From positions 1 to 58,915 of the forward strand of contig JAFNIT010000006.1 of NCBI GenBank assembly GCA_017601345.1: DNA of 58,915 nucleotides, written 5' to 3'. Positions 1 through 58,915 of this stretch are shown here, piece by piece. Numbering within the stretch: the first letter of the stretch is position 1; each line of letters opens with the position of its first letter. A program made the position numbers and the translations under genes. The notes beneath the pieces were generated by a model. It did not search any database, was not told where the DNA came from, and saw only the letters and a program-made list of their open reading frames with translations. The DNA comes from Candidatus Brockarchaeota archaeon (GTDB taxonomy: Archaea; Thermoproteota; EX4484-205; JAAOZP01).

Positions 1-4
1 GGGC

Positions 5-574
5 ATGGGGAGCAGTCCCACGGTAACAAGCATCCCTTCAAGCCTAATAGTTTTAGATGCGAGTAAGAGTATGGAGAGTGTTTTCGATAATGCTGCAACC
101 TCTGCCTTCATCAACCTATTGTCTGCAGAAGGGGTTGGAGGCAAAACTGCCTCCATAAGCTTCTCTACAGACTACTACTCTGTAGATTGGCAGGGATCAA
201 TGCTTGAGAAAGAAATAGCATTATCGCTATACTTTGGAAATATGACGATACTCCCACTCGGCAGGATAATGGAGCTAGTTTCCGAGAGCGAGAACAGGGT
301 TATAATCAACATAATAACGGATTGCGGATGGCAGAACATAGAGGAGGTACTTCCCTTCTTGGAGCAAATAGTTAAGAGAGGCCACGTGGCCAAAATATTC
401 TACCTGCATGGAGGCGATTACCCTGAGAACCTTAAGAAAGTAAGCAGAGTTAGCGGTATAAGGATAATTCCAGTTAAAGATCCTGAGAAGGATTTACAAT
501 ACCTGGTTGCCAGAGAAACCGGTGGAGACTATGGTCCAATGCTGGTATTTAAAAACCAACCCATTACTACTTAA
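5..574 (+). CDS. VWA-like (von Willebrand factor A) domain protein, likely the C-terminal part of a gene cut by the window edge
   Basis: ORF with MIDAS-like LDASKSM (DxSxS) near the start and a downstream Thr in GNMT; the ORF begins 4 nt into the window. Confidence 0.6.
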   Translation: MGSSPTVTSIPSSLIVLDASKSMESVFDNAATSAFINLLSAEGVGGKTASISFSTDYYSVDWQGSMLEKEIALSLYFGNMTILPLGRIMELVSESENRVIINIITDCGWQNIEEVLPFLEQIVKRGHVAKIFYLHGGDYPENLKKVSRVSGIRIIPVKDPEKDLQYLVARETGGDYGPMLVFKNQPITT

Positions 575-651
575 ACAGCTGTTCGTATTTCTAGACACTT
601 AGTTCTAAGCAATATTGTTAAAAATATCCGTTGCTTTCTTAATGAACAGCA

Positions 652-1506
652 ATGGAGGCTTTAAGCAAGAAGCTGGTGCTCGCATTAGGAATAGTCGCAG
701 TCATAACCATAGGTGTAAACCTAACTATATTCCTCGCTATATTACCATGGTCTATCTCGGCTTCTACTTCGGCTGTTCCACAATCTTCTCTAGAGTCTCC
801 AGAATTAGGGCTAAAGAGAAACTTTTCTCCGTACCTCGGGAGTATTCAGGTTGAGCAGGGGGGTAAAACAATAAGCGTAACAGGCATTGGTATTGCCAAA
901 GCAAAGCCTGAGAGGGCGCTGATAAGTCTGAGTGTGATTACACAGGCAGATAGTGCGGAGGAAGCGATTTCTGAGAATGCTGCTAAGATGGATCTCGTTA
1001 CTAAGGCTCTCAAAACCATGGGAATAGCCGAGGAACAGATAGAAACCTTTGCATACAGCTTAACCCCTCTCTTAGATTATTCTGATCGCAATTCGCCAAA
1101 GATTACTGGCTATACCTGCTCCAATACCATTAGGATTACTACTATGAATCTGAACAAGATAGGGGATATAATTGATAACGCGGTGTCTGCTGGCGCAAAC
1201 CACGTTTCTTCTCTCCAGTTCACGGTATCGGAGGAGAGATTGCGTCAACTAGGGCTAGAGGCATTGAGGAACGCTGTGAAGGATGCTGAGTCAAAAGCTA
1301 AAGCCATAGCCAGTGCTACGGGAGTAACCTTAACAAACCTGTTTTCAATAAGCGTCTTAAGCTATTCTCCGAATGTAGCAAACTACTCCTTTGAATCACC
1401 CATTCCCGCTCCAACACCAATTGCTGGAGTATTATTGACGCCAATACTCCCACCGGGGGAGGTTAGCATAACAGTAAGCATTTCTGCAGTATACGAGTTC
1501 AGATAA
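652..1506 (+). CDS. SIMPL-domain (DUF541) secreted/membrane-anchored protein
   Basis: N-terminal TM; ISVTGIGIAKAKPERALISLSVITQADSAEEAISENA...MGIAEEQIET is characteristic of SIMPL. Confidence 0.85.
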   Translation: MEALSKKLVLALGIVAVITIGVNLTIFLAILPWSISASTSAVPQSSLESPELGLKRNFSPYLGSIQVEQGGKTISVTGIGIAKAKPERALISLSVITQADSAEEAISENAAKMDLVTKALKTMGIAEEQIETFAYSLTPLLDYSDRNSPKITGYTCSNTIRITTMNLNKIGDIIDNAVSAGANHVSSLQFTVSEERLRQLGLEALRNAVKDAESKAKAIASATGVTLTNLFSISVLSYSPNVANYSFESPIPAPTPIAGVLLTPILPPGEVSITVSISAVYEFR

Positions 1507-2049
1507 ATGTTTAATACTTTAGTTTTTTATAATTCTACTGATGTGATTTCCCGATTGGATGGTGAGGAGGATCTTGAGTATAAACTACGCGGCAAAACTC
1601 TTCAAGTCTATCTTCACCTGATAAGGTCTGGCGTGAATGAGAGCTACGGGGTTAGGGAGATTCAAAGAGCGCTGGGCTTCAAGAGTCCCAGCATAGCCTC
1701 TTACCATTTAGAAAAGTTGAGAGAGCTTGGCCTCCTTTCAAAAGACGAGAAGGGAGACTATCGCGTTATTAAAGAGGTTAACGTTGGATTGTTAAAGCTT
1801 TACATCAAAATAGGAGGACTACGACTACCAAGACTCCTCCTCTATGCCTGTTTTATAACAAGCATGGTTTCAACGTATTTGCTGGTTTATCCTCAAACTC
1901 TGAGCCTGCACAATCTTTTCGCACTATTGGTCGGCTTCTCATCGCTAGCAATACTATGGTTCGAAACATTCCTAGTTCTAAGGGAAACAAAGTTAAAGCT
2001 TATTAAAAAGCAAAACAATGTAAAAAGCATAAAAAGTACCTCCTCTTAG
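1507..2049 (+). CDS. Winged-helix transcriptional regulator with C-terminal TM helices
   Basis: IQRALGFKSPSIASYHLEKLRELGLL wHTH followed by two hydrophobic helices; starts immediately after the SIMPL stop codon. Confidence 0.75.
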   Translation: MFNTLVFYNSTDVISRLDGEEDLEYKLRGKTLQVYLHLIRSGVNESYGVREIQRALGFKSPSIASYHLEKLRELGLLSKDEKGDYRVIKEVNVGLLKLYIKIGGLRLPRLLLYACFITSMVSTYLLVYPQTLSLHNLFALLVGFSSLAILWFETFLVLRETKLKLIKKQNNVKSIKSTSS

Positions 2050-2096
2050 AAAAATATACATGGTTATAATTGACAATCAATGATGAGCAGAACCAT

Positions 2097-2363
2097 TTAT
2101 TTCAAAAGTCCTACAGCAAACCCTATTAATATTCCTATTGCGAACAATTGCGACGATTCTATGAATGCTTTAATCCATTCGATTGCTGGCAGTATTGCCC
2201 TTAAGAATTCTTCGATCTGGCTTCTAGATACAACAGTAATTCCCAGGAATGCTAAGAGTAAGATTATTAATCCGATTACTGCAGCAACCTTAAGTGCCTT
2301 TGCCATAAGGTATCCTACTCCGATTCCTATTATTAGCCCTATTATTGTAACTGGTTCAATCAT
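2097..2363 (-). CDS. Small hydrophobic membrane protein
   Basis: 88-aa ORF with multiple TM segments; more protein-like than the overlapping + strand ORF. Confidence 0.55.
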   Translation of the reverse strand: MIEPVTIIGLIIGIGVGYLMAKALKVAAVIGLIILLLAFLGITVVSRSQIEEFLRAILPAIEWIKAFIESSQLFAIGILIGFAVGLLK

Positions 2364-2466
2364 AGCATTTCAACTCTTGATAAATTATATAAATTTACTG
2401 TATTAAAGCACAGGATCCGGTGAATCTTATGAAACACATAAATAATGTTTTGCACAGGTATGGATT

Positions 2467-3276
2467 ATGTGCAGGCTTCTGGGTGCAATGTTTGTTGAAA
2501 GTAATACTGTTGAAAACCATCTGCTGGATGCTGAATGCTCTATTTTTAAACAAGCGGTTAAAGGTAAGCAGTCGGATGGCTGGGGTATAGGTTTCTACGT
2601 GGGGCGAGTCCCCATTGTGTTTAAGTCTGAAAAAGCCGTATACGAGGAAGAGGAAAGGTTTAAGGAGGTTGTTAAATCCACTAAAGGAAGGATAATAATC
2701 GTACATGTGAGGAAAGCAAGCAACCCTAGAGGACTGCCGCGTGAAAGATTAATATCGCCTGAGAGCTCTCAGCCTTTTTACCATTCAAACTATCTTCTAG
2801 CACATAATGGTTCAATCAACATACCTGACGAAGTGATTAAGAGATTGGGTTACTATAGGGAGCTGGTGAAGAGCAACAACGATAGTGAAGTATACTTCTA
2901 CCTTTTGCTAAGTTTAATCGAGAAGGAGAATGATGTTATCACGGCTTTCAAGAACGTTGAAAAAACTTTGATGGAAATATTCATAGAGGAGAAGCCTAGT
3001 AAGTTCGAAACCCCATTCACTAGTCTAAATACAATATTCTCAGACGGTGAGAAGCTTTACGCGTTTTCAAGATACTTAACTAACCCTGGGAAATCCATAT
3101 GCTATGGGGATTCTCCAGTATTCGAAATGTGTTTCAAATTCGATGAAAAACACCTTGTAGTGGCTTCAGAGAAGACTGAGAGAGGAGTCTGGCACCCATT
3201 GAAAAACAATAATTTGCTTATATGCTGGGTAGAAGAAGATAGGATAGAACACGAGATAGTGGACTTTAACGAGTAA
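2467..3276 (+). CDS. Class II glutamine amidotransferase
   Basis: MCRLLGAMF start with catalytic Cys2; GWGIGFY, RKAS and LLAHNGSI motifs of GATase_4/6-type proteins. Confidence 0.88.
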   Translation: MCRLLGAMFVESNTVENHLLDAECSIFKQAVKGKQSDGWGIGFYVGRVPIVFKSEKAVYEEEERFKEVVKSTKGRIIIVHVRKASNPRGLPRERLISPESSQPFYHSNYLLAHNGSINIPDEVIKRLGYYRELVKSNNDSEVYFYLLLSLIEKENDVITAFKNVEKTLMEIFIEEKPSKFETPFTSLNTIFSDGEKLYAFSRYLTNPGKSICYGDSPVFEMCFKFDEKHLVVASEKTERGVWHPLKNNNLLICWVEEDRIEHEIVDFNE

Positions 3277-3313
3277 CCAATCTTTTAAATTCTCCATGCG
3301 AGAAAAACATTTT

Positions 3314-6055
3314 CTATTTGATTGTTGATAATGTTACCTCATACCATATTGTTTGATACTCCGGTCCTATCTTAAAAACCTTATACTCGCCCTCATTAAC
3401 TACTTTTACCTGACTAGTTCTCTTACCCCTATTGTCTAACGCCCATACTTCGAGATTCATCCCTGTCCTTATTCTTACAGTTCCGAGTATTCCCTCAGTG
3501 ATGGTTGGCGAATAGCCCCAGTCTGACCCGCAGGTAACTGGTCCGTTGTAGATATGGACACCGGTAAGAGAGTTCCGGAACCATGTTAAGAGACTGTTGC
3601 CTCCTTCATACGTACGTAAACGCATCCCCGTATTCGTAGTATACCCTGCGGCAATTAAGAGCATTCTTTTTGAAGCGGATATATCCTCGTCATCAAGGGT
3701 TGAAAGCGTTATTACACACCAACCATCTAGAAGAGTTTCTCCCACTTCTATAATAACACTGCCACATTTTAATGTTCTTCCTCCACCAAAACCAATTATT
3801 GCAATACTTCTCGAAGTATTTACAAGTATTAATCCTCTTTCTGAATCAGAAACGTTCCATATTATTTCTCCAGTGTCAGAACTATAAGTGTTTTGAGGCT
3901 GTTCAAAACTGATATCGTTGTTAAAAGTGTTTTCAATCGCAATCGCTGTCCTGTGAAGCAAAGATAGTAATGGGTTTAGTCCTGCAGTCCCCCCGTCGGG
4001 AAGCATCCAAGCATAGGCCTTTCCACCCGCTATGAGCATAATCTCATCCTTACTATCCATCTTGATAGTTACAAGCTTTTCTGCAGGTTTTACATCCCCC
4101 CTTACGAAAATAAGATGTGCAGGTATTATAGTTGCCATCTTAACCGGGTGCTGATCTATGTTGAAGAATCCTCTAATCTTTCTAGAATCCCAATTGCCCC
4201 TTGCCCCATAGTCGAAAAGGAATATCCCGTCCCAGTCTTGGAGTGCTGCATATGCTGCTAGGGTTAAGACTGTTTCAGCATCATACATGTTTGGCGAAGG
4301 ATGATTATACTCAGTAACGAAATGAGGCTTTCCATAGACTCTTTTGACAGCCAAGCCCGTAATAGTACTCTGCTGTGGATTATTAACCATGGGTTCATTA
4401 ACAACATACCAATTCGCAGGATCCCATGGGGTTCCTGGAAACCAGGGGTGCATCCAATATGCGTGTGTATCCACTATGTCAAGCTTAGCCATTATGTTAG
4501 GCGTACTACAGCCAACTGTAGTGCCTATTACGAGAGCTTTAACACCGAGCTCCTCCTTTATGAAACGATACATTTCCGTGAAGAAACTCTCCTCCAAGAA
4601 ATATAGGAATTCGATCCAGTCGTTCTTAGCAGCCGAGCTTCTCTTATTATACTCGGAAACGGGAAGTATTTGAACAGTCTTATTACTCAGGCTTTCACCA
4701 TCCATTAAGCCATATCCGTTAAAAAGCTTCATTGAAAAACAGGAAAACTGGTAGGTAGCAATATTTGCTCCAAGCCCTGAGATATCTAGCCTAGCATTAT
4801 CTTCGGATTGAGATGCAAGAAGAGCAATCTCATAATCTACCCAGTCTCTGGTAAGCGTTATATCAACTCTTTGGGAAAGCCCCCTCCATGGTTCATGAGC
4901 CTGAACAAGGCCTATGCTAACTCTAACATTCCTATCCGCCTTAGCGCTGAAACGTACTAAGTATGTTTCGCCTTCGACTATTCTTAACCCGGGTTGGTTA
5001 AACTGTACATGCCAGTTCTCCAAGCCCTTTCTCTTCACAGCGATCTCAAGAAATGCCCTCCCCCCTGCTTCCCTAGCTATCCTATAAGATGCTTCCGCGC
5101 CGTCGTGAACTTCTACAACCCATGAATCCAAACCCTTCTCAAAACAACTGTTTTTCAAAAGCTCGGCACTTTGACTAGGGCTTACTGGTGCTGCCCACGC
5201 CTTCCTAAGATTCTCATCGGAGCCGTATTTAGAGATAAGATAATTATTCCACTTCTCCTTAAGCGCATCCTTAAATATTTGCGGAAGCCTATCTATTGCA
5301 CCGTCCAGCCAAGAGTGTATTAAACCCTGCTCATTAACTATTTCAACAAAGGCCACAGCCGGGTCTTCGCCGTAGGTCATCCCCGTATAGGGATTTAAAT
5401 GAGTCAGGAGTTGTGTCGCATACTCCTTCTCTAAAAATTCAACCTCATCCATGAAAAATCCTAGGATCTGCTGTTCCTTCCAGTCCACGAGCCCGATCTC
5501 TGAAGGTAAACCGTCTGCAACCGTAAACCTTCTAGAGACTAAAAGATTCAGGTCCATGTATATCCCGTTTTCCTTAAGGCAGTGTATGAAGTAGTCCAGC
5601 CTGTCGAGAGCATTATCATTAAGCTTTCTAGTACCGCCTGTGGACTTATCGAAAATGTTGAAGCCTTCCCAACTAGCATCCATATGGTGGAACCGGACGG
5701 CATTCACTCCAAACTTAGCAAGCCGAGCAGCTACTCTCTCCGCCTCATCTTTTTCTGGAAAGGCTGCCCCACCACAGATATTAACTCCCAAAAACTTTAT
5801 TCTCTCTCCTCCAGCATAAAGATGCCCGTCTTCACCTACATAGACATGTCCAAGACTGCCAGCTGGTTTCCCATTATTCATGCTGACGATTGTTTCTTCA
5901 CCATCATCCCAAGGAAGGTAGAAGGGAAATGTTTTTCCACTAAGATTCTCGTTCTCCAATAACACTTTAAAGAATACGAATACTAAAAGTAGGATAATAG
6001 CCAGCAAAAGCGTTGAAAACAAGATGATTCTCTTCCTCATCTTGCTATTCTGCAT
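3314..6055 (-). CDS. Membrane-anchored GH5-like (TIM-barrel) glycoside hydrolase with an inserted CBM4/9-like domain
   Basis: N-terminal TM; IKFLGVNICGGAAFPE, candidate acid/base VEIVNEQ and candidate nucleophile HFVTEYNH; NSCFEKGLDSWVVEV...QPGLRIVEGETYLVRFSAKAD is CBM4_9-like. Confidence 0.75.
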   Translation of the reverse strand: MQNSKMRKRIILFSTLLLAIILLLVFVFFKVLLENENLSGKTFPFYLPWDDGEETIVSMNNGKPAGSLGHVYVGEDGHLYAGGERIKFLGVNICGGAAFPEKDEAERVAARLAKFGVNAVRFHHMDASWEGFNIFDKSTGGTRKLNDNALDRLDYFIHCLKENGIYMDLNLLVSRRFTVADGLPSEIGLVDWKEQQILGFFMDEVEFLEKEYATQLLTHLNPYTGMTYGEDPAVAFVEIVNEQGLIHSWLDGAIDRLPQIFKDALKEKWNNYLISKYGSDENLRKAWAAPVSPSQSAELLKNSCFEKGLDSWVVEVHDGAEASYRIAREAGGRAFLEIAVKRKGLENWHVQFNQPGLRIVEGETYLVRFSAKADRNVRVSIGLVQAHEPWRGLSQRVDITLTRDWVDYEIALLASQSEDNARLDISGLGANIATYQFSCFSMKLFNGYGLMDGESLSNKTVQILPVSEYNKRSSAAKNDWIEFLYFLEESFFTEMYRFIKEELGVKALVIGTTVGCSTPNIMAKLDIVDTHAYWMHPWFPGTPWDPANWYVVNEPMVNNPQQSTITGLAVKRVYGKPHFVTEYNHPSPNMYDAETVLTLAAYAALQDWDGIFLFDYGARGNWDSRKIRGFFNIDQHPVKMATIIPAHLIFVRGDVKPAEKLVTIKMDSKDEIMLIAGGKAYAWMLPDGGTAGLNPLLSLLHRTAIAIENTFNNDISFEQPQNTYSSDTGEIIWNVSDSERGLILVNTSRSIAIIGFGGGRTLKCGSVIIEVGETLLDGWCVITLSTLDDEDISASKRMLLIAAGYTTNTGMRLRTYEGGNSLLTWFRNSLTGVHIYNGPVTCGSDWGYSPTITEGILGTVRIRTGMNLEVWALDNRGKRTSQVKVVNEGEYKVFKIGPEYQTIWYEVTLSTIK

Positions 6056-6125
6056 TTTCTAGGCAGGCATAGGCATTTCGATTAGAGAGATTAAAATGCA
6101 TAAACATTCTGATTAAAAATCTTGT

Positions 6126-7979
6126 TTACCAAGGCCATATCCAGGAGGCTTTAGATATTAACGTGATTGTTGTTCCAATAGCTACTACGACCCCCATTCC
6201 GGCTGAGAACCCTGCCAGTACTATGCCTCTCATCGCATTCCATTTTTCTGGTCCCATTAGACGCGGCATAAGATATTTCCCAATAAGCGACATTATGAAC
6301 ACCATTATAGTGTAAGGCGGTATGGAATACATGCCACCGATCAACCCAATAGGGCTTAACGGTATCCCCGCTTTACTAATAACCGTAGCTATTACCCCCC
6401 ATATTATCGCGATACCCATGCCCATGAATATTTGGTCGATCTTTATCGCTATCTGCCGGGTTGCGAAAAGCGAGTCGCTGACAGCGTAGTTTGGCCATAT
6501 GCCCATTACATACGGGTATACGAATGAGGGTATTGGGGCTATTCTCCAGAAGAAGTCTGTGAAAAGCAACCCGAACGTGGCGATCAGTATGAAAGATATT
6601 ATCTGGGCCTTGTAAAAATCCATCGGCCTCGTTTTCGTATTATAAGCTACTCTCGTAGCATTAACCCAGTATGGAGTGGAGAATCCCGCTATAGCTGGTG
6701 TGAATATCCATCCTGCATAACCTTGGTAGGGGCTGTAGTATATCGTGCTCTTCCACATGTTGTATATGAAGTCTGCTGAAAGAAGTATGCCGAGCTCGCC
6801 GTAGAGCCTAGCCGCCACCGATCCGAGTGCGAAGCTCATGCCTATTGATACAACTAGGGGCAACCACACCGGAACACCCGGAACAAGCCAGATGTAGAGA
6901 AGAGCGCTTAGTGCTGAAGATATGAGGTACACAGATAGCAGTAGTTTCGGCGATGGGAAGCCGGGTCCTCCCTTCATCTTACTAAGCTTCGAAAGGGCCC
7001 TTACTATTTTTCTTAGAGATAGTAGGAACAGGTAAATAGACATTCCGAAGGAGAGCCCTATGAAGAGCGAAAGCCACAGCTTTAAACCTGCTCTTTGAAT
7101 AATCAGGAAAATATTCATTCCCGGGGTATATTCCTGAGCCCACTCTGGTGAGAAATCCTTGAAGGTTGTTATGGTGAGCGTATTGCCGAATACCCATGAA
7201 ATTAAGGATCCTACAAATAACGAGCCGGTTAAGGAGGGTGGTAGAACCATTCCATACAGGAAGCTCAACGGATCCGTCGCTATGCCTATTACTGCGCCTG
7301 GAAGGTTGGTCTGTGTATACTGAGTAAAATCTACCCACGGGTATGGTATTAACTGTGCTTGCTGTCCTGCGAGGAGCGGCACAAGATAGAGGAGCATTCC
7401 GTATATCGCACCCATGCTTAACGATGCTATGAAGTACAGCAGGTCCTGCGGCTTCCTTTCATCCAAAGTGTTTATCATGGCAGTATCAATTTGCGCGAAG
7501 GGGAATGGCAGAGGCTCCTCCTCTATGTAAAGGTATGAAAACACTATACTGAGAGAAAGCTCTGCAGCTAAGCCTAAGATTGAGAATGCTAAGTTCACAG
7601 CAATTGCGAAAAGCCAGTCTGGATGTAGAAGAGTCCTTAACTGGTGGGCTGCAGAGGATACGGGGGGAGACATCCACGTGGGCACGTAATCCCTCAGAGG
7701 AGTTCCGCCGAGCTTAAACTCCAAACTAAGAGGGAGATTAACATAGTAAGACCTGTAGATGAACCAGTAGTAGAGAGGCATGGCGCCGCCTATGCCTCCG
7801 ACAATAGAGTATATTATGAATAGCTCCTGTTTAGAAAGCCTGCCGCCGTATATCCTTGCTAAAGCCGTGAACAATATAGCCGTTACATACGTGGCTGCTA
7901 CGCTAACGCTAGAGCCCACTGCAAACCACAAGTATATGGATGCTGGTAGGAATATGAGCGCCGCCATAATCATTGCCAA
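6126..7979 (-). CDS. OPT-like / DUF6785-type polytopic membrane transporter (true start may be upstream, at about 8030)
   Basis: 617 aa, many TM segments; YIEEEPLPFPFAQI resembles the IEEERLVFPLALPS motif of the two larger paralogs. Confidence 0.72.
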   Translation of the reverse strand: MAMIMAALIFLPASIYLWFAVGSSVSVAATYVTAILFTALARIYGGRLSKQELFIIYSIVGGIGGAMPLYYWFIYRSYYVNLPLSLEFKLGGTPLRDYVPTWMSPPVSSAAHQLRTLLHPDWLFAIAVNLAFSILGLAAELSLSIVFSYLYIEEEPLPFPFAQIDTAMINTLDERKPQDLLYFIASLSMGAIYGMLLYLVPLLAGQQAQLIPYPWVDFTQYTQTNLPGAVIGIATDPLSFLYGMVLPPSLTGSLFVGSLISWVFGNTLTITTFKDFSPEWAQEYTPGMNIFLIIQRAGLKLWLSLFIGLSFGMSIYLFLLSLRKIVRALSKLSKMKGGPGFPSPKLLLSVYLISSALSALLYIWLVPGVPVWLPLVVSIGMSFALGSVAARLYGELGILLSADFIYNMWKSTIYYSPYQGYAGWIFTPAIAGFSTPYWVNATRVAYNTKTRPMDFYKAQIISFILIATFGLLFTDFFWRIAPIPSFVYPYVMGIWPNYAVSDSLFATRQIAIKIDQIFMGMGIAIIWGVIATVISKAGIPLSPIGLIGGMYSIPPYTIMVFIMSLIGKYLMPRLMGPEKWNAMRGIVLAGFSAGMGVVVAIGTTITLISKASWIWPW

Positions 7980-8044
7980 TATGCTTCTCCAAGTTAGTCC
8001 AGGGTAAAACTCAATCCTAGGCTCAGCCAGAGTTCCTCACCTTT

Positions 8045-8102
8045 AAGGGTGAAGAGTTAAACACTTTAATAAAAACTTTTTTAGTAAAGGGTGAAAAGTT
8101 AA
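8045..8102. promoter_or_regulatory. Putative paired operator in a divergent intergenic region
   Basis: Two near-identical 16-mers AAGGGTGAAGAGTTAA (8045-8060) and AAGGGTGAAAAGTTAA (8087-8102), 42 bp apart. Confidence 0.45.
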
Positions 8103-8127
8103 GATTTATTAAGAAGAGTAGAGAGAA

Positions 8128-11100
8128 ATGACTCCCAGGCGAAGGCCAATGCAAGTTAATGATTACAGGTCGAGTATAATGGCAATATTCTTAATTGCTC
8201 TCATCACGGTAATAGGGGAACCGTATTTTCTGACAGTATTGAGCTCAGCCTCCCCGCTTTCGACTACTCCGCCTTCTATGGTTGACGCTCAGAACCTCTT
8301 TCCATTAAACCTTCAGAGGGTGAGCAGCCTAATACAAGAAATCTCTTCCTTCGGGTCCAGGATGACTGGTTACCCAGGTTATTATAGAACACTCGATTAT
8401 CTTTACAATTATTTCAAGAACGAGTTGAAAATCACGCCCGTGGCTCATAGGTACAAGGTACTAGTGCCGTATGATGAAGAAACCTACATCGAAGTCTTGG
8501 AACCTTTTTCAGCTAGGGTCGATGCGTACGCGCTGTACCCGAACGGGGTTAATCCTTCTCCCACGCCCCCGGAAGGAGTTGTCGGAAGCCTGGTTTACGT
8601 TAAGGATGGTAGTTTAGAAAACTTCGATGAAAAAGATATTGAGGGGAACATCGTCGCCATGGATTTCAATTCTCAAGATAACTGGCTTAAGGCTGCTAAC
8701 CTTGGGGCTCAGGCCGTGGTATTCATCGAGCCGGAGTCAACCATGTACCCTGAATGCGAAGTCAAATTTCTAGATACTCCAATATGCTTTCCAAGGGTTT
8801 ATGTTAAAAAAGCCGATTGGGATCTTCTAAAGAACGCGGGTAAAATCAGGCTCGTCTCCAGGGTTTACTGGAAGGAGATCGAAGCAGTAAACCTGCTGGC
8901 GGTGATTAACGGAACAAGGTCCAGCGATATCATAATGCTTTCAACACATTTCGACTCGTGGTCTGTTGTTCCGGGACTGGCTTCAAGCAAAACCGAGCTC
9001 CTGCCACTAGCACTACTATTAGATTATGCGCACTATCTTAAGGATAATCCTCCATATTACACTGTTTGGATGGTCCTTTATTCTGGGCACTGGCAAGCCC
9101 TTAGGGGTGCGAGGGAATTCGTTGAGGACTACTTTTTCAGCGAAGACGTGATGAGTGGTAGAGTAACAATACGTGGAAACATAAACTTTGACCTCATAGC
9201 CAGCGACTGCGACGGCCTCCAAGTATTACAGTCCAGTTATTACTCTACTTATGGTGGAAATAGTATACATAATGCAGGAATGGGTGTAAGATTAAGATGG
9301 TTTGTATCTAAAATAACCGAAGACATACTGTTAAGAGACGAGGTTGCAGGATTCAGCCGGAACCGTCTAAAGGTCAATAACTCTCTAAACCTGGTAAGTA
9401 TGCAAGTTGCTCCAAGCGCATCTGGAGGATATAACATAAACCCGATCGGAACCGAACCCTATCCATATATGCTGGATTCAGAACCGGTCTCGATCTCCGG
9501 CATAGTGGCCTTCTCCATAACTACTAGGAGCTCAAACAGGCTTTACGTGGGTTCTCCAATAAGCGATGAGAAATATGCTGACCTTACTATTCTAGACCCA
9601 TATTTACAGCTTGCCCTATACATTACTAATGAGCTTTTGAACACAGAGTGGAGCGGCGTGGAAAGAGTTAAGCCGGAGAGATACCTATTAGTACAATCCA
9701 GAGGCTTCCCCGGCTACGCAACTCTCTACGGAAGGGTTGTAACCTACAATTTCAGCAAGGGATGGTACGATGGGGTTCCTAATGCGATAGTGGAGCTGAA
9801 GCTGAACACCCAGTGGGGGCCCTCGACATATAAGCTTAACCGGATAGTCATGAAAGCTGATGAGCAAGGGTATTTCACCGTCCATGGTGTACCTATTTCC
9901 GGCGCAGCAGCAGGCGGTAACGTTGTAATCCCGTTCTCCAGATGGGTTGCGCAAGCCTGGGTTTTCGACGACAAGGGCACTATCCTAATGGCTACTGACA
10001 TGGGCCAGTTCGGCATGAGCAGGTTTCCGCAGGAAGTGATTATCCTACACGAGCATGAAAACATTACTGTGGTGGTGGCTAAAGTAGTTTCAGTCGAGAT
10101 ATTTGATTTCGAACTACCAACCGAGCTCACCACGCCCAGCATAAGAGACCCCCGGGCTGGGACATTCGAGAGATGGAGGTTCTCGAGAGCAGAGCTCATA
10201 CCCTTAGAGTTTTACAGTAAAAGTATACCAATAAGTTTCGGCTCTTATTGTAACGGTTGGGAGCCCGTAGCCATAGCTTGGATACAGCCCAATGTAAGGT
10301 TTGCGGTTTTGGGTACGGGAGTTCTTCTGACAAACTCCTCAGCTGAGAACACAGAGGGGTATGGTCTCTACGCTGACTATGGGAGCAAGATAAGGGTAGG
10401 GTTTTCTGCTCTACAAATTGCTAGGGACCTGTACTACATATCCTACGGAAGGTATGCAGGTCTTGCTAATAAAAACGTTGGAAGCCCGAGTGCGAATGAG
10501 ACTCTTAACAAGGCGAAGGAGTATTTGGAAAAGGCTGAAGAATGCTTAAGCGAGAAGAAATATAGTGAAGCGTATGTTTGTGCGCTAATAGCTAGGGCCT
10601 ATGGTGCAAAGGCCTATGGAATGGAAGTTATGCCACTTATAAACGACTCAGCGAGATCCCTCCTTTACATATTCATCATAATAATACTGGGTGCCTTCTT
10701 CTTGGAAAAGATTTTGGTTCATGCGCAAGGTAATAAGCGTTTAATAGCTATCGTTGCATTCGGAGGATTCTTCATAGGGCTTTTCGCAATAGTTCATCCC
10801 GTTTTTAGCTTGATGAGCAATATATCATTGGGGATGATGGGCTCACTCATATTGGTGGTTTTACTAATTACAGTGATCATTCTGCTCTCACTTAGCGAGG
10901 AGGTTAGGTCAGGCATCGAGAAAAGAATCCTCGGCGTCCACAGGGCTGAGATAAGCCGGCTTGACACAGCTATGATATCCTTCTCTCTTGGAAGCGAACA
11001 CATGCGGCGTAGGCCTTTGCGTGCAATACTTGTCCTCTTAACGATGATTACCATGATTATCGCAATAACATCATTTACCTCTCTTACTCCTTCCCGAGTA

Positions 11101-12687
11101 TCCAGGGATGTCGTCTGGCCAACTACGTATCCGCCGAGCCTCAATGAAATTCTGATAAAGCAGGGGAGGGGCGTGCCCCCAGGCATGCTTTCTGAAAAAG
11201 TTTTTAGCGTAGCGAGTATGATGGCTGGAGACGAATACTATGTTCTGCCACGAGTATGGTTGTATGCTAACTTGGATAGGGTTTTGTCAGCAGCATACTT
11301 TAGGGTTTACAGTGCTAGCAACTACACTACGGTAAATGCTCTCATGGGAATAACTCAGGAAGACTTCAATCTGATTTTTGAAAAGATTAAGGGAAACATT
11401 ACTCTGGGAAGCAGGATTCTTGGCGAAGACTCTGCAATAATATCTAGAACGTTGGCGAAAACGCTGAGCGTCGAAGTAGGGGATACCATAAGGGTTGCAG
11501 GAGTTAACTTTACAGTAATGGGGATCGTAGAATCCCCTGACCTCATCGACTACATTATTGAAGCAGACGGCTGGAATATTTTCCCAGGGAACCCGATTTA
11601 CTTCCCGACTATAAGTAGGGATCAAACGCAGCAGGCTCCGGGTGCTATCCCGCAGAACCTCGGAATCTCAACCACTATTCTAATACCTTATGAGATGGCT
11701 CTAAGACTAGGAGGATATATTGCTACAATAACCTTGGTTCCTAAACAACCCACTTCCTACGAGGATATGTTGAAGCTGGCTAGAGAAATCGCGTATGCGA
11801 CAGACCTGTCAATATACATCTCTTATGAAGGTTCTTCTCGGAGAATGTCTACTTACTCGAGCATCCTCCTAGGAGGGTGGGAAATAATATGGATTATATT
11901 AATCATAGGCGCTTTAAACATTTTCACCACAGTCTTAGGCAGCTTGAAAGAGAGGGCTAGGGAAGTCTACATCTTCAGCGTAGTAGGCTTGTCCCCGATG
12001 GGTGTCACAGTGTTCTTCATGACGGAAGTTCTGGTTTACGCTGTGATAAGCACCCTAATAGGGTATGTCAGCGGCTACTTCGTAACGAGACTATTCATGC
12101 TACTGGGCATTCTACCATCTACTCACGTTTTCAACTTCGCATCTCTCTTCACAATCCTGGGTACTCTAATAGTAATAGCCTCAGCTCTCGCAGCCTCCTC
12201 GTATCCCTCCTACATCGCTTCCAGAGTTGTTACACCATCGTTGGAAAGAAGATGGAAGTTTAAGACGAAGCCTAAGGAAGACGAGTGGGAAATACCCCTG
12301 TTGATAAGCATCCCTACTTTAGAGGAGTGCAAGGGGGTCATGGCATACTTGTACGAGTACTATAGCGGAGGAGGGGCTGTGAAGGAAGGTATACACATGG
12401 TTAAGGATCTTTACCCGCCGGACTACGAGAATCTTTCGCTAAGCCTGACGGCAAGCCTATCGCCTTTCGAAGTAGGCGTCTTGCAAGCAGTCAATGTCTC
12501 AGCAAAGTTCAACGAGAGCATAAAGAGGTACGAAGTCATCCTCCACCTCAAGAGGCTATCAGGCCCGCAGAATGTTTGGGAGACTTCGAACTACAGGTTC
12601 GTAAACGATTTGAGAAAACAACTATTAATGTGGGGATCATTCTCAGCCTCTGAGAAAGCAAAGTATATCTCTAAGGCAGCAGGCTAG
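8128..12687 (+). CDS. M28 peptidase-like (with PA-like insert) ectodomain fused to an FtsX-type ABC permease module
   Basis: STHFDSWSVVPGLASS...VWMVLYSGHWQALRGAREF resembles the M28 core; C-terminal RRRPLRAILVLLTMITMIIAITSF... and ILLGGWEIIWIILIIGALNIFTTVLGSLKERAREVYIFSVVGLSPMGV are FtsX/MacB-permease-like. Confidence 0.78.
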   Translation: MTPRRRPMQVNDYRSSIMAIFLIALITVIGEPYFLTVLSSASPLSTTPPSMVDAQNLFPLNLQRVSSLIQEISSFGSRMTGYPGYYRTLDYLYNYFKNELKITPVAHRYKVLVPYDEETYIEVLEPFSARVDAYALYPNGVNPSPTPPEGVVGSLVYVKDGSLENFDEKDIEGNIVAMDFNSQDNWLKAANLGAQAVVFIEPESTMYPECEVKFLDTPICFPRVYVKKADWDLLKNAGKIRLVSRVYWKEIEAVNLLAVINGTRSSDIIMLSTHFDSWSVVPGLASSKTELLPLALLLDYAHYLKDNPPYYTVWMVLYSGHWQALRGAREFVEDYFFSEDVMSGRVTIRGNINFDLIASDCDGLQVLQSSYYSTYGGNSIHNAGMGVRLRWFVSKITEDILLRDEVAGFSRNRLKVNNSLNLVSMQVAPSASGGYNINPIGTEPYPYMLDSEPVSISGIVAFSITTRSSNRLYVGSPISDEKYADLTILDPYLQLALYITNELLNTEWSGVERVKPERYLLVQSRGFPGYATLYGRVVTYNFSKGWYDGVPNAIVELKLNTQWGPSTYKLNRIVMKADEQGYFTVHGVPISGAAAGGNVVIPFSRWVAQAWVFDDKGTILMATDMGQFGMSRFPQEVIILHEHENITVVVAKVVSVEIFDFELPTELTTPSIRDPRAGTFERWRFSRAELIPLEFYSKSIPISFGSYCNGWEPVAIAWIQPNVRFAVLGTGVLLTNSSAENTEGYGLYADYGSKIRVGFSALQIARDLYYISYGRYAGLANKNVGSPSANETLNKAKEYLEKAEECLSEKKYSEAYVCALIARAYGAKAYGMEVMPLINDSARSLLYIFIIIILGAFFLEKILVHAQGNKRLIAIVAFGGFFIGLFAIVHPVFSLMSNISLGMMGSLILVVLLITVIILLSLSEEVRSGIEKRILGVHRAEISRLDTAMISFSLGSEHMRRRPLRAILVLLTMITMIIAITSFTSLTPSRVSRDVVWPTTYPPSLNEILIKQGRGVPPGMLSEKVFSVASMMAGDEYYVLPRVWLYANLDRVLSAAYFRVYSASNYTTVNALMGITQEDFNLIFEKIKGNITLGSRILGEDSAIISRTLAKTLSVEVGDTIRVAGVNFTVMGIVESPDLIDYIIEADGWNIFPGNPIYFPTISRDQTQQAPGAIPQNLGISTTILIPYEMALRLGGYIATITLVPKQPTSYEDMLKLAREIAYATDLSIYISYEGSSRRMSTYSSILLGGWEIIWIILIIGALNIFTTVLGSLKERAREVYIFSVVGLSPMGVTVFFMTEVLVYAVISTLIGYVSGYFVTRLFMLLGILPSTHVFNFASLFTILGTLIVIASALAASSYPSYIASRVVTPSLERRWKFKTKPKEDEWEIPLLISIPTLEECKGVMAYLYEYYSGGGAVKEGIHMVKDLYPPDYENLSLSLTASLSPFEVGVLQAVNVSAKFNESIKRYEVILHLKRLSGPQNVWETSNYRFVNDLRKQLLMWGSFSASEKAKYISKAAG

Positions 12688-13351
12688 TATACGTAAAACC
12701 TTCTACTTTTTTCGCTAACCCTAATACCGTTAGATAACTTCTCCCAGTGCCCCCGCCGCCGAAAGGCATACCGTACATTAAATGAGCCCTCAAAATCCAT
12801 GAGACGGACGGAGGAGACTCTAAGTATTCCTTAACCAGCCTGCCGATTACTAGGCCCCTGCCGGAGGCAAGCATGTAGTATTCGAGCAGTTCAGCAGGTA
12901 TTAGCCTTGGAAATATTTCTAAAAGCTCCAACCTGCTCTTCTTAATGTCCTTCTCAACATCCTTATCGTTCTTCAACATTGAGAAAAGCTCTCCCCCATC
13001 GGGCAGTGGAATCTTATTCTTAAGTGCGGGGAGCTCGCTCCACCTCCTTATCTCCACCCTCTTAATCAATACTCCCTTCACCTCCAGTTCCACGGATTCC
13101 GACAACATTTTCTTCAACAATTGAGAACGCTCCCTGTCTCGAACTCTGTCCTCCGGGATATCAAGTATTCCAATCATCTCGATCTTCATGTCAAGACTAA
13201 ACTGCATCCTCCTCACTATAATCATCAAAGTAAAATTTGGCTGTTTAATCGGCTTAACTAGGAGGTTCCCTCTCTGCGTTTCTTCTAAGGATACTTCAAA
13301 TCGCTCTAAAGTCTTCTTGACAGCTCTTATCCAAGACATTCTTATTGCCAC
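12671..13351 (-). CDS. Hypothetical protein, 226 aa
   Basis: ORF convergent with, and overlapping by 17 bp, the preceding gene; no family recognised. Confidence 0.6.
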   Translation of the reverse strand: MAIRMSWIRAVKKTLERFEVSLEETQRGNLLVKPIKQPNFTLMIIVRRMQFSLDMKIEMIGILDIPEDRVRDRERSQLLKKMLSESVELEVKGVLIKRVEIRRWSELPALKNKIPLPDGGELFSMLKNDKDVEKDIKKSRLELLEIFPRLIPAELLEYYMLASGRGLVIGRLVKEYLESPPSVSWILRAHLMYGMPFGGGGTGRSYLTVLGLAKKVEGFTYTSLLP

Positions 13352-13555
13352 GAAGCTACCTACAAGTATTATTTTAAAATTAACAGCCTCAAATGCCCGA
13401 TTTTACTGACGCAACACTGTGTTAAACCGTTTGAATGAGGTTTTCAGCATATTTTTCAACACTGATAAAGAAAATTAGAGTTGCCATTAATGATTTTTTT
13501 AGCAAAACTTAAATACTTACTATCCGTATAACATATACGAAGGTGAAAATATAGT

Positions 13556-15655
13556 ATGGCTACGGAAGTAGAGTTAAAAACAGGCCTAACCGTAAGATCA
13601 CTTGCCTTATCAATTCCCTTAACGCTGATATTCGCAGTCCTCTCGGCCATAATGGGTACCTACACTGATAAGACCGGGACGTTCGGAACCTTCATCCTCC
13701 CGATGATTTACATCGTGATCATCATGGAGCTCCTTGGGAGAGCAAGCCCTAAGGCGAGGCTGACCCCTCAGGAATACGTTTTCGTATTCACAATGTTCAC
13801 ATGCTTGGGTATGCACAGTTATCTAACGATGCATGCTGCAGCTCACCATAATCCTATAAACATGCCCTTGTACGGAGCTTTTAGCGACTATCTAGCGTTT
13901 GGAATAGGTGACTTAAGAGACCCCTGGAGTAAAGCTGTTCCCTCTGTAATAGTCGCACCTGAGCCGGTTCGCTTCGATATTGCGACGATGCTCCTCAACG
14001 GGAGGGCTCCGGGTCAAGCAGTACCATGGGGATACTTAATGACTTCTATAGTGTACTGGGGACTGATATACTTGTTCTACTCTTTCATAAGCATATTCGT
14101 AGCCTTCACCGTAGGAAGGGTATGGATAGAGGAGGAGAGACTAGTGTTCCCACTAGCATTACCCTCACTCCACCTGTTCAAGGAGGCGGGGGAGGTTGAT
14201 CCGACCACGAATAAATCTAGAATCTTCGACTTCAAGCTGGCAACCACGAAAGTGTTCTGGGGAATGTTCCTCATCGGCGCGCTCGGCGGCATAATCCCCG
14301 TTGTAGTTGAGCTCTGGCCAGCGTTCCCAGCATCAGCTTGGTGGGGTGAGAACAGGGTTGACATGCCGTTTCTAGCGCAGGCAATACCCGGTGCCTACGC
14401 ATCCTTCATATTCTTCATACCTCAAATAGCCGTCGGGCTAGTCATGCCCAATGACGCTTTGATAACCCTAATCATCGGATGGGTAATATTCGGCGTAATA
14501 TACCAGGGACTAGCAGTGGCCATGGGCTGGATAGCGTACACGCCAGGCATGGAGTTCCTCTGGCCTTGGGATGGCGGCGCGGGGACAACACTAATGCCGT
14601 TCCCCTACAGGCTCGTCGGCTCAACGGGTTTAGCACTCGGCATAGCTGTATGGTGCATCTACACTCAAAGGAAGAGGTTCCTAAGCGTGTTCTCATCTCT
14701 TTGGAAAGGCGGTGAGGAGAGAGGTCTTTCATTGAGGATTGTTTCACTACTGGTTCTAATAGGCGCCTTCGGATGGTATGCGTTGATGCTCGTAGAAGGA
14801 GCTGACCCGCTCGTCGCCCTGCTAATACCTTTATGGGGCTTCTTGTTCAACGTTTTCTACGCGAGAATATACGCTGAGGTGTTCTGGCACGTGGGCACTG
14901 GCTGGGGACAAGGCACAGCTGTCTGGGAGCCAACATACCTAGTTGGCGTAGGTTTGAGAGGATGGCCTGCTCCCGAGGCAGTAACATGGAACACGCCTAT
15001 GACTGACCCCGGCTGGTTCACGATAGCCAGGAACATCGCTAACGTCGGCCACTGGAACATCTCATTCTCCCCGCTTGCATCGGGACACATGGTGACGCTT
15101 TACAAGCTTGCCTACGATCTTAAGATGAGGCTTAAGGACCTGCTGATTGCCATCATCATAAGCATACTGATACTCCTATTCATATTCGTACCACTCGTAT
15201 CCTACTTCATGTTCAATACGAAAGGCGGGATAAGCCAGCTTGGTGACATGTACACATGGTGGCCGTGGATTGCGCAGGGGATGTATCACAGGGGTAGAGC
15301 TGCACCAACCGGCATGACTATAGAATACTCATTGCTGGTAGTCAACCTACTCGGTTTCGTGCTGGCTATAGTGCTCTACATACTCAAGCTGAAGGTGCCG
15401 ATCTTCTGGTTCATAAACGTCCCGGCGCTCTCCATAGCCATGACCATACCAACATACATGTGGATGACTTCGCTGATTGCTTTGATCATAAAGTTCGTCG
15501 TAATAAGGACTGTGGGTATTAAGAAGTACGAGGAGTATGCTATACCCATTGTAGCAGGCTGGATACTCGGCTTCGGAGCAATGTGGCTGCCGGCTGCAAT
15601 ACTAAACCTAGTCGGGCCGACAGCAACAAGGTTCTCAACGCTATTCGCACCGTAA
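13556..15655 (+). CDS. OPT-like DUF6784/DUF6785-family membrane transporter, paralog A
   Basis: 699 aa polytopic; GRVWIEEERLVFPLALPSLHLFKEAGEVDPTTNKSRIFDFK; near-identical C-terminus to the 30169-32259 product; SD AGGTGA upstream. Confidence 0.82.
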   Translation: MATEVELKTGLTVRSLALSIPLTLIFAVLSAIMGTYTDKTGTFGTFILPMIYIVIIMELLGRASPKARLTPQEYVFVFTMFTCLGMHSYLTMHAAAHHNPINMPLYGAFSDYLAFGIGDLRDPWSKAVPSVIVAPEPVRFDIATMLLNGRAPGQAVPWGYLMTSIVYWGLIYLFYSFISIFVAFTVGRVWIEEERLVFPLALPSLHLFKEAGEVDPTTNKSRIFDFKLATTKVFWGMFLIGALGGIIPVVVELWPAFPASAWWGENRVDMPFLAQAIPGAYASFIFFIPQIAVGLVMPNDALITLIIGWVIFGVIYQGLAVAMGWIAYTPGMEFLWPWDGGAGTTLMPFPYRLVGSTGLALGIAVWCIYTQRKRFLSVFSSLWKGGEERGLSLRIVSLLVLIGAFGWYALMLVEGADPLVALLIPLWGFLFNVFYARIYAEVFWHVGTGWGQGTAVWEPTYLVGVGLRGWPAPEAVTWNTPMTDPGWFTIARNIANVGHWNISFSPLASGHMVTLYKLAYDLKMRLKDLLIAIIISILILLFIFVPLVSYFMFNTKGGISQLGDMYTWWPWIAQGMYHRGRAAPTGMTIEYSLLVVNLLGFVLAIVLYILKLKVPIFWFINVPALSIAMTIPTYMWMTSLIALIIKFVVIRTVGIKKYEEYAIPIVAGWILGFGAMWLPAAILNLVGPTATRFSTLFAP

Positions 15656-15714
15656 AAACACTAAACCCCTTCCTCTTTTTCTTCCTAAAATTTTCCAACC
15701 TTTTCTAACTCTAA
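15452..15714. repeat. 263-bp perfect inverted repeat, copy 1 (matches 30110-30372)
   Basis: Manual base-by-base comparison with the reverse complement; extends about 59 bp beyond the stop codon. Confidence 0.95.
15657..15712 (+). terminator. Possible T-rich transcription termination region 3' of transporter A
   Basis: CTTCCTCTTTTTCTTCC pyrimidine-rich run just after the stop codon, also present after paralog B. Confidence 0.35.
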
Positions 15715-15792
15715 ACCATGTTAAGAGCGTATCTTGAACTATTTAAATCGTAGTGAAAAATTTAAAGACTACAAAAATCTGTTAGAAGATTG

Positions 15793-17232
15793 ATGAAGCC
15801 AGGTAAGCATGCTTACTTAATCATTCTCTTTGTAATATTTCTACTGCTATTGTTCTCGTCTTACAGCTCGTTTACCTGTTTCCAATCCCTTAGGGGGATC
15901 GAGAGCCAGCTTGATGAGTATGATAAGGATTTCAAATCCTTGGCAAGCCTTATATCCGGTTTATATTACGACGATTATGGTGGAGTATTGCACGCGAAAG
16001 GAAGAGCCACAGGCTTCTTCCATGTTGAGAAGATTGGTGATGTATGGTGGATAATAAACCCTGAGGGGAACGTTTTTCTTTCGAAAGGAGTCAATGCAAT
16101 AAACTTTCAAGGAGATTACTCGCCAGCACTCGGGTATAGTCCTTATAACAGAGCTCTGTTAAGGAAATACGGAAACTCAGAGACTTGGGCTAGGGCGACA
16201 GTTACAAGACTTCGCGAATATGGTTTTAATACTATTGGTGCATGGTCAAGCGAGGAACTTTTTACTCAGGGAATGCCTTACACGATCATTCTTAACGTCG
16301 CGGCCAGGGCGGGAGCAGAATGGGTTAGCGGCAGGGTTACGGACTTCTTCTCAGAAGATTTTGAAAGGATTGCAAACGAAGTGGCTGAGGAAATATGTGC
16401 CACTAGGAGGGATGATCCTTATCTTTTAGGCTACTTCACTGACAATGAGCTAAGATGGTCTCCTGATTGGAGATCGTCTAAACATCTTTTCGACGACTAT
16501 ATTGCTCTGGAAAAGGATGCACCGGGTAAAAGAGCTTTAGTCCAATATTTAGAGAGCAAGTATGGAAGCATAAGAGAGCTCAATGCGAAATGGGGTATGA
16601 ACTTCAACTCTTTTGAAGACATTCTCGATACTTATACACTTCCCCCAAGCAGTTTAATAGATCCTGATAGGCTAGGCTTCTTGGAGGTCGTTTCTAGAAG
16701 GTATTTCCAAGTTTGTCATGATGCAATAAGAAGGCACGATCCGAACCATATGATTTTAGGGTGCAGATTCGCATTTAGACCTCCCGACGAGGTTTTGAAA
16801 GGATGCATAGGCTATATCGATGTAATTTCAATGAACAACTATGGATTGGAGCCTCCTGTCGAAGACCTTAGGGAAATGCATAATTTAACAGGCTTGCCGA
16901 TAATGATAACAGAGTTTTCGTTTAAAGCAATGGATTCAGGCCTGCCAAATACGCGAGGAGCCGGGTCCCCATTAGCAACGCAGAAAGACAGAGCAGAACG
17001 ATTTGAAAAATATGTTAGTAAACTCCTGTCTGAGCCTTACATAGTCGGTTATCACTGGTTCCAATACGCAGACCAGCCGGCGCAGGGAAGGTTTGACGGG
17101 GAAAATAGCAATTTCGGTCTTGTTAACATAGAGGATGAGCCCTGGACGATTTTAGTTACAAGGGCTACAGTCGTCAATCTTAAAGCTGAACTCATACATG
17201 CAAGGTCCGTTGAAAAATCTAATCCGCCTTAG
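15793..17232 (+). CDS. Membrane-anchored glycoside hydrolase, beta-agarase/GH50-like or GH5-like TIM barrel
   Basis: WWIINPEGNVFLSKGVNAINF; candidate acid/base GYFTDNELRW; candidate nucleophile PIMITEFSF; N-terminal TM. Confidence 0.68.
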   Translation: MKPGKHAYLIILFVIFLLLLFSSYSSFTCFQSLRGIESQLDEYDKDFKSLASLISGLYYDDYGGVLHAKGRATGFFHVEKIGDVWWIINPEGNVFLSKGVNAINFQGDYSPALGYSPYNRALLRKYGNSETWARATVTRLREYGFNTIGAWSSEELFTQGMPYTIILNVAARAGAEWVSGRVTDFFSEDFERIANEVAEEICATRRDDPYLLGYFTDNELRWSPDWRSSKHLFDDYIALEKDAPGKRALVQYLESKYGSIRELNAKWGMNFNSFEDILDTYTLPPSSLIDPDRLGFLEVVSRRYFQVCHDAIRRHDPNHMILGCRFAFRPPDEVLKGCIGYIDVISMNNYGLEPPVEDLREMHNLTGLPIMITEFSFKAMDSGLPNTRGAGSPLATQKDRAERFEKYVSKLLSEPYIVGYHWFQYADQPAQGRFDGENSNFGLVNIEDEPWTILVTRATVVNLKAELIHARSVEKSNPP

Positions 17233-17499
17233 TTTTTAGTAAGAAAGGTATATTTACAACACTAAATCCTTTTCTATCCGTCACGAGGGTTTCCGATAAG
17301 AATTGCTTAAGATACAACATTCAATAAAATTCGATGAATTGAGCTTAAGCCTGATTCGAAGGCTGCTGCATGCTTTCAGTATCGATTATGACGAGACTCT
17401 AACCATGTTCTTAACCGACTTATAAAACATTTAAAACGATTTACTGTACGTGTTAAAACTATAAATATTGTAAAAACTTAACATGATTGGTGTGGAAGG

Positions 17500-19803
17500 A
17501 TGGGGGACAAGCCTGTTTACCTAGATTCTTCAGCCCCGGTGGATCTAAGAGTGAAAGACCTTTTGAGAAGAATGACTCTGGAAGAGAAGATAGCTCAACT
17601 CCAGAGTCTCTGGCTGAGAATAGGAGGAGAAGCACTTACTGAGGATAAGTTTAAAGAATTGGCTGGAAAAGGTATCGGGGAAATAACGCGTGTCTCAGGA
17701 GCATTAGGAGTTAAACCGGGAGAAGGTGCAAGAATAGTTAATGAAATCCAGAAGTTTCTAGTTGAAGAGACTAGGCTAGGCATACCAGCTATAATCCACG
17801 AGGAGTGTTTAACCGGCTTCTTAGCAATGGGCGCCACAGCCTTTCCTCAAGCAATAGGCTTAGCCAGTACGTGGAATCCCGAGCTCATTGAACAAGTTGC
17901 CTCTGTAATAAGGAGGCAGATGAGAGCATGCGGGGCCCATCAGGGTCTTGCACCAGTCCTCGACGTTGCGAGAGACCCGAGATGGGGGAGAACAGAAGAG
18001 ACCTACGGGGAGGATCCTTATCTTGTCGCACGCATGGGGGTTTCCTACGTTAAGGGTCTTCAAGGAGAGGATTTGAGAAACGGCATAATTGCTACTGCTA
18101 AGCATTTTGCCGCCCACGGTTTCCCGGAGGGGGGTAGGAACTGTGCACCCGTTCACGCTACTCCGAGAGAGTTTAGGGAAGTATTTTTATTCCCATTCGA
18201 AGCCGTGGTTAAGCTTGCTGGAGTATACTCGATCATGAATGCATATCACGATATAGATGGTGTTCCGTGCGCTTCTTCAAGGGCTCTTCTCACCGACATT
18301 CTCAGGGGCGAGTGGGGTTTCAACGGATTTGTAGTATCGGACTATTTCGCCATAAGAATGCTTGAAAACTTCCATTATACTGCTTCAGACGCTAAAGACG
18401 CTGCCGTAAAGGCGATTATCGCAGGCATAGACGTTGAACTACCTTCAGTCGACTGTTACGGTAAGCCCCTTCTAGATGCGGTGAGCGAAGGTCTCGTACC
18501 CGAGGGAATAATAGACACTGCTGTATCGAGGGTTTTAAGGGCTAAGTTCCTACTGGGCTTGTTCGAAAACCCTTATGTTAACGCTGAGGAAGCTGCCGGG
18601 CAACTTGATAGAGAAGAGGATAGGGCTTTAGCTCTCAGGGCGGCTAGAGAATCCATAGTTCTCCTTAAGAACAATGGTGTTTTGCCAATACCTAGCTCAG
18701 TAAGGTCCATAGCTGTAGTCGGTCCTAATGCTGACAGTAAGAGGAATCTTCATGGAGACTATAGTTTTACTGCCCACATGGATAGTAAAGACAGGCCTCC
18801 CGGCTACGACGAAATATTTCAAGAAGGTGCTGTGAGGACTGTAAGCATACTCCAGGGTATTAGAAACAGAGCTCCCCCTGGTGTTAATATTAACTATGCA
18901 AAGGGCTGCGACATAACGGGGGATTCGAAAGAAGGCTTCAAAGAGGCTGTTGATATTGCTATGAAATCAGACGTAGTGATAGCTGTAATGGGTGAAAAAT
19001 CCGGCATGTTTGAAACAGGCGTTTCAGGAGAGGGCTGCGATCGCTACTCGCTCAAGCTTCCCGGAGTGCAGGAGGACCTAATGAAAGAGCTCTGTAACAC
19101 AGGAAAGCCCATAGTTTTAGTCTTGGTAAACGGTAGGCCGCTTTCACTCGGATGGATAGCTGAGAAATGTTCGGCTATAATCGAAGCATGGTACCCGGGC
19201 GAGGAAGGAGGTAATGCTGTAGCAGACGTTCTTTTCGGACATTATAATCCTGGAGGGAAGCTCCCAATAACGTTTCCAAAAGACGTGGGGCAGATACCGT
19301 TAAACTACAGTAGAAGACACTCTTCCTTTAGGAACTACGTGGGAATGGATGCTAAACCATTATTCCCGTTTGGACACGGACTAAGCTATACGCGTTTCGA
19401 ATACAGCTCGCTAGAAATAAACCCTAGCAACATTAGCCCCATGGGGCAGGTTAAAATACGCTTCAAACTGAAGAATTCGGGAGAGAGAACGGGCGACGAG
19501 GTTGCTCAACTCTATGTGAGAGATACGGTTGCCAGTGTTGCTAGGCCAGTAATGGAGCTTAAAGGATTTAAAAGAGTGAGTTTAAAACCGGGAGAGGTAA
19601 AAGAAGTAGAGTTCACTCTCTTTGCGGAGCAGCTTGCATTCTACGACGAATATATGAGGCTGGTTGTTGAACCGGGGGTTTTCGAAGTAATGATTGGAAG
19701 CTCCTCTGAAGACATAAGACTGAGAGGCGAGTTTAAAGTAGTTGGAGAAACTAGAGTAATTAAGAATAGAACCATTTTCTTCAGCGAAGTCGAAGTAAAG
19801 TAA
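17500..19803 (+). CDS. Glycoside hydrolase family 3 beta-glucosidase/beta-xylosidase with C-terminal FnIII-like domain
   Basis: RRMTLEEKIAQLQ; GFVVSDYFAIR (nucleophile region); AKHFAAHG; LPLNYSRR-type and PFGHGLSYTRFEYS motifs. Confidence 0.95.
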   Translation: MGDKPVYLDSSAPVDLRVKDLLRRMTLEEKIAQLQSLWLRIGGEALTEDKFKELAGKGIGEITRVSGALGVKPGEGARIVNEIQKFLVEETRLGIPAIIHEECLTGFLAMGATAFPQAIGLASTWNPELIEQVASVIRRQMRACGAHQGLAPVLDVARDPRWGRTEETYGEDPYLVARMGVSYVKGLQGEDLRNGIIATAKHFAAHGFPEGGRNCAPVHATPREFREVFLFPFEAVVKLAGVYSIMNAYHDIDGVPCASSRALLTDILRGEWGFNGFVVSDYFAIRMLENFHYTASDAKDAAVKAIIAGIDVELPSVDCYGKPLLDAVSEGLVPEGIIDTAVSRVLRAKFLLGLFENPYVNAEEAAGQLDREEDRALALRAARESIVLLKNNGVLPIPSSVRSIAVVGPNADSKRNLHGDYSFTAHMDSKDRPPGYDEIFQEGAVRTVSILQGIRNRAPPGVNINYAKGCDITGDSKEGFKEAVDIAMKSDVVIAVMGEKSGMFETGVSGEGCDRYSLKLPGVQEDLMKELCNTGKPIVLVLVNGRPLSLGWIAEKCSAIIEAWYPGEEGGNAVADVLFGHYNPGGKLPITFPKDVGQIPLNYSRRHSSFRNYVGMDAKPLFPFGHGLSYTRFEYSSLEINPSNISPMGQVKIRFKLKNSGERTGDEVAQLYVRDTVASVARPVMELKGFKRVSLKPGEVKEVEFTLFAEQLAFYDEYMRLVVEPGVFEVMIGSSSEDIRLRGEFKVVGETRVIKNRTIFFSEVEVK

Positions 19804-19916
19804 TTCAATCCTTTTTCATTAATTTTTAATACTAAATGGTCGAACCGAGTTAAAATATTGTTAGCTGCACATTAAGAAAGCATTTTTAAATCGAGGAATC
19901 CTGTCTTTCCTTACGA

Positions 19917-21191
19917 ATGGCTGAGGAACAGTTCTTCCAAATGTTCCTAAGTGGGCTTTGCGAATCGTTAAATAGACTAATCCCTTTAGATTTCGACTCT
20001 TCACCTTTCAAGAGCTCCTATCTTTCCAAATGGTGTTCTTACGGCGAAACATGTAAGCCGGATGGAGCCGTAGTTGCCTGTGACGGGAGCATTAGCGAAT
20101 CCAGCTTCTCCGGGGGCTTAGTCATCTGGACTGCGAGGGCTGTAGCACATGTTTACTCGGAAGAAGGTAGACCCGATAGCCTTATGGAGGCTGGTGTGGA
20201 GGCGGGCTATAGGCTTCAAGGCCGACAATTTTTCCTAAGGCTTCTTGAGCTTAGAACGCTGAGACGGGCTTTAGAAAAAGCTTCACAATCGCACGAAAGG
20301 GTTTTCGGTATTTTCGACGGAAGCCTCTATCTTACTTTTCTCCACAATAGGAACCGCTTGAGAGTTTACTCAAGGTTATTCGAAAATTACGTCAGGGAGC
20401 TGACTCTTCTTTTGAAGCTTGTCGACGAGAAAAAGATTGTTGTCGGCATCTGCAAGGATAGTGACATAAGTTATCTCAGGGCTAAGATAATGGTTGACAT
20501 CTTGCATAGCCTAGACCCTGAGCTGGCTGCTGAGGCAAGGGGAAGAAGCATACGAAGGATTCGGGAAGTGTTAAGCGAAAGGATTAAGGATTCGACTCAG
20601 GATTTGTTGAAAGCCTGCTTAAAGGAGTTGGAGCAGGATTTTTCAGATGAAGGTGTTTACAGCGAGATAGCGCCGGGCCCGGGGTTTACGAGGCCTCTCC
20701 TTCTTGCGCCACAGACGATTTTTCTAACCAGTGAGACTGGGTCAACAGACTGGTGGGACTCAAGATTCAGAACTCGCCTTGAGAAGGATAACGGGCTAAA
20801 AGGGGTTCTTAGGGCACTTGACGAATACTTTTCAAGCCCTCCAGTAGCGTTAACATATTGGAGACCCAAGATTAGCTTCAGGGTCTACAGGGTTGACGTG
20901 CCTTCAAGCCTTCTGGGATATAGTGGTGCGAGTGGAAGCCTCTCAGGAGACCTTTTCACGGATGATTCGGGTATTGAAAAGGCAAAAGCAGTATTCGGCG
21001 TGTTAAACCTGCTGTACCAGGAGCCTCATGTTGTTCAACCGCTTGCTGAAGTAGACTGCATCGCCAGGCTCAGCAGGAGCCTCTATAAGGATTCTTACGA
21101 ACCTGTTATAGTTGAAGAGTTGAGGAGAAGAGGTTTTAAAGCAAGTCCTAGAAGGAGAAGCATTAGGAATATTGTGTTAAGGGGATATTAA
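19917..21191 (+). CDS. nurA: NurA-family 5'-3' nuclease
   Basis: VACDGSISES and GIFDGSLYLTFL motifs; immediately upstream of herA. Confidence 0.9.
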   Translation: MAEEQFFQMFLSGLCESLNRLIPLDFDSSPFKSSYLSKWCSYGETCKPDGAVVACDGSISESSFSGGLVIWTARAVAHVYSEEGRPDSLMEAGVEAGYRLQGRQFFLRLLELRTLRRALEKASQSHERVFGIFDGSLYLTFLHNRNRLRVYSRLFENYVRELTLLLKLVDEKKIVVGICKDSDISYLRAKIMVDILHSLDPELAAEARGRSIRRIREVLSERIKDSTQDLLKACLKELEQDFSDEGVYSEIAPGPGFTRPLLLAPQTIFLTSETGSTDWWDSRFRTRLEKDNGLKGVLRALDEYFSSPPVALTYWRPKISFRVYRVDVPSSLLGYSGASGSLSGDLFTDDSGIEKAKAVFGVLNLLYQEPHVVQPLAEVDCIARLSRSLYKDSYEPVIVEELRRRGFKASPRRRSIRNIVLRGY

Positions 21192-22744
21192 TGGAGCCGC
21201 TTGGTAGAGTAATAGAGGAATCCACGCCTTTCCGATTCGTCTTCAAGACGGGCATCGATAATCCAATAGCTCTCCATGATTACGTCTTTGTTGAAGTTAA
21301 CAACGTTGAGGATGGAAAAGTCAGTAAAGAAAGGGTTCTTGCCGAAGTCGTAGGTTTAGGTTCTAAGAACCCCATGGCTACGGAAAGGCTTGTTGCAGAG
21401 CAGCAAGTATCAACATATTCTTATAAGCTCGTCTTAGCCGAAGTCATAGGTTACCTTAAAGACGGTAGGATAATCAGACCAAAGGTGGCTCCTGACCCTA
21501 ATTCCCCTGTCTACAGAGCAGACGACGAGCTTCTCCAAGCCTTCTTCTCAGGAATCAATAGTAGAATACCTTTGAAAGTAGCAGCGTTACTTAACAGGCC
21601 TGGGATAAGTGTTCCAATACACCTTCAAGACCTCCAGTTTCACCTTGGAATTTTCGCCGCAACCAGAGCGGGCAAGTCGTATTTTGCTGGAAAATTAATC
21701 GAGGAGATTCTGATTAATACTCCTTTTCCAGTAGTAGTTATAGATATTCATGCAGACTACGTCATGATGGATAAAAGACAAGACGGGTCTAAACATGGTG
21801 ACTTCAACGTTATCGTCTACTATCCGCCTAAAGCACCTAGGATTAGTGGCGTGACAGCAGAGCAGAAAGAGCTCAAGTTAAGCCCGGAGAAACTGACCCA
21901 TGAAGCTTTGGCAATGCTCCTAGGCGCAACATTGGGTGAGAGACAGAGAATAATATTGAGAAGAATATTGAAGAAGCTAAAATCCGAGAAGAAAGCTTTC
22001 GGTCTCAATGATGTAATTGCTCAAATAACTGAGGAGTTGAATAAAACAGATGAGAAGGGGGAATATTTGCTAAAAAGAGATGAAAGAGCGAGGTATGAAA
22101 GCCTACGCGATAGACTGGAGGATTTAGGAGAAGATATTTCCCTTCCCCCTACTGGAATGGATGTTTCCGAATTGCTCCAGCCTAAAACCCTGAGCGTAAT
22201 CTGCTTGAACGGCCTACGTTCTAAAGTCCAAGATGCGTATGCGAGTATAATCATTGAAATGCTTTTCAAACACCAAGTTTCAAGTAAGGATGAAAAGAAT
22301 TTCATGCCAGTTTTCCTCTTCATAGAAGAAGCACATAGAATAGCGTCCGGAGAAGGTGGAGGGTACGCTGTAAGAACTATATCAACAGCAATAAGGGAGG
22401 GATCGAAGTTCGGTCTCTTCATAGTTTTAATAAGCCAGCGGCCCAGGAACATCGATCCAGATATTTTAAGCAACGTAGGTAACTATGCAGTAATGCGCAT
22501 CACTAATCAACAGGACCAGAGCGTCATAGAGAATGCTAGCGAAAGCTTCTCACACCGGCTTATAGAAGACCTACCTGGGTTAAACCAGGGCGAGGTGGTA
22601 CTCGTAGGACCCTTCGTACCGCTTCCAGCGCATGTTAAAACATTAGAAAGGAAGACGATTCATCATGGAGTTACACCAGAATTAAGCGTTTTAATAAACA
22701 GGATCAATGAGGCGCTTGAACAGAGAGAGAAAAGCAGGTGGTGA
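21191..22744 (+). CDS. herA: HerA DNA translocase (FtsK/VirB4-like ATPase)
   Basis: Walker A AATRAGKSYFAG; Walker B VFLFIEEAHRIA; TAATG overlap with nurA. Confidence 0.95.
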   Translation: MEPLGRVIEESTPFRFVFKTGIDNPIALHDYVFVEVNNVEDGKVSKERVLAEVVGLGSKNPMATERLVAEQQVSTYSYKLVLAEVIGYLKDGRIIRPKVAPDPNSPVYRADDELLQAFFSGINSRIPLKVAALLNRPGISVPIHLQDLQFHLGIFAATRAGKSYFAGKLIEEILINTPFPVVVIDIHADYVMMDKRQDGSKHGDFNVIVYYPPKAPRISGVTAEQKELKLSPEKLTHEALAMLLGATLGERQRIILRRILKKLKSEKKAFGLNDVIAQITEELNKTDEKGEYLLKRDERARYESLRDRLEDLGEDISLPPTGMDVSELLQPKTLSVICLNGLRSKVQDAYASIIIEMLFKHQVSSKDEKNFMPVFLFIEEAHRIASGEGGGYAVRTISTAIREGSKFGLFIVLISQRPRNIDPDILSNVGNYAVMRITNQQDQSVIENASESFSHRLIEDLPGLNQGEVVLVGPFVPLPAHVKTLERKTIHHGVTPELSVLINRINEALEQREKSRW

Positions 22745-24015
22745 AATTGAAAATAGGGGTTTTGGCTGACACTCACGTAGGCAGAAGAATACCGATTGAA
22801 ATAGGCGAGCTCAGGAGACGTGCTTATCGCCATGCTTTCACGCAATCCATAAACATTTTCATCGAGGAGGGTGTTGACTATGTTATTCACGCGGGAGACC
22901 TTTTTGAGAAACGCAGCATGACCTCAGAGGACAGTGTTTTTGTAAAGGAGGAGTTTCAGCGACTTGTAAATTCTATTAAAGAAAAACATGGCAAGGAGGT
23001 TTCAATATTCGTCGTCAGGGGGAATCATGATGGCAGTTACGACAATAACGCTCTGGATTTTGTGAAACATCCGTTGGCAAAATACCTTAAGGTGGTGGGG
23101 GAGGCTCTAGCTAGAGGAGAAGAAGAGTTTTACGTGGATGGGGAAATCATGTTGACCGGCATGCCTTACCATACGTATGTTTCACGTGTTTTCAAGGATG
23201 TTAAGCCATTGATCGAGAAACTATTTAAGACGAAGGATTACCTTAAGATTTTCCTAATGCACAATTTCATTCAAGGGCATCACGACATTCCGCCTGGGAC
23301 GCCTCCGCATAACTTTCTGAGCATCAAGGATTTTGAAGGACTGGGTGTAAACATCGTTGTAGCAGGACATTTCCATACGAAAGCTGGACCATTTGAAGAA
23401 AACGGCATTGTCTTCCTGACTCCAGGAGCAACGGAGGCTATAGATCTATCTGATGAAGGGCCTTTTGGAGTATACATTTTAGAGCCAGGTGTTAAACCCA
23501 GATTCGTTAAAATAAGGCCGTTGCACGAAATACGCAATTCTAAAGTGGACTCTATGGAAACAGTGAAACCTAAGGAGTGGTATGTAGAAAATGCTTTGAA
23601 AGAAGCAAACGCTTATTGCTCGTATCTAAAGGAGAAAAAGGCTGATGGGCTACTAAGAATCGTAATATCAGGATATTTAGAAGAAGGAGACCCGTCGATT
23701 ATAAATTCGGCTTTGAAAGAAGAATTGTCGAAATTGACAAGTCAAACCGGACTATTATATGTGGATTTAGTCAACCGCGTCAAAGAGATTCCTCAGAAAA
23801 TAGCGTTTCCGAAAATGGGTACAGGCCTCGACTACATGGCGACTGCTCTAAAGCCATTGGGGGAAAACATTGGAGAAGCCATGAGTCTTATTGAGGAGAT
23901 AAGTATGGTGCTTGAAGAAAAAGCCAGTCAGAAAACTGGACTACTAACCGAATTAGATAGGTCTCGCTTCGTTAAAAGATGGTTGGAAATATTTGAAAAG
24001 AGTGATGTTAAATGA
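22738..24015 (+). CDS. mre11: Mre11 DNA double-strand-break repair nuclease
   Basis: Calcineurin-like motifs ADTHVGRR, HAGDLFE, VRGNHDG, MHNFIQGH, AGHFH; overlaps herA. Confidence 0.95.
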   Translation: MVKLKIGVLADTHVGRRIPIEIGELRRRAYRHAFTQSINIFIEEGVDYVIHAGDLFEKRSMTSEDSVFVKEEFQRLVNSIKEKHGKEVSIFVVRGNHDGSYDNNALDFVKHPLAKYLKVVGEALARGEEEFYVDGEIMLTGMPYHTYVSRVFKDVKPLIEKLFKTKDYLKIFLMHNFIQGHHDIPPGTPPHNFLSIKDFEGLGVNIVVAGHFHTKAGPFEENGIVFLTPGATEAIDLSDEGPFGVYILEPGVKPRFVKIRPLHEIRNSKVDSMETVKPKEWYVENALKEANAYCSYLKEKKADGLLRIVISGYLEEGDPSIINSALKEELSKLTSQTGLLYVDLVNRVKEIPQKIAFPKMGTGLDYMATALKPLGENIGEAMSLIEEISMVLEEKASQKTGLLTELDRSRFVKRWLEIFEKSDVK

Positions 24016-26003
24016 GCACTGTAATAGAAAAACTAGTTTTGAAGAATTTTGAAAGATATAGAAGGGTTGAAATAGATTTTTCAGCAGGACTTAATTTAGT
24101 CAGGGGCAGAAACTCAACGGGCAAAACTACGATTCTAAACGCTTTAACGTTCGCGCTTTTCGGAGAAGCCCCAGAAGTAAGACCTAGGCTATTAGTATCT
24201 AGGCTACCTGGATCTGGAGAGATGTCTGTATACGTAAAATTCAGGAGCCCAAGGAGTGGTCAAGTAGTAGAAGTAGAGAGAAGGGGTGGCCTAGATAGAA
24301 ATGGGGATTATAAGACGGAGAGTAGAATGCTTAAAATCGACGGTAAAGCAATACCTGTTGACAGCGAGGAGGTTCTTAAACAAAAAGTTACTGAACTCCT
24401 TGGAATGAGCCTTAGAAGGTTTCTTAACCTTGTCTACGTTAGGCAGGGAGGATTAAACGAAATACTCTCGCCAAACAGGGATCAGATGGATTCAATATTA
24501 GGAATAACTCTAATGAGGGAAGTTCGAGAACAATTTAAAGAGGTATGTAAGGAATTAGAAAGGTTTGAGGGGGAAGATGTTATGACTAAGCTACGAATAT
24601 TAGAAGAGCAAATACCTAAATACGATTCCGACCTAAGTTACGTAAATAAGGATATCGAGAATCTGGAGAATGAGATAAAGGAGTTAAGCGAAACAGTTAG
24701 CAAAGCGGAATCGAAAGAATTAAGCGAGCTCTTGGCAAGCATAAAGGATAGGGACAGTATTGAGCAAGAGTTGAATAAGAACAATTCTAAAATCCAGGCT
24801 TTTCTAGAGCAGACAGGATCCTCGTCAATAATAGAACTTGAAGAGAAATTAAATTCCTGTAGCAAGAAGCTTGAAAATCTAGCATCTAAAAAGAGTTCTC
24901 TAGAGGAAACAGTAAAATACTGGGAGGAAAAATGGTCGGTAACAAGAGCACAGGTGGAGAATTTCAGAAGACAGATTAGGGAGCATAAAGAACTTGCCGA
25001 AAGCGGCTTATCCAAATGCCCCAAATGTGGTCAGGAGATCAATCCATTAATCCTCCAGCGAATACTTAAGGAGGATCAGGCTTTACTAAAAGGACTTGAG
25101 GAAGAAGAGGAAAGCCTGAGGAAGACCGTTGACTCGAACAGGAGTGAATTGAAACAGGTTCTCGACGAACTTAAACAACTTGAAACTAATCATTACAGAC
25201 TAGCCTCTGCGATGAATAGTATAGGCGAGGCTTTGAAAACCGTGAAGGAGCTTTTAGATGAGAAGAGCTTAATCTTAGAATTAATAAATAAAAGGTTGAC
25301 TAGTCTAAATCTTCCACTCAAGCCTGAGGATCCGTATTTAGCACTAAAGATAGCTCAACTCCTACCAATTCAGCCTGAAGAGCTGGCGAGGAAAAAGAAA
25401 GACTTGGAGGAGAAGATGAAAACCTTAGAGGAGAAGAAGCGTAGGCGGGATAAAATCCTAGAGGAGGTTGAGAAAGCCAGAGGATTACTCGACAAGCTTA
25501 AGAAAAGGGTTGAAAAGGCGAATCTTGTCAAAACGCTTGCGAAATCTCTTGAGAAAGCAATTGAGGAAAGGAGGCGTGAACTCCTAAGACGGATGGAGTT
25601 CAAGGCATTAGAGTATTACAGGACTATGACTGATCAGCATGTTTACGACGCTATTAGAATAGACCCGGAGGATTACTCCGTCTGGGTTCACCCTCGGGGT
25701 TTAACGGAACCAATACCGGCGAACAGGGTTGGAGGAGGACATCAAACAATAATATCTCTTGCAATACGCCTTGCTCTACTAGACTCCTTAAACCTAAGAT
25801 CCATACTAATACTGGACGAGCCCACCTACGGCGTTGACTCGCAGAACCTGCCTCAAATAGCCAACTACATAGGAGAGGTTTCAAAATATATTTCGCAAAT
25901 GATACTGGTTACTCATCATAGCATATGCGAGGAAGAAGCATCTAATATTATAAACGTAGTCGTACAAGAGGACGGTACTTCTAAAGTTGAACTAGAAGCG
26001 TAA
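24012..26003 (+). CDS. rad50: Rad50 SMC-like ATPase (short form)
   Basis: Walker A GRNSTGKTTILNAL; zinc hook CPKC; LILDEPTYGVD Walker B/D-loop; overlaps mre11. Confidence 0.95.
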   Translation: MSTVIEKLVLKNFERYRRVEIDFSAGLNLVRGRNSTGKTTILNALTFALFGEAPEVRPRLLVSRLPGSGEMSVYVKFRSPRSGQVVEVERRGGLDRNGDYKTESRMLKIDGKAIPVDSEEVLKQKVTELLGMSLRRFLNLVYVRQGGLNEILSPNRDQMDSILGITLMREVREQFKEVCKELERFEGEDVMTKLRILEEQIPKYDSDLSYVNKDIENLENEIKELSETVSKAESKELSELLASIKDRDSIEQELNKNNSKIQAFLEQTGSSSIIELEEKLNSCSKKLENLASKKSSLEETVKYWEEKWSVTRAQVENFRRQIREHKELAESGLSKCPKCGQEINPLILQRILKEDQALLKGLEEEEESLRKTVDSNRSELKQVLDELKQLETNHYRLASAMNSIGEALKTVKELLDEKSLILELINKRLTSLNLPLKPEDPYLALKIAQLLPIQPEELARKKKDLEEKMKTLEEKKRRRDKILEEVEKARGLLDKLKKRVEKANLVKTLAKSLEKAIEERRRELLRRMEFKALEYYRTMTDQHVYDAIRIDPEDYSVWVHPRGLTEPIPANRVGGGHQTIISLAIRLALLDSLNLRSILILDEPTYGVDSQNLPQIANYIGEVSKYISQMILVTHHSICEEEASNIINVVVQEDGTSKVELEA

Positions 26004-26317
26004 TAAACAGTTTTGATTATATAGAGTCAGATTAATATTTCCTCCAATATCTTTCGTAGCTTTGTCTTTTGATACTGTCGCCTTAATCCCAACAGCACAA
26101 ACTGCAACACATAGCTCATTTCAATTGCTAATTCCACCTTCTCTTCCGGATCAAGATTCTCCATACCCCTTTTTTAATACAATTCTCACATTCATTATAG
26201 TATTGTTGAAGGAGCACTAAAAGTTAAGAGCATTCCGCGGTGACAAAACCGGATTCTAGTAAGATAGCAAATTTTTATTAACTTGATGTGTAACATGTTT
26301 ATTAAGATGGGAGAACA

Positions 26318-26857
26318 TGGCAAAAGAACTTGATCGAATTGCTCCTTATTCATTCCTGATTTTAGGTTTATGCTTAATTTTTATTTTTCTCCCCATGCTT
26401 GTCTCTTACTCTAATGATTTAGAAGATTTGAGAATGCGCTAAAGGAAAATCCTAGGATTGCCCATTTTGCAGAGATAGTGACTATTAGGGCGTTATATGA
26501 TACATTACTCTCCATAGTTCTTCTGAGGTTGAGTACGATTTGCAAAGGTTACTTGAGTATGAAACCGGAAATCGAAGACAAATTTTGAGAATCGCCCGTT
26601 TACTAAAAAAGTTTAGGCTTCAAGCTATAGTACAATATTTTTCGTCTTCATAGAGATAATAGTGACTATACTTGATTTAATGAACGAAGTAGCGGTTAAC
26701 ATCGCTTTTTACACCACCATCTTTAAAAGGATATGACGTGTTACTCTTCACACTGTCGAAGCCGTTTCTTTTAATCGCATCCATTGCAGTAATTACGTTT
26801 GCAATAACGATCCTTTATTTTTACTTTGATAAGGTCTCCGAAGGTGGAAAAAGATGA
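26318..26857 (+). pseudogene. Decayed membrane protein gene (multiple frameshifts)
   Basis: Consecutive coding-like fragments in different frames: MAKELDRIAPYSFLILGLCLIFIFLPMLVSYSNDLEDLRMR / ENALKENPRIAHFAEIVTIRALYDTLLS / SSEVEYDLQRLLEYETGNRRQILRIARLLKKF / IEIIVTILDLMNEVAVNIAFYTTIFKR / FTLSKPFLLIASIAVITFAITILYFYFDKVSEGGKR. Confidence 0.6.
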
Positions 26858-26888
26858 AAAAGATCAACTAGCATTTTTGAACGTTGTT

Positions 26889-27071
26889 TCATATTTTTGA
26901 TGCTTGTTCTCCTCGTACTCCCCAGTTGCTTTTAGGCACATCGTGGATGATTATATTAAGCCATTCAGGTTTAACACCTATTTCCTCGAACGCTCTTGTT
27001 ATTCCTTTTATGAGCTTCTCCTTCTGCTCTTCAGTGCGCCCCTCCCACATTTCGACTATGACTACGGGCAT
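26889..27071 (-). CDS. 4-oxalocrotonate tautomerase-family protein
   Basis: 60 aa, PVVIVEMWEGRTEEQKEKLIKGITRAFEEIGV with N-terminal Pro after Met. Confidence 0.88.
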   Translation of the reverse strand: MPVVIVEMWEGRTEEQKEKLIKGITRAFEEIGVKPEWLNIIIHDVPKSNWGVRGEQASKI

Positions 27072-27123
27072 TTTCCATCACCACTTTCCTTTGCAATTCG
27101 ATTTTAAAAGGGTTTCCTATTTT

Positions 27124-27957
27124 TTAAGAAACCGGAATCTCTAATACAGAATGGTACATTGTCTCTTCCCATTCGGCATAAGGGAAGTGGGCTTCAATAA
27201 CGTGGACGCCTTCTTCACTGAACGTATACTGGTATTCTGATTGAATTATGTCGCCAGCTTTTAAAACGCGTTCCTGAATAACTTGAATACATATTTTTTC
27301 AGGGTCATAACATATTGGAAAGAGCTCGATCCTACGGCCACTAGGAGTCTGAAGGTATATTTTAAAGTCTGGAGAACAAGGCGTTGGTGAAGAATAGTGG
27401 AAATCCTTCTTCATGAGGTTTACAGCTACCGAATATATTTTCAATGTCTCGCCTTTGTTAACAGTAAGCTTATCCGTTTTTAGGTAGAAAATTATGTCTT
27501 GAAAACCCGATGGGAAGCCGCTAGTTTCACGCAACAAGTGGTGGAGATAAGCGAGTTCTTTAGGCGGCTTTTCGCTAACATCAGTCCAATAATAGTTTAT
27601 TGACTTGCCCCTGTCGTAAATAGTCAGGTTGTAAATGAAATAGTCCACTGCACCCTCCTCAGGCTTAAGCTCTAAACCATCAGGATATTTTTCGAGAAGA
27701 AGACTCATCCTGCTCGTTAATTCATCCAGTACAAAGCTTGGTATTAATGCCGAGCTGTTTCGTCTCTTAGCAAATACAGCCCCGTCCGAGTAATACTCGC
27801 ATGTCTCACAAACGCCCCAGAATCCTCCTGAAAATGTCAGCTCCATTATTTTCTCAGGCTTTTTCTGGGAGCCGAAAAACATGACAATTATCCCACTGAT
27901 TATCACCATTGCCAGCCAGATGAATGCGTAAAGCCCTATCCTGCTCATGAAAATCAT
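27124..27957 (-). CDS. Hypothetical membrane-anchored extracellular protein
   Basis: N-terminal TM followed by a polar, predicted beta-rich 250-aa domain. Confidence 0.6.
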   Translation of the reverse strand: MIFMSRIGLYAFIWLAMVIISGIIVMFFGSQKKPEKIMELTFSGGFWGVCETCEYYSDGAVFAKRRNSSALIPSFVLDELTSRMSLLLEKYPDGLELKPEEGAVDYFIYNLTIYDRGKSINYYWTDVSEKPPKELAYLHHLLRETSGFPSGFQDIIFYLKTDKLTVNKGETLKIYSVAVNLMKKDFHYSSPTPCSPDFKIYLQTPSGRRIELFPICYDPEKICIQVIQERVLKAGDIIQSEYQYTFSEEGVHVIEAHFPYAEWEETMYHSVLEIPVS

Positions 27958-28067
27958 TCTAAAACAGTAATATATAATGCTAGATTTTCGAACAGTATTT
28001 CTAGGCTTTTAAAGTACTGCTTTTTGAACTAAAAGATTTATTTTCAACAACTTATTTTTTTCTTAAA

Positions 28068-29117
28068 ATGACCAATCAAGAGGAGAATAAAAAAGACGTG
28101 TTTTCAGCCTTAGAGGGGTTAACTAAGGTTGTTGAACTCAAGACTAACGTAGGCTCAGCATTAGTTACAGAATATGGTGCTAGAATACTTGGAGTGTTTA
28201 TAGGAGAGAGGCCGAATCCCTTTTGGACTGCCAGGAACCCGCAGGAAGTTATTCGCAATAGGGATTGGAACATCGGGGGGAACAGGCTTTGGATATCCCC
28301 GGAGAGAAACTTCTACTATAGAAAACCCGAGAAATTTGAGGAATGGTTTTGCCAATCTGCTTTAGACCCCGGAAACTGGCGCATAATTAGTTGCGGAGAG
28401 AAAAACGTAACTCTGGAAGAGGAAGTTGAACTCAAAGACTTCCTGAACAATATTAGTCTACACATGTTACTTTCAAGGCAAATCTCCGCCTCAGGTACAC
28501 AGCTTAAGAAAAACTTAGTGTACATGAGGCTCTGGGTTAAGGATGCTATTATTGTAAAGGGGGATTTGAAGAATGGAGTTAACCTCTGGGCTTTAACTCA
28601 AATACGGCCCGGAGAGGACAGAGGCGGTACTGCAATAATACCTACGCGTCGAAAAGCTAGGCCCATACATTATTTTAGAGAAATACCTAAGAACAGACTG
28701 AGAACCTCTAAAGACCATGTCTCGTTTAGAATAGATGGTTTAGAGGTTTACAAGCTTGGCATAGCTCCAGAAGATACTTTTCAAGAAGGGTGTTCAATCA
28801 TACTCTATTATGTTGAGCATGGAAGAGAAGTCTTTCTACTGTCGATGAAAACCATGATGGCGCCTACAACTCAAGAGGAGTGTCTGGATGTTGCTAAAGC
28901 AAACCCTTCTGGTCCTAAAGGATGCATACAATCTTATAACTCCGGACCAGACCTGTGTTTTGGCGAAATGGAGTTGCATTTTAAACCAGTAGTAAGGGTT
29001 AAAGACTCTTGGATATCTTATGCTGATTACGAAATAGATATTTTTGCTGGAAGTCGTGGAGAGATCTTAGGGGTTTTGAGGAAAACCATTCCAAAACCAT
29101 TCTTATTTCAGTGTTAA
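28068..29117 (+). CDS. Aldose-epimerase-fold-like / DUF6786-like protein
   Basis: VTEYGARILGVFIGERPNPFWTARNP...WNIGGNRLWISPERNF pattern. Confidence 0.5.
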   Translation: MTNQEENKKDVFSALEGLTKVVELKTNVGSALVTEYGARILGVFIGERPNPFWTARNPQEVIRNRDWNIGGNRLWISPERNFYYRKPEKFEEWFCQSALDPGNWRIISCGEKNVTLEEEVELKDFLNNISLHMLLSRQISASGTQLKKNLVYMRLWVKDAIIVKGDLKNGVNLWALTQIRPGEDRGGTAIIPTRRKARPIHYFREIPKNRLRTSKDHVSFRIDGLEVYKLGIAPEDTFQEGCSIILYYVEHGREVFLLSMKTMMAPTTQEECLDVAKANPSGPKGCIQSYNSGPDLCFGEMELHFKPVVRVKDSWISYADYEIDIFAGSRGEILGVLRKTIPKPFLFQC

Positions 29118-29215
29118 ACTAAAAAAATTGACGCGTGCTTTCAAAAAGTGATCGACGCTTTATCGCGGGAAGGTTTAAAAGAAATTTCAACTCAATGGGA
29201 TAATGTGCCAAAGGT

Positions 29216-30070
29216 TTGAGTAGTGGTAAAGAATTGGAGGAAATATACAGAGTTATGCCGTGGCCCGAAGACCCTTGGAGCAAAGAGGGGAGGTCAAGGT
29301 ATGAAGAGGGTCTTAGAAGATTCGAGAAGCTTACTTCGCATGAGTGGGTGAACTCGATGATCTCAAAAAAAGATTGTATACGTATAATTGATGCTTGCGG
29401 AGGCACAGGCATAGGTGGAATAGCCTTGGCAAAAGCCTTGGTAAAGTATGGGAGAAGTATAGAGCTAACAATAACGGACCTTAGGAAGACAGCTTTGCGA
29501 AAAGCCGTCAAATTCGGCAAGGAAGTCGGGATAAAAGTTAATGTTGAATATATTGATGCGCTCAAAATCCATGAAACCGATAGGGAATACGATATAGGGC
29601 TTCTTTACGGCAACTCTGCACCGCACTTCAATCCTTGGAGACTAATCAGGTTCTTGGCTTCAGCATCAAGCTCAATAATTGAAGATGGTATCTTCATACT
29701 TGATGAAGTGGACAGAATCTACATGTTTCTAGTTCAGGGATACCGGCTTGTGCTTCCTGACGAAGCCTCTAAGGAGAGAGCTGTAATAAGCATGCACAGC
29801 CATTATGACCCGATAACTGGTGAGATTAGGCGTTTAGAGCTCGACCTCGTGAAAAGAAAGAGCGCAGAATTACCATTATACTTCTGGGGACTAGCGGAAT
29901 TAATGTCCATTGCCTGGCTTTTCTTCGAAGATATTGACTTCCTAAGAGACGAGGATAGTAAGGGGGGACAATGTAGGGGACTAATATTGGCACATAAACC
30001 AAGGAAAAGGATTACTCCAAGCGATCTTATCCGTCATCCTAGAGTGTTATCAGAAATTAAGGGTCCTTAG
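29216..30070 (+). CDS. Class I SAM-dependent methyltransferase-like protein
   Basis: IIDACGGTGIGGIALAKAL motif I; ELTITDLRKTALRKA motif II; GIFILDEVDR. Confidence 0.75.
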   Translation: MSSGKELEEIYRVMPWPEDPWSKEGRSRYEEGLRRFEKLTSHEWVNSMISKKDCIRIIDACGGTGIGGIALAKALVKYGRSIELTITDLRKTALRKAVKFGKEVGIKVNVEYIDALKIHETDREYDIGLLYGNSAPHFNPWRLIRFLASASSSIIEDGIFILDEVDRIYMFLVQGYRLVLPDEASKERAVISMHSHYDPITGEIRRLELDLVKRKSAELPLYFWGLAELMSIAWLFFEDIDFLRDEDSKGGQCRGLILAHKPRKRITPSDLIRHPRVLSEIKGP

Positions 30071-30109
30071 GATTAGTGTCTTTAGAGATAGGAATGATTT
30101 TATTTACTG

Positions 30110-30372
30110 TTAGAGTTAGAAAAGGTTGGAAAATTTTAGGAAGAAAAAGAGGAAGGGGTTTAGTGTTTTTACGGTGCGAATAGCGTTGAGAACCTTGTTG
30201 CTGTCGGCCCGACTAGGTTTAGTATTGCAGCCGGCAGCCACATTGCTCCGAAGCCGAGTATCCAGCCTGCTACAATGGGTATAGCATACTCCTCGTACTT
30301 CTTAATACCCACAGTCCTTATTACGACGAACTTTATGATCAAAGCAATCAGCGAAGTCATCCACATGTATGT
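30110..30372. repeat. 263-bp perfect inverted repeat, copy 2 (matches 15452-15714)
   Basis: Manual base-by-base comparison. Confidence 0.95.
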
Positions 30373-32259
30373 GACTGCAACCATAACTACGTATAGTGCA
30401 GGAATGTTTATGAACCATAGGAATGGAATCTTTGTCTTAAGTATGTAAAGAACTATTCCAAGCAGAAAACCTAAACCATAGAGATATAACAGGTTATACT
30501 CGATGGTCAAACCCGTTATTGCAGATCTTCCTTTATGATAGTGGCCTTGTGCAATCCACGGCCACCATCCTAGTAGACGATCGCCCAATTGATTGATTCC
30601 TCCCCTTGTGTTAACGATGAAGTAAGTGTCTAATGGCACGAATATGAATAGCAGTATTATCGCACCTATTAATAAGGCGATTAGAAAGTCTTTTAGCCTT
30701 ATTTTCAACTCATAGGCTATCTTGTAAAGTATCATCATGTTTCCTGCAGACAGTGGAGAGAACAGGACATTCCAATTGTTCACGTTCACAAGGTTCTTGT
30801 TTATGGTGAACCATGCTGGGTCAGTGTTAGGAGTGCTCCAGGTTACTGATTCAGGCGCAGGCCATCCTCTTAAACTAACGCCGGCCAAGTAAGTCGGCTC
30901 CCAGATGTATTCGTAACCAGTAACGAACCACCAGATCTCCGAGTATATTCTTGCGCAAAGTATGTTGAAGAGGAACATCCATAGGGGCACGAGGAGAGCG
31001 ATTAGAGGATCGGCTCCCTCAACCAGCATCAACGCATACCATCCAAATCCGCCTATCAACAATAATGCTGGAATTATTCTCAATGGGAGCTCTCTTTCTT
31101 TCCCCCCTTTCCACAATGATGAAAATACGCTGGCTAATCTCTTTCTCTGGGTGAAGATGCACCATACTGGTATTGCAAGCCCCATGCCGTTTGCGGCGAA
31201 CCATTTGTACGGGAATGGCATTAAATTGCAACCGGCATTTCCATCCCAATTCCATACAAATTCCATGCCTGGCGTGTACGCCATCCAGCCCATGGCCACT
31301 GCTAGTCCCTGGTATATTACGCCGAATACTAGCCAACCGATGATCTGGGTTAACAGTACATCGTTAGGTAGGATAAGTCCTATGGCGACTAATGGTAGGA
31401 AGAAGATAAAAGCCGCATAAGCGCCTGGTATTGCTTGGGCTAAGAAGGGTATGCCTACATTGGTTTCACCCCACCACGCTGCTGCAGGGAACGCTGGCCA
31501 GAGCTCAGTTACTACAGGAGCTATGCCTGTTACCATACCTATTAGAAACATTCCCCAGAACACTTTCGTGGTTGCCAGCTTGAAGTCGAAGATTCTAGAT
31601 TTATTCGTGGTCGGATCAACCTCCCCCGCCTCCTTGAACAGGTGGAGCGAGGGCAACGCCATTGGGAACACTAGCCTCTCCTCCTCTATCCATACCCTGC
31701 CAAATGCGAAAGTTACGAATATGCTTATGAAAGAGTAGAACAAGTATATCAGTCCCCAGTACACTATAGAAGTCATTAAGTATCCCCATGGTACTGCTTG
31801 ACCCGGAGCCCTCCCGTTGAGGAGCATCGTCGCAATATCGAAGCGAACCGGCTCAGGTGGTATTATAGCTGAAGGAACAGCTTTACTCCAGGAGTCTCTT
31901 AAGTCACCTATTCCAAACGCTAGATAGTCGCTAAAAGCTCCATAGATTGGTATGTTTAACGGATTACCGTGAGCTGCGGCATGCATCGCTAGATAGGAAT
32001 GCATCCCAAGGAATGTGAAGACTGAAAATATGAAAACATATTCTTGAGGAGTCAATCTTAGCTTAGGGCTGGCGCGTCCCAAGAGTTCCATTATTATCAC
32101 TATGTATATCATTGGGAGTAGGAAGGTTCCGAAGGTTCCAGGCTTATCTGTGTAAAGACCCAGCACAACCGAGAGGTATGCGAATATTAGTGCCAGAGGG
32201 ATCGAGAAAGCGAGCGATTTTACAGTTAAGCCTGATTTAAGCTCTACTTCTGAAGCCAT
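30169..32259 (-). CDS. OPT-like DUF6784/DUF6785-family membrane transporter, paralog B
   Basis: 696 aa; highly similar along its length to the 13556-15655 product; SD GAGGTGA upstream. Confidence 0.82.
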   Translation of the reverse strand: MASEVELKSGLTVKSLAFSIPLALIFAYLSVVLGLYTDKPGTFGTFLLPMIYIVIIMELLGRASPKLRLTPQEYVFIFSVFTFLGMHSYLAMHAAAHGNPLNIPIYGAFSDYLAFGIGDLRDSWSKAVPSAIIPPEPVRFDIATMLLNGRAPGQAVPWGYLMTSIVYWGLIYLFYSFISIFVTFAFGRVWIEEERLVFPMALPSLHLFKEAGEVDPTTNKSRIFDFKLATTKVFWGMFLIGMVTGIAPVVTELWPAFPAAAWWGETNVGIPFLAQAIPGAYAAFIFFLPLVAIGLILPNDVLLTQIIGWLVFGVIYQGLAVAMGWMAYTPGMEFVWNWDGNAGCNLMPFPYKWFAANGMGLAIPVWCIFTQRKRLASVFSSLWKGGKERELPLRIIPALLLIGGFGWYALMLVEGADPLIALLVPLWMFLFNILCARIYSEIWWFVTGYEYIWEPTYLAGVSLRGWPAPESVTWSTPNTDPAWFTINKNLVNVNNWNVLFSPLSAGNMMILYKIAYELKIRLKDFLIALLIGAIILLFIFVPLDTYFIVNTRGGINQLGDRLLGWWPWIAQGHYHKGRSAITGLTIEYNLLYLYGLGFLLGIVLYILKTKIPFLWFINIPALYVVMVAVTYMWMTSLIALIIKFVVIRTVGIKKYEEYAIPIVAGWILGFGAMWLPAAILNLVGPTATRFSTLFAP

Positions 32260-32554
32260 AAATTATTTCACCTCAGTATATGTTTTAAGCAAAAGTAATA
32301 TTTAAAGGTTCTGGCCTTAAATTCATTTTTTAAAGTATTTATTTTTATTCAAATAACTGGAAAGAGTAATTACGACTAGCTGGTCTAAACAGCTACATAC
32401 TTGCAGTCAGTTGCATGTATTTAGTCTTTATTGATGCTTATTGCTCTAACATAGCTTGTTGGTGTTTCAAAATAGACCTACATTTTGCTCGTCACTTCTT
32501 CAAGCTTTTAAAAAGCTATTTTGAAGCATTAAGTTCTTATTCTGCTTATAGTTT

Positions 32555-33358
32555 GTGTATATTATGAGTTTTGAGGTAAAGAGACTGAGGACTGGCGTTG
32601 AAGGCCTTGACTCGCTTCTTCAAGGAGGAATACCTGAGGGGTTTTTCGTAGCGGTTACTGGAGAACCGGGTTGCGGGAAGACGATATTGTCGATACACTT
32701 TATAAATAAGGGTATTGAGGACGGGGACAAATGCATATACGTTACTACCGAGGAGAGCCGGGAGTCAATAGTCAGACAGGCTTCTCAATTCAATATGGAT
32801 TTCTCTAAAAAGGTTGAAGAAAACAGGTTGATAATAATCGATGCTTTAATGGGTAGAACAGACAAATGGAGTCTTCAAAGCCTGGACATGGAGGCATTAG
32901 TCTCTAAGATAATAGAGGCCAAGAAAGAGCTTGGATACGGAAGGGCTAGAGTTGTTATCGACAGCCTTTCAGCATTCTGGCTTGATAAACCGGCAATGGC
33001 TAGGAGGTACAGCTATTACGTTAAGAAGGTTCTTTCAAAATGGGATTTCACAATACTCGCAGTAAGCCAGTATGCGATAACCACTGCGGAAAGCTTCGGC
33101 TTTGGTGTTGAACACATAGCAGACGGGATAATAAGGTTCAGGAGAATTATCCGTGGAGGCGAGTTGAAAAGGTTCGTAGTGATCGAGAAAATGAGACAGA
33201 CCGACCACAGCAGATACCTTCACGAGATCGATATCAAGCCTGGTGTTGGCCTAGTGGTCTTAGGCAGGGTTGAGAAGAGAGTCGAGGACTATAAGCTACC
33301 TTTTGAAGTAACGAAGAAAATAATTGAGGCTAAGAAGGAGGCTGAGAAAGAACTATGA
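32555..33358 (+). CDS. KaiC-like RecA-superfamily ATPase
   Basis: GVEGLDSLLQGGIPEGFFVAVTGEPGCGKTILSIHF (Walker A); RVVIDSLSAFWL (Walker B). Confidence 0.9.
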   Translation: MYIMSFEVKRLRTGVEGLDSLLQGGIPEGFFVAVTGEPGCGKTILSIHFINKGIEDGDKCIYVTTEESRESIVRQASQFNMDFSKKVEENRLIIIDALMGRTDKWSLQSLDMEALVSKIIEAKKELGYGRARVVIDSLSAFWLDKPAMARRYSYYVKKVLSKWDFTILAVSQYAITTAESFGFGVEHIADGIIRFRRIIRGGELKRFVVIEKMRQTDHSRYLHEIDIKPGVGLVVLGRVEKRVEDYKLPFEVTKKIIEAKKEAEKEL

Positions 33359-34224
33359 ACCCTTGGCTTCCGTCAGAGCATTATGAGAGACCTGAGGTTA
33401 AGAAGGAAATAGCTGATTACTGTAAAAACCGGTGGGTTGCTATCCACTGTGAAGCTGTTGGAGAAAACGGTATGCGTATAATGATCAGGTATGATAGAGG
33501 AAAACCATTGACAATAAACTCAGAATCTGAATTCACGGGGCTGATCAACCGTTACATGAAGTATAGACCAAGGGCATTCTATGCTACAGCTCACATTTAC
33601 TCTAGGTTTAAAATTAGGGAGGATGTTTTAGACAGGAGCAACATAGTCTACTCTTCTCCTGTATGGGATATAGACTCTAAAGATGGAGATTGGAGAAGGG
33701 TGATCAAAAAGGCTCAGGAGATAGTAGGCTTGTTAGATAGTTTTGGAGTGTCCAAATCGGTTTTCGTAAAGTGGAGCGGACGCGGTGCCCATGTCCACAT
33801 AAACCCGTTCTGTTTCAGTGTCGATGTAAGAAGGAAAATAGAACCGATTGACATAGCATATTCAATAACGAACTTCATTACTAATAGGCTTGAGCATACT
33901 GAAGGGGTTATTGTTGAAAGCAGGATAGATATTCAGAGAGTTTTTACTTCACCCTTATCTCTACATAGGGTTCTAGATCGCGTAGCCATATGCCTGTTAC
34001 CTGAGAAACTGGAAGAATTCGACATAGGATGGACAGATCCAAAATCATATGTTCATTTCCCAGACTCTTGGAGACGTTTCTCAGAAAGTGAAGGGGACGA
34101 TTTGGCTGAAAAAGCCTTCACTTCTACAGGCCCATACGTAACTGGAAAGCATTGGAGGAGAAAACATAAGCCACTTGATACCGAGATACTGGAAACAATC
34201 GGGAAATTCGGCAATCAACTCTAA
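33355..34224 (+). CDS. Archaeo-eukaryotic primase (AEP/PriS-like) superfamily protein
   Basis: AEP-like motifs: SSPVWDIDSKD (DxD), GRGAHVHINPF (sxH), SRIDIQRVFTSPLSLHR (hD ... SLH); 4-bp overlap with the KaiC-like gene. Confidence 0.75.
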   Translation: MNPWLPSEHYERPEVKKEIADYCKNRWVAIHCEAVGENGMRIMIRYDRGKPLTINSESEFTGLINRYMKYRPRAFYATAHIYSRFKIREDVLDRSNIVYSSPVWDIDSKDGDWRRVIKKAQEIVGLLDSFGVSKSVFVKWSGRGAHVHINPFCFSVDVRRKIEPIDIAYSITNFITNRLEHTEGVIVESRIDIQRVFTSPLSLHRVLDRVAICLLPEKLEEFDIGWTDPKSYVHFPDSWRRFSESEGDDLAEKAFTSTGPYVTGKHWRRKHKPLDTEILETIGKFGNQL

Positions 34225-34284
34225 ATTTAATTATTGAGATCTTTAAATAATAAACATTAGGGTAAAATTTATTATTGTGGGACA

Positions 34285-35300
34285 ATGACAATAGTTAGGG
34301 TTGACGAAAGTGGAATGGCGACTATTCCCAGAGAAATTGGTGTTAGAGGAACTAGAGCTATAGTCATACCTGCGGGCAGTTTCTTAACGATACCTCTCCC
34401 TCAGTCTCCTCGCGAAGAGGAGGAAACAGCTTTGATTATTGAGTCTCTGAATAAAACGCCTCTCAGTTTTTCTGAGCTTAAGAAAAGGATAGGGTGGAGA
34501 GTAGTGGCCATCTCCAGTTCCGTTTGAATAAACTGAATGGGCTTGTAGAAACCACACCAGAAGGAAGCTACAAGCTTACGGACGATGGGAGGGAAGCGCT
34601 GAGGATAATAGGAACGATGAAGAAAACAAATGGAATACGAAATTCCAGATCGCATACTCCTTTATTGTATTCATAGTTCTGATTTTTCTGAGCCTATACC
34701 TTCTATCTTACGAAGAATGGGCTCTTCCTCCACGTACTTCTCTTGGAACTACTCTGGAAATATTTTGCCCAGGCTTGGATACTACTATCCCCTTATACGT
34801 AAAGCCAAATCAGTCTGTTACACTTACATGTACTGTAAACTACGATTGGGTGTATCCCTCAACAGTATGCGGAGGAACTTAATTCTGATAGAAGAATACC
34901 CTGCTCCTGAAAACACTTTTGAAGTCTATGAATATGATTTTTGACACTACTATTTTGATGTTCATGGCGTGGAATCCTATCATATTTTGAATAAAAGTTA
35001 CTACAATGGCAGTTATTCGCTAGAATGTAATTTACTTAACAAAGGTGAGTATGAGCCCCCTTTACTTGGGGAGGCTTAGGCCGGTCTATTGATAAGCCTG
35101 GTAGTTACCATATTGTCATTTATAATCTGGTCTATCGGAATTTGAGATCAGAGGTAGATTCCAATTCACTGGTAACCGTTTTCAAAAGCCCTATGCAAAA
35201 ATAGGCTAGTAACACTATCCTTGGTAATTATCTATTTCTTTTGGTAATTATCTTTCTTTGTAATATTAACAGTTTATCTCGTATAAAAGCTAAAGAAATA
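34285..35300 (+). pseudogene. Decayed AbrB-like + wHTH + TM/extracellular-domain protein
   Basis: MTIVRVDESGMATIPREIGVRGTRAIVIPAGSF (AbrB-like) and ELKKRIGW, frameshift to SGHLQFRLNKLNGLVETTPEGSYKLTDDGREAL (wHTH), frameshift to FQIAYSFIVFIVLIFLSLYLLSY (TM) with further breaks downstream. Confidence 0.7.
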
Positions 35301-35344
35301 ATTGTTAGCAAGTGATTTCGAATAGTGGTCTAGAGAGCGTAGAC

Positions 35345-35674
35345 TTATTGCCTTTTAAGCTCCATGTTCATCCATTCAAAATAGCTTTTATCTCCAGAAG
35401 CTATCGGCATTGCAATAATTTCTGGAACCTCGTATGGATGATTCTCTCTAATAGTTTTTTCAAGCTCTTCATAGAAGTCTTCTTTGCTCTTGATTATGCA
35501 TAGCCATTCTTCTGCTTCTTCTATTTTCCCCTTCCACCAGTATAGGCTTGATACTGGGCCAACTATCTGAACGCATCCTGTTAACCTCTTCTCCAACAAT
35601 ATTTTAGCAATCCTTAAAGCGTCTTCTTTTTTCTCTACTGTTGTTAAAACCTGTATATATTCTATCTTACTCAT
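35345..35674 (-). CDS. cutA: CutA divalent-cation tolerance protein
   Basis: EKRLTGCVQIVGPVSSLYWWKGKIEEAEEW...HPYEVPEIIAMPI. Confidence 0.95.
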   Translation of the reverse strand: MSKIEYIQVLTTVEKKEDALRIAKILLEKRLTGCVQIVGPVSSLYWWKGKIEEAEEWLCIIKSKEDFYEELEKTIRENHPYEVPEIIAMPIASGDKSYFEWMNMELKRQ

Positions 35675-35799
35675 AGTAGTATCCTAGTTTAGAAGAGGGA
35701 GGATTTATTAATATAGTTTGACTACATCGATTTTTAAGCCACTTAAAAGAGGATTAGAAGCCTAATGTTTTATATGTTCTCTAAAGACATTACGGGATT

Positions 35800-36825
35800 A
35801 TGGATATTAATAGACTCTATATTCCTGACCCGGTTTCAGCCGGAATAATATTGTCGTACAAGTGTAATAGCAAATGTAAACATTGCATGTATGCCTGCTC
35901 CCCCCTATGGAAAGCTGATTGGCTTGCTAAGGAGGATATTAGGCTTATTCTAAAGCAACTGGCTTTAAGGATTAAGCCAAGCCCATATGGCTCTGAAAGT
36001 ATTGGTGTAAATTATGGACTACATTTTACTGGTGGAGAGCCATTTCTAAATTATGATCTTCTTTTAGATGCTGTTAAAACTGCGAATGATCTTGGAATTC
36101 CTTCAACCTTCGTTGAAACTAACTGCTTCTGGTGCGTTGACGATGAGCAAGTCAGTGAAAAGCTCACAGCCTTAAAAAAGGCTGGGTTAAAGGGAATACT
36201 AATCAGTGTAAATCCCTTTATATTAGAGCAGGTTCCTTTCGAAAGGGTTGAGAGAGCAGTCAGGATAAGTGAAAAAGTTTTTGGCAATAATACAATCATA
36301 TATCAAGGAATCTACTATCATCGTTTCAAAAAACTAGGTATAAATGGTACTATTACCCTAGACCAATATTTGAAGATAGATGGGTGGGCATTGCAGTATT
36401 CGGAACTTCTTCCAATGGGAAGAGCCTGCTACAAGCTGAAGCATCTGTTCGTAAAGCACCCTGCTAAAACCTTCTTTAACGAATCTTGCATATCTGAGCT
36501 CACTAGGAACTGGCACGTTCACATAGATAATTATTTCAATTATATGACAGGTTATTGTGGCGGCATATCTCTCGGAGATGCTAGAAATCTGGATGATTTA
36601 GTACGGGAAGGAGTAAGCTTGGATGATAGGCCAATACTACGCGCACTCGTCACAAGCATTGAAAGTCTCTATGAATTTGCAGTAAAGGAATTCAACTATA
36701 GGGAAAATGAAGAAGGATATATTTCTAAATGTCACCTTTGTATAGATATAAGGAGACACATAATACAACAAACCAACGAATTTAAAGAGCTTCAACCGAG
36801 AGAGCTGTATTATAATTTAGAGTGA
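35800..36825 (+). CDS. Radical SAM protein
   Basis: [12 protein letters not shown] (CxxxCxxC) and [15 protein letters not shown]-terminal CHLCIDIR. Confidence 0.88.
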
Positions 36826-37088
36826 AGAGTGAACGGGTAAATTTTAAAAAGGGATTGAAAATCGCCTTTTTTAAAATGAATAATAATAGAATCGTTCCTC
36901 TAGCTAAGAGAAGAAGAGGAATTACTATATTCTGGAGAAGGGCGAGAGGTTTCTCTCTAGGCGAATTAAAGGAGGCTGGTTTGAACATTTATGAAGTCCG
37001 AAAACTCGGCGTTCCTGTAGACCCTAGGAGAAAATCGGTTCACGAAGAGAATATTAAGAAACTTAAAGAACTTCTCAAATCCTCCTGA
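36822..37088 (+). CDS. rpl13e: Ribosomal protein L13e-like (true start may be ATG at 36876)
   Basis: [47 protein letters not shown]. Confidence 0.82.
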
Positions 37089-37104
37089 TCGCCTTAAGCT
37101 ATCT

Positions 37105-37692
37105 CTATGCTCTTACAGATACGAACCTGGAGTTTTTGACATAAAACCTTAATGGGATATCGAGATCTTTCGTAACACCTATTCGAAAGCTTCTGGCAAT
37201 ATTCTCCTCCTTCCGTCCTTCTCTTATCGTGATCTCCGAACTATTTAAGTAAACAGGCTTCTTATGAAGATTCTTATTAATGTCCATGGCTTCAGTAAGC
37301 CTTCCAGGGCCATTCGTCAATTTAAGCAAATCATCAATCTTTCTAAGCTTTTTCATCATTTCTACTCCTCTAATTGGTTCAAGGGCCCTGATTAAAACAC
37401 CCCCGCTTCCATGCGGCTCATGGGCCACAACGTTGAAAAGCCATTTTCCATGGACACCGTATACGAGAGCTCTGCCAACATCGCCATACAGCATCATGGC
37501 TATATCGCCCCTGCTCCTATATGCTCTTGAAGCAGGGTCTGTTTCCCCGTAGTAGGCTTCTGTTTCGACAATGACTCCCGCTAGGATTATTCCCCTTAAA
37601 ACTCTACATAAAACCTTGCCTAAAAGATTCATTGCTACTAGTGCTGGATCCCTTGCATAAAAATCCTGCGGCAGTATCCTCCCCATTCTCAT
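37105..37692 (-). CDS. 3-methyladenine DNA glycosylase (AAG/MPG family)
   Basis: DPALVAMNLLGKVLCR, VETEAYYGETDPASRAYR, YGVHGKWLFNVV, GPGRLTEAMDI. Confidence 0.93.
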   Translation of the reverse strand: MRMGRILPQDFYARDPALVAMNLLGKVLCRVLRGIILAGVIVETEAYYGETDPASRAYRSRGDIAMMLYGDVGRALVYGVHGKWLFNVVAHEPHGSGGVLIRALEPIRGVEMMKKLRKIDDLLKLTNGPGRLTEAMDINKNLHKKPVYLNSSEITIREGRKEENIARSFRIGVTKDLDIPLRFYVKNSRFVSVRA

Positions 37693-37716
37693 AGTTTATG
37701 GCTGTTGACAGCTAGC

Positions 37717-38523
37717 TTATTCGACTTTCTTCTCCAATGGTCTGCGTTTGCTGAAAGTGGTTATATGCTCATAGCCTATCGTCCTTATGTATTCTATCAA
37801 GACATTGTAGGCGTAGTCTATTTCCCCTATGGAATGTGCGTCAGTACCTATTGTAATTGGTATACCCAATTCGCAAGCCCTCTTCAATATTCTAGGAGAA
37901 GGATATATGGAGCTTACGGGTTGTCTTAATCCTCTTGAAGAAACTTCTAGACACAATTTCCTCTCCTTGATAAGCTCTAAAGCCTTCTGCTCGTCTTCAA
38001 AACCATCGGCGGGGGTAAATCCCCATATCTTAACAAGATCCATGTGTCCAACGATATCGAAGAAACCGGTTTCCACAGCCATTCCCACTAGTCTCAAGTA
38101 TTTAGAATAAAGGCTGTCAAAACCATTTTCCCTAACCATCTTCTCCACTAGAGCCCTCTGCCTCGAAGAATCTATGCAAATACTGTCGACGAAATGGACG
38201 CTCCCTATTACAAGATCAAAATCATAGTTTTTCAATATTCTTTCAACTATTTCCTCGTTTCCCGGTATGTAATCAACTTCAACACCGAGCCTAATGGTTA
38301 CCCTATCTCTGTATTTTCCAGAAGCCGCCTTAACTTCTCTAACATAGTCTTCGATCTTAAGCGTGTTTAATGAGTGGGTTTCCGTCGATCCATCGGGGAA
38401 AACAGTTAAGTGGTCAGTGAAAGCAATCTCTTCAAAACCTCTTTGAATAGCAGTCTTGCAATAATCCGTTATGCTGGAACTTCCGTCGCTGAACACCGTA
38501 TGAATATGATAGTTTATTTTCAC
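37717..38523 (-). CDS. PHP-domain histidinol-phosphatase-like metallophosphoesterase
   Basis: NYHIHTVFSDGSSS, AFTDHL, GVEVDY, GTDAHS. Confidence 0.9.
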   Translation of the reverse strand: MKINYHIHTVFSDGSSSITDYCKTAIQRGFEEIAFTDHLTVFPDGSTETHSLNTLKIEDYVREVKAASGKYRDRVTIRLGVEVDYIPGNEEIVERILKNYDFDLVIGSVHFVDSICIDSSRQRALVEKMVRENGFDSLYSKYLRLVGMAVETGFFDIVGHMDLVKIWGFTPADGFEDEQKALELIKERKLCLEVSSRGLRQPVSSIYPSPRILKRACELGIPITIGTDAHSIGEIDYAYNVLIEYIRTIGYEHITTFSKRRPLEKKVE

Positions 38524-38960
38524 GAGACTGAGTTAGAAAAAACTTTTTTAAACCTTCCTATTCATCTGCCGAGCAGCTAAGGTCAGTTTCTTGCTTCTGG
38601 ACTTCAAATACAGCTTCACGAATACAAGTTAATATCATCTACTTAACCTTAATTTTCTATTTTTTTATCTATGATTTTTAATGCCACTTTCTACGCAGGG
38701 ACTACATTCCCATTCTCCTTGACATCTTTTACAAAGGAATGTTTAATCATGAAATCACTTGAGCCGAGATTTGTTTTTTTTTGAGAAAGGAGTTCCGTGA
38801 TTTTAAAAGGAAATAAATAGATATCTTGATATTTCTGTAAGTACGGCTTATTACAAACGTCTTATTATTCTCCGTTTATTGGTTCATTTGTAAACTAAAT
38901 TATGAAACAATTCTTAAAATAATAAAATTCTCTCTTTCCCCGGGGGAGGGGTTGGGGGGA

Positions 38961-39317
38961 ATGAGGCCCTCAGAGATTAGAAGTTTGAAGGAAACGTTTC
39001 TGAGGACCCTGGTTTTTTCAATGTTGTTGGCTATTTTAACCAATGTTCTTTCTCTTTTCTGGGTAATTGGTGGTGAAGCATGGTTTGAAAATTCTTATCT
39101 TTACTCTTCCCCGCCTCCTCATAACTCTGATGGTAAAACGAGTAAAATCCAGATCGATACTTCTATTTCTAAAATGGAGGCGTCATTTTACGCTCCTGCT
39201 CAACAAGCATATGAGAAATTAGAAGCCAATGGTTCCACGCATATTGAAAATGTTTTTCAATATATTGCTCAGGACATAAAAGAATTATTTCAACTGATTA
39301 CCGTCATCTTTTCTTAA
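38961..39317 (+). CDS. Small hypothetical membrane protein
   Basis: ATG preceded by a G-rich SD-like sequence; TM helix LVFSMLLAILTNVLSLFWVIGG; possibly truncated. Confidence 0.4.
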   Translation: MRPSEIRSLKETFLRTLVFSMLLAILTNVLSLFWVIGGEAWFENSYLYSSPPPHNSDGKTSKIQIDTSISKMEASFYAPAQQAYEKLEANGSTHIENVFQYIAQDIKELFQLITVIFS

Positions 39318-39449
39318 CCTTCTCATAGCGTTTACAGTAGGCACTGGAAAATTACCCTAAAGTATTCTTGCGAAGATTTTTAACATGCATCAGTCTAGCG
39401 GTTTCGGATTCTGGCCAAATTTATTGTAAGCCGGAGTAAAAATGCTGGG

Positions 39450-39475
39450 TTAAACGGGGAAAGATGCCCGTTTAA
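39450..39475. repeat. Perfect 9-bp inverted repeat with 8-nt loop
   Basis: TTAAACGGG GAAAGATG CCCGTTTAA. Confidence 0.7.
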
Positions 39476-39591
39476 AAACCACATATTCGTTGAAACAGGC
39501 CTTAAAAAAGGGTTTAAATGGTAAACAGACACCATTATTTAAGAGGTAGAAAAATAATCTTTAAACTATCCGTTTTCAATTCCAATAACAG

Positions 39592-40866
39592 ATGGGGGTA
39601 AAGAGAAGCTGTAGGATAGTTATACTCGCGGCATCCATATTTCCACTGCTCATTATAATGCTTTCATGGAATATCACCATACTGAAAAGTGCCTTTAATC
39701 CTTCAAATACTCATTGGAGACATCCGGAAAAAGCAAGTGGTTACATCGTTGACGGACGCGGTGAGAATATTGTTGCATTTCTATCTGCCGATGAGGATAA
39801 CGAAGTATTATTCGCAAGTCTAGACAATGGAACTGATTACTCCATGATTGAGCCTTGCGAAAAGGATTTTAAAGGACCTGTCGGCTATGTTCTTGTTTTC
39901 AATAGTTTTACAGATGAGGTTCAGTACCGCTACATATATCTCGGAATAGTTCCTGAAGGGTCTAATGCAGATTGCAGTCCTTCCCAATCTAAAAAGTTCG
40001 AGGTCGGCATAGGCGATATTGTTCTGTTTTTCACAGATTCTGAGGGTAGACCGCTTGAAAATGTTCACGTGGTTTTCGATGAATGGGGGATAGAGGGGTA
40101 TACTGACAAGTCTGGAAGCCTGAGGCTGGAGAAGATGCCGAGGATAAGCTACAGAATTACTGCAGAATGGGTGAGTAAGTATGGTAGTAGAGCTTTTACA
40201 AGAGCATTCGTGAAAGGCGACTACATTATAACTATGCCAGTCTACGACGTTACCTTACAATTATTAACTTCAAAAACTAGTCCGGTGGCTAATGCTAATG
40301 TTTGGCTGGGGAACTTATACCTGGGTGTTACTGATGGAGAAGGGAGGATCTTGGTTACCCAAGTTCCAGCAGGCAGCTATGTGGTTTCAGCAAAGTGGCT
40401 TGGCTCGGATCTTATTCTGCAAGGTGTGAATGTTACAACCAGTGGCGAGATAGTCCTAACACCCTCCAATGTACATAGTTTAACCATAATGGTCAGGGGA
40501 GCTATGGGGCAAGCTCTTGAAGGAGCTAGCGTTACCGTCTGGAAGGATGGTGCCGAACTGCTTAGAAGGATTACGGATAAGAGCGGTAGCGTGGAGATTG
40601 AGCTACCCGACGGAGAATATGTTATCGAGGCTTCTTTTGATCAGTTTCAGAAGAAGAAATCAGTAACTCTTACAACTGATAGTTTTGAAAGAATCGACCT
40701 GGATGTATTTGTAAAAGTGCTCGGTGTTTCGATGACTCTTTCACAAACTATCCTCTCAGTATTAGGAATAATCTTGATGATTGTTCTTTTAGCCGTGATT
40801 ATTCACGAATATCATATTTACAGGAGGAAGAAATTACCTCAACTCTTTATCGTAAGGAAAATATAG
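39592..40866 (+). CDS. Cell-surface protein with carboxypeptidase-regulatory-like/Ig-like repeats and C-terminal TM anchor
   Basis: Repeats of the type DSEGRPLENVHVVFDEWGIEGYTDKSGSLRLEKMP, ANVWLGNLYLGVTDGEGRILVTQVPAGSYVV, GASVTVWKDGAELLRRITDKSGSVEIELPDGEYVI; terminal TM. Confidence 0.72.
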   Translation: MGVKRSCRIVILAASIFPLLIIMLSWNITILKSAFNPSNTHWRHPEKASGYIVDGRGENIVAFLSADEDNEVLFASLDNGTDYSMIEPCEKDFKGPVGYVLVFNSFTDEVQYRYIYLGIVPEGSNADCSPSQSKKFEVGIGDIVLFFTDSEGRPLENVHVVFDEWGIEGYTDKSGSLRLEKMPRISYRITAEWVSKYGSRAFTRAFVKGDYIITMPVYDVTLQLLTSKTSPVANANVWLGNLYLGVTDGEGRILVTQVPAGSYVVSAKWLGSDLILQGVNVTTSGEIVLTPSNVHSLTIMVRGAMGQALEGASVTVWKDGAELLRRITDKSGSVEIELPDGEYVIEASFDQFQKKKSVTLTTDSFERIDLDVFVKVLGVSMTLSQTILSVLGIILMIVLLAVIIHEYHIYRRKKLPQLFIVRKI

Positions 40867-41160
40867 TAACGATTCGGCTTTTTGTTTATCAATTCTTCCT
40901 AAAACACAGCATATAACAGCATATAGATGTAAATGAGTGCACGTACTGGTAATACGTCATTCTTATATAGTGAAACGATGAATTCCCGCCTAAATGAGTT
41001 CTCCCTCTGATTCGGAGATTAGAGAACGATTAAAATCCATTATCCATGAAATTATTTTGATATTAAAAAAATAGCTGAGCCTTGGGCAATAGCGCTATCG
41101 AACTGTCAATTTTGATTTTCTAACACATGTCCTTTTCACGATATTTTACTTTGTCAAAAA

Positions 41161-41847
41161 ATGAATAAAAGTGCGTTATGCGAAAAACATATATTTAACG
41201 ATTCTAAAAATAATACCGGCTTGGGTAAGAAAAAAGACATAGTGGACAAGCTCGACTTAGAAATACTCCACATTCTTTCCCGGGATCCTAGGCTTAGCTG
41301 TCGGGAAATAGCTAAGCAGCTTGAAGTATCCGACAGGACTGTGGCTCGTAGGGTATCCAGAATGGAGAAGGAAGGCATTATACTCGGATACCAGCTTGTT
41401 TTGAACGATTATGCTAAAAGCCTTGTTTTCGACACTAGTGATCTAAGCGAGATAAGGTTCACAGTAGCAGAATGGTCTAATTTCGAAGAGGCTCTTCGCC
41501 AAATGTATTCTACTGCAGCCGATGTCATATTTTTCTACGCTGGAAAGGGGATTGGCAAGTCGATAATAAGAAGTATGGGTAAAAGCAAGCTTAGTATAGA
41601 AGATGCTTTATCCTTCTCTTCTAAAGTGTGCAATATGAGAGGGTGGGGGAATGTTCGCTTCGATAAGTTGAAAGATAATTCAGTAAAGGCTGATCTCAGA
41701 GGTCTGAGAATAAACCCTTCTTTCTTCCGGGGAATAATTGCAGGGATGCTTGAGAACATGACTGGAAAGGAACCTGAATCATTGTTATTCACGGAGGATG
41801 GTTCACTCATAATAAGGCCCTTGGAGGGTTTGAGCCTTGAAGGATAG
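41161..41847 (+). CDS. AsnC/Lrp-type HTH regulator with C-terminal V4R-like domain
   Basis: LDLEILHILSRDPRLSCREIAKQLEVSDRTVARRVSRMEKEGII HTH; C-terminus IFFYAGKGIGKSIIRSMGKSKLSIEDALSF...FFRGIIAGMLENMTGKEPESLL resembles V4R. Confidence 0.75.
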   Translation: MNKSALCEKHIFNDSKNNTGLGKKKDIVDKLDLEILHILSRDPRLSCREIAKQLEVSDRTVARRVSRMEKEGIILGYQLVLNDYAKSLVFDTSDLSEIRFTVAEWSNFEEALRQMYSTAADVIFFYAGKGIGKSIIRSMGKSKLSIEDALSFSSKVCNMRGWGNVRFDKLKDNSVKADLRGLRINPSFFRGIIAGMLENMTGKEPESLLFTEDGSLIIRPLEGLSLEG

Positions 41848-42526
41848 AGTGCCCTTTGGCATAGCGGAGCTCGACAACCTTATCCAGGGAGGATTACCCA
41901 AGGGGGGGCTTATTGTAATCGCGGGCAGTCCGGGAGCTGGTAAAACAATACTTTCAGCCCAGTTCGTTTACAACGGTGCCATGTTATATAAGGAGAAGGG
42001 TGTGTACGTTTGTTTGAGCGAGAGCAAGGAACATTTTAAGAGCAATATGCTCGGTCTAGGATGGGACTTTAATAAGCTTGAGGAAAGAGGCATGGTGAGA
42101 ATAGTAGAACTGCCTACAGTGGCAAAAATAAGGGTTGAGGATATGACTGATCTTATAGTAGAGGAAGCTAAGAAGTTTAAGGCACAGAGACTCGTAGTCG
42201 ACTCGCTTTCAGCTCTAAACTTAGCATTAGGCAGTAGGGCTGAAGTCAGGGCGGTGATAAACCTGATTGCCAGAATGTTGAAGCACGTGGAGTGCACAAC
42301 GCTAATGATCACGGAGAGTCCATGGGGGACCACGGGAATAGGTATGGGTATTGAAGAATTCATAGCTGACGGCATAATACTCATGGAATCGGTTGTTGTG
42401 GGAAACAGGCTTGAGAGAAGATTGATGATACTTAAGATGAGAGCCACGAGTCACGATACCAGATACTATAGGCTGAACATAACTAAGGATTCAGGCATAA
42501 TTCTAAGCACGTACCCGGAGATGTAA
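41837..42526 (+). CDS. Single-domain KaiC-like ATPase
   Basis: FGIAELDNLIQGGLPKGGLIVIAGSPGAGKTILSAQF; AQRLVVDSLSALNL. Confidence 0.92.
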   Translation: MKDRVPFGIAELDNLIQGGLPKGGLIVIAGSPGAGKTILSAQFVYNGAMLYKEKGVYVCLSESKEHFKSNMLGLGWDFNKLEERGMVRIVELPTVAKIRVEDMTDLIVEEAKKFKAQRLVVDSLSALNLALGSRAEVRAVINLIARMLKHVECTTLMITESPWGTTGIGMGIEEFIADGIILMESVVVGNRLERRLMILKMRATSHDTRYYRLNITKDSGIILSTYPEM

Positions 42527-42535
42527 TCGGGCGGG

Positions 42536-44170
42536 ATGTTTTTCATGATCGACGAGGGCAAAGAACTATGGGATAAATACTGCGGCTTCCTCTACCAGGA
42601 TTTCCAGAGACAGATCGAGTACAATCGTGAAAAGACAGAAGCCTATTTTAAGAAGATCAAGAACACAAGGCTTCTTGAAGCCTTAGGGGCTAGGGATGCT
42701 GAGGACATAAGAGAAATACCTGTTACAACATACGATGATTATCTCTTCCTAAGGGTTTTTGAGGAGAGGATTAGTAGATTGGAAGCAACGACTCCTAAAA
42801 ATAGAGGTGAAACCCTAGCCGACTACTATATGCGTATTGGAAGGGTTGCTGCCGAACCTATTACAGAATATTTGCCCGGGGAATTCCAATCCTGCGTCAA
42901 GACGAGTGGAACAACTGCTCAAAGCAAATGGGTATTGTGGACAAGGCTCTTCCGTGAAGCATACTCTGAGATTGGAATATCTCCAATGGTCATGGCCTGT
43001 AGTGAACGCACCGGGGATACTCGTCTCCGTCTAGGGGATAGTCTATTGAACATGGGCGCGCCTCCGCCCTATTTTTCAGGATGGAGTCTACATTTTTTAT
43101 GCGAGCTTTTTCAATTTAAAGTATATCCTCCACCCGAAGTTATTGATAAGACTTCTGATATTAGGCGGAGAATTTGGATGGTATTAGAGAAAATAGATCG
43201 GATGAAAGAAAAAATAGCATTAATAGGGACAACCGCACCACTACTATTCCTGCTTGTAAAATATGTAATGGATAGAAGGTCTTTCTATAGAGAATATTAT
43301 GAGACGTTGGATATGGGGGCAACAAAGATATACATGTTTTTAAAATCTATTCACGCCGAATTGTTTTGGGAGCCGAAAGATATTAGAGATGTTTTTCCGG
43401 TAAAAGGCTTAATAAGCGCAGGTTTCGATTCGAAGATGTACATAGAGCTTTTCAAACGCACTTGGGGAATTGAACCGTTAAACCTCTACGGGGCCAGTGA
43501 AATCGGCTTCCCTATGTATGGCACGGTTGAAGATAGGTATAATATGGTCCCGGATTTGAGAACAGGATTCTTCGAATTCATGGATGTTAAGAGTGGTGAA
43601 GTGTTTGAAATAGATGAGTTAAAGAAGGGAAACAGTTATAGTCTGATAATAACCCCTTTCGGAGGATGTGTCATTAGATACAGGATTGGCGACATCTTCA
43701 GGGTCGAGCATTTAAGGGATGATGGAGCGCCCGTGTTCGCATTTGAAGGAAGAGAAGGATATTCGTTTGACATTTACGGCTATTTCAGGATCGATGAGAG
43801 GCTGGCTACTAGGGTTATGATTAAATCTGGGTTGACTTCTTCCGAAGACTGGTGTTTCGCCAAAATAATGGAGCCCAATGAAAAAGTATGCGTACTTATG
43901 GAGAAGGAGCGCGATTATAGTGAAGAAGCTGCTGCTGGAATGATATTTAAAGCACTGCTAGATGAGAGCGAGGACTTTAGGAACTTTATAAGGGATTTTA
44001 AAATAAGGAATCCCACAGAAGTGATCAAAGTTGAATACTTGGAAAGAGGTGCATTCAAAAGGTATTCTCATTCGAGGTTGAAAATGGGGCTTCCCTATGG
44101 TCAAGTCAAACCCCTTAAAGTCATTCCGACTCAAAAAATGGAGATTTTTGAAACATTAAGGGGAATGTAG
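42536..44170 (+). CDS. ANL-superfamily acyl-adenylate-forming enzyme (GH3/auxin-responsive-like)
   Basis: VKTSGTTAQSKWVLW phosphate-binding loop; LNLYGASEIGFP; CVIRYRIGDIFRV. Confidence 0.8.
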   Translation: MFFMIDEGKELWDKYCGFLYQDFQRQIEYNREKTEAYFKKIKNTRLLEALGARDAEDIREIPVTTYDDYLFLRVFEERISRLEATTPKNRGETLADYYMRIGRVAAEPITEYLPGEFQSCVKTSGTTAQSKWVLWTRLFREAYSEIGISPMVMACSERTGDTRLRLGDSLLNMGAPPPYFSGWSLHFLCELFQFKVYPPPEVIDKTSDIRRRIWMVLEKIDRMKEKIALIGTTAPLLFLLVKYVMDRRSFYREYYETLDMGATKIYMFLKSIHAELFWEPKDIRDVFPVKGLISAGFDSKMYIELFKRTWGIEPLNLYGASEIGFPMYGTVEDRYNMVPDLRTGFFEFMDVKSGEVFEIDELKKGNSYSLIITPFGGCVIRYRIGDIFRVEHLRDDGAPVFAFEGREGYSFDIYGYFRIDERLATRVMIKSGLTSSEDWCFAKIMEPNEKVCVLMEKERDYSEEAAAGMIFKALLDESEDFRNFIRDFKIRNPTEVIKVEYLERGAFKRYSHSRLKMGLPYGQVKPLKVIPTQKMEIFETLRGM

Positions 44171-44172
44171 AT

Positions 44173-46272
44173 ATGAACCTCCTCCCTTTCCATCCTTGGC
44201 TTCTTTTCTACCCTGCTGCAGCCATATCCTCATTAATAATTGCGCTTCAAATTTTAAAGGGTAGGCCTAAAACATTAAGCTCAAAAAACTTTCTATTATT
44301 CGCCTTATCAATATCGCTATGGGAAACCTTCGCTTTTCTTCACAGGATTGCTCCCAATGAAGATACCTCATGGCTCTTTCTACAATTTGCAATCATATTC
44401 TACAGTCTAAACCCTCTCCTCCTTCTAATGACTGTTATTTTCCTTTGGAGAGAGAATCCCAAGTTCTACTTGCTAACAATACCTGCAATTCCTTTGTACA
44501 TACTCCATCTGATGTACGTTAAGGTTAATATCGTGCCATCGAGTTATGGTTGGTCTTACAATTTTGAAATAAATACTTTCACAATAATTGAGTATTTAAT
44601 TTACCTGCTCTGCTTGCTTGAAGTATGTTTTTTCATCGCTTTTTTGATTAAACGGGTTAAAAGCAGTATTATACGTAGGAAGTATTTCATAATTCTAGTA
44701 TATTTTATCGTATTTTACGTCATCGGAGTTTTCGGCTTTAACATACTCCTAGTTGAGAATCCAGAAATGCCTCCGCCTGGAGGAATAAATACATACTTGT
44801 TCTTTCTAGGTGTTAGCTATGCCTTCTCGATAAGAGAGAAAACAATTAAACCTGAAATAGGGGAGATTAAAGACCTCTTGCTTAAGCAATACATGTCCTT
44901 CATTAACAAGTTTATAGAAGTTGTTCCGGGGAAAGAGCTTGGGCAAAGCCTCATTGAGCTTGAAAGATACTTAGTGAGAGTCAAGCTGAGACACGCATTA
45001 GAACAAGATTCAGAGGGCAGGTTAATATTAAAGCCAGATGCTCTGGATAAGGCAGACTTAATCACAATAATGGAAGAAACCATACGTTATCTTGAAGACA
45101 AGCCTTGGGTCATAGAGCTTTCCGACAGCCTCTTAAAACTATTGAACGTATCTTATATGAAAGTTGATGATAAAAATGGCTTCAAGAGAATGCTTATTCG
45201 ATGTCAGGATTTTCTGAAGAAAACGGATATTGCCTACGGCCTGATCGGAGGGGAATTTATTCCAGAAATAGGGCGTGACGATTCCCTTAGAGAGCTTCCA
45301 GACTGGCAAGCCTGCCTCAGGCTATGTCGCAGGCTTATTTCAGCAATCCTTCAAGATTTCTACAATAACGTTGGAAATACCGTGGAGAGTAAAATGGTCT
45401 CGTTCAGCCTCTTGAACCATTTAAGAGTTTCCAGCTTAGGCGAAGTTGAAATTAAAACCCTTGAAGAAAAAGTTAAATCAATGCCTCAAAACGAAAGGAT
45501 CCCGGCCTTACTGGATAATTTTATACCGTTTATAGCATGGATGGTTGAAGAGCTTTATAAAAAACTGGGTGAGAATATTGACAGTATCATAAAACGTTTG
45601 AGGCTCGTGTTAAGGCTTAACATGGATGTTGCTGTAAGAACCATGGTTTACAATAATCTTGTAGAATCATTGTCGAGAAGGATTCCATCGACCTACATAA
45701 GCGTGCTAAGGCTTGCTGAAGGCTTTACGGAAAGGGACTTAAACAGGTTTTCCTCAAGAATCAACTTAGACCATGAGAAGCTGGTAGGGAAGGGGATACT
45801 TCTCGAATTTGAGCCTGGAAGCACATACTTAGAGTATGTAAGTGATTACGTTATTGAGGCACTAGCCCACGATGATGCTAGTATAATCATTACGAGGAAG
45901 GGCAGCCAGTTGCAAGATAGCCTTCAATACCGTAGAAACGTTAAATTTATTCATCCTTCATTAATGACTTTACATACTACAACTGTTTCCGAATCGGAGG
46001 TTTACGTACCTCTACAGGATGTCATTCAAATATTAGAATCGCTTGGCAAGAGCATTAAACTCTCCTCCTCACCTGTATTCGTGGTTTTTGACAGTATAAC
46101 CGATTTCCTAACTCAACACGGTTTCGAAAAAACGTATAGGCTTATTAGAAGCATGCTTGAGTTAAACCCATTAAAAGTCTCGTTAATGGTAACTTTAAAC
46201 ATTAAGGCTTGGGGAGAGAATGTCAAGTCTGCATTAGAAGAGCTTCTGAACATTACTATCCGTGTTGACTAA
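44173..46272 (+). CDS. 7TM-type membrane sensor with helical linker and DUF835-like (degenerate RecA/KaiC-like) C-terminal domain
   Basis: Seven hydrophobic segments in the first ~225 aa; C-terminus LLEFEPGSTYLEYVSDYVIEALAHDDASIIITRKGS...SPVFVVFDSITDFLTQHGFEKTYRLIRSML is DUF835-like. Confidence 0.62.
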   Translation: MNLLPFHPWLLFYPAAAISSLIIALQILKGRPKTLSSKNFLLFALSISLWETFAFLHRIAPNEDTSWLFLQFAIIFYSLNPLLLLMTVIFLWRENPKFYLLTIPAIPLYILHLMYVKVNIVPSSYGWSYNFEINTFTIIEYLIYLLCLLEVCFFIAFLIKRVKSSIIRRKYFIILVYFIVFYVIGVFGFNILLVENPEMPPPGGINTYLFFLGVSYAFSIREKTIKPEIGEIKDLLLKQYMSFINKFIEVVPGKELGQSLIELERYLVRVKLRHALEQDSEGRLILKPDALDKADLITIMEETIRYLEDKPWVIELSDSLLKLLNVSYMKVDDKNGFKRMLIRCQDFLKKTDIAYGLIGGEFIPEIGRDDSLRELPDWQACLRLCRRLISAILQDFYNNVGNTVESKMVSFSLLNHLRVSSLGEVEIKTLEEKVKSMPQNERIPALLDNFIPFIAWMVEELYKKLGENIDSIIKRLRLVLRLNMDVAVRTMVYNNLVESLSRRIPSTYISVLRLAEGFTERDLNRFSSRINLDHEKLVGKGILLEFEPGSTYLEYVSDYVIEALAHDDASIIITRKGSQLQDSLQYRRNVKFIHPSLMTLHTTTVSESEVYVPLQDVIQILESLGKSIKLSSSPVFVVFDSITDFLTQHGFEKTYRLIRSMLELNPLKVSLMVTLNIKAWGENVKSALEELLNITIRVD

Positions 46273-46703
46273 TTTTTTACATTTTTACTTTGTACTATGT
46301 GTATTACTCTAATTCCTCTTCTAGTTAAATAATGTGCGATAAACCTCCTGTGACAATACTTAGGATCGGTTTCAAGACACATTATGCATGTCCTATCCTT
46401 CCCAGCGATTTCCAGAAGCTTATTAACTCCCTCTTTAAACCTCGTTGTTTCCATATACTTCTCATAGCCTTCGCGACGGTAACCCCCCAGCTCTTCCCCA
46501 AGCCAGAAATAGACAATCCCGTTTTCAAGAAGCCATTTCTCTATATTTTCCATGGTGAAGTGTTCTGACTTAGACTTTGGAAACCTTCGGATATCTACCA
46601 AAATCCTGATTCGTTGTCTCCTCAGTAATCTTAGAAACTCTTCTTTAGAGAGACTTCCATAGCCTATTGTCCAAATTATTAGTCTACCCTTACGCTCGGC
46701 CAA
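46269..46703 (-). CDS. DUF488-family protein
   Basis: IWTIGYGSLSKEEFLRLL...LVDIRRFPKSK...FWLGEELGG...CLETDPKYCHRRFIAHYL. Confidence 0.92.
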   Translation of the reverse strand: MAERKGRLIIWTIGYGSLSKEEFLRLLRRQRIRILVDIRRFPKSKSEHFTMENIEKWLLENGIVYFWLGEELGGYRREGYEKYMETTRFKEGVNKLLEIAGKDRTCIMCLETDPKYCHRRFIAHYLTRRGIRVIHIVQSKNVKN

Positions 46704-46857
46704 TCGAATAATATCCGATTAAGTGGCTTATATGAATTACCTAATTTTTAATGCTTCCTAACTATTATTCTCGTCTTTTGATCAAATTGGTTCGTACTCG
46801 AAGTAATTGACGGTTGGTTCTGAAGCCGAATGGAACAATTATTCGAGAATAAGTAAG

Positions 46858-46868
46858 ATTTATATATG
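46858..46868 (+). promoter_or_regulatory. Putative TATA box for the V4R gene
   Basis: AGATTTATATATG about 30-38 nt upstream of ATG 46897, compatible with a leaderless transcript. Confidence 0.45.
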
Positions 46869-46896
46869 TCTAATATGGTATTATCTAAGCTTGAAA

Positions 46897-47718
46897 ATGG
46901 CCTCTAGGAAAGACCAAGATCCTACTGAAATTTATCATCCTAAGGAAATAATGTGCTCCGAGTATGTTTCTGGAGGCGGGCTTGTCGAGTTTTTCATAAG
47001 GCTTCGTAAAGGGGCTGAATCAGAATTTTTTGACATTCTAAAAATCTTGAAGAAGAATAATGCTATAGGGTTATCCGGTTTCTACGATACCGACTTAGAG
47101 AAGGACGAGATTTACATAGGTTTTTTCATGGACATATCGAATATGAAAGACACGACTCTTGAGAAGATAGTTGAAGAGTTTAGGAAGATAAAGGGCGTTC
47201 TGGAGGTAAGGTTTTCACAAAGAGTATTCAAAGACCTGATTATTGACGAGCTCTTCTTCCCTTTGATGGTGGGCGGTGAAAGGAGCTTCACCCTCAGGGT
47301 TGAGAGCTTCGGAGCAATACTGAAGAGGCTCTACGAGAAATTCGGAACAGGCGCAGCAGTAATACTATACGAAATGGGCATATCCCTCGGAGAAAGCAAG
47401 GTTGAAAGCATTATTAAAAAATACAAGGTGGATAAGCAAACGGCTTTGAAAATAATATTGGCTGAGCGTGCAGCTAAGGGATGGTGTATTGCAGAGGCTG
47501 AAGAGGTAAACAGTAAGAGGGCAGTAATAATTGCCCGCGAACTTTTCGAATGTCTCCCCTTTAAGGGTAAGCAAGAGAGGCCTATAAGTCAACTTTTCAG
47601 AGGATATTTAACAGGGGTCTTCCAAAAGCTGTATGGTAAAGGGTTTACAGTATCTGAGGTTAATTGCATCGCCAAGGGTGATGATGTCTGCAGGTTCCTT
47701 GTAGAAGCTGCCAAGTAG
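46897..47718 (+). CDS. V4R-domain (4-vinyl reductase-like) sensor protein with N-terminal ferredoxin/ACT-like domain
   Basis: VILYEMGISLGESKVESIIKKYKVDKQTALKIILAERAAKGWC...FRGYLTGVFQKLYGKGFTVSEVNCIAKGDDVCRFLVE. Confidence 0.85.
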   Translation: MASRKDQDPTEIYHPKEIMCSEYVSGGGLVEFFIRLRKGAESEFFDILKILKKNNAIGLSGFYDTDLEKDEIYIGFFMDISNMKDTTLEKIVEEFRKIKGVLEVRFSQRVFKDLIIDELFFPLMVGGERSFTLRVESFGAILKRLYEKFGTGAAVILYEMGISLGESKVESIIKKYKVDKQTALKIILAERAAKGWCIAEAEEVNSKRAVIIARELFECLPFKGKQERPISQLFRGYLTGVFQKLYGKGFTVSEVNCIAKGDDVCRFLVEAAK

Positions 47719-47738
47719 TTTTTACATTAATCAGAAGA

Positions 47739-48420
47739 CTAGATAGAAAGTACCATTCTGAAACCTATTAGCAGGATGACAATGATTAAAGCCTTCTTCA
47801 ATACCTCTGGCCTGGTTCTCCTAGAGATCCTCGGGCCCAATTGGCCTCCAAGAACCGCCCCTAAAACAAGTGGTGTACCGTAATCCAACAATACGTTTCC
47901 AAGGCTGAGATGCGATAAGACTCCTGCAATTAGTTATAGTCATGCCGAAGACTGCTGTTGCAACAGCCACGTGTGCGGGGGACTCCTATGAGCATTATTA
48001 CAGTCGTATCTACTGCTCCGCCTCCTATTCCAAATGGGCCAGTAGCTAAACCGCTGAAGACGCTCGCAAGTTGTGAGAGAAGCAAGTGGGTGAAACCAAG
48101 CCATACCCGTAAACATTACCATATCTATCCATTAAGCGTCTCCTAAATAAAGGTCCATCGCCTCCCCTCTTAGCAGTATTCTTAGACTCCTTAATGTCGT
48201 TGCCGCTTCTCCAAAGCCTTAAAGCAGAAAATATTTGGAAGAAACCCATTAACATGGCTGTAAGAGCGGAGGGCAGTACAACCACCATGTATGCGCCAAT
48301 TACCACACCGAGCACGTTCGGAGTATCAAAAAGCAGAGCAAGCCTAATGTCAACCCTTCTCTGCCTAAGGTATCCGTAGGCTGCTGAAAATATTCCACAA
48401 ATATTAAGAATATTAAGTTT
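47739..48420 (-). pseudogene. TauE/SafE-family sulfite/anion exporter, frameshifted and lacking a clear start
   Basis: Fragments in different frames: FSAAYGYLRQRRVDIRLALLFDTPNVLGVVIGAYMVVVLPSALTAMLMGFFQIFSALRLW / LTHLLLSQLASVFSGLATGPFGIGGGAVDTTVIMLIGVP / AHVAVATAVFGMTIT / LGNVLLDYGTPLVLGAVLGGQLGPRISRRTRPEVLKKALIIVILLIGFRMVLSI-stop. Confidence 0.85.
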
Positions 48421-48609
48421 TTAGTATTTAATATTTAAAAAGGGGTACTTCTTCTAGGTTTAAATTGGAATCGATTTATTAACTTGAATGCTTCCCAATA
48501 AGCTCCCATTAAACATGGGTTCCCATTCACGGCAATGCTTAAGAGGTTGTATTCAAACACTACGCCACTCATCTAAAGATTGGTTATTAAAATTCTGGAG
48601 GTGATGCTT

Positions 48610-49623
48610 ATGACCTCCAACCTAAGTCCTCCCGAATACATGACATGGCTACTTACCTCTAGGTGTAACCTTAGATGTGAACATTGCTACGTTTCTTCAC
48701 GTCCTTGGAATGGCGAGCTGGAAGGAAAAAGAATCATAAAAATCGTTGAAGAAGCATGTGAAATAGGTGTCGAAAACCTCCATCTAACTGGCGGTGAACC
48801 AATTTTACGAGAGGATATTTTCGAAATACTTAAAGCCGCAAGAAACGGTACAAACGTATCGCTTTTCACAAACCTGTTGTCAATGGACAGGGAAAAAGCC
48901 AGGAAGCTCGGATCCCTAGGGGTCCAGGTTTTTACAAGCATTGAAGGTGCTACAAAGGAGAGCCATGAAGCCATTCGCGGGGAAGGTACTTGGGACCTCT
49001 TAATGCGGCGTATAAGCATCCTTAGGGATGAAGGAGTTAGTTTCACACCAATATTTTCGGTATCACGCTTAAACTTTAAAGAAGCCGGGGAATTTATCCG
49101 TCTGACTGAGAATCTAGGAGCTTCATCAGCCCTGTTACTGCCAGTTATGCCATTCGGGAGGGCAAAAGACAGGGGTTTCGAAGCTGATTCTTACGCCTGC
49201 ATCAAAGCAATAAGTCTGGCGGAAGAGGCTGCTGAGGAGCTTGGCTTCAATATTACTTTGTGGTGTATGCCTTTCGCCGGTATATTAGTGAAATCCAAAT
49301 ACGTCTCATGGGACTCCTGCAAGTCTGAAAGGAATATGGATATTGGCCCGGGTGGAGAAGTCCTTATCTGCGATACTCTTGATGTTCCAGCCTCAAGTAT
49401 TAGGAATAAGAGCCTTAGGGAAGCTTGGTTTGAACTGAATTCAAATAGCCTTTTCACCGAAATCATGAATAACAATCCCTGTCCGGACTGTCCTATAAGA
49501 AATGTTTGCAGGGGAGGGTGCTATGCAAGGTCCTACAAGAAGTATGGCTCTTTCAACAACCCAGATCCCCTCTGCCCCAAGGTTTCACAGGAAATACGTG
49601 TCCTCCCAATACTTAGAGGGTAA
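48610..49623 (+). CDS. Radical SAM/SPASM domain protein
   Basis: SRCNLRCEHCYVS, LHLTGGEPILRED; C-terminal CDTLDV...CPDCPIRNVCRGGCYARS...CPK; ATG 48610 preceded by GGAGGTGAT. Confidence 0.92.
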   Translation: MTSNLSPPEYMTWLLTSRCNLRCEHCYVSSRPWNGELEGKRIIKIVEEACEIGVENLHLTGGEPILREDIFEILKAARNGTNVSLFTNLLSMDREKARKLGSLGVQVFTSIEGATKESHEAIRGEGTWDLLMRRISILRDEGVSFTPIFSVSRLNFKEAGEFIRLTENLGASSALLLPVMPFGRAKDRGFEADSYACIKAISLAEEAAEELGFNITLWCMPFAGILVKSKYVSWDSCKSERNMDIGPGGEVLICDTLDVPASSIRNKSLREAWFELNSNSLFTEIMNNNPCPDCPIRNVCRGGCYARSYKKYGSFNNPDPLCPKVSQEIRVLPILRG

Positions 49624-49651
49624 GAGTGTCTCAAAATAAGACTATTGTTTG

Positions 49652-50200
49652 CTAACCCCACCACTTTTTCCTCAACGGCATTGCTATTATTTCTCTTATC
49701 TCAAGCCTCCTAGACTTATTGCTGCTGAATATTTCTCCGGTTGGAGTTGCTCTGGCTACTATCGCTGTGTCCGCACCTTCCCCACTTCCGCCAACGCCAA
49801 TAACATCCTCGTACCGTTTTACAAGATTTTTATCAGCAGCTATTAAAACCACTTCTACAGCCACCTTAAAGCCCTGTCCCAGCGTGTAGAAAGAGTCTCT
49901 AACTCTATCCATTCCCCTACCATGTAATGGTAGATGAGTATTGTCAACAGCTACTCCTCCTAACTTAATTATCCTCTCCTTGAATTCAGGATTCATCCTC
50001 TCATGGGAAACAACTACTAGTTCTGCTCTTCCCCTTAGAGCTTTAGCAAATTTAAACCCTGTTCTCCCGGAAGTGCTAGCAACAATTACTCTATTAACAT
50101 CATCTAATAGAATCCTTTTCACAACGGCTTTTACAACATCATCGGTATTCTCTGGACCTGGATTAGCAAAATACCTTATGATTCTCCCATGTCTAGACAT
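49652..50200 (-). CDS. Stand-alone pyruvate-kinase C-terminal (alpha/beta)-like domain protein
   Basis: VIVASTSGRTGFKFAKALRGRAELVVVSHERMNPEF; GVGGSGEGADTAIVARAT. Confidence 0.8.
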   Translation of the reverse strand: MSRHGRIIRYFANPGPENTDDVVKAVVKRILLDDVNRVIVASTSGRTGFKFAKALRGRAELVVVSHERMNPEFKERIIKLGGVAVDNTHLPLHGRGMDRVRDSFYTLGQGFKVAVEVVLIAADKNLVKRYEDVIGVGGSGEGADTAIVARATPTGEIFSSNKSRRLEIREIIAMPLRKKWWG

Positions 50201-50259
50201 AAGATATTAAACCATCAGGGTGCTTAAAACTTTTTGAATAGGAGTCGCTATTCTAAACC

Positions 50260-50688
50260 TTGTGTAAAACGATGGAAAGTATAGAGGACATTGATGAAGT
50301 TCTTAGGGGAAAGACTTTACTATTATACTACTACATGCTGCGTAAGGGTAAGCCTCTTTCCATTAGACAAGTTCAAGCCGGTTTAAGATTTAAAAGCCCT
50401 TCTCAAACCTTTTACCATCTAAATAGGCTTCAATCAGCCGGATTGATCGAACTCCGGAAAGAAGGTTATGTGGTGAAAAGAATTTACTTAAAGCATTATG
50501 CGGTGATTTCCAAACTCATCTATCGCCGTTTTCTCTTCTACTTTGTTTTCTTTGCTACAGCCTTATTTACAGAACTTCTAATCCTGAAACCTGAGAGCTC
50601 TTTAAGCTATTTATTTTCGGCAATAATCATACTTCTGGGAATCACCTTTTTTCTCTATGAAACCGTTAAAATTCTTTTGATAAAATGA
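50260..50688 (+). CDS. Membrane-tethered wHTH regulator, paralog of 1507-2049
   Basis: LRGKTLLLYYYMLRKGK...LRFKSPSQTFYHLNRLQSAGLIEL plus two TM segments. Confidence 0.78.
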   Translation: MCKTMESIEDIDEVLRGKTLLLYYYMLRKGKPLSIRQVQAGLRFKSPSQTFYHLNRLQSAGLIELRKEGYVVKRIYLKHYAVISKLIYRRFLFYFVFFATALFTELLILKPESSLSYLFSAIIILLGITFFLYETVKILLIK

Positions 50689-50731
50689 ATTAAGTTTAAA
50701 TATTTATAGAAAGAATTTTTCATTTTCAAGG

Positions 50732-51307
50732 ATGAGTGTGTTTAAGAAGCTTAAGGAAAAGGTGACTCCTCCCAAAGCTAGATTGACAATTGAGCTGAAG
50801 AAACCTTTCTTTGTTCTTGGAGATAGCATAGAGGGTGTCTTGAAATTAGAGTCTCAAGAAGAATTTTATTGTACTGAAATAAGATGCGAGCTAGAATGTG
50901 TGGAACGAGTGCGTAGAATAAGAAGATTTTACGATGCAAATCTTAAGAGGGATGTTGAGCAGCAAGTTTGGGAGTCTGCAGTACTATTTTCAACAAGACC
51001 CCCGTTAATCGGGGCAATGCATATTCCTGAGGGCTTTATTTAGAACTTTCCATTTAAGATACCGATCCCGCATGGAGCCCAACCCTCTTTCAAGAGTCTA
51101 GATAGGATTGTTGTCTGGAGTCTCAAGGGGGTTGTTGCTGTAGAAGGCCGTCCTGATGCAACCAGCAAGACTATAGAGCTACAGATTACTCATCCCTCAC
51201 AAGTTCCCCAACCGCTGGTTTCAACGGTTACTTGCAAGTATTGTGGGACTGTTTATCCTGAAAGCGAGGTTAAGTGCCCCAATTGTGGAGCTCCTCGTAC
51301 GCTTTAG
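50732..51307 (+). pseudogene. Arrestin-like/SpoOM-like fold protein with C-terminal zinc ribbon, interrupted by an in-frame TAG at 51041-51043
   Basis: 191-codon frame: PPKARLTIELKKPFFVLGDSIEGVLKLESQEEFYCTEIRCELECVERV...MHIPEGFI-TAG-NFPFKIPIPHGAQPSFKSLDRIVVWSLKGVVAVEGRPDATSK...CKYCGTVYPESEVKCPNCGAPRTL. Confidence 0.85.
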
Positions 51308-51729
51308 AGTTTTTTAAACGTTTCTCAGCATCTTCAATGAGCCTTAGGAAATAATCATTGCCGAGATTTTCTCCACTACCTAATCCAGGACATGAAGGGT
51401 CAGCTTCGAAAACATAGGTAGTGCCGATTTTACGCATAAGGAGAGGGTAAAATCTGCATACTAGCGGTCTATCAGAGTATATTTTACACATATTATAAGG
51501 ATCTAAGAAGCATTTCCCTGAAACCGGTTTCATAACGTATGGGTATTTTTCGTCAATATTTTTATCAGCAAAATTTTCTATTCTAAGTCCTTCTCAGTTA
51601 GGACTATCTTTTTCTCTTAACTGTATACGTGTTCATACAACATTTTCCGCAAAGTATGTATTTGAACTCTGTATCTGGAAAAGAAATATCTAACTTTCTC
51701 CTCGATAAATCGTTTTTACTTTTTTGCAT
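51270..51729 (-). pseudogene. YkgJ-type cysteine-cluster protein with N-terminal frameshifts
   Basis: MQKSKNDLSRRKLDISFPDTEFKYILCGKCCMNTYTVK / IVLTEKDLE / RIENFADKNIDEKYPYVMKPVSGKCFLDPYNMCKIYSDRPLVCRFYPLL in three frames. Confidence 0.78.
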
Positions 51730-51834
51730 TCTATCCTTGGATTTAACTCTATATTGTGATATTTAAGCTTGCAATTGTTTTAATAGAGAAGCTTTAAAAA
51801 TCCCTTTAAATTCGTTTTAACAAGGTGATAATGG

Positions 51835-52347
51835 CTGAACGAGTTTCAACTATTGGCATTAACGGCTGCTGACAATATTAAGGGTGCTTCTAAGGACGAA
51901 ATCAAGAGAGCTAGCCGGGTGAGTGAGAAAGAGCTTCAGGAACTTATTAAAAAAGGGTATTTAGAGACTATAAAGACGAGGGGTAGGATTGTTAAATATA
52001 GGACTACGGAATCTGGCAGAGAGTATTGTGCGCGTGAAGCCAAGAATTTAAAATTGCTAAAATATTTGAAGGCTAAGCAGGTTTCCAACACCGTGTTTCT
52101 CAATGCTTTAAAGTCTGCTTACATGAACCTTGTAAGAACGAGCCCCATAGCCCCCTACGTCAAGGTATCTGATTTACGTGCAAGGTTGAAGGTTGAGCTA
52201 GGAATCGAAGATAATGAATTCGACAAAAGGATCATAGAACTAAACAGCAGCAACCCATACGACATCCAGCTCCACATCGGAAGTGGAGAACCACATGAAG
52301 GTGTGAAAACGGCGAGAGGTGTTTACCATTATGTCATCATCAAATAG
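51835..52347 (+). CDS. Winged-helix DNA-binding protein (possible CTG start at 51835 or ATG start disrupted by a 1-nt indel)
   Basis: LNEFQLLALTAADNIKGASKDEIKRASRVSEKELQELIKKGYLET; SD AAGGTGAT upstream. Confidence 0.65.
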   Translation: MNEFQLLALTAADNIKGASKDEIKRASRVSEKELQELIKKGYLETIKTRGRIVKYRTTESGREYCAREAKNLKLLKYLKAKQVSNTVFLNALKSAYMNLVRTSPIAPYVKVSDLRARLKVELGIEDNEFDKRIIELNSSNPYDIQLHIGSGEPHEGVKTARGVYHYVIIK

Positions 52348-54154
52348 GTATCGCCCATTAATGTTAGAGGCAAATCCGTTTCCACTAACTCCCGTCCCAA
52401 CCAGAATATGGATTTTGGGAGGAGAATCGAGGATCAATGCGCTTAAGAGGATTAGGGAGGAGATAGAATACTCTTTCAGACTTGAGGAGCCGAAAATAGA
52501 CATGCTCATCGGGGATGCTGGAAGTGGAAAGACTCATCTAGCACTTCATCTCCAATACTTGTTAAGCCAAGAGAAGCCAAGCCAACCCTTCTCCTATCTC
52601 TCCACCATCCAAGATTCCGTTTACAAACCTTCTCTAATATTCTTTGCTTTAAAAGTTGTTGAAGCCCTTGGTGGAGAAGGCTTTTTAAAGAATCTGTCCT
52701 TGAGGTTGCATCAGGTTTTAATCTCAAGAATGGTACCAGGGTTGTTTGATGAAGCTGTTTCAACAAACATATTCTCAATCATATTGGGGAGAGGAAGAGC
52801 TGTAAGTGAAGTTCTGGATAGAGCTCTTGCAGACTTCAGGTCTATAGGCGAGCTTGTGGAAAAGGGTATTTTAGACATAACCAAGCTTGTAAAGATCGAG
52901 CTCCAAGAACTTTCTCAAATCCTCGAGACGAGGTTCGAACCCTATAAAGCCAGAAGGTTTGCTGACCCGAGCCTGGCGAAATGGATACTCTGGCTACCGC
53001 ACCCATACTACGGCAGTTGGGGTATGAAGCATATTAATGACTATGTGAGAGAATCCGATGATAATGCTCTCAAGTTTTTAACAACAATTGTTAATCTATC
53101 TAAAATCATAAGCAATACCCCCTTCGTGATAGTTGTGGACGAAGTTGAAACTCTTTCTGAAGACAATGTTGACGTTTTCTTTCATACTTTAAAAAGGATT
53201 GTTGACAGCGGCCCGGGAGGATTATTCATACTCTTGCTTCTAACACCTAGAATGTTCGAAGACTTGAAAAGCCAGAGGTTTAGAGTTGCACCAGCTATAG
53301 TTAGCAGGGTCTCTTCAGCGCCAATAAGCCTTGAGAAAATAAGCGTTGAAGAAGCCAAGGATATTGTTGACAGGTATGTAAGAGCCTTATACTTGGATAA
53401 GGGTGATGATGGCTATACGAGGATGTTTCCTATGGATAGTGTAAAACTTTTATGGGCTAATTCTGGGGGTGAAATAAGGAGGCTACTTTCTGAATGCTTT
53501 ACGTGCATCGAGATACTTGCAGAGAGGGTTAAAGAAGGTTCTACCGAGCCTAGGTGGGTTGACACGACGATAGTAATGGAAGCGATTGCTAAAATGGGTT
53601 TACCGCTTATAGAAGCAGTAGTCCCGATAGAGCCTGATAGCGATGTTAGAAGCCAAATACTCGCCAGGTTCTACAATATTGAAAAGTCTTCGGAAAGAAG
53701 CATTGTGATTGAACAGGCGATTATAACTCTAATAGAGGCAGGATTAGGTAAGGAGAATCTCATTAGGAGGAAAAGGATAAACGTATCTCTAACCAAGAAG
53801 AGGGAAGTGGATCTGCTTTTTACAGATAGTACTGCTGGAGGAATTATGGTTGGAGTTGTAATTAAGGCTTTGAAACCTCAAGAGGCGCTTGGGATAGGCA
53901 GTGTTGAATCCTTGATAGATTTGGCTAAGAGCAGGAAACTCGACAAACTAATCCTGCTCACAACAAGTCCTCTAAACGCTGATTCTCAAAGTGCTCTGAA
54001 ACAATTTGAAAACGTTAAAGTACTGTTTCTGAATGATGAGAAGATTTCCACGCTCATATACGTGTCTCAAGTGTTCAAAAACCTATCTAGGCCGGAAAGA
54101 TTAACTCCCGAGACCTCCTTGGAAGTATTGCGGAAAATAAACCTAATAGGCTAA
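52331..54154 (+). CDS. AAA+/STAND-like P-loop ATPase with C-terminal degenerate restriction-endonuclease-like domain
   Basis: Walker A IGDAGSGKTHLALHL; Walker B FVIVVDEVETL; C-terminal KKREVDLLFTDSTAGGIMVGVVIKAL...LDKLILLTTSPLN. Confidence 0.7.
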   Translation: MSSSNRYRPLMLEANPFPLTPVPTRIWILGGESRINALKRIREEIEYSFRLEEPKIDMLIGDAGSGKTHLALHLQYLLSQEKPSQPFSYLSTIQDSVYKPSLIFFALKVVEALGGEGFLKNLSLRLHQVLISRMVPGLFDEAVSTNIFSIILGRGRAVSEVLDRALADFRSIGELVEKGILDITKLVKIELQELSQILETRFEPYKARRFADPSLAKWILWLPHPYYGSWGMKHINDYVRESDDNALKFLTTIVNLSKIISNTPFVIVVDEVETLSEDNVDVFFHTLKRIVDSGPGGLFILLLLTPRMFEDLKSQRFRVAPAIVSRVSSAPISLEKISVEEAKDIVDRYVRALYLDKGDDGYTRMFPMDSVKLLWANSGGEIRRLLSECFTCIEILAERVKEGSTEPRWVDTTIVMEAIAKMGLPLIEAVVPIEPDSDVRSQILARFYNIEKSSERSIVIEQAIITLIEAGLGKENLIRRKRINVSLTKKREVDLLFTDSTAGGIMVGVVIKALKPQEALGIGSVESLIDLAKSRKLDKLILLTTSPLNADSQSALKQFENVKVLFLNDEKISTLIYVSQVFKNLSRPERLTPETSLEVLRKINLIG

Positions 54155-54188
54155 TGTTTATTTCTTCTCCCCCTAGTTAATAAGCGTG

Positions 54189-55967
54189 CTAGGATGCTTT
54201 AACGTCGTTTCTAGAACCCTCCCCATACCTGTCTTCATATAATTCCTTAATGACAGTATCAACTAATTCTTTCAACCTTTCCTCGCTTACACCATACTTC
54301 GCCGCTACTTTCCTAAGCCTCTTGATAACTGTTGGATGCGTTTGAAAAGCCTCCTGTCCTTTAGAAGCCTCGATTGGAATAAGGTTAAGAACGGAAAGCT
54401 TCACAAGAGCCTTCACATAAGCTTCGGGATTAATGCCTATTTTCAGAACAAAATCGTCAGCCTTTCTTTCAAAAACCCTTATTACGAAATATAGCATTAA
54501 AAACCACGATATGAATAAAGCGATATAGACTGAGATGGTCACTAGCATTATTAATATCTCGGATGCATTAAAAGCCTGTTTCAGAGTTTTCAAGAAATCT
54601 GCTATAAACCCATATGAATTACCAACCGTAAAAACGAATACCAGAGCAAAAACAATAGCTATCGGCATATGATTATACTTTATATGGCCGATCTCATGAA
54701 GGATTATTGTGCTTAATTCTTCGTCATCTAGATTTTTCTCAGCTGTCTCCGTCACAACCACTTTCCTCCTGAATAATCCGATAACCCCTGCATTCGCAAC
54801 CGTCCCATAGAACGTCCTAACCTTTATTATCGGAGGTGCTTTTTTCAAGCCTACTTTGGAAACCGCTTCTAAGAATATTCTCAACAACCTTTCATCCATG
54901 GCAACCATTCCCTTTCGAGATGATAAGTCGATTATTAACGACATTCCTACAAAACCCATTAAGAAACCAATGATTATTAAAAACTGTTGTAAAAACAAGG
55001 GCTGGATAAACTTAGATAGAGGATCATAAGCTAGAGAGTTTATTACTATGATGATAAATATGAGAGACAAGGGTAGTAAGTTTGCAACCAATGAGAATTT
55101 TTTAACATCCTTTTCATATTCCAACATCTTCCTGAACGGGGGGATTTCTTTCAATATTGGTTTTAAATATTTGCCATGCAGCCTCGTCCAAGTCAGAAGT
55201 AGAAAGGCGAGGGGAGCGAATAAAGTTAATGCAAAAGCAAGTGCTGTAGCCCATATGAAGCTTACTCTCCATGCCACGGAGATTGCTGAAGGCAATCCTA
55301 AAAGAGGTGGAGTTGGCAGGAAAACTATGAGGAATCCCATAAGCAGTAAGGCTGCTGGAGCATAGTTAAAAATAATCATCAACTTGTTAACCTTCTTCGA
55401 TGCGACTTGATATTCTTCAAGCCGGCTGAGCTTTAAAACTCTCCTACTCCATAAGGCGATAGCAAAAGCGCATAGAGACGGGGCTGCAAATAAAACTATT
55501 ATAGAAAAAATTAGAGTCCAAACAGTTACTTCTACTTTTTTAACCGCTATCAATAGCTGTTTGTTTTCATATATGCAAGCTTCCGTAAGATTATGCACGA
55601 CTTGTAGCGACGAGGGATATTCTATTGCAATTATAACTGGTTTAGCCAAATGGGGCAGTATCTCCGTTAAATCATATATGAGTAGAAACTCATCGCTATC
55701 GCTCCAGCTTATGGGGAATGTTATGAGGTAACTGCCATCGGAAAGCTTCTCAGATTTTCTAAGCTCATAACCATGGGCTTTCAGGTTTTCAGCAATCTCA
55801 ATGAAATTAAAAATTCCACCTGATATTTCTACTAGCGGCTTTTCATCAATAAGCTTAATAGTTATAGAACTCCCTTGAGAACCTGAAGCACTCGTTTGAG
55901 AAAAAGCTATTATTAAAATTATTATCAGGACGCTTACAAGTGCATTCAGCCACTTAAAGCTGAGCAT
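54189..55967 (-). CDS. M48-family membrane metallopeptidase
   Basis: TIILHEIGHIKYNHMPI (HExxH) with flanking TM helices; FERKADDFVLKIG third-ligand region. Confidence 0.92.
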   Translation of the reverse strand: MLSFKWLNALVSVLIIILIIAFSQTSASGSQGSSITIKLIDEKPLVEISGGIFNFIEIAENLKAHGYELRKSEKLSDGSYLITFPISWSDSDEFLLIYDLTEILPHLAKPVIIAIEYPSSLQVVHNLTEACIYENKQLLIAVKKVEVTVWTLIFSIIVLFAAPSLCAFAIALWSRRVLKLSRLEEYQVASKKVNKLMIIFNYAPAALLLMGFLIVFLPTPPLLGLPSAISVAWRVSFIWATALAFALTLFAPLAFLLLTWTRLHGKYLKPILKEIPPFRKMLEYEKDVKKFSLVANLLPLSLIFIIIVINSLAYDPLSKFIQPLFLQQFLIIIGFLMGFVGMSLIIDLSSRKGMVAMDERLLRIFLEAVSKVGLKKAPPIIKVRTFYGTVANAGVIGLFRRKVVVTETAEKNLDDEELSTIILHEIGHIKYNHMPIAIVFALVFVFTVGNSYGFIADFLKTLKQAFNASEILIMLVTISVYIALFISWFLMLYFVIRVFERKADDFVLKIGINPEAYVKALVKLSVLNLIPIEASKGQEAFQTHPTVIKRLRKVAAKYGVSEERLKELVDTVIKELYEDRYGEGSRNDVKAS

Positions 55968-56040
55968 ATTTTACTTTTTCCCTAAATCTGTCTAATTTAA
56001 ATTTTGCTTATAAAAAGTTATAAAAGCGTCCTCATCCATA

Positions 56041-57078
56041 TTGTTAGAAGTGAAGTTTCTCCTAACGTTTCCAGTTGGCATTGAGGATATAGTTAAGGAG
56101 GAGATTAAAGAGAAGACTGGATGCTTAATCGAAGAAAATCCTCTTAACGTTCCTGGTAAATTCATTATTCAACTACCGGAATCCAAGAGAAGTATTGTCT
56201 CATCGCTTAGGAGCGTAGATTCTATTGTGGAATACATTGGCTCGCTCAAGATTAGCAGGGATACGAGTGCTCTCGACAAGATTTGTCAAGAAATGTTGAG
56301 TATTGAATTCCCAGAGGATTTCCGTAATGCTTCTTCCTTCCGAGTTACTTGCGAGAGAAAAGGTGAACATGATTATACGAGCATGGATGTTGAAAAGGCT
56401 GTTGGTCAAGTTTTAGTAGATAAATACCGTCTTAAAGTTAAGCTTGAAGATTTTGAAATAAATGTTTTCGTAGAGATTATTGACAACTCGTGCTTTATAG
56501 GATTGCTTAAGGAGGAGTATTTGCGTAGAAGATACTTTGTCTTCAACCATCCTGCTGCTATCAAGCCTTCCATAGCTTATGCGATGATCAGATTGGCTGA
56601 TGTTAAACCAGGCATGACTGTGCTCGACCCTATGTGTGGGGGTGGCACAATACTTATTGAAGCAGCTTTAGCACTAAACAACGTGAAACTCTATGGTTTC
56701 GATATTTCTGAATACTTCTTAGAGGGTGGAGTGTTAAATGCTGAAGCCATGGGCCTTAGCGATCAGATAGTTTTTAAGAGAGTCGATTGCAAAAAGCTTT
56801 CAAAGCTTATTGACTTTAAAATCGACAGAATAATAACAAATCCTCCATATGGTACTAAACCCCTGCCCAAAATGGATCCATGCCCACTATATTTCAAATG
56901 TCTAACAGAGATGAAAAAGGTTTTGACAGAAGATGGAAAAATAGTTATAATAACCCTTAAGCCTGATTGCGTAAAAAATATTGCGCATAGGGTGGGACTT
57001 AAAATAGAGCATGAGAGAACTGTAAAGCACAATGATACTCTCCCCCAGATTTTTCTTCTATCGAGCTCTTTAAGTTAA
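56041..57078 (+). CDS. THUMP-domain N2-guanosine (RNA) methyltransferase, Trm14/RlmL-like
   Basis: VLDPMCGGGTILIEAAL; IITNPPYGTKP; N-terminal THUMP-like region. Confidence 0.9.
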   Translation: MLEVKFLLTFPVGIEDIVKEEIKEKTGCLIEENPLNVPGKFIIQLPESKRSIVSSLRSVDSIVEYIGSLKISRDTSALDKICQEMLSIEFPEDFRNASSFRVTCERKGEHDYTSMDVEKAVGQVLVDKYRLKVKLEDFEINVFVEIIDNSCFIGLLKEEYLRRRYFVFNHPAAIKPSIAYAMIRLADVKPGMTVLDPMCGGGTILIEAALALNNVKLYGFDISEYFLEGGVLNAEAMGLSDQIVFKRVDCKKLSKLIDFKIDRIITNPPYGTKPLPKMDPCPLYFKCLTEMKKVLTEDGKIVIITLKPDCVKNIAHRVGLKIEHERTVKHNDTLPQIFLLSSSLS

Positions 57079-57107
57079 TTTTAAATTTATCGCCGTGAAG
57101 TAAACTT

Positions 57108-58115
57108 ATGAAACCACGCATCTTTATCTCGCGTAGGATACAGGAATCTGCAATAGAGATGCTCAGAAAATATTGTGAAGTTGAAATCTATGACTCTGAA
57201 TACCCTGTGCCTCGAGATGTTTTAATTAAAGGCTTAGAGGACAAAGATGCTGCACTCATACTTTTGAGCGACAGAATTGACAAAGAAGTTCTGAACAATG
57301 CTAAGAGGCTTAAGGTTTTAAGTACGATGAGCGCTGGTTACGACCACATAGATCTTGAAGAAGCTACTTCCAGAGGTATTTACGTTACAAACGTCCCAGC
57401 CGTCCTTACGGATGCTGTAGCAGAGTTTGCAATCGCCCTCATGTTTGCTGTTGCAAGGAGAATCGTCGAAGCCGATAAGTTTGTTAGAAGCGGCTCATGG
57501 AAGATCGCCTGGTCCCCAACCTTCATGCTGGGCTCAGGAATAGCCGGTAAAACTCTAGGTATAGTTGGACTTGGTTCTATAGGTCAAGCTATAGCGAGGA
57601 GAGCCAAGGGACTTAGTATGGATGTCATTTACTACAGTCGGACTAGGAAACTTGATTTTGAAAACGAGCTGGGAATAAGCTACGCTCCGTTCCACGAAGT
57701 TTTATCTAAAGCAGACTTCATAGTGCTATCCGTTGCTTTAACTCCTGAAGCGATGGGGATGGTGGGAGAGAAAGAGCTTAGGCTTATGAAGAAATCTTCC
57801 TACTTAATCAATATATCTAGGGGGCAGGTTGTTGATGAGGCTGCACTAACAAGAGCTCTTAAAGAAGGCTGGATAGCTGGAGCTGCTCTCGACGTGTTTA
57901 GTAAAGAACCTCTGGACCCTGATAATCCGCTGCTCAGCTTAAGTAACGTTGTCTTAACACCGCATATAGGTAGTGCTACTTTCGAAGCCAGGAGTAAGCT
58001 TGCTGAAACTGCTGCCGAAAACATACTGCTTCTTTTAAAGGGGGACGTTCCCGAAAGCCTACTCAATCCTGAAGTTATGAAGGTCAGGCCAATAGAAGAA
58101 ATCAAGATGCTTTAA
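57108..58115 (+). CDS. D-isomer-specific 2-hydroxyacid dehydrogenase (glyoxylate/hydroxypyruvate reductase-like)
   Basis: GKTLGIVGLGSIGQAIARRAKG; LINISRGQVVDEAALTRAL; LTPHIGSATFEARSKLAETAAENI. Confidence 0.95.
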   Translation: MKPRIFISRRIQESAIEMLRKYCEVEIYDSEYPVPRDVLIKGLEDKDAALILLSDRIDKEVLNNAKRLKVLSTMSAGYDHIDLEEATSRGIYVTNVPAVLTDAVAEFAIALMFAVARRIVEADKFVRSGSWKIAWSPTFMLGSGIAGKTLGIVGLGSIGQAIARRAKGLSMDVIYYSRTRKLDFENELGISYAPFHEVLSKADFIVLSVALTPEAMGMVGEKELRLMKKSSYLINISRGQVVDEAALTRALKEGWIAGAALDVFSKEPLDPDNPLLSLSNVVLTPHIGSATFEARSKLAETAAENILLLLKGDVPESLLNPEVMKVRPIEEIKML

Positions 58116-58169
58116 GAAGCCCTTGCTATTAAATGTTTTTAAACCAGTCTATGCTTTTCCCTATAGGAG

Positions 58170-58706
58170 ATGAGTGAATTCGTTAGAAAATATGAGGAGG
58201 AAAGAGGTTTATCTGAAAAGATTGCCTCCTACATACCCGGTTACAGAGGATATAAGCAGAAGGAGGTTAGAAGGGAGGCGGATAAGCTTCTTCGAGGATT
58301 CATGGTTAGGAAGCTTGAGGCAGCAAGGTCAAACTTGAAGGACGTTGCCAAGGAGGTTGCTAATGCTGACGCCGTTGAATTGTTTAAGACACTGAATAGG
58401 GTTACTGCGGTAATTGATAGGGTGATAAATAAGGTTGAACATGCGGATTACGGCTACTCTGGATTCTTCGATTTCGTTAAGATACGTGAAGACGAGCTAG
58501 ATAGGCTTATGGATTATGACTATAAGCTCCTAGGAACTTGCGACGAAATATCTAGACTAGCCGTTGAAACGAGTAGTAACGCCAGTGCTGGAAGCCTCGA
58601 TATGCTCCCAAGCCTCCTTAAACAGCTTGAGTCTAGGCTCTTAGAATTCGAATCCGCATTCGCCTCTAGAGAGGAGGCTATAATATCCATTAAGGGAGGT
58701 GTTTAA
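58170..58706 (+). CDS. Hypothetical helical protein upstream of an SPFH gene
   Basis: 178-aa, alpha-helical, charged; 2 bp before the SPFH start. Confidence 0.6.
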   Translation: MSEFVRKYEEERGLSEKIASYIPGYRGYKQKEVRREADKLLRGFMVRKLEAARSNLKDVAKEVANADAVELFKTLNRVTAVIDRVINKVEHADYGYSGFFDFVKIREDELDRLMDYDYKLLGTCDEISRLAVETSSNASAGSLDMLPSLLKQLESRLLEFESAFASREEAIISIKGGV

Positions 58707-58708
58707 GA

Positions 58709-58915
58709 ATGCCTCAGATAATAGAGTGGGTTGGAGCATCTGCCGAAGACATTGTCTGGAGATATCCTAAGGAGGAGATAACTTGGGGTGCACAGCTGAT
58801 AGTACACGAGTATGAGGCGGCAATATTCTTCAGAGACGGAAAAGCCTACGATGTACTTGGTCCAGGAAGACATACTTTAACTACGATGAATCTTCCGCTT
58901 CTGACTGGAGTATTA
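58709..58915 (+). CDS. SPFH-domain protein, N-terminus only (cut by window end)
   Basis: MPQIIEWVGASAEDIVWRYPKEEITWGAQLIVHEYEAAIFFRDGKAYDVLGPGRHTLTTMNLPLLTGVL. Confidence 0.85.
   Translation, partial: MPQIIEWVGASAEDIVWRYPKEEITWGAQLIVHEYEAAIFFRDGKAYDVLGPGRHTLTTMNLPLLTGVL

Follow-up and report, generated by a model that had tools for sequence, protein, structure and literature searches.

A conserved archaeal gene block pairs a GH3-type enzyme with a 7TM receptor: a candidate chemosensory cassette with KaiC-like or histidine-kinase output

Introduction

What do a DNA-binding protein, a KaiC-like ATPase, a GH3-type adenylate-forming (ANL) enzyme and a 7TM membrane protein have to do with one another when their genes lie end to end in an archaeal genome? 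The proposal that KaiC-like ATPases act as archaeal signalling hubs rests mainly on domain and gene-neighbourhood arguments, and Makarova, Galperin and Koonin reportedly described KaiC-centred archaeal signalling in 2017 (cited in PMC5847659). GH3 enzymes are best known from the control of plant hormones. Inactivated-KaiC domains (iKaiC/DUF835) are listed in PMC5847659, and work on CirA in Haloferax suggests control of transcription by KaiC (PMC13286277). Our literature search found no paper linking GH3 or acyl-acid-amido synthetases with archaea. Here we analyze such a gene block in the window, the whole 58,915-nucleotide stretch of DNA, which comes from a Brockarchaeota MAG (G000; 1.18 Mb, 36 contigs, 77% complete).

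Results

The earlier note on this DNA had described four co-directional genes, and their coordinates, strands and spacing are all reproduced: an open reading frame at 41161-41847 is followed by the KaiC, ANL and receptor frames of Table 1, all on the + strand and with gaps of -11, +9 and +2 nt. The four genes form an operon-like block in the order HTH-KaiC-ANL-7TM. Six of the eight same-genus genomes (G000, G002, G003, G004, G005, and G007) keep the block in the same order and with tight spacing; the 7TM gene of G002 is cut by the contig end, and the two genomes with no match to the block are ~70% complete. Most flanking genes differ among the six genomes while block order stays. We conclude that conservation of the block is more than chance. 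Within the genus, identity of KaiC is 69-83%; between the window and the G002-G005 lineage it is ~70% for KaiC, ~50% for the HTH protein, ~38% for the ANL, and ~28% for the 7TM protein.

Table 1. Features of the locus in window coordinates, with the evidence for each
Feature	Position	Strand	Evidence
Small membrane protein, possibly associated with the core	38952..39317	+	Upstream also in G002, G003, G005; tblastn 45-49% over ~45 residues
Membrane protein with CarboxypepD_reg domains, possibly associated with the core	39592..40866	+	Pfam; upstream of the core also in G002-G005
Promoter-like box: AAAAGTGCGTT...CGAAAA (BRE-like) then ATATAT (TATA-like)	41167..41194	+	Conserved 5' of the HTH gene in six genomes
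AsnC-type HTH and degenerate V4R-like domain	41221..41847 (probable start)	+	HTH_24, 55 bits; start aligned with relatives
KaiC-like ATPase, single-domain, P-loop intact	41837..42526	+	PF06745, 201 bits (cut-off 26.6); Walker A GSPGAGKT, Walker B-like LVVDSLS; overlaps HTH gene by 11 nt
GH3-type ANL enzyme	42536..44170	+	GH3_M (Pfam), 40.8 bits (cut-off 23.6); PDB profile and Foldseek matches
Putative receptor: 7TM part 44173-44847, helical middle domain 44848-45708, predicted KaiC/FlaH-like tail 45709-46269	44173..46272	+	Tail without Walker A; homology of residues 9-512 and fold
DUF488 protein	46269..46703	convergent	87 bits
V4R protein, neighbour outside the conserved core	46897..47718	+	PF02830, 40.2 bits (cut-off 31)

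Beyond the block, conservation falls away. The convergent DUF488 gene and the V4R protein were correctly named in the earlier note, which had also counted the latter as a second sensor of the system. Together with the downstream radical-SAM gene, both adjoin the core only in G007, the closest relative, and not in G002-G005; the V4R gene was rejected as a member of the system on this ground. Two radical-SAM genes flank the region in the window (35800-36825 and 48580-49623). Between the CarboxypepD_reg and HTH genes of two relatives lies a small gene pair that looks toxin-antitoxin-like by eye only (L016:6833-7458 and L017:5879-6551).

The KaiC assignment of the earlier note needs little comment, the profile score being far above cut-off and the Walker motifs present. 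The assignment of the third protein to GH3-type ANL ligases also stands. GH3_M matches above its cut-off; the N-terminal GH3 model scores 12 bits, below cut-off. When a profile of 12 ANL orthologues was compared with the PDB, the best matches were all plant GH3 enzymes (top 2.9e-16), and Foldseek placed the AlphaFold model (pLDDT 85) closest to plant GH3.15 (6e-19). The window ANL is 80% identical to an ANL on contig JAFNJB010000046. We call clade A the ANLs of the window genus together with orthologues of 36-45% identity; nearly all of them keep the adenylation motifs TSGTT..K, YGxxE, RYxxxD, and GQxKP, with some variants. The enzyme may make or modify an acyl-type ligand.

Could the ANL be an ordinary catabolic acyl- or aryl-CoA ligase, beside a receptor that senses an external substrate through KaiC or a kinase, with no dedicated signal involved? 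PaaK-type CoA ligases are indeed the next-best fold matches after plant GH3, and carboxylates are plausible substrates for these heterotrophs. But the ANL profiles match GH3 rather than CoA ligases, and no catabolic genes are kept next to the ANL-receptor pair across lineages. We consider this explanation rather unlikely.

The fourth protein had been described as a 7TM-DUF835 receptor, of which the 7TM half holds. Its N terminus scores 25.1 bits with HisKA_7TM (PF16927; cut-off 28.6), and residues 9-512 match a 7TM histidine kinase from G123, a genome outside the genus, at 1.1e-59 (7TM part, 2.2e-21; middle domain, 5.8e-34). Nothing significant was found between this kinase and residues 513-699. 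Homology of the receptors thus ends at about residue 512, where the output changes, and in both forms the receptor contains an additional helical domain of ~290 residues. Since the 7TM and middle regions are fused to a histidine kinase in relatives, we take the 7TM part to be the sensory input, i.e., a receptor. One might still regard the 7TM protein as a membrane enzyme or transporter, for which the ANL supplies activated acyl groups for lipid or protein modification in a process regulated by KaiC; the position of the ANL next to a membrane protein is compatible with substrate transfer, and the window protein has a very weak Per1-like match (E 0.14). However, the fusion of the same region to HisKA and HATPase is what is seen in receptors, and no conserved His/Asp/Ser catalytic set stands out in the invariant 7TM columns, making such a role improbable.

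DUF835 was rejected as a name for the receptor tail, because PF05763 gave no match even at E <= 10 in five orthologues. In relatives, weak DUF7090/DUF7504 matches were seen, and the window tail matches that of the G212 receptor at 1.3e-23. No Walker A motif was found in it, and an hhalign comparison with active KaiC was not significant (E 0.082). With a model of low confidence (pLDDT ~40-68), the top Foldseek match was FlaH (4yds, E 0.0098, prob 1.0), accompanied by many KaiC proteins. By predicted fold, then, the tail resembles a P-loop-less KaiC/FlaH-like domain.

The first protein had been called HTH-V4R. The HTH is clear from Pfam, which also gives an AsnC-type HTH at 49 bits as a test of Lrp/AsnC membership; an AsnC/RAM effector domain was not among the Pfam matches listed, and a phylum-wide HTH search was dominated by AsnC-type domains. 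The V4R profile (PF02830) was likewise not among the matches listed for the C terminus, which carries no Cys motif. Kinship with V4R comes from pairwise similarity only, to a 146-aa V4R-like protein of G212 (5.6e-9) and to an HTH-V4R paralogue. Paralogous HTH-V4R proteins with the Cys motif are encoded at L072:6968-7633 (G000) and L073:4000-4656 (G007), where they adjoin another regulator-like gene away from the four-gene operon.

The start of the HTH gene, previously placed at 41161, has to be moved: the first 20 codons from there hold the conserved BRE/TATA-like box of Table 1, and TTG 41221 aligns with the ATG of a relative, so the gene probably starts at 41221. A pattern derived from the box, and searched in the same sequences from which it was built, had exactly one match per genome in four genomes, every time upstream of the HTH gene. 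The regulon search with the box returned no second site at under three mismatches. An operon-specific conserved box fits autoregulation, and positions 41167-41194 are a possible self-regulation site.

To follow the block beyond the genus, we used samples of 398 genomes of the phylum and 251 genomes of the class of G075. ANL orthologues were present in 12 non-genus genomes (G075, G123, G270, G212, G343, G363, G371, G482, G496, G520, G521, and G549), whose class, that of G075, is probably Bathyarchaeia. In all clade A loci outside the genus where the contig continues on the right side, the ANL adjoins a 7TM gene. Seven of these receptors end in a histidine kinase (G075, G123, G270, G363, G371, G482, and G520), with HisKA and HATPase above Pfam cut-offs in the tails; the G371 frame is split into two pieces. 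For G343 and G521, the locus is divided between contigs, the second of which opens with the kinase end. The contigs of G496 and G549 stop next to the ANL, and a response regulator and small genes typical of kinase-wired loci are present there. G212 has V4R-like, KaiC, ANL and 7TM genes in the window's order, without the HTH. In the stretches read, clade A loci contain KaiC or histidine kinase/response regulator, never both.

The ANL-receptor pair thus occurs in two archaeal classes, and conservation does extend beyond close relatives. Its recurrence, together with fusion of the receptor to a bona fide histidine kinase, supports the proposal that the locus is a dedicated signalling system. Shared chromosomal ancestry without functional linkage, to which the relatedness of the same-genus genomes and the V4R, DUF488, and radical-SAM genes common to the closest pair only might point, is very improbable: ANL and 7TM genes remain neighbours in another class, where ANL identity is 36-45% and both gene orientation and output vary, and the pairing recurs in a clade of ~23% ANL identity.

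Common to kinase-wired loci are a response regulator, a 101-aa protein, and a 130-aa four-TM protein (L067:11493-15642, L102:8560-9746, and L069:7618-8004), joined in some by a winged-helix protein and a 383-aa protein. Because the four-TM protein is also encoded beside the KaiC-wired G212 locus (E 3e-25), it may belong to the input module. In G549, a full-length 7TM kinase of the receptor family (L136:5826-8162) lies on a contig with no ANL gene; its neighbourhood resembles that of G520, where the ANL is present, so that either the receptor is an orphan or the enzyme has been lost.

We next compared the two-component content of the genomes, with kinases counted by PF00512 (HisKA) alone. The seven KaiC-wired genomes (77-95% complete) have zero HisKA and zero response regulators by this count; among them, no two-component domains were found in the window genome (77% complete) and five same-genus genomes. 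G363 (92% complete) has one HisKA and one response regulator, both at the ANL-receptor locus. In the remaining kinase-wired genomes, the counts are 1-4 for HisKA and 1-13 for response regulators, except that no HisKA was found in G496 (84% complete, contig cut at the locus).

A distant clade consists of GH3-like ANLs of ~23% identity. All 12 loci read adjoin a membrane protein of ~370-420 residues with a 7TM part and a KaiC-like tail, and in 9 of the 12, KaiC adjoins the pair as well. These genomes possess two-component genes; hence, KaiC wiring is not simply the default for lack of kinases. Tails of clade A and of the distant clade share a profile (prob 83-86), and their 7TM parts show no significant likeness (prob 2.5); we therefore claim homology for the tails only. 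A distant-clade profile run over the 398 phylum genomes found, beyond clade A, only G021, in which the ANL, membrane protein, and KaiC at L071:9572-12582 are broken into pieces, either because the copy is decaying or through errors of assembly.

All kinase-wired rows fall into a single clade (100/100) of the ANL tree, nested within the KaiC-wired rows, and the distant clade lies outside. This topology favours an ancestral KaiC wiring and a single switch to the kinase, but G212 sits on a long branch and bootstrap support is 82-83% at two key forks.

Discussion

We propose that the block is a chemosensory cassette whose input half, enzyme plus receptor, is fixed and whose output half, KaiC or kinase, can be exchanged, and put the probability of this reading at roughly 0.55. 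The ANL stays with the receptor when the output changes, and the enzyme is therefore assigned to the input side. There, the GH3-type enzyme would adenylate, and probably conjugate, a carboxylic acid and so set the level of a small acyl-type ligand, which the 7TM protein with its helical linker would sense. In the window, the P-loop-less KaiC-like tail of the receptor may engage the adjacent active KaiC ATPase, which in turn may control, by contact or relay, the translationally coupled HTH-V4R protein; the targets of the latter would include the operon's own promoter. Relatives that possess two-component systems couple the same input to a histidine kinase, and a response regulator is often encoded close by.

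A bolder version takes the natural output swap as evidence that the relay of KaiC and inactive KaiC can do the same work as a histidine kinase with its response regulator, and holds that one acyl-signal input, ancestrally KaiC-wired, was rewired once to a two-component output in a lineage with two-component genes. We offer this tentatively and hold it somewhat short of even odds.

The proposed cassette resembles several known systems in part. As in KaiC-centred archaeal signalling, an active KaiC stands beside a DNA-binding protein and a sensor whose tail is predicted to be an inactive KaiC-like domain; the window differs in that DUF835 does not match this tail, the unit includes a GH3 enzyme, and the receptor also has a kinase form. 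Archaeal two-component 7TM histidine kinases (HisKA_7TM) resemble the receptor in its N terminus and, in the relatives, in HisKA and HATPase, mostly with a response regulator nearby. The window form has no kinase and scores below the Pfam cut-off, and both it and the relatives' form have the extra helical domain. Plant GH3 acyl acid amido synthetases (GH3.12, GH3.15, and JAR1) have the same family profile, fold, and adenylation motifs, but the window ANL is ~15% identical to them, archaeal, and genetically tied to a receptor. In RpfB-RpfC-RpfG of Xanthomonas, the signal of a membrane sensor kinase is the target of an acyl-activating ligase of ANL type; the acyl ligase RpfB removes a signal (PMC9040794). 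Rpf has no GH3 enzyme and no KaiC, and the comparison is one of working principle and not of membership.

Since nature offers one receptor with two kinds of output, KaiC-like and histidine kinase, the better-known kinase form could be used as a readout, both in a search for the ligand and, by domain exchange, in testing the KaiC form. Our results suggest that GH3 enzymes take part in archaeal signalling. If the bolder reading is true, the locus would represent a system of chemical signalling in archaea with a GH3 enzyme at its base.
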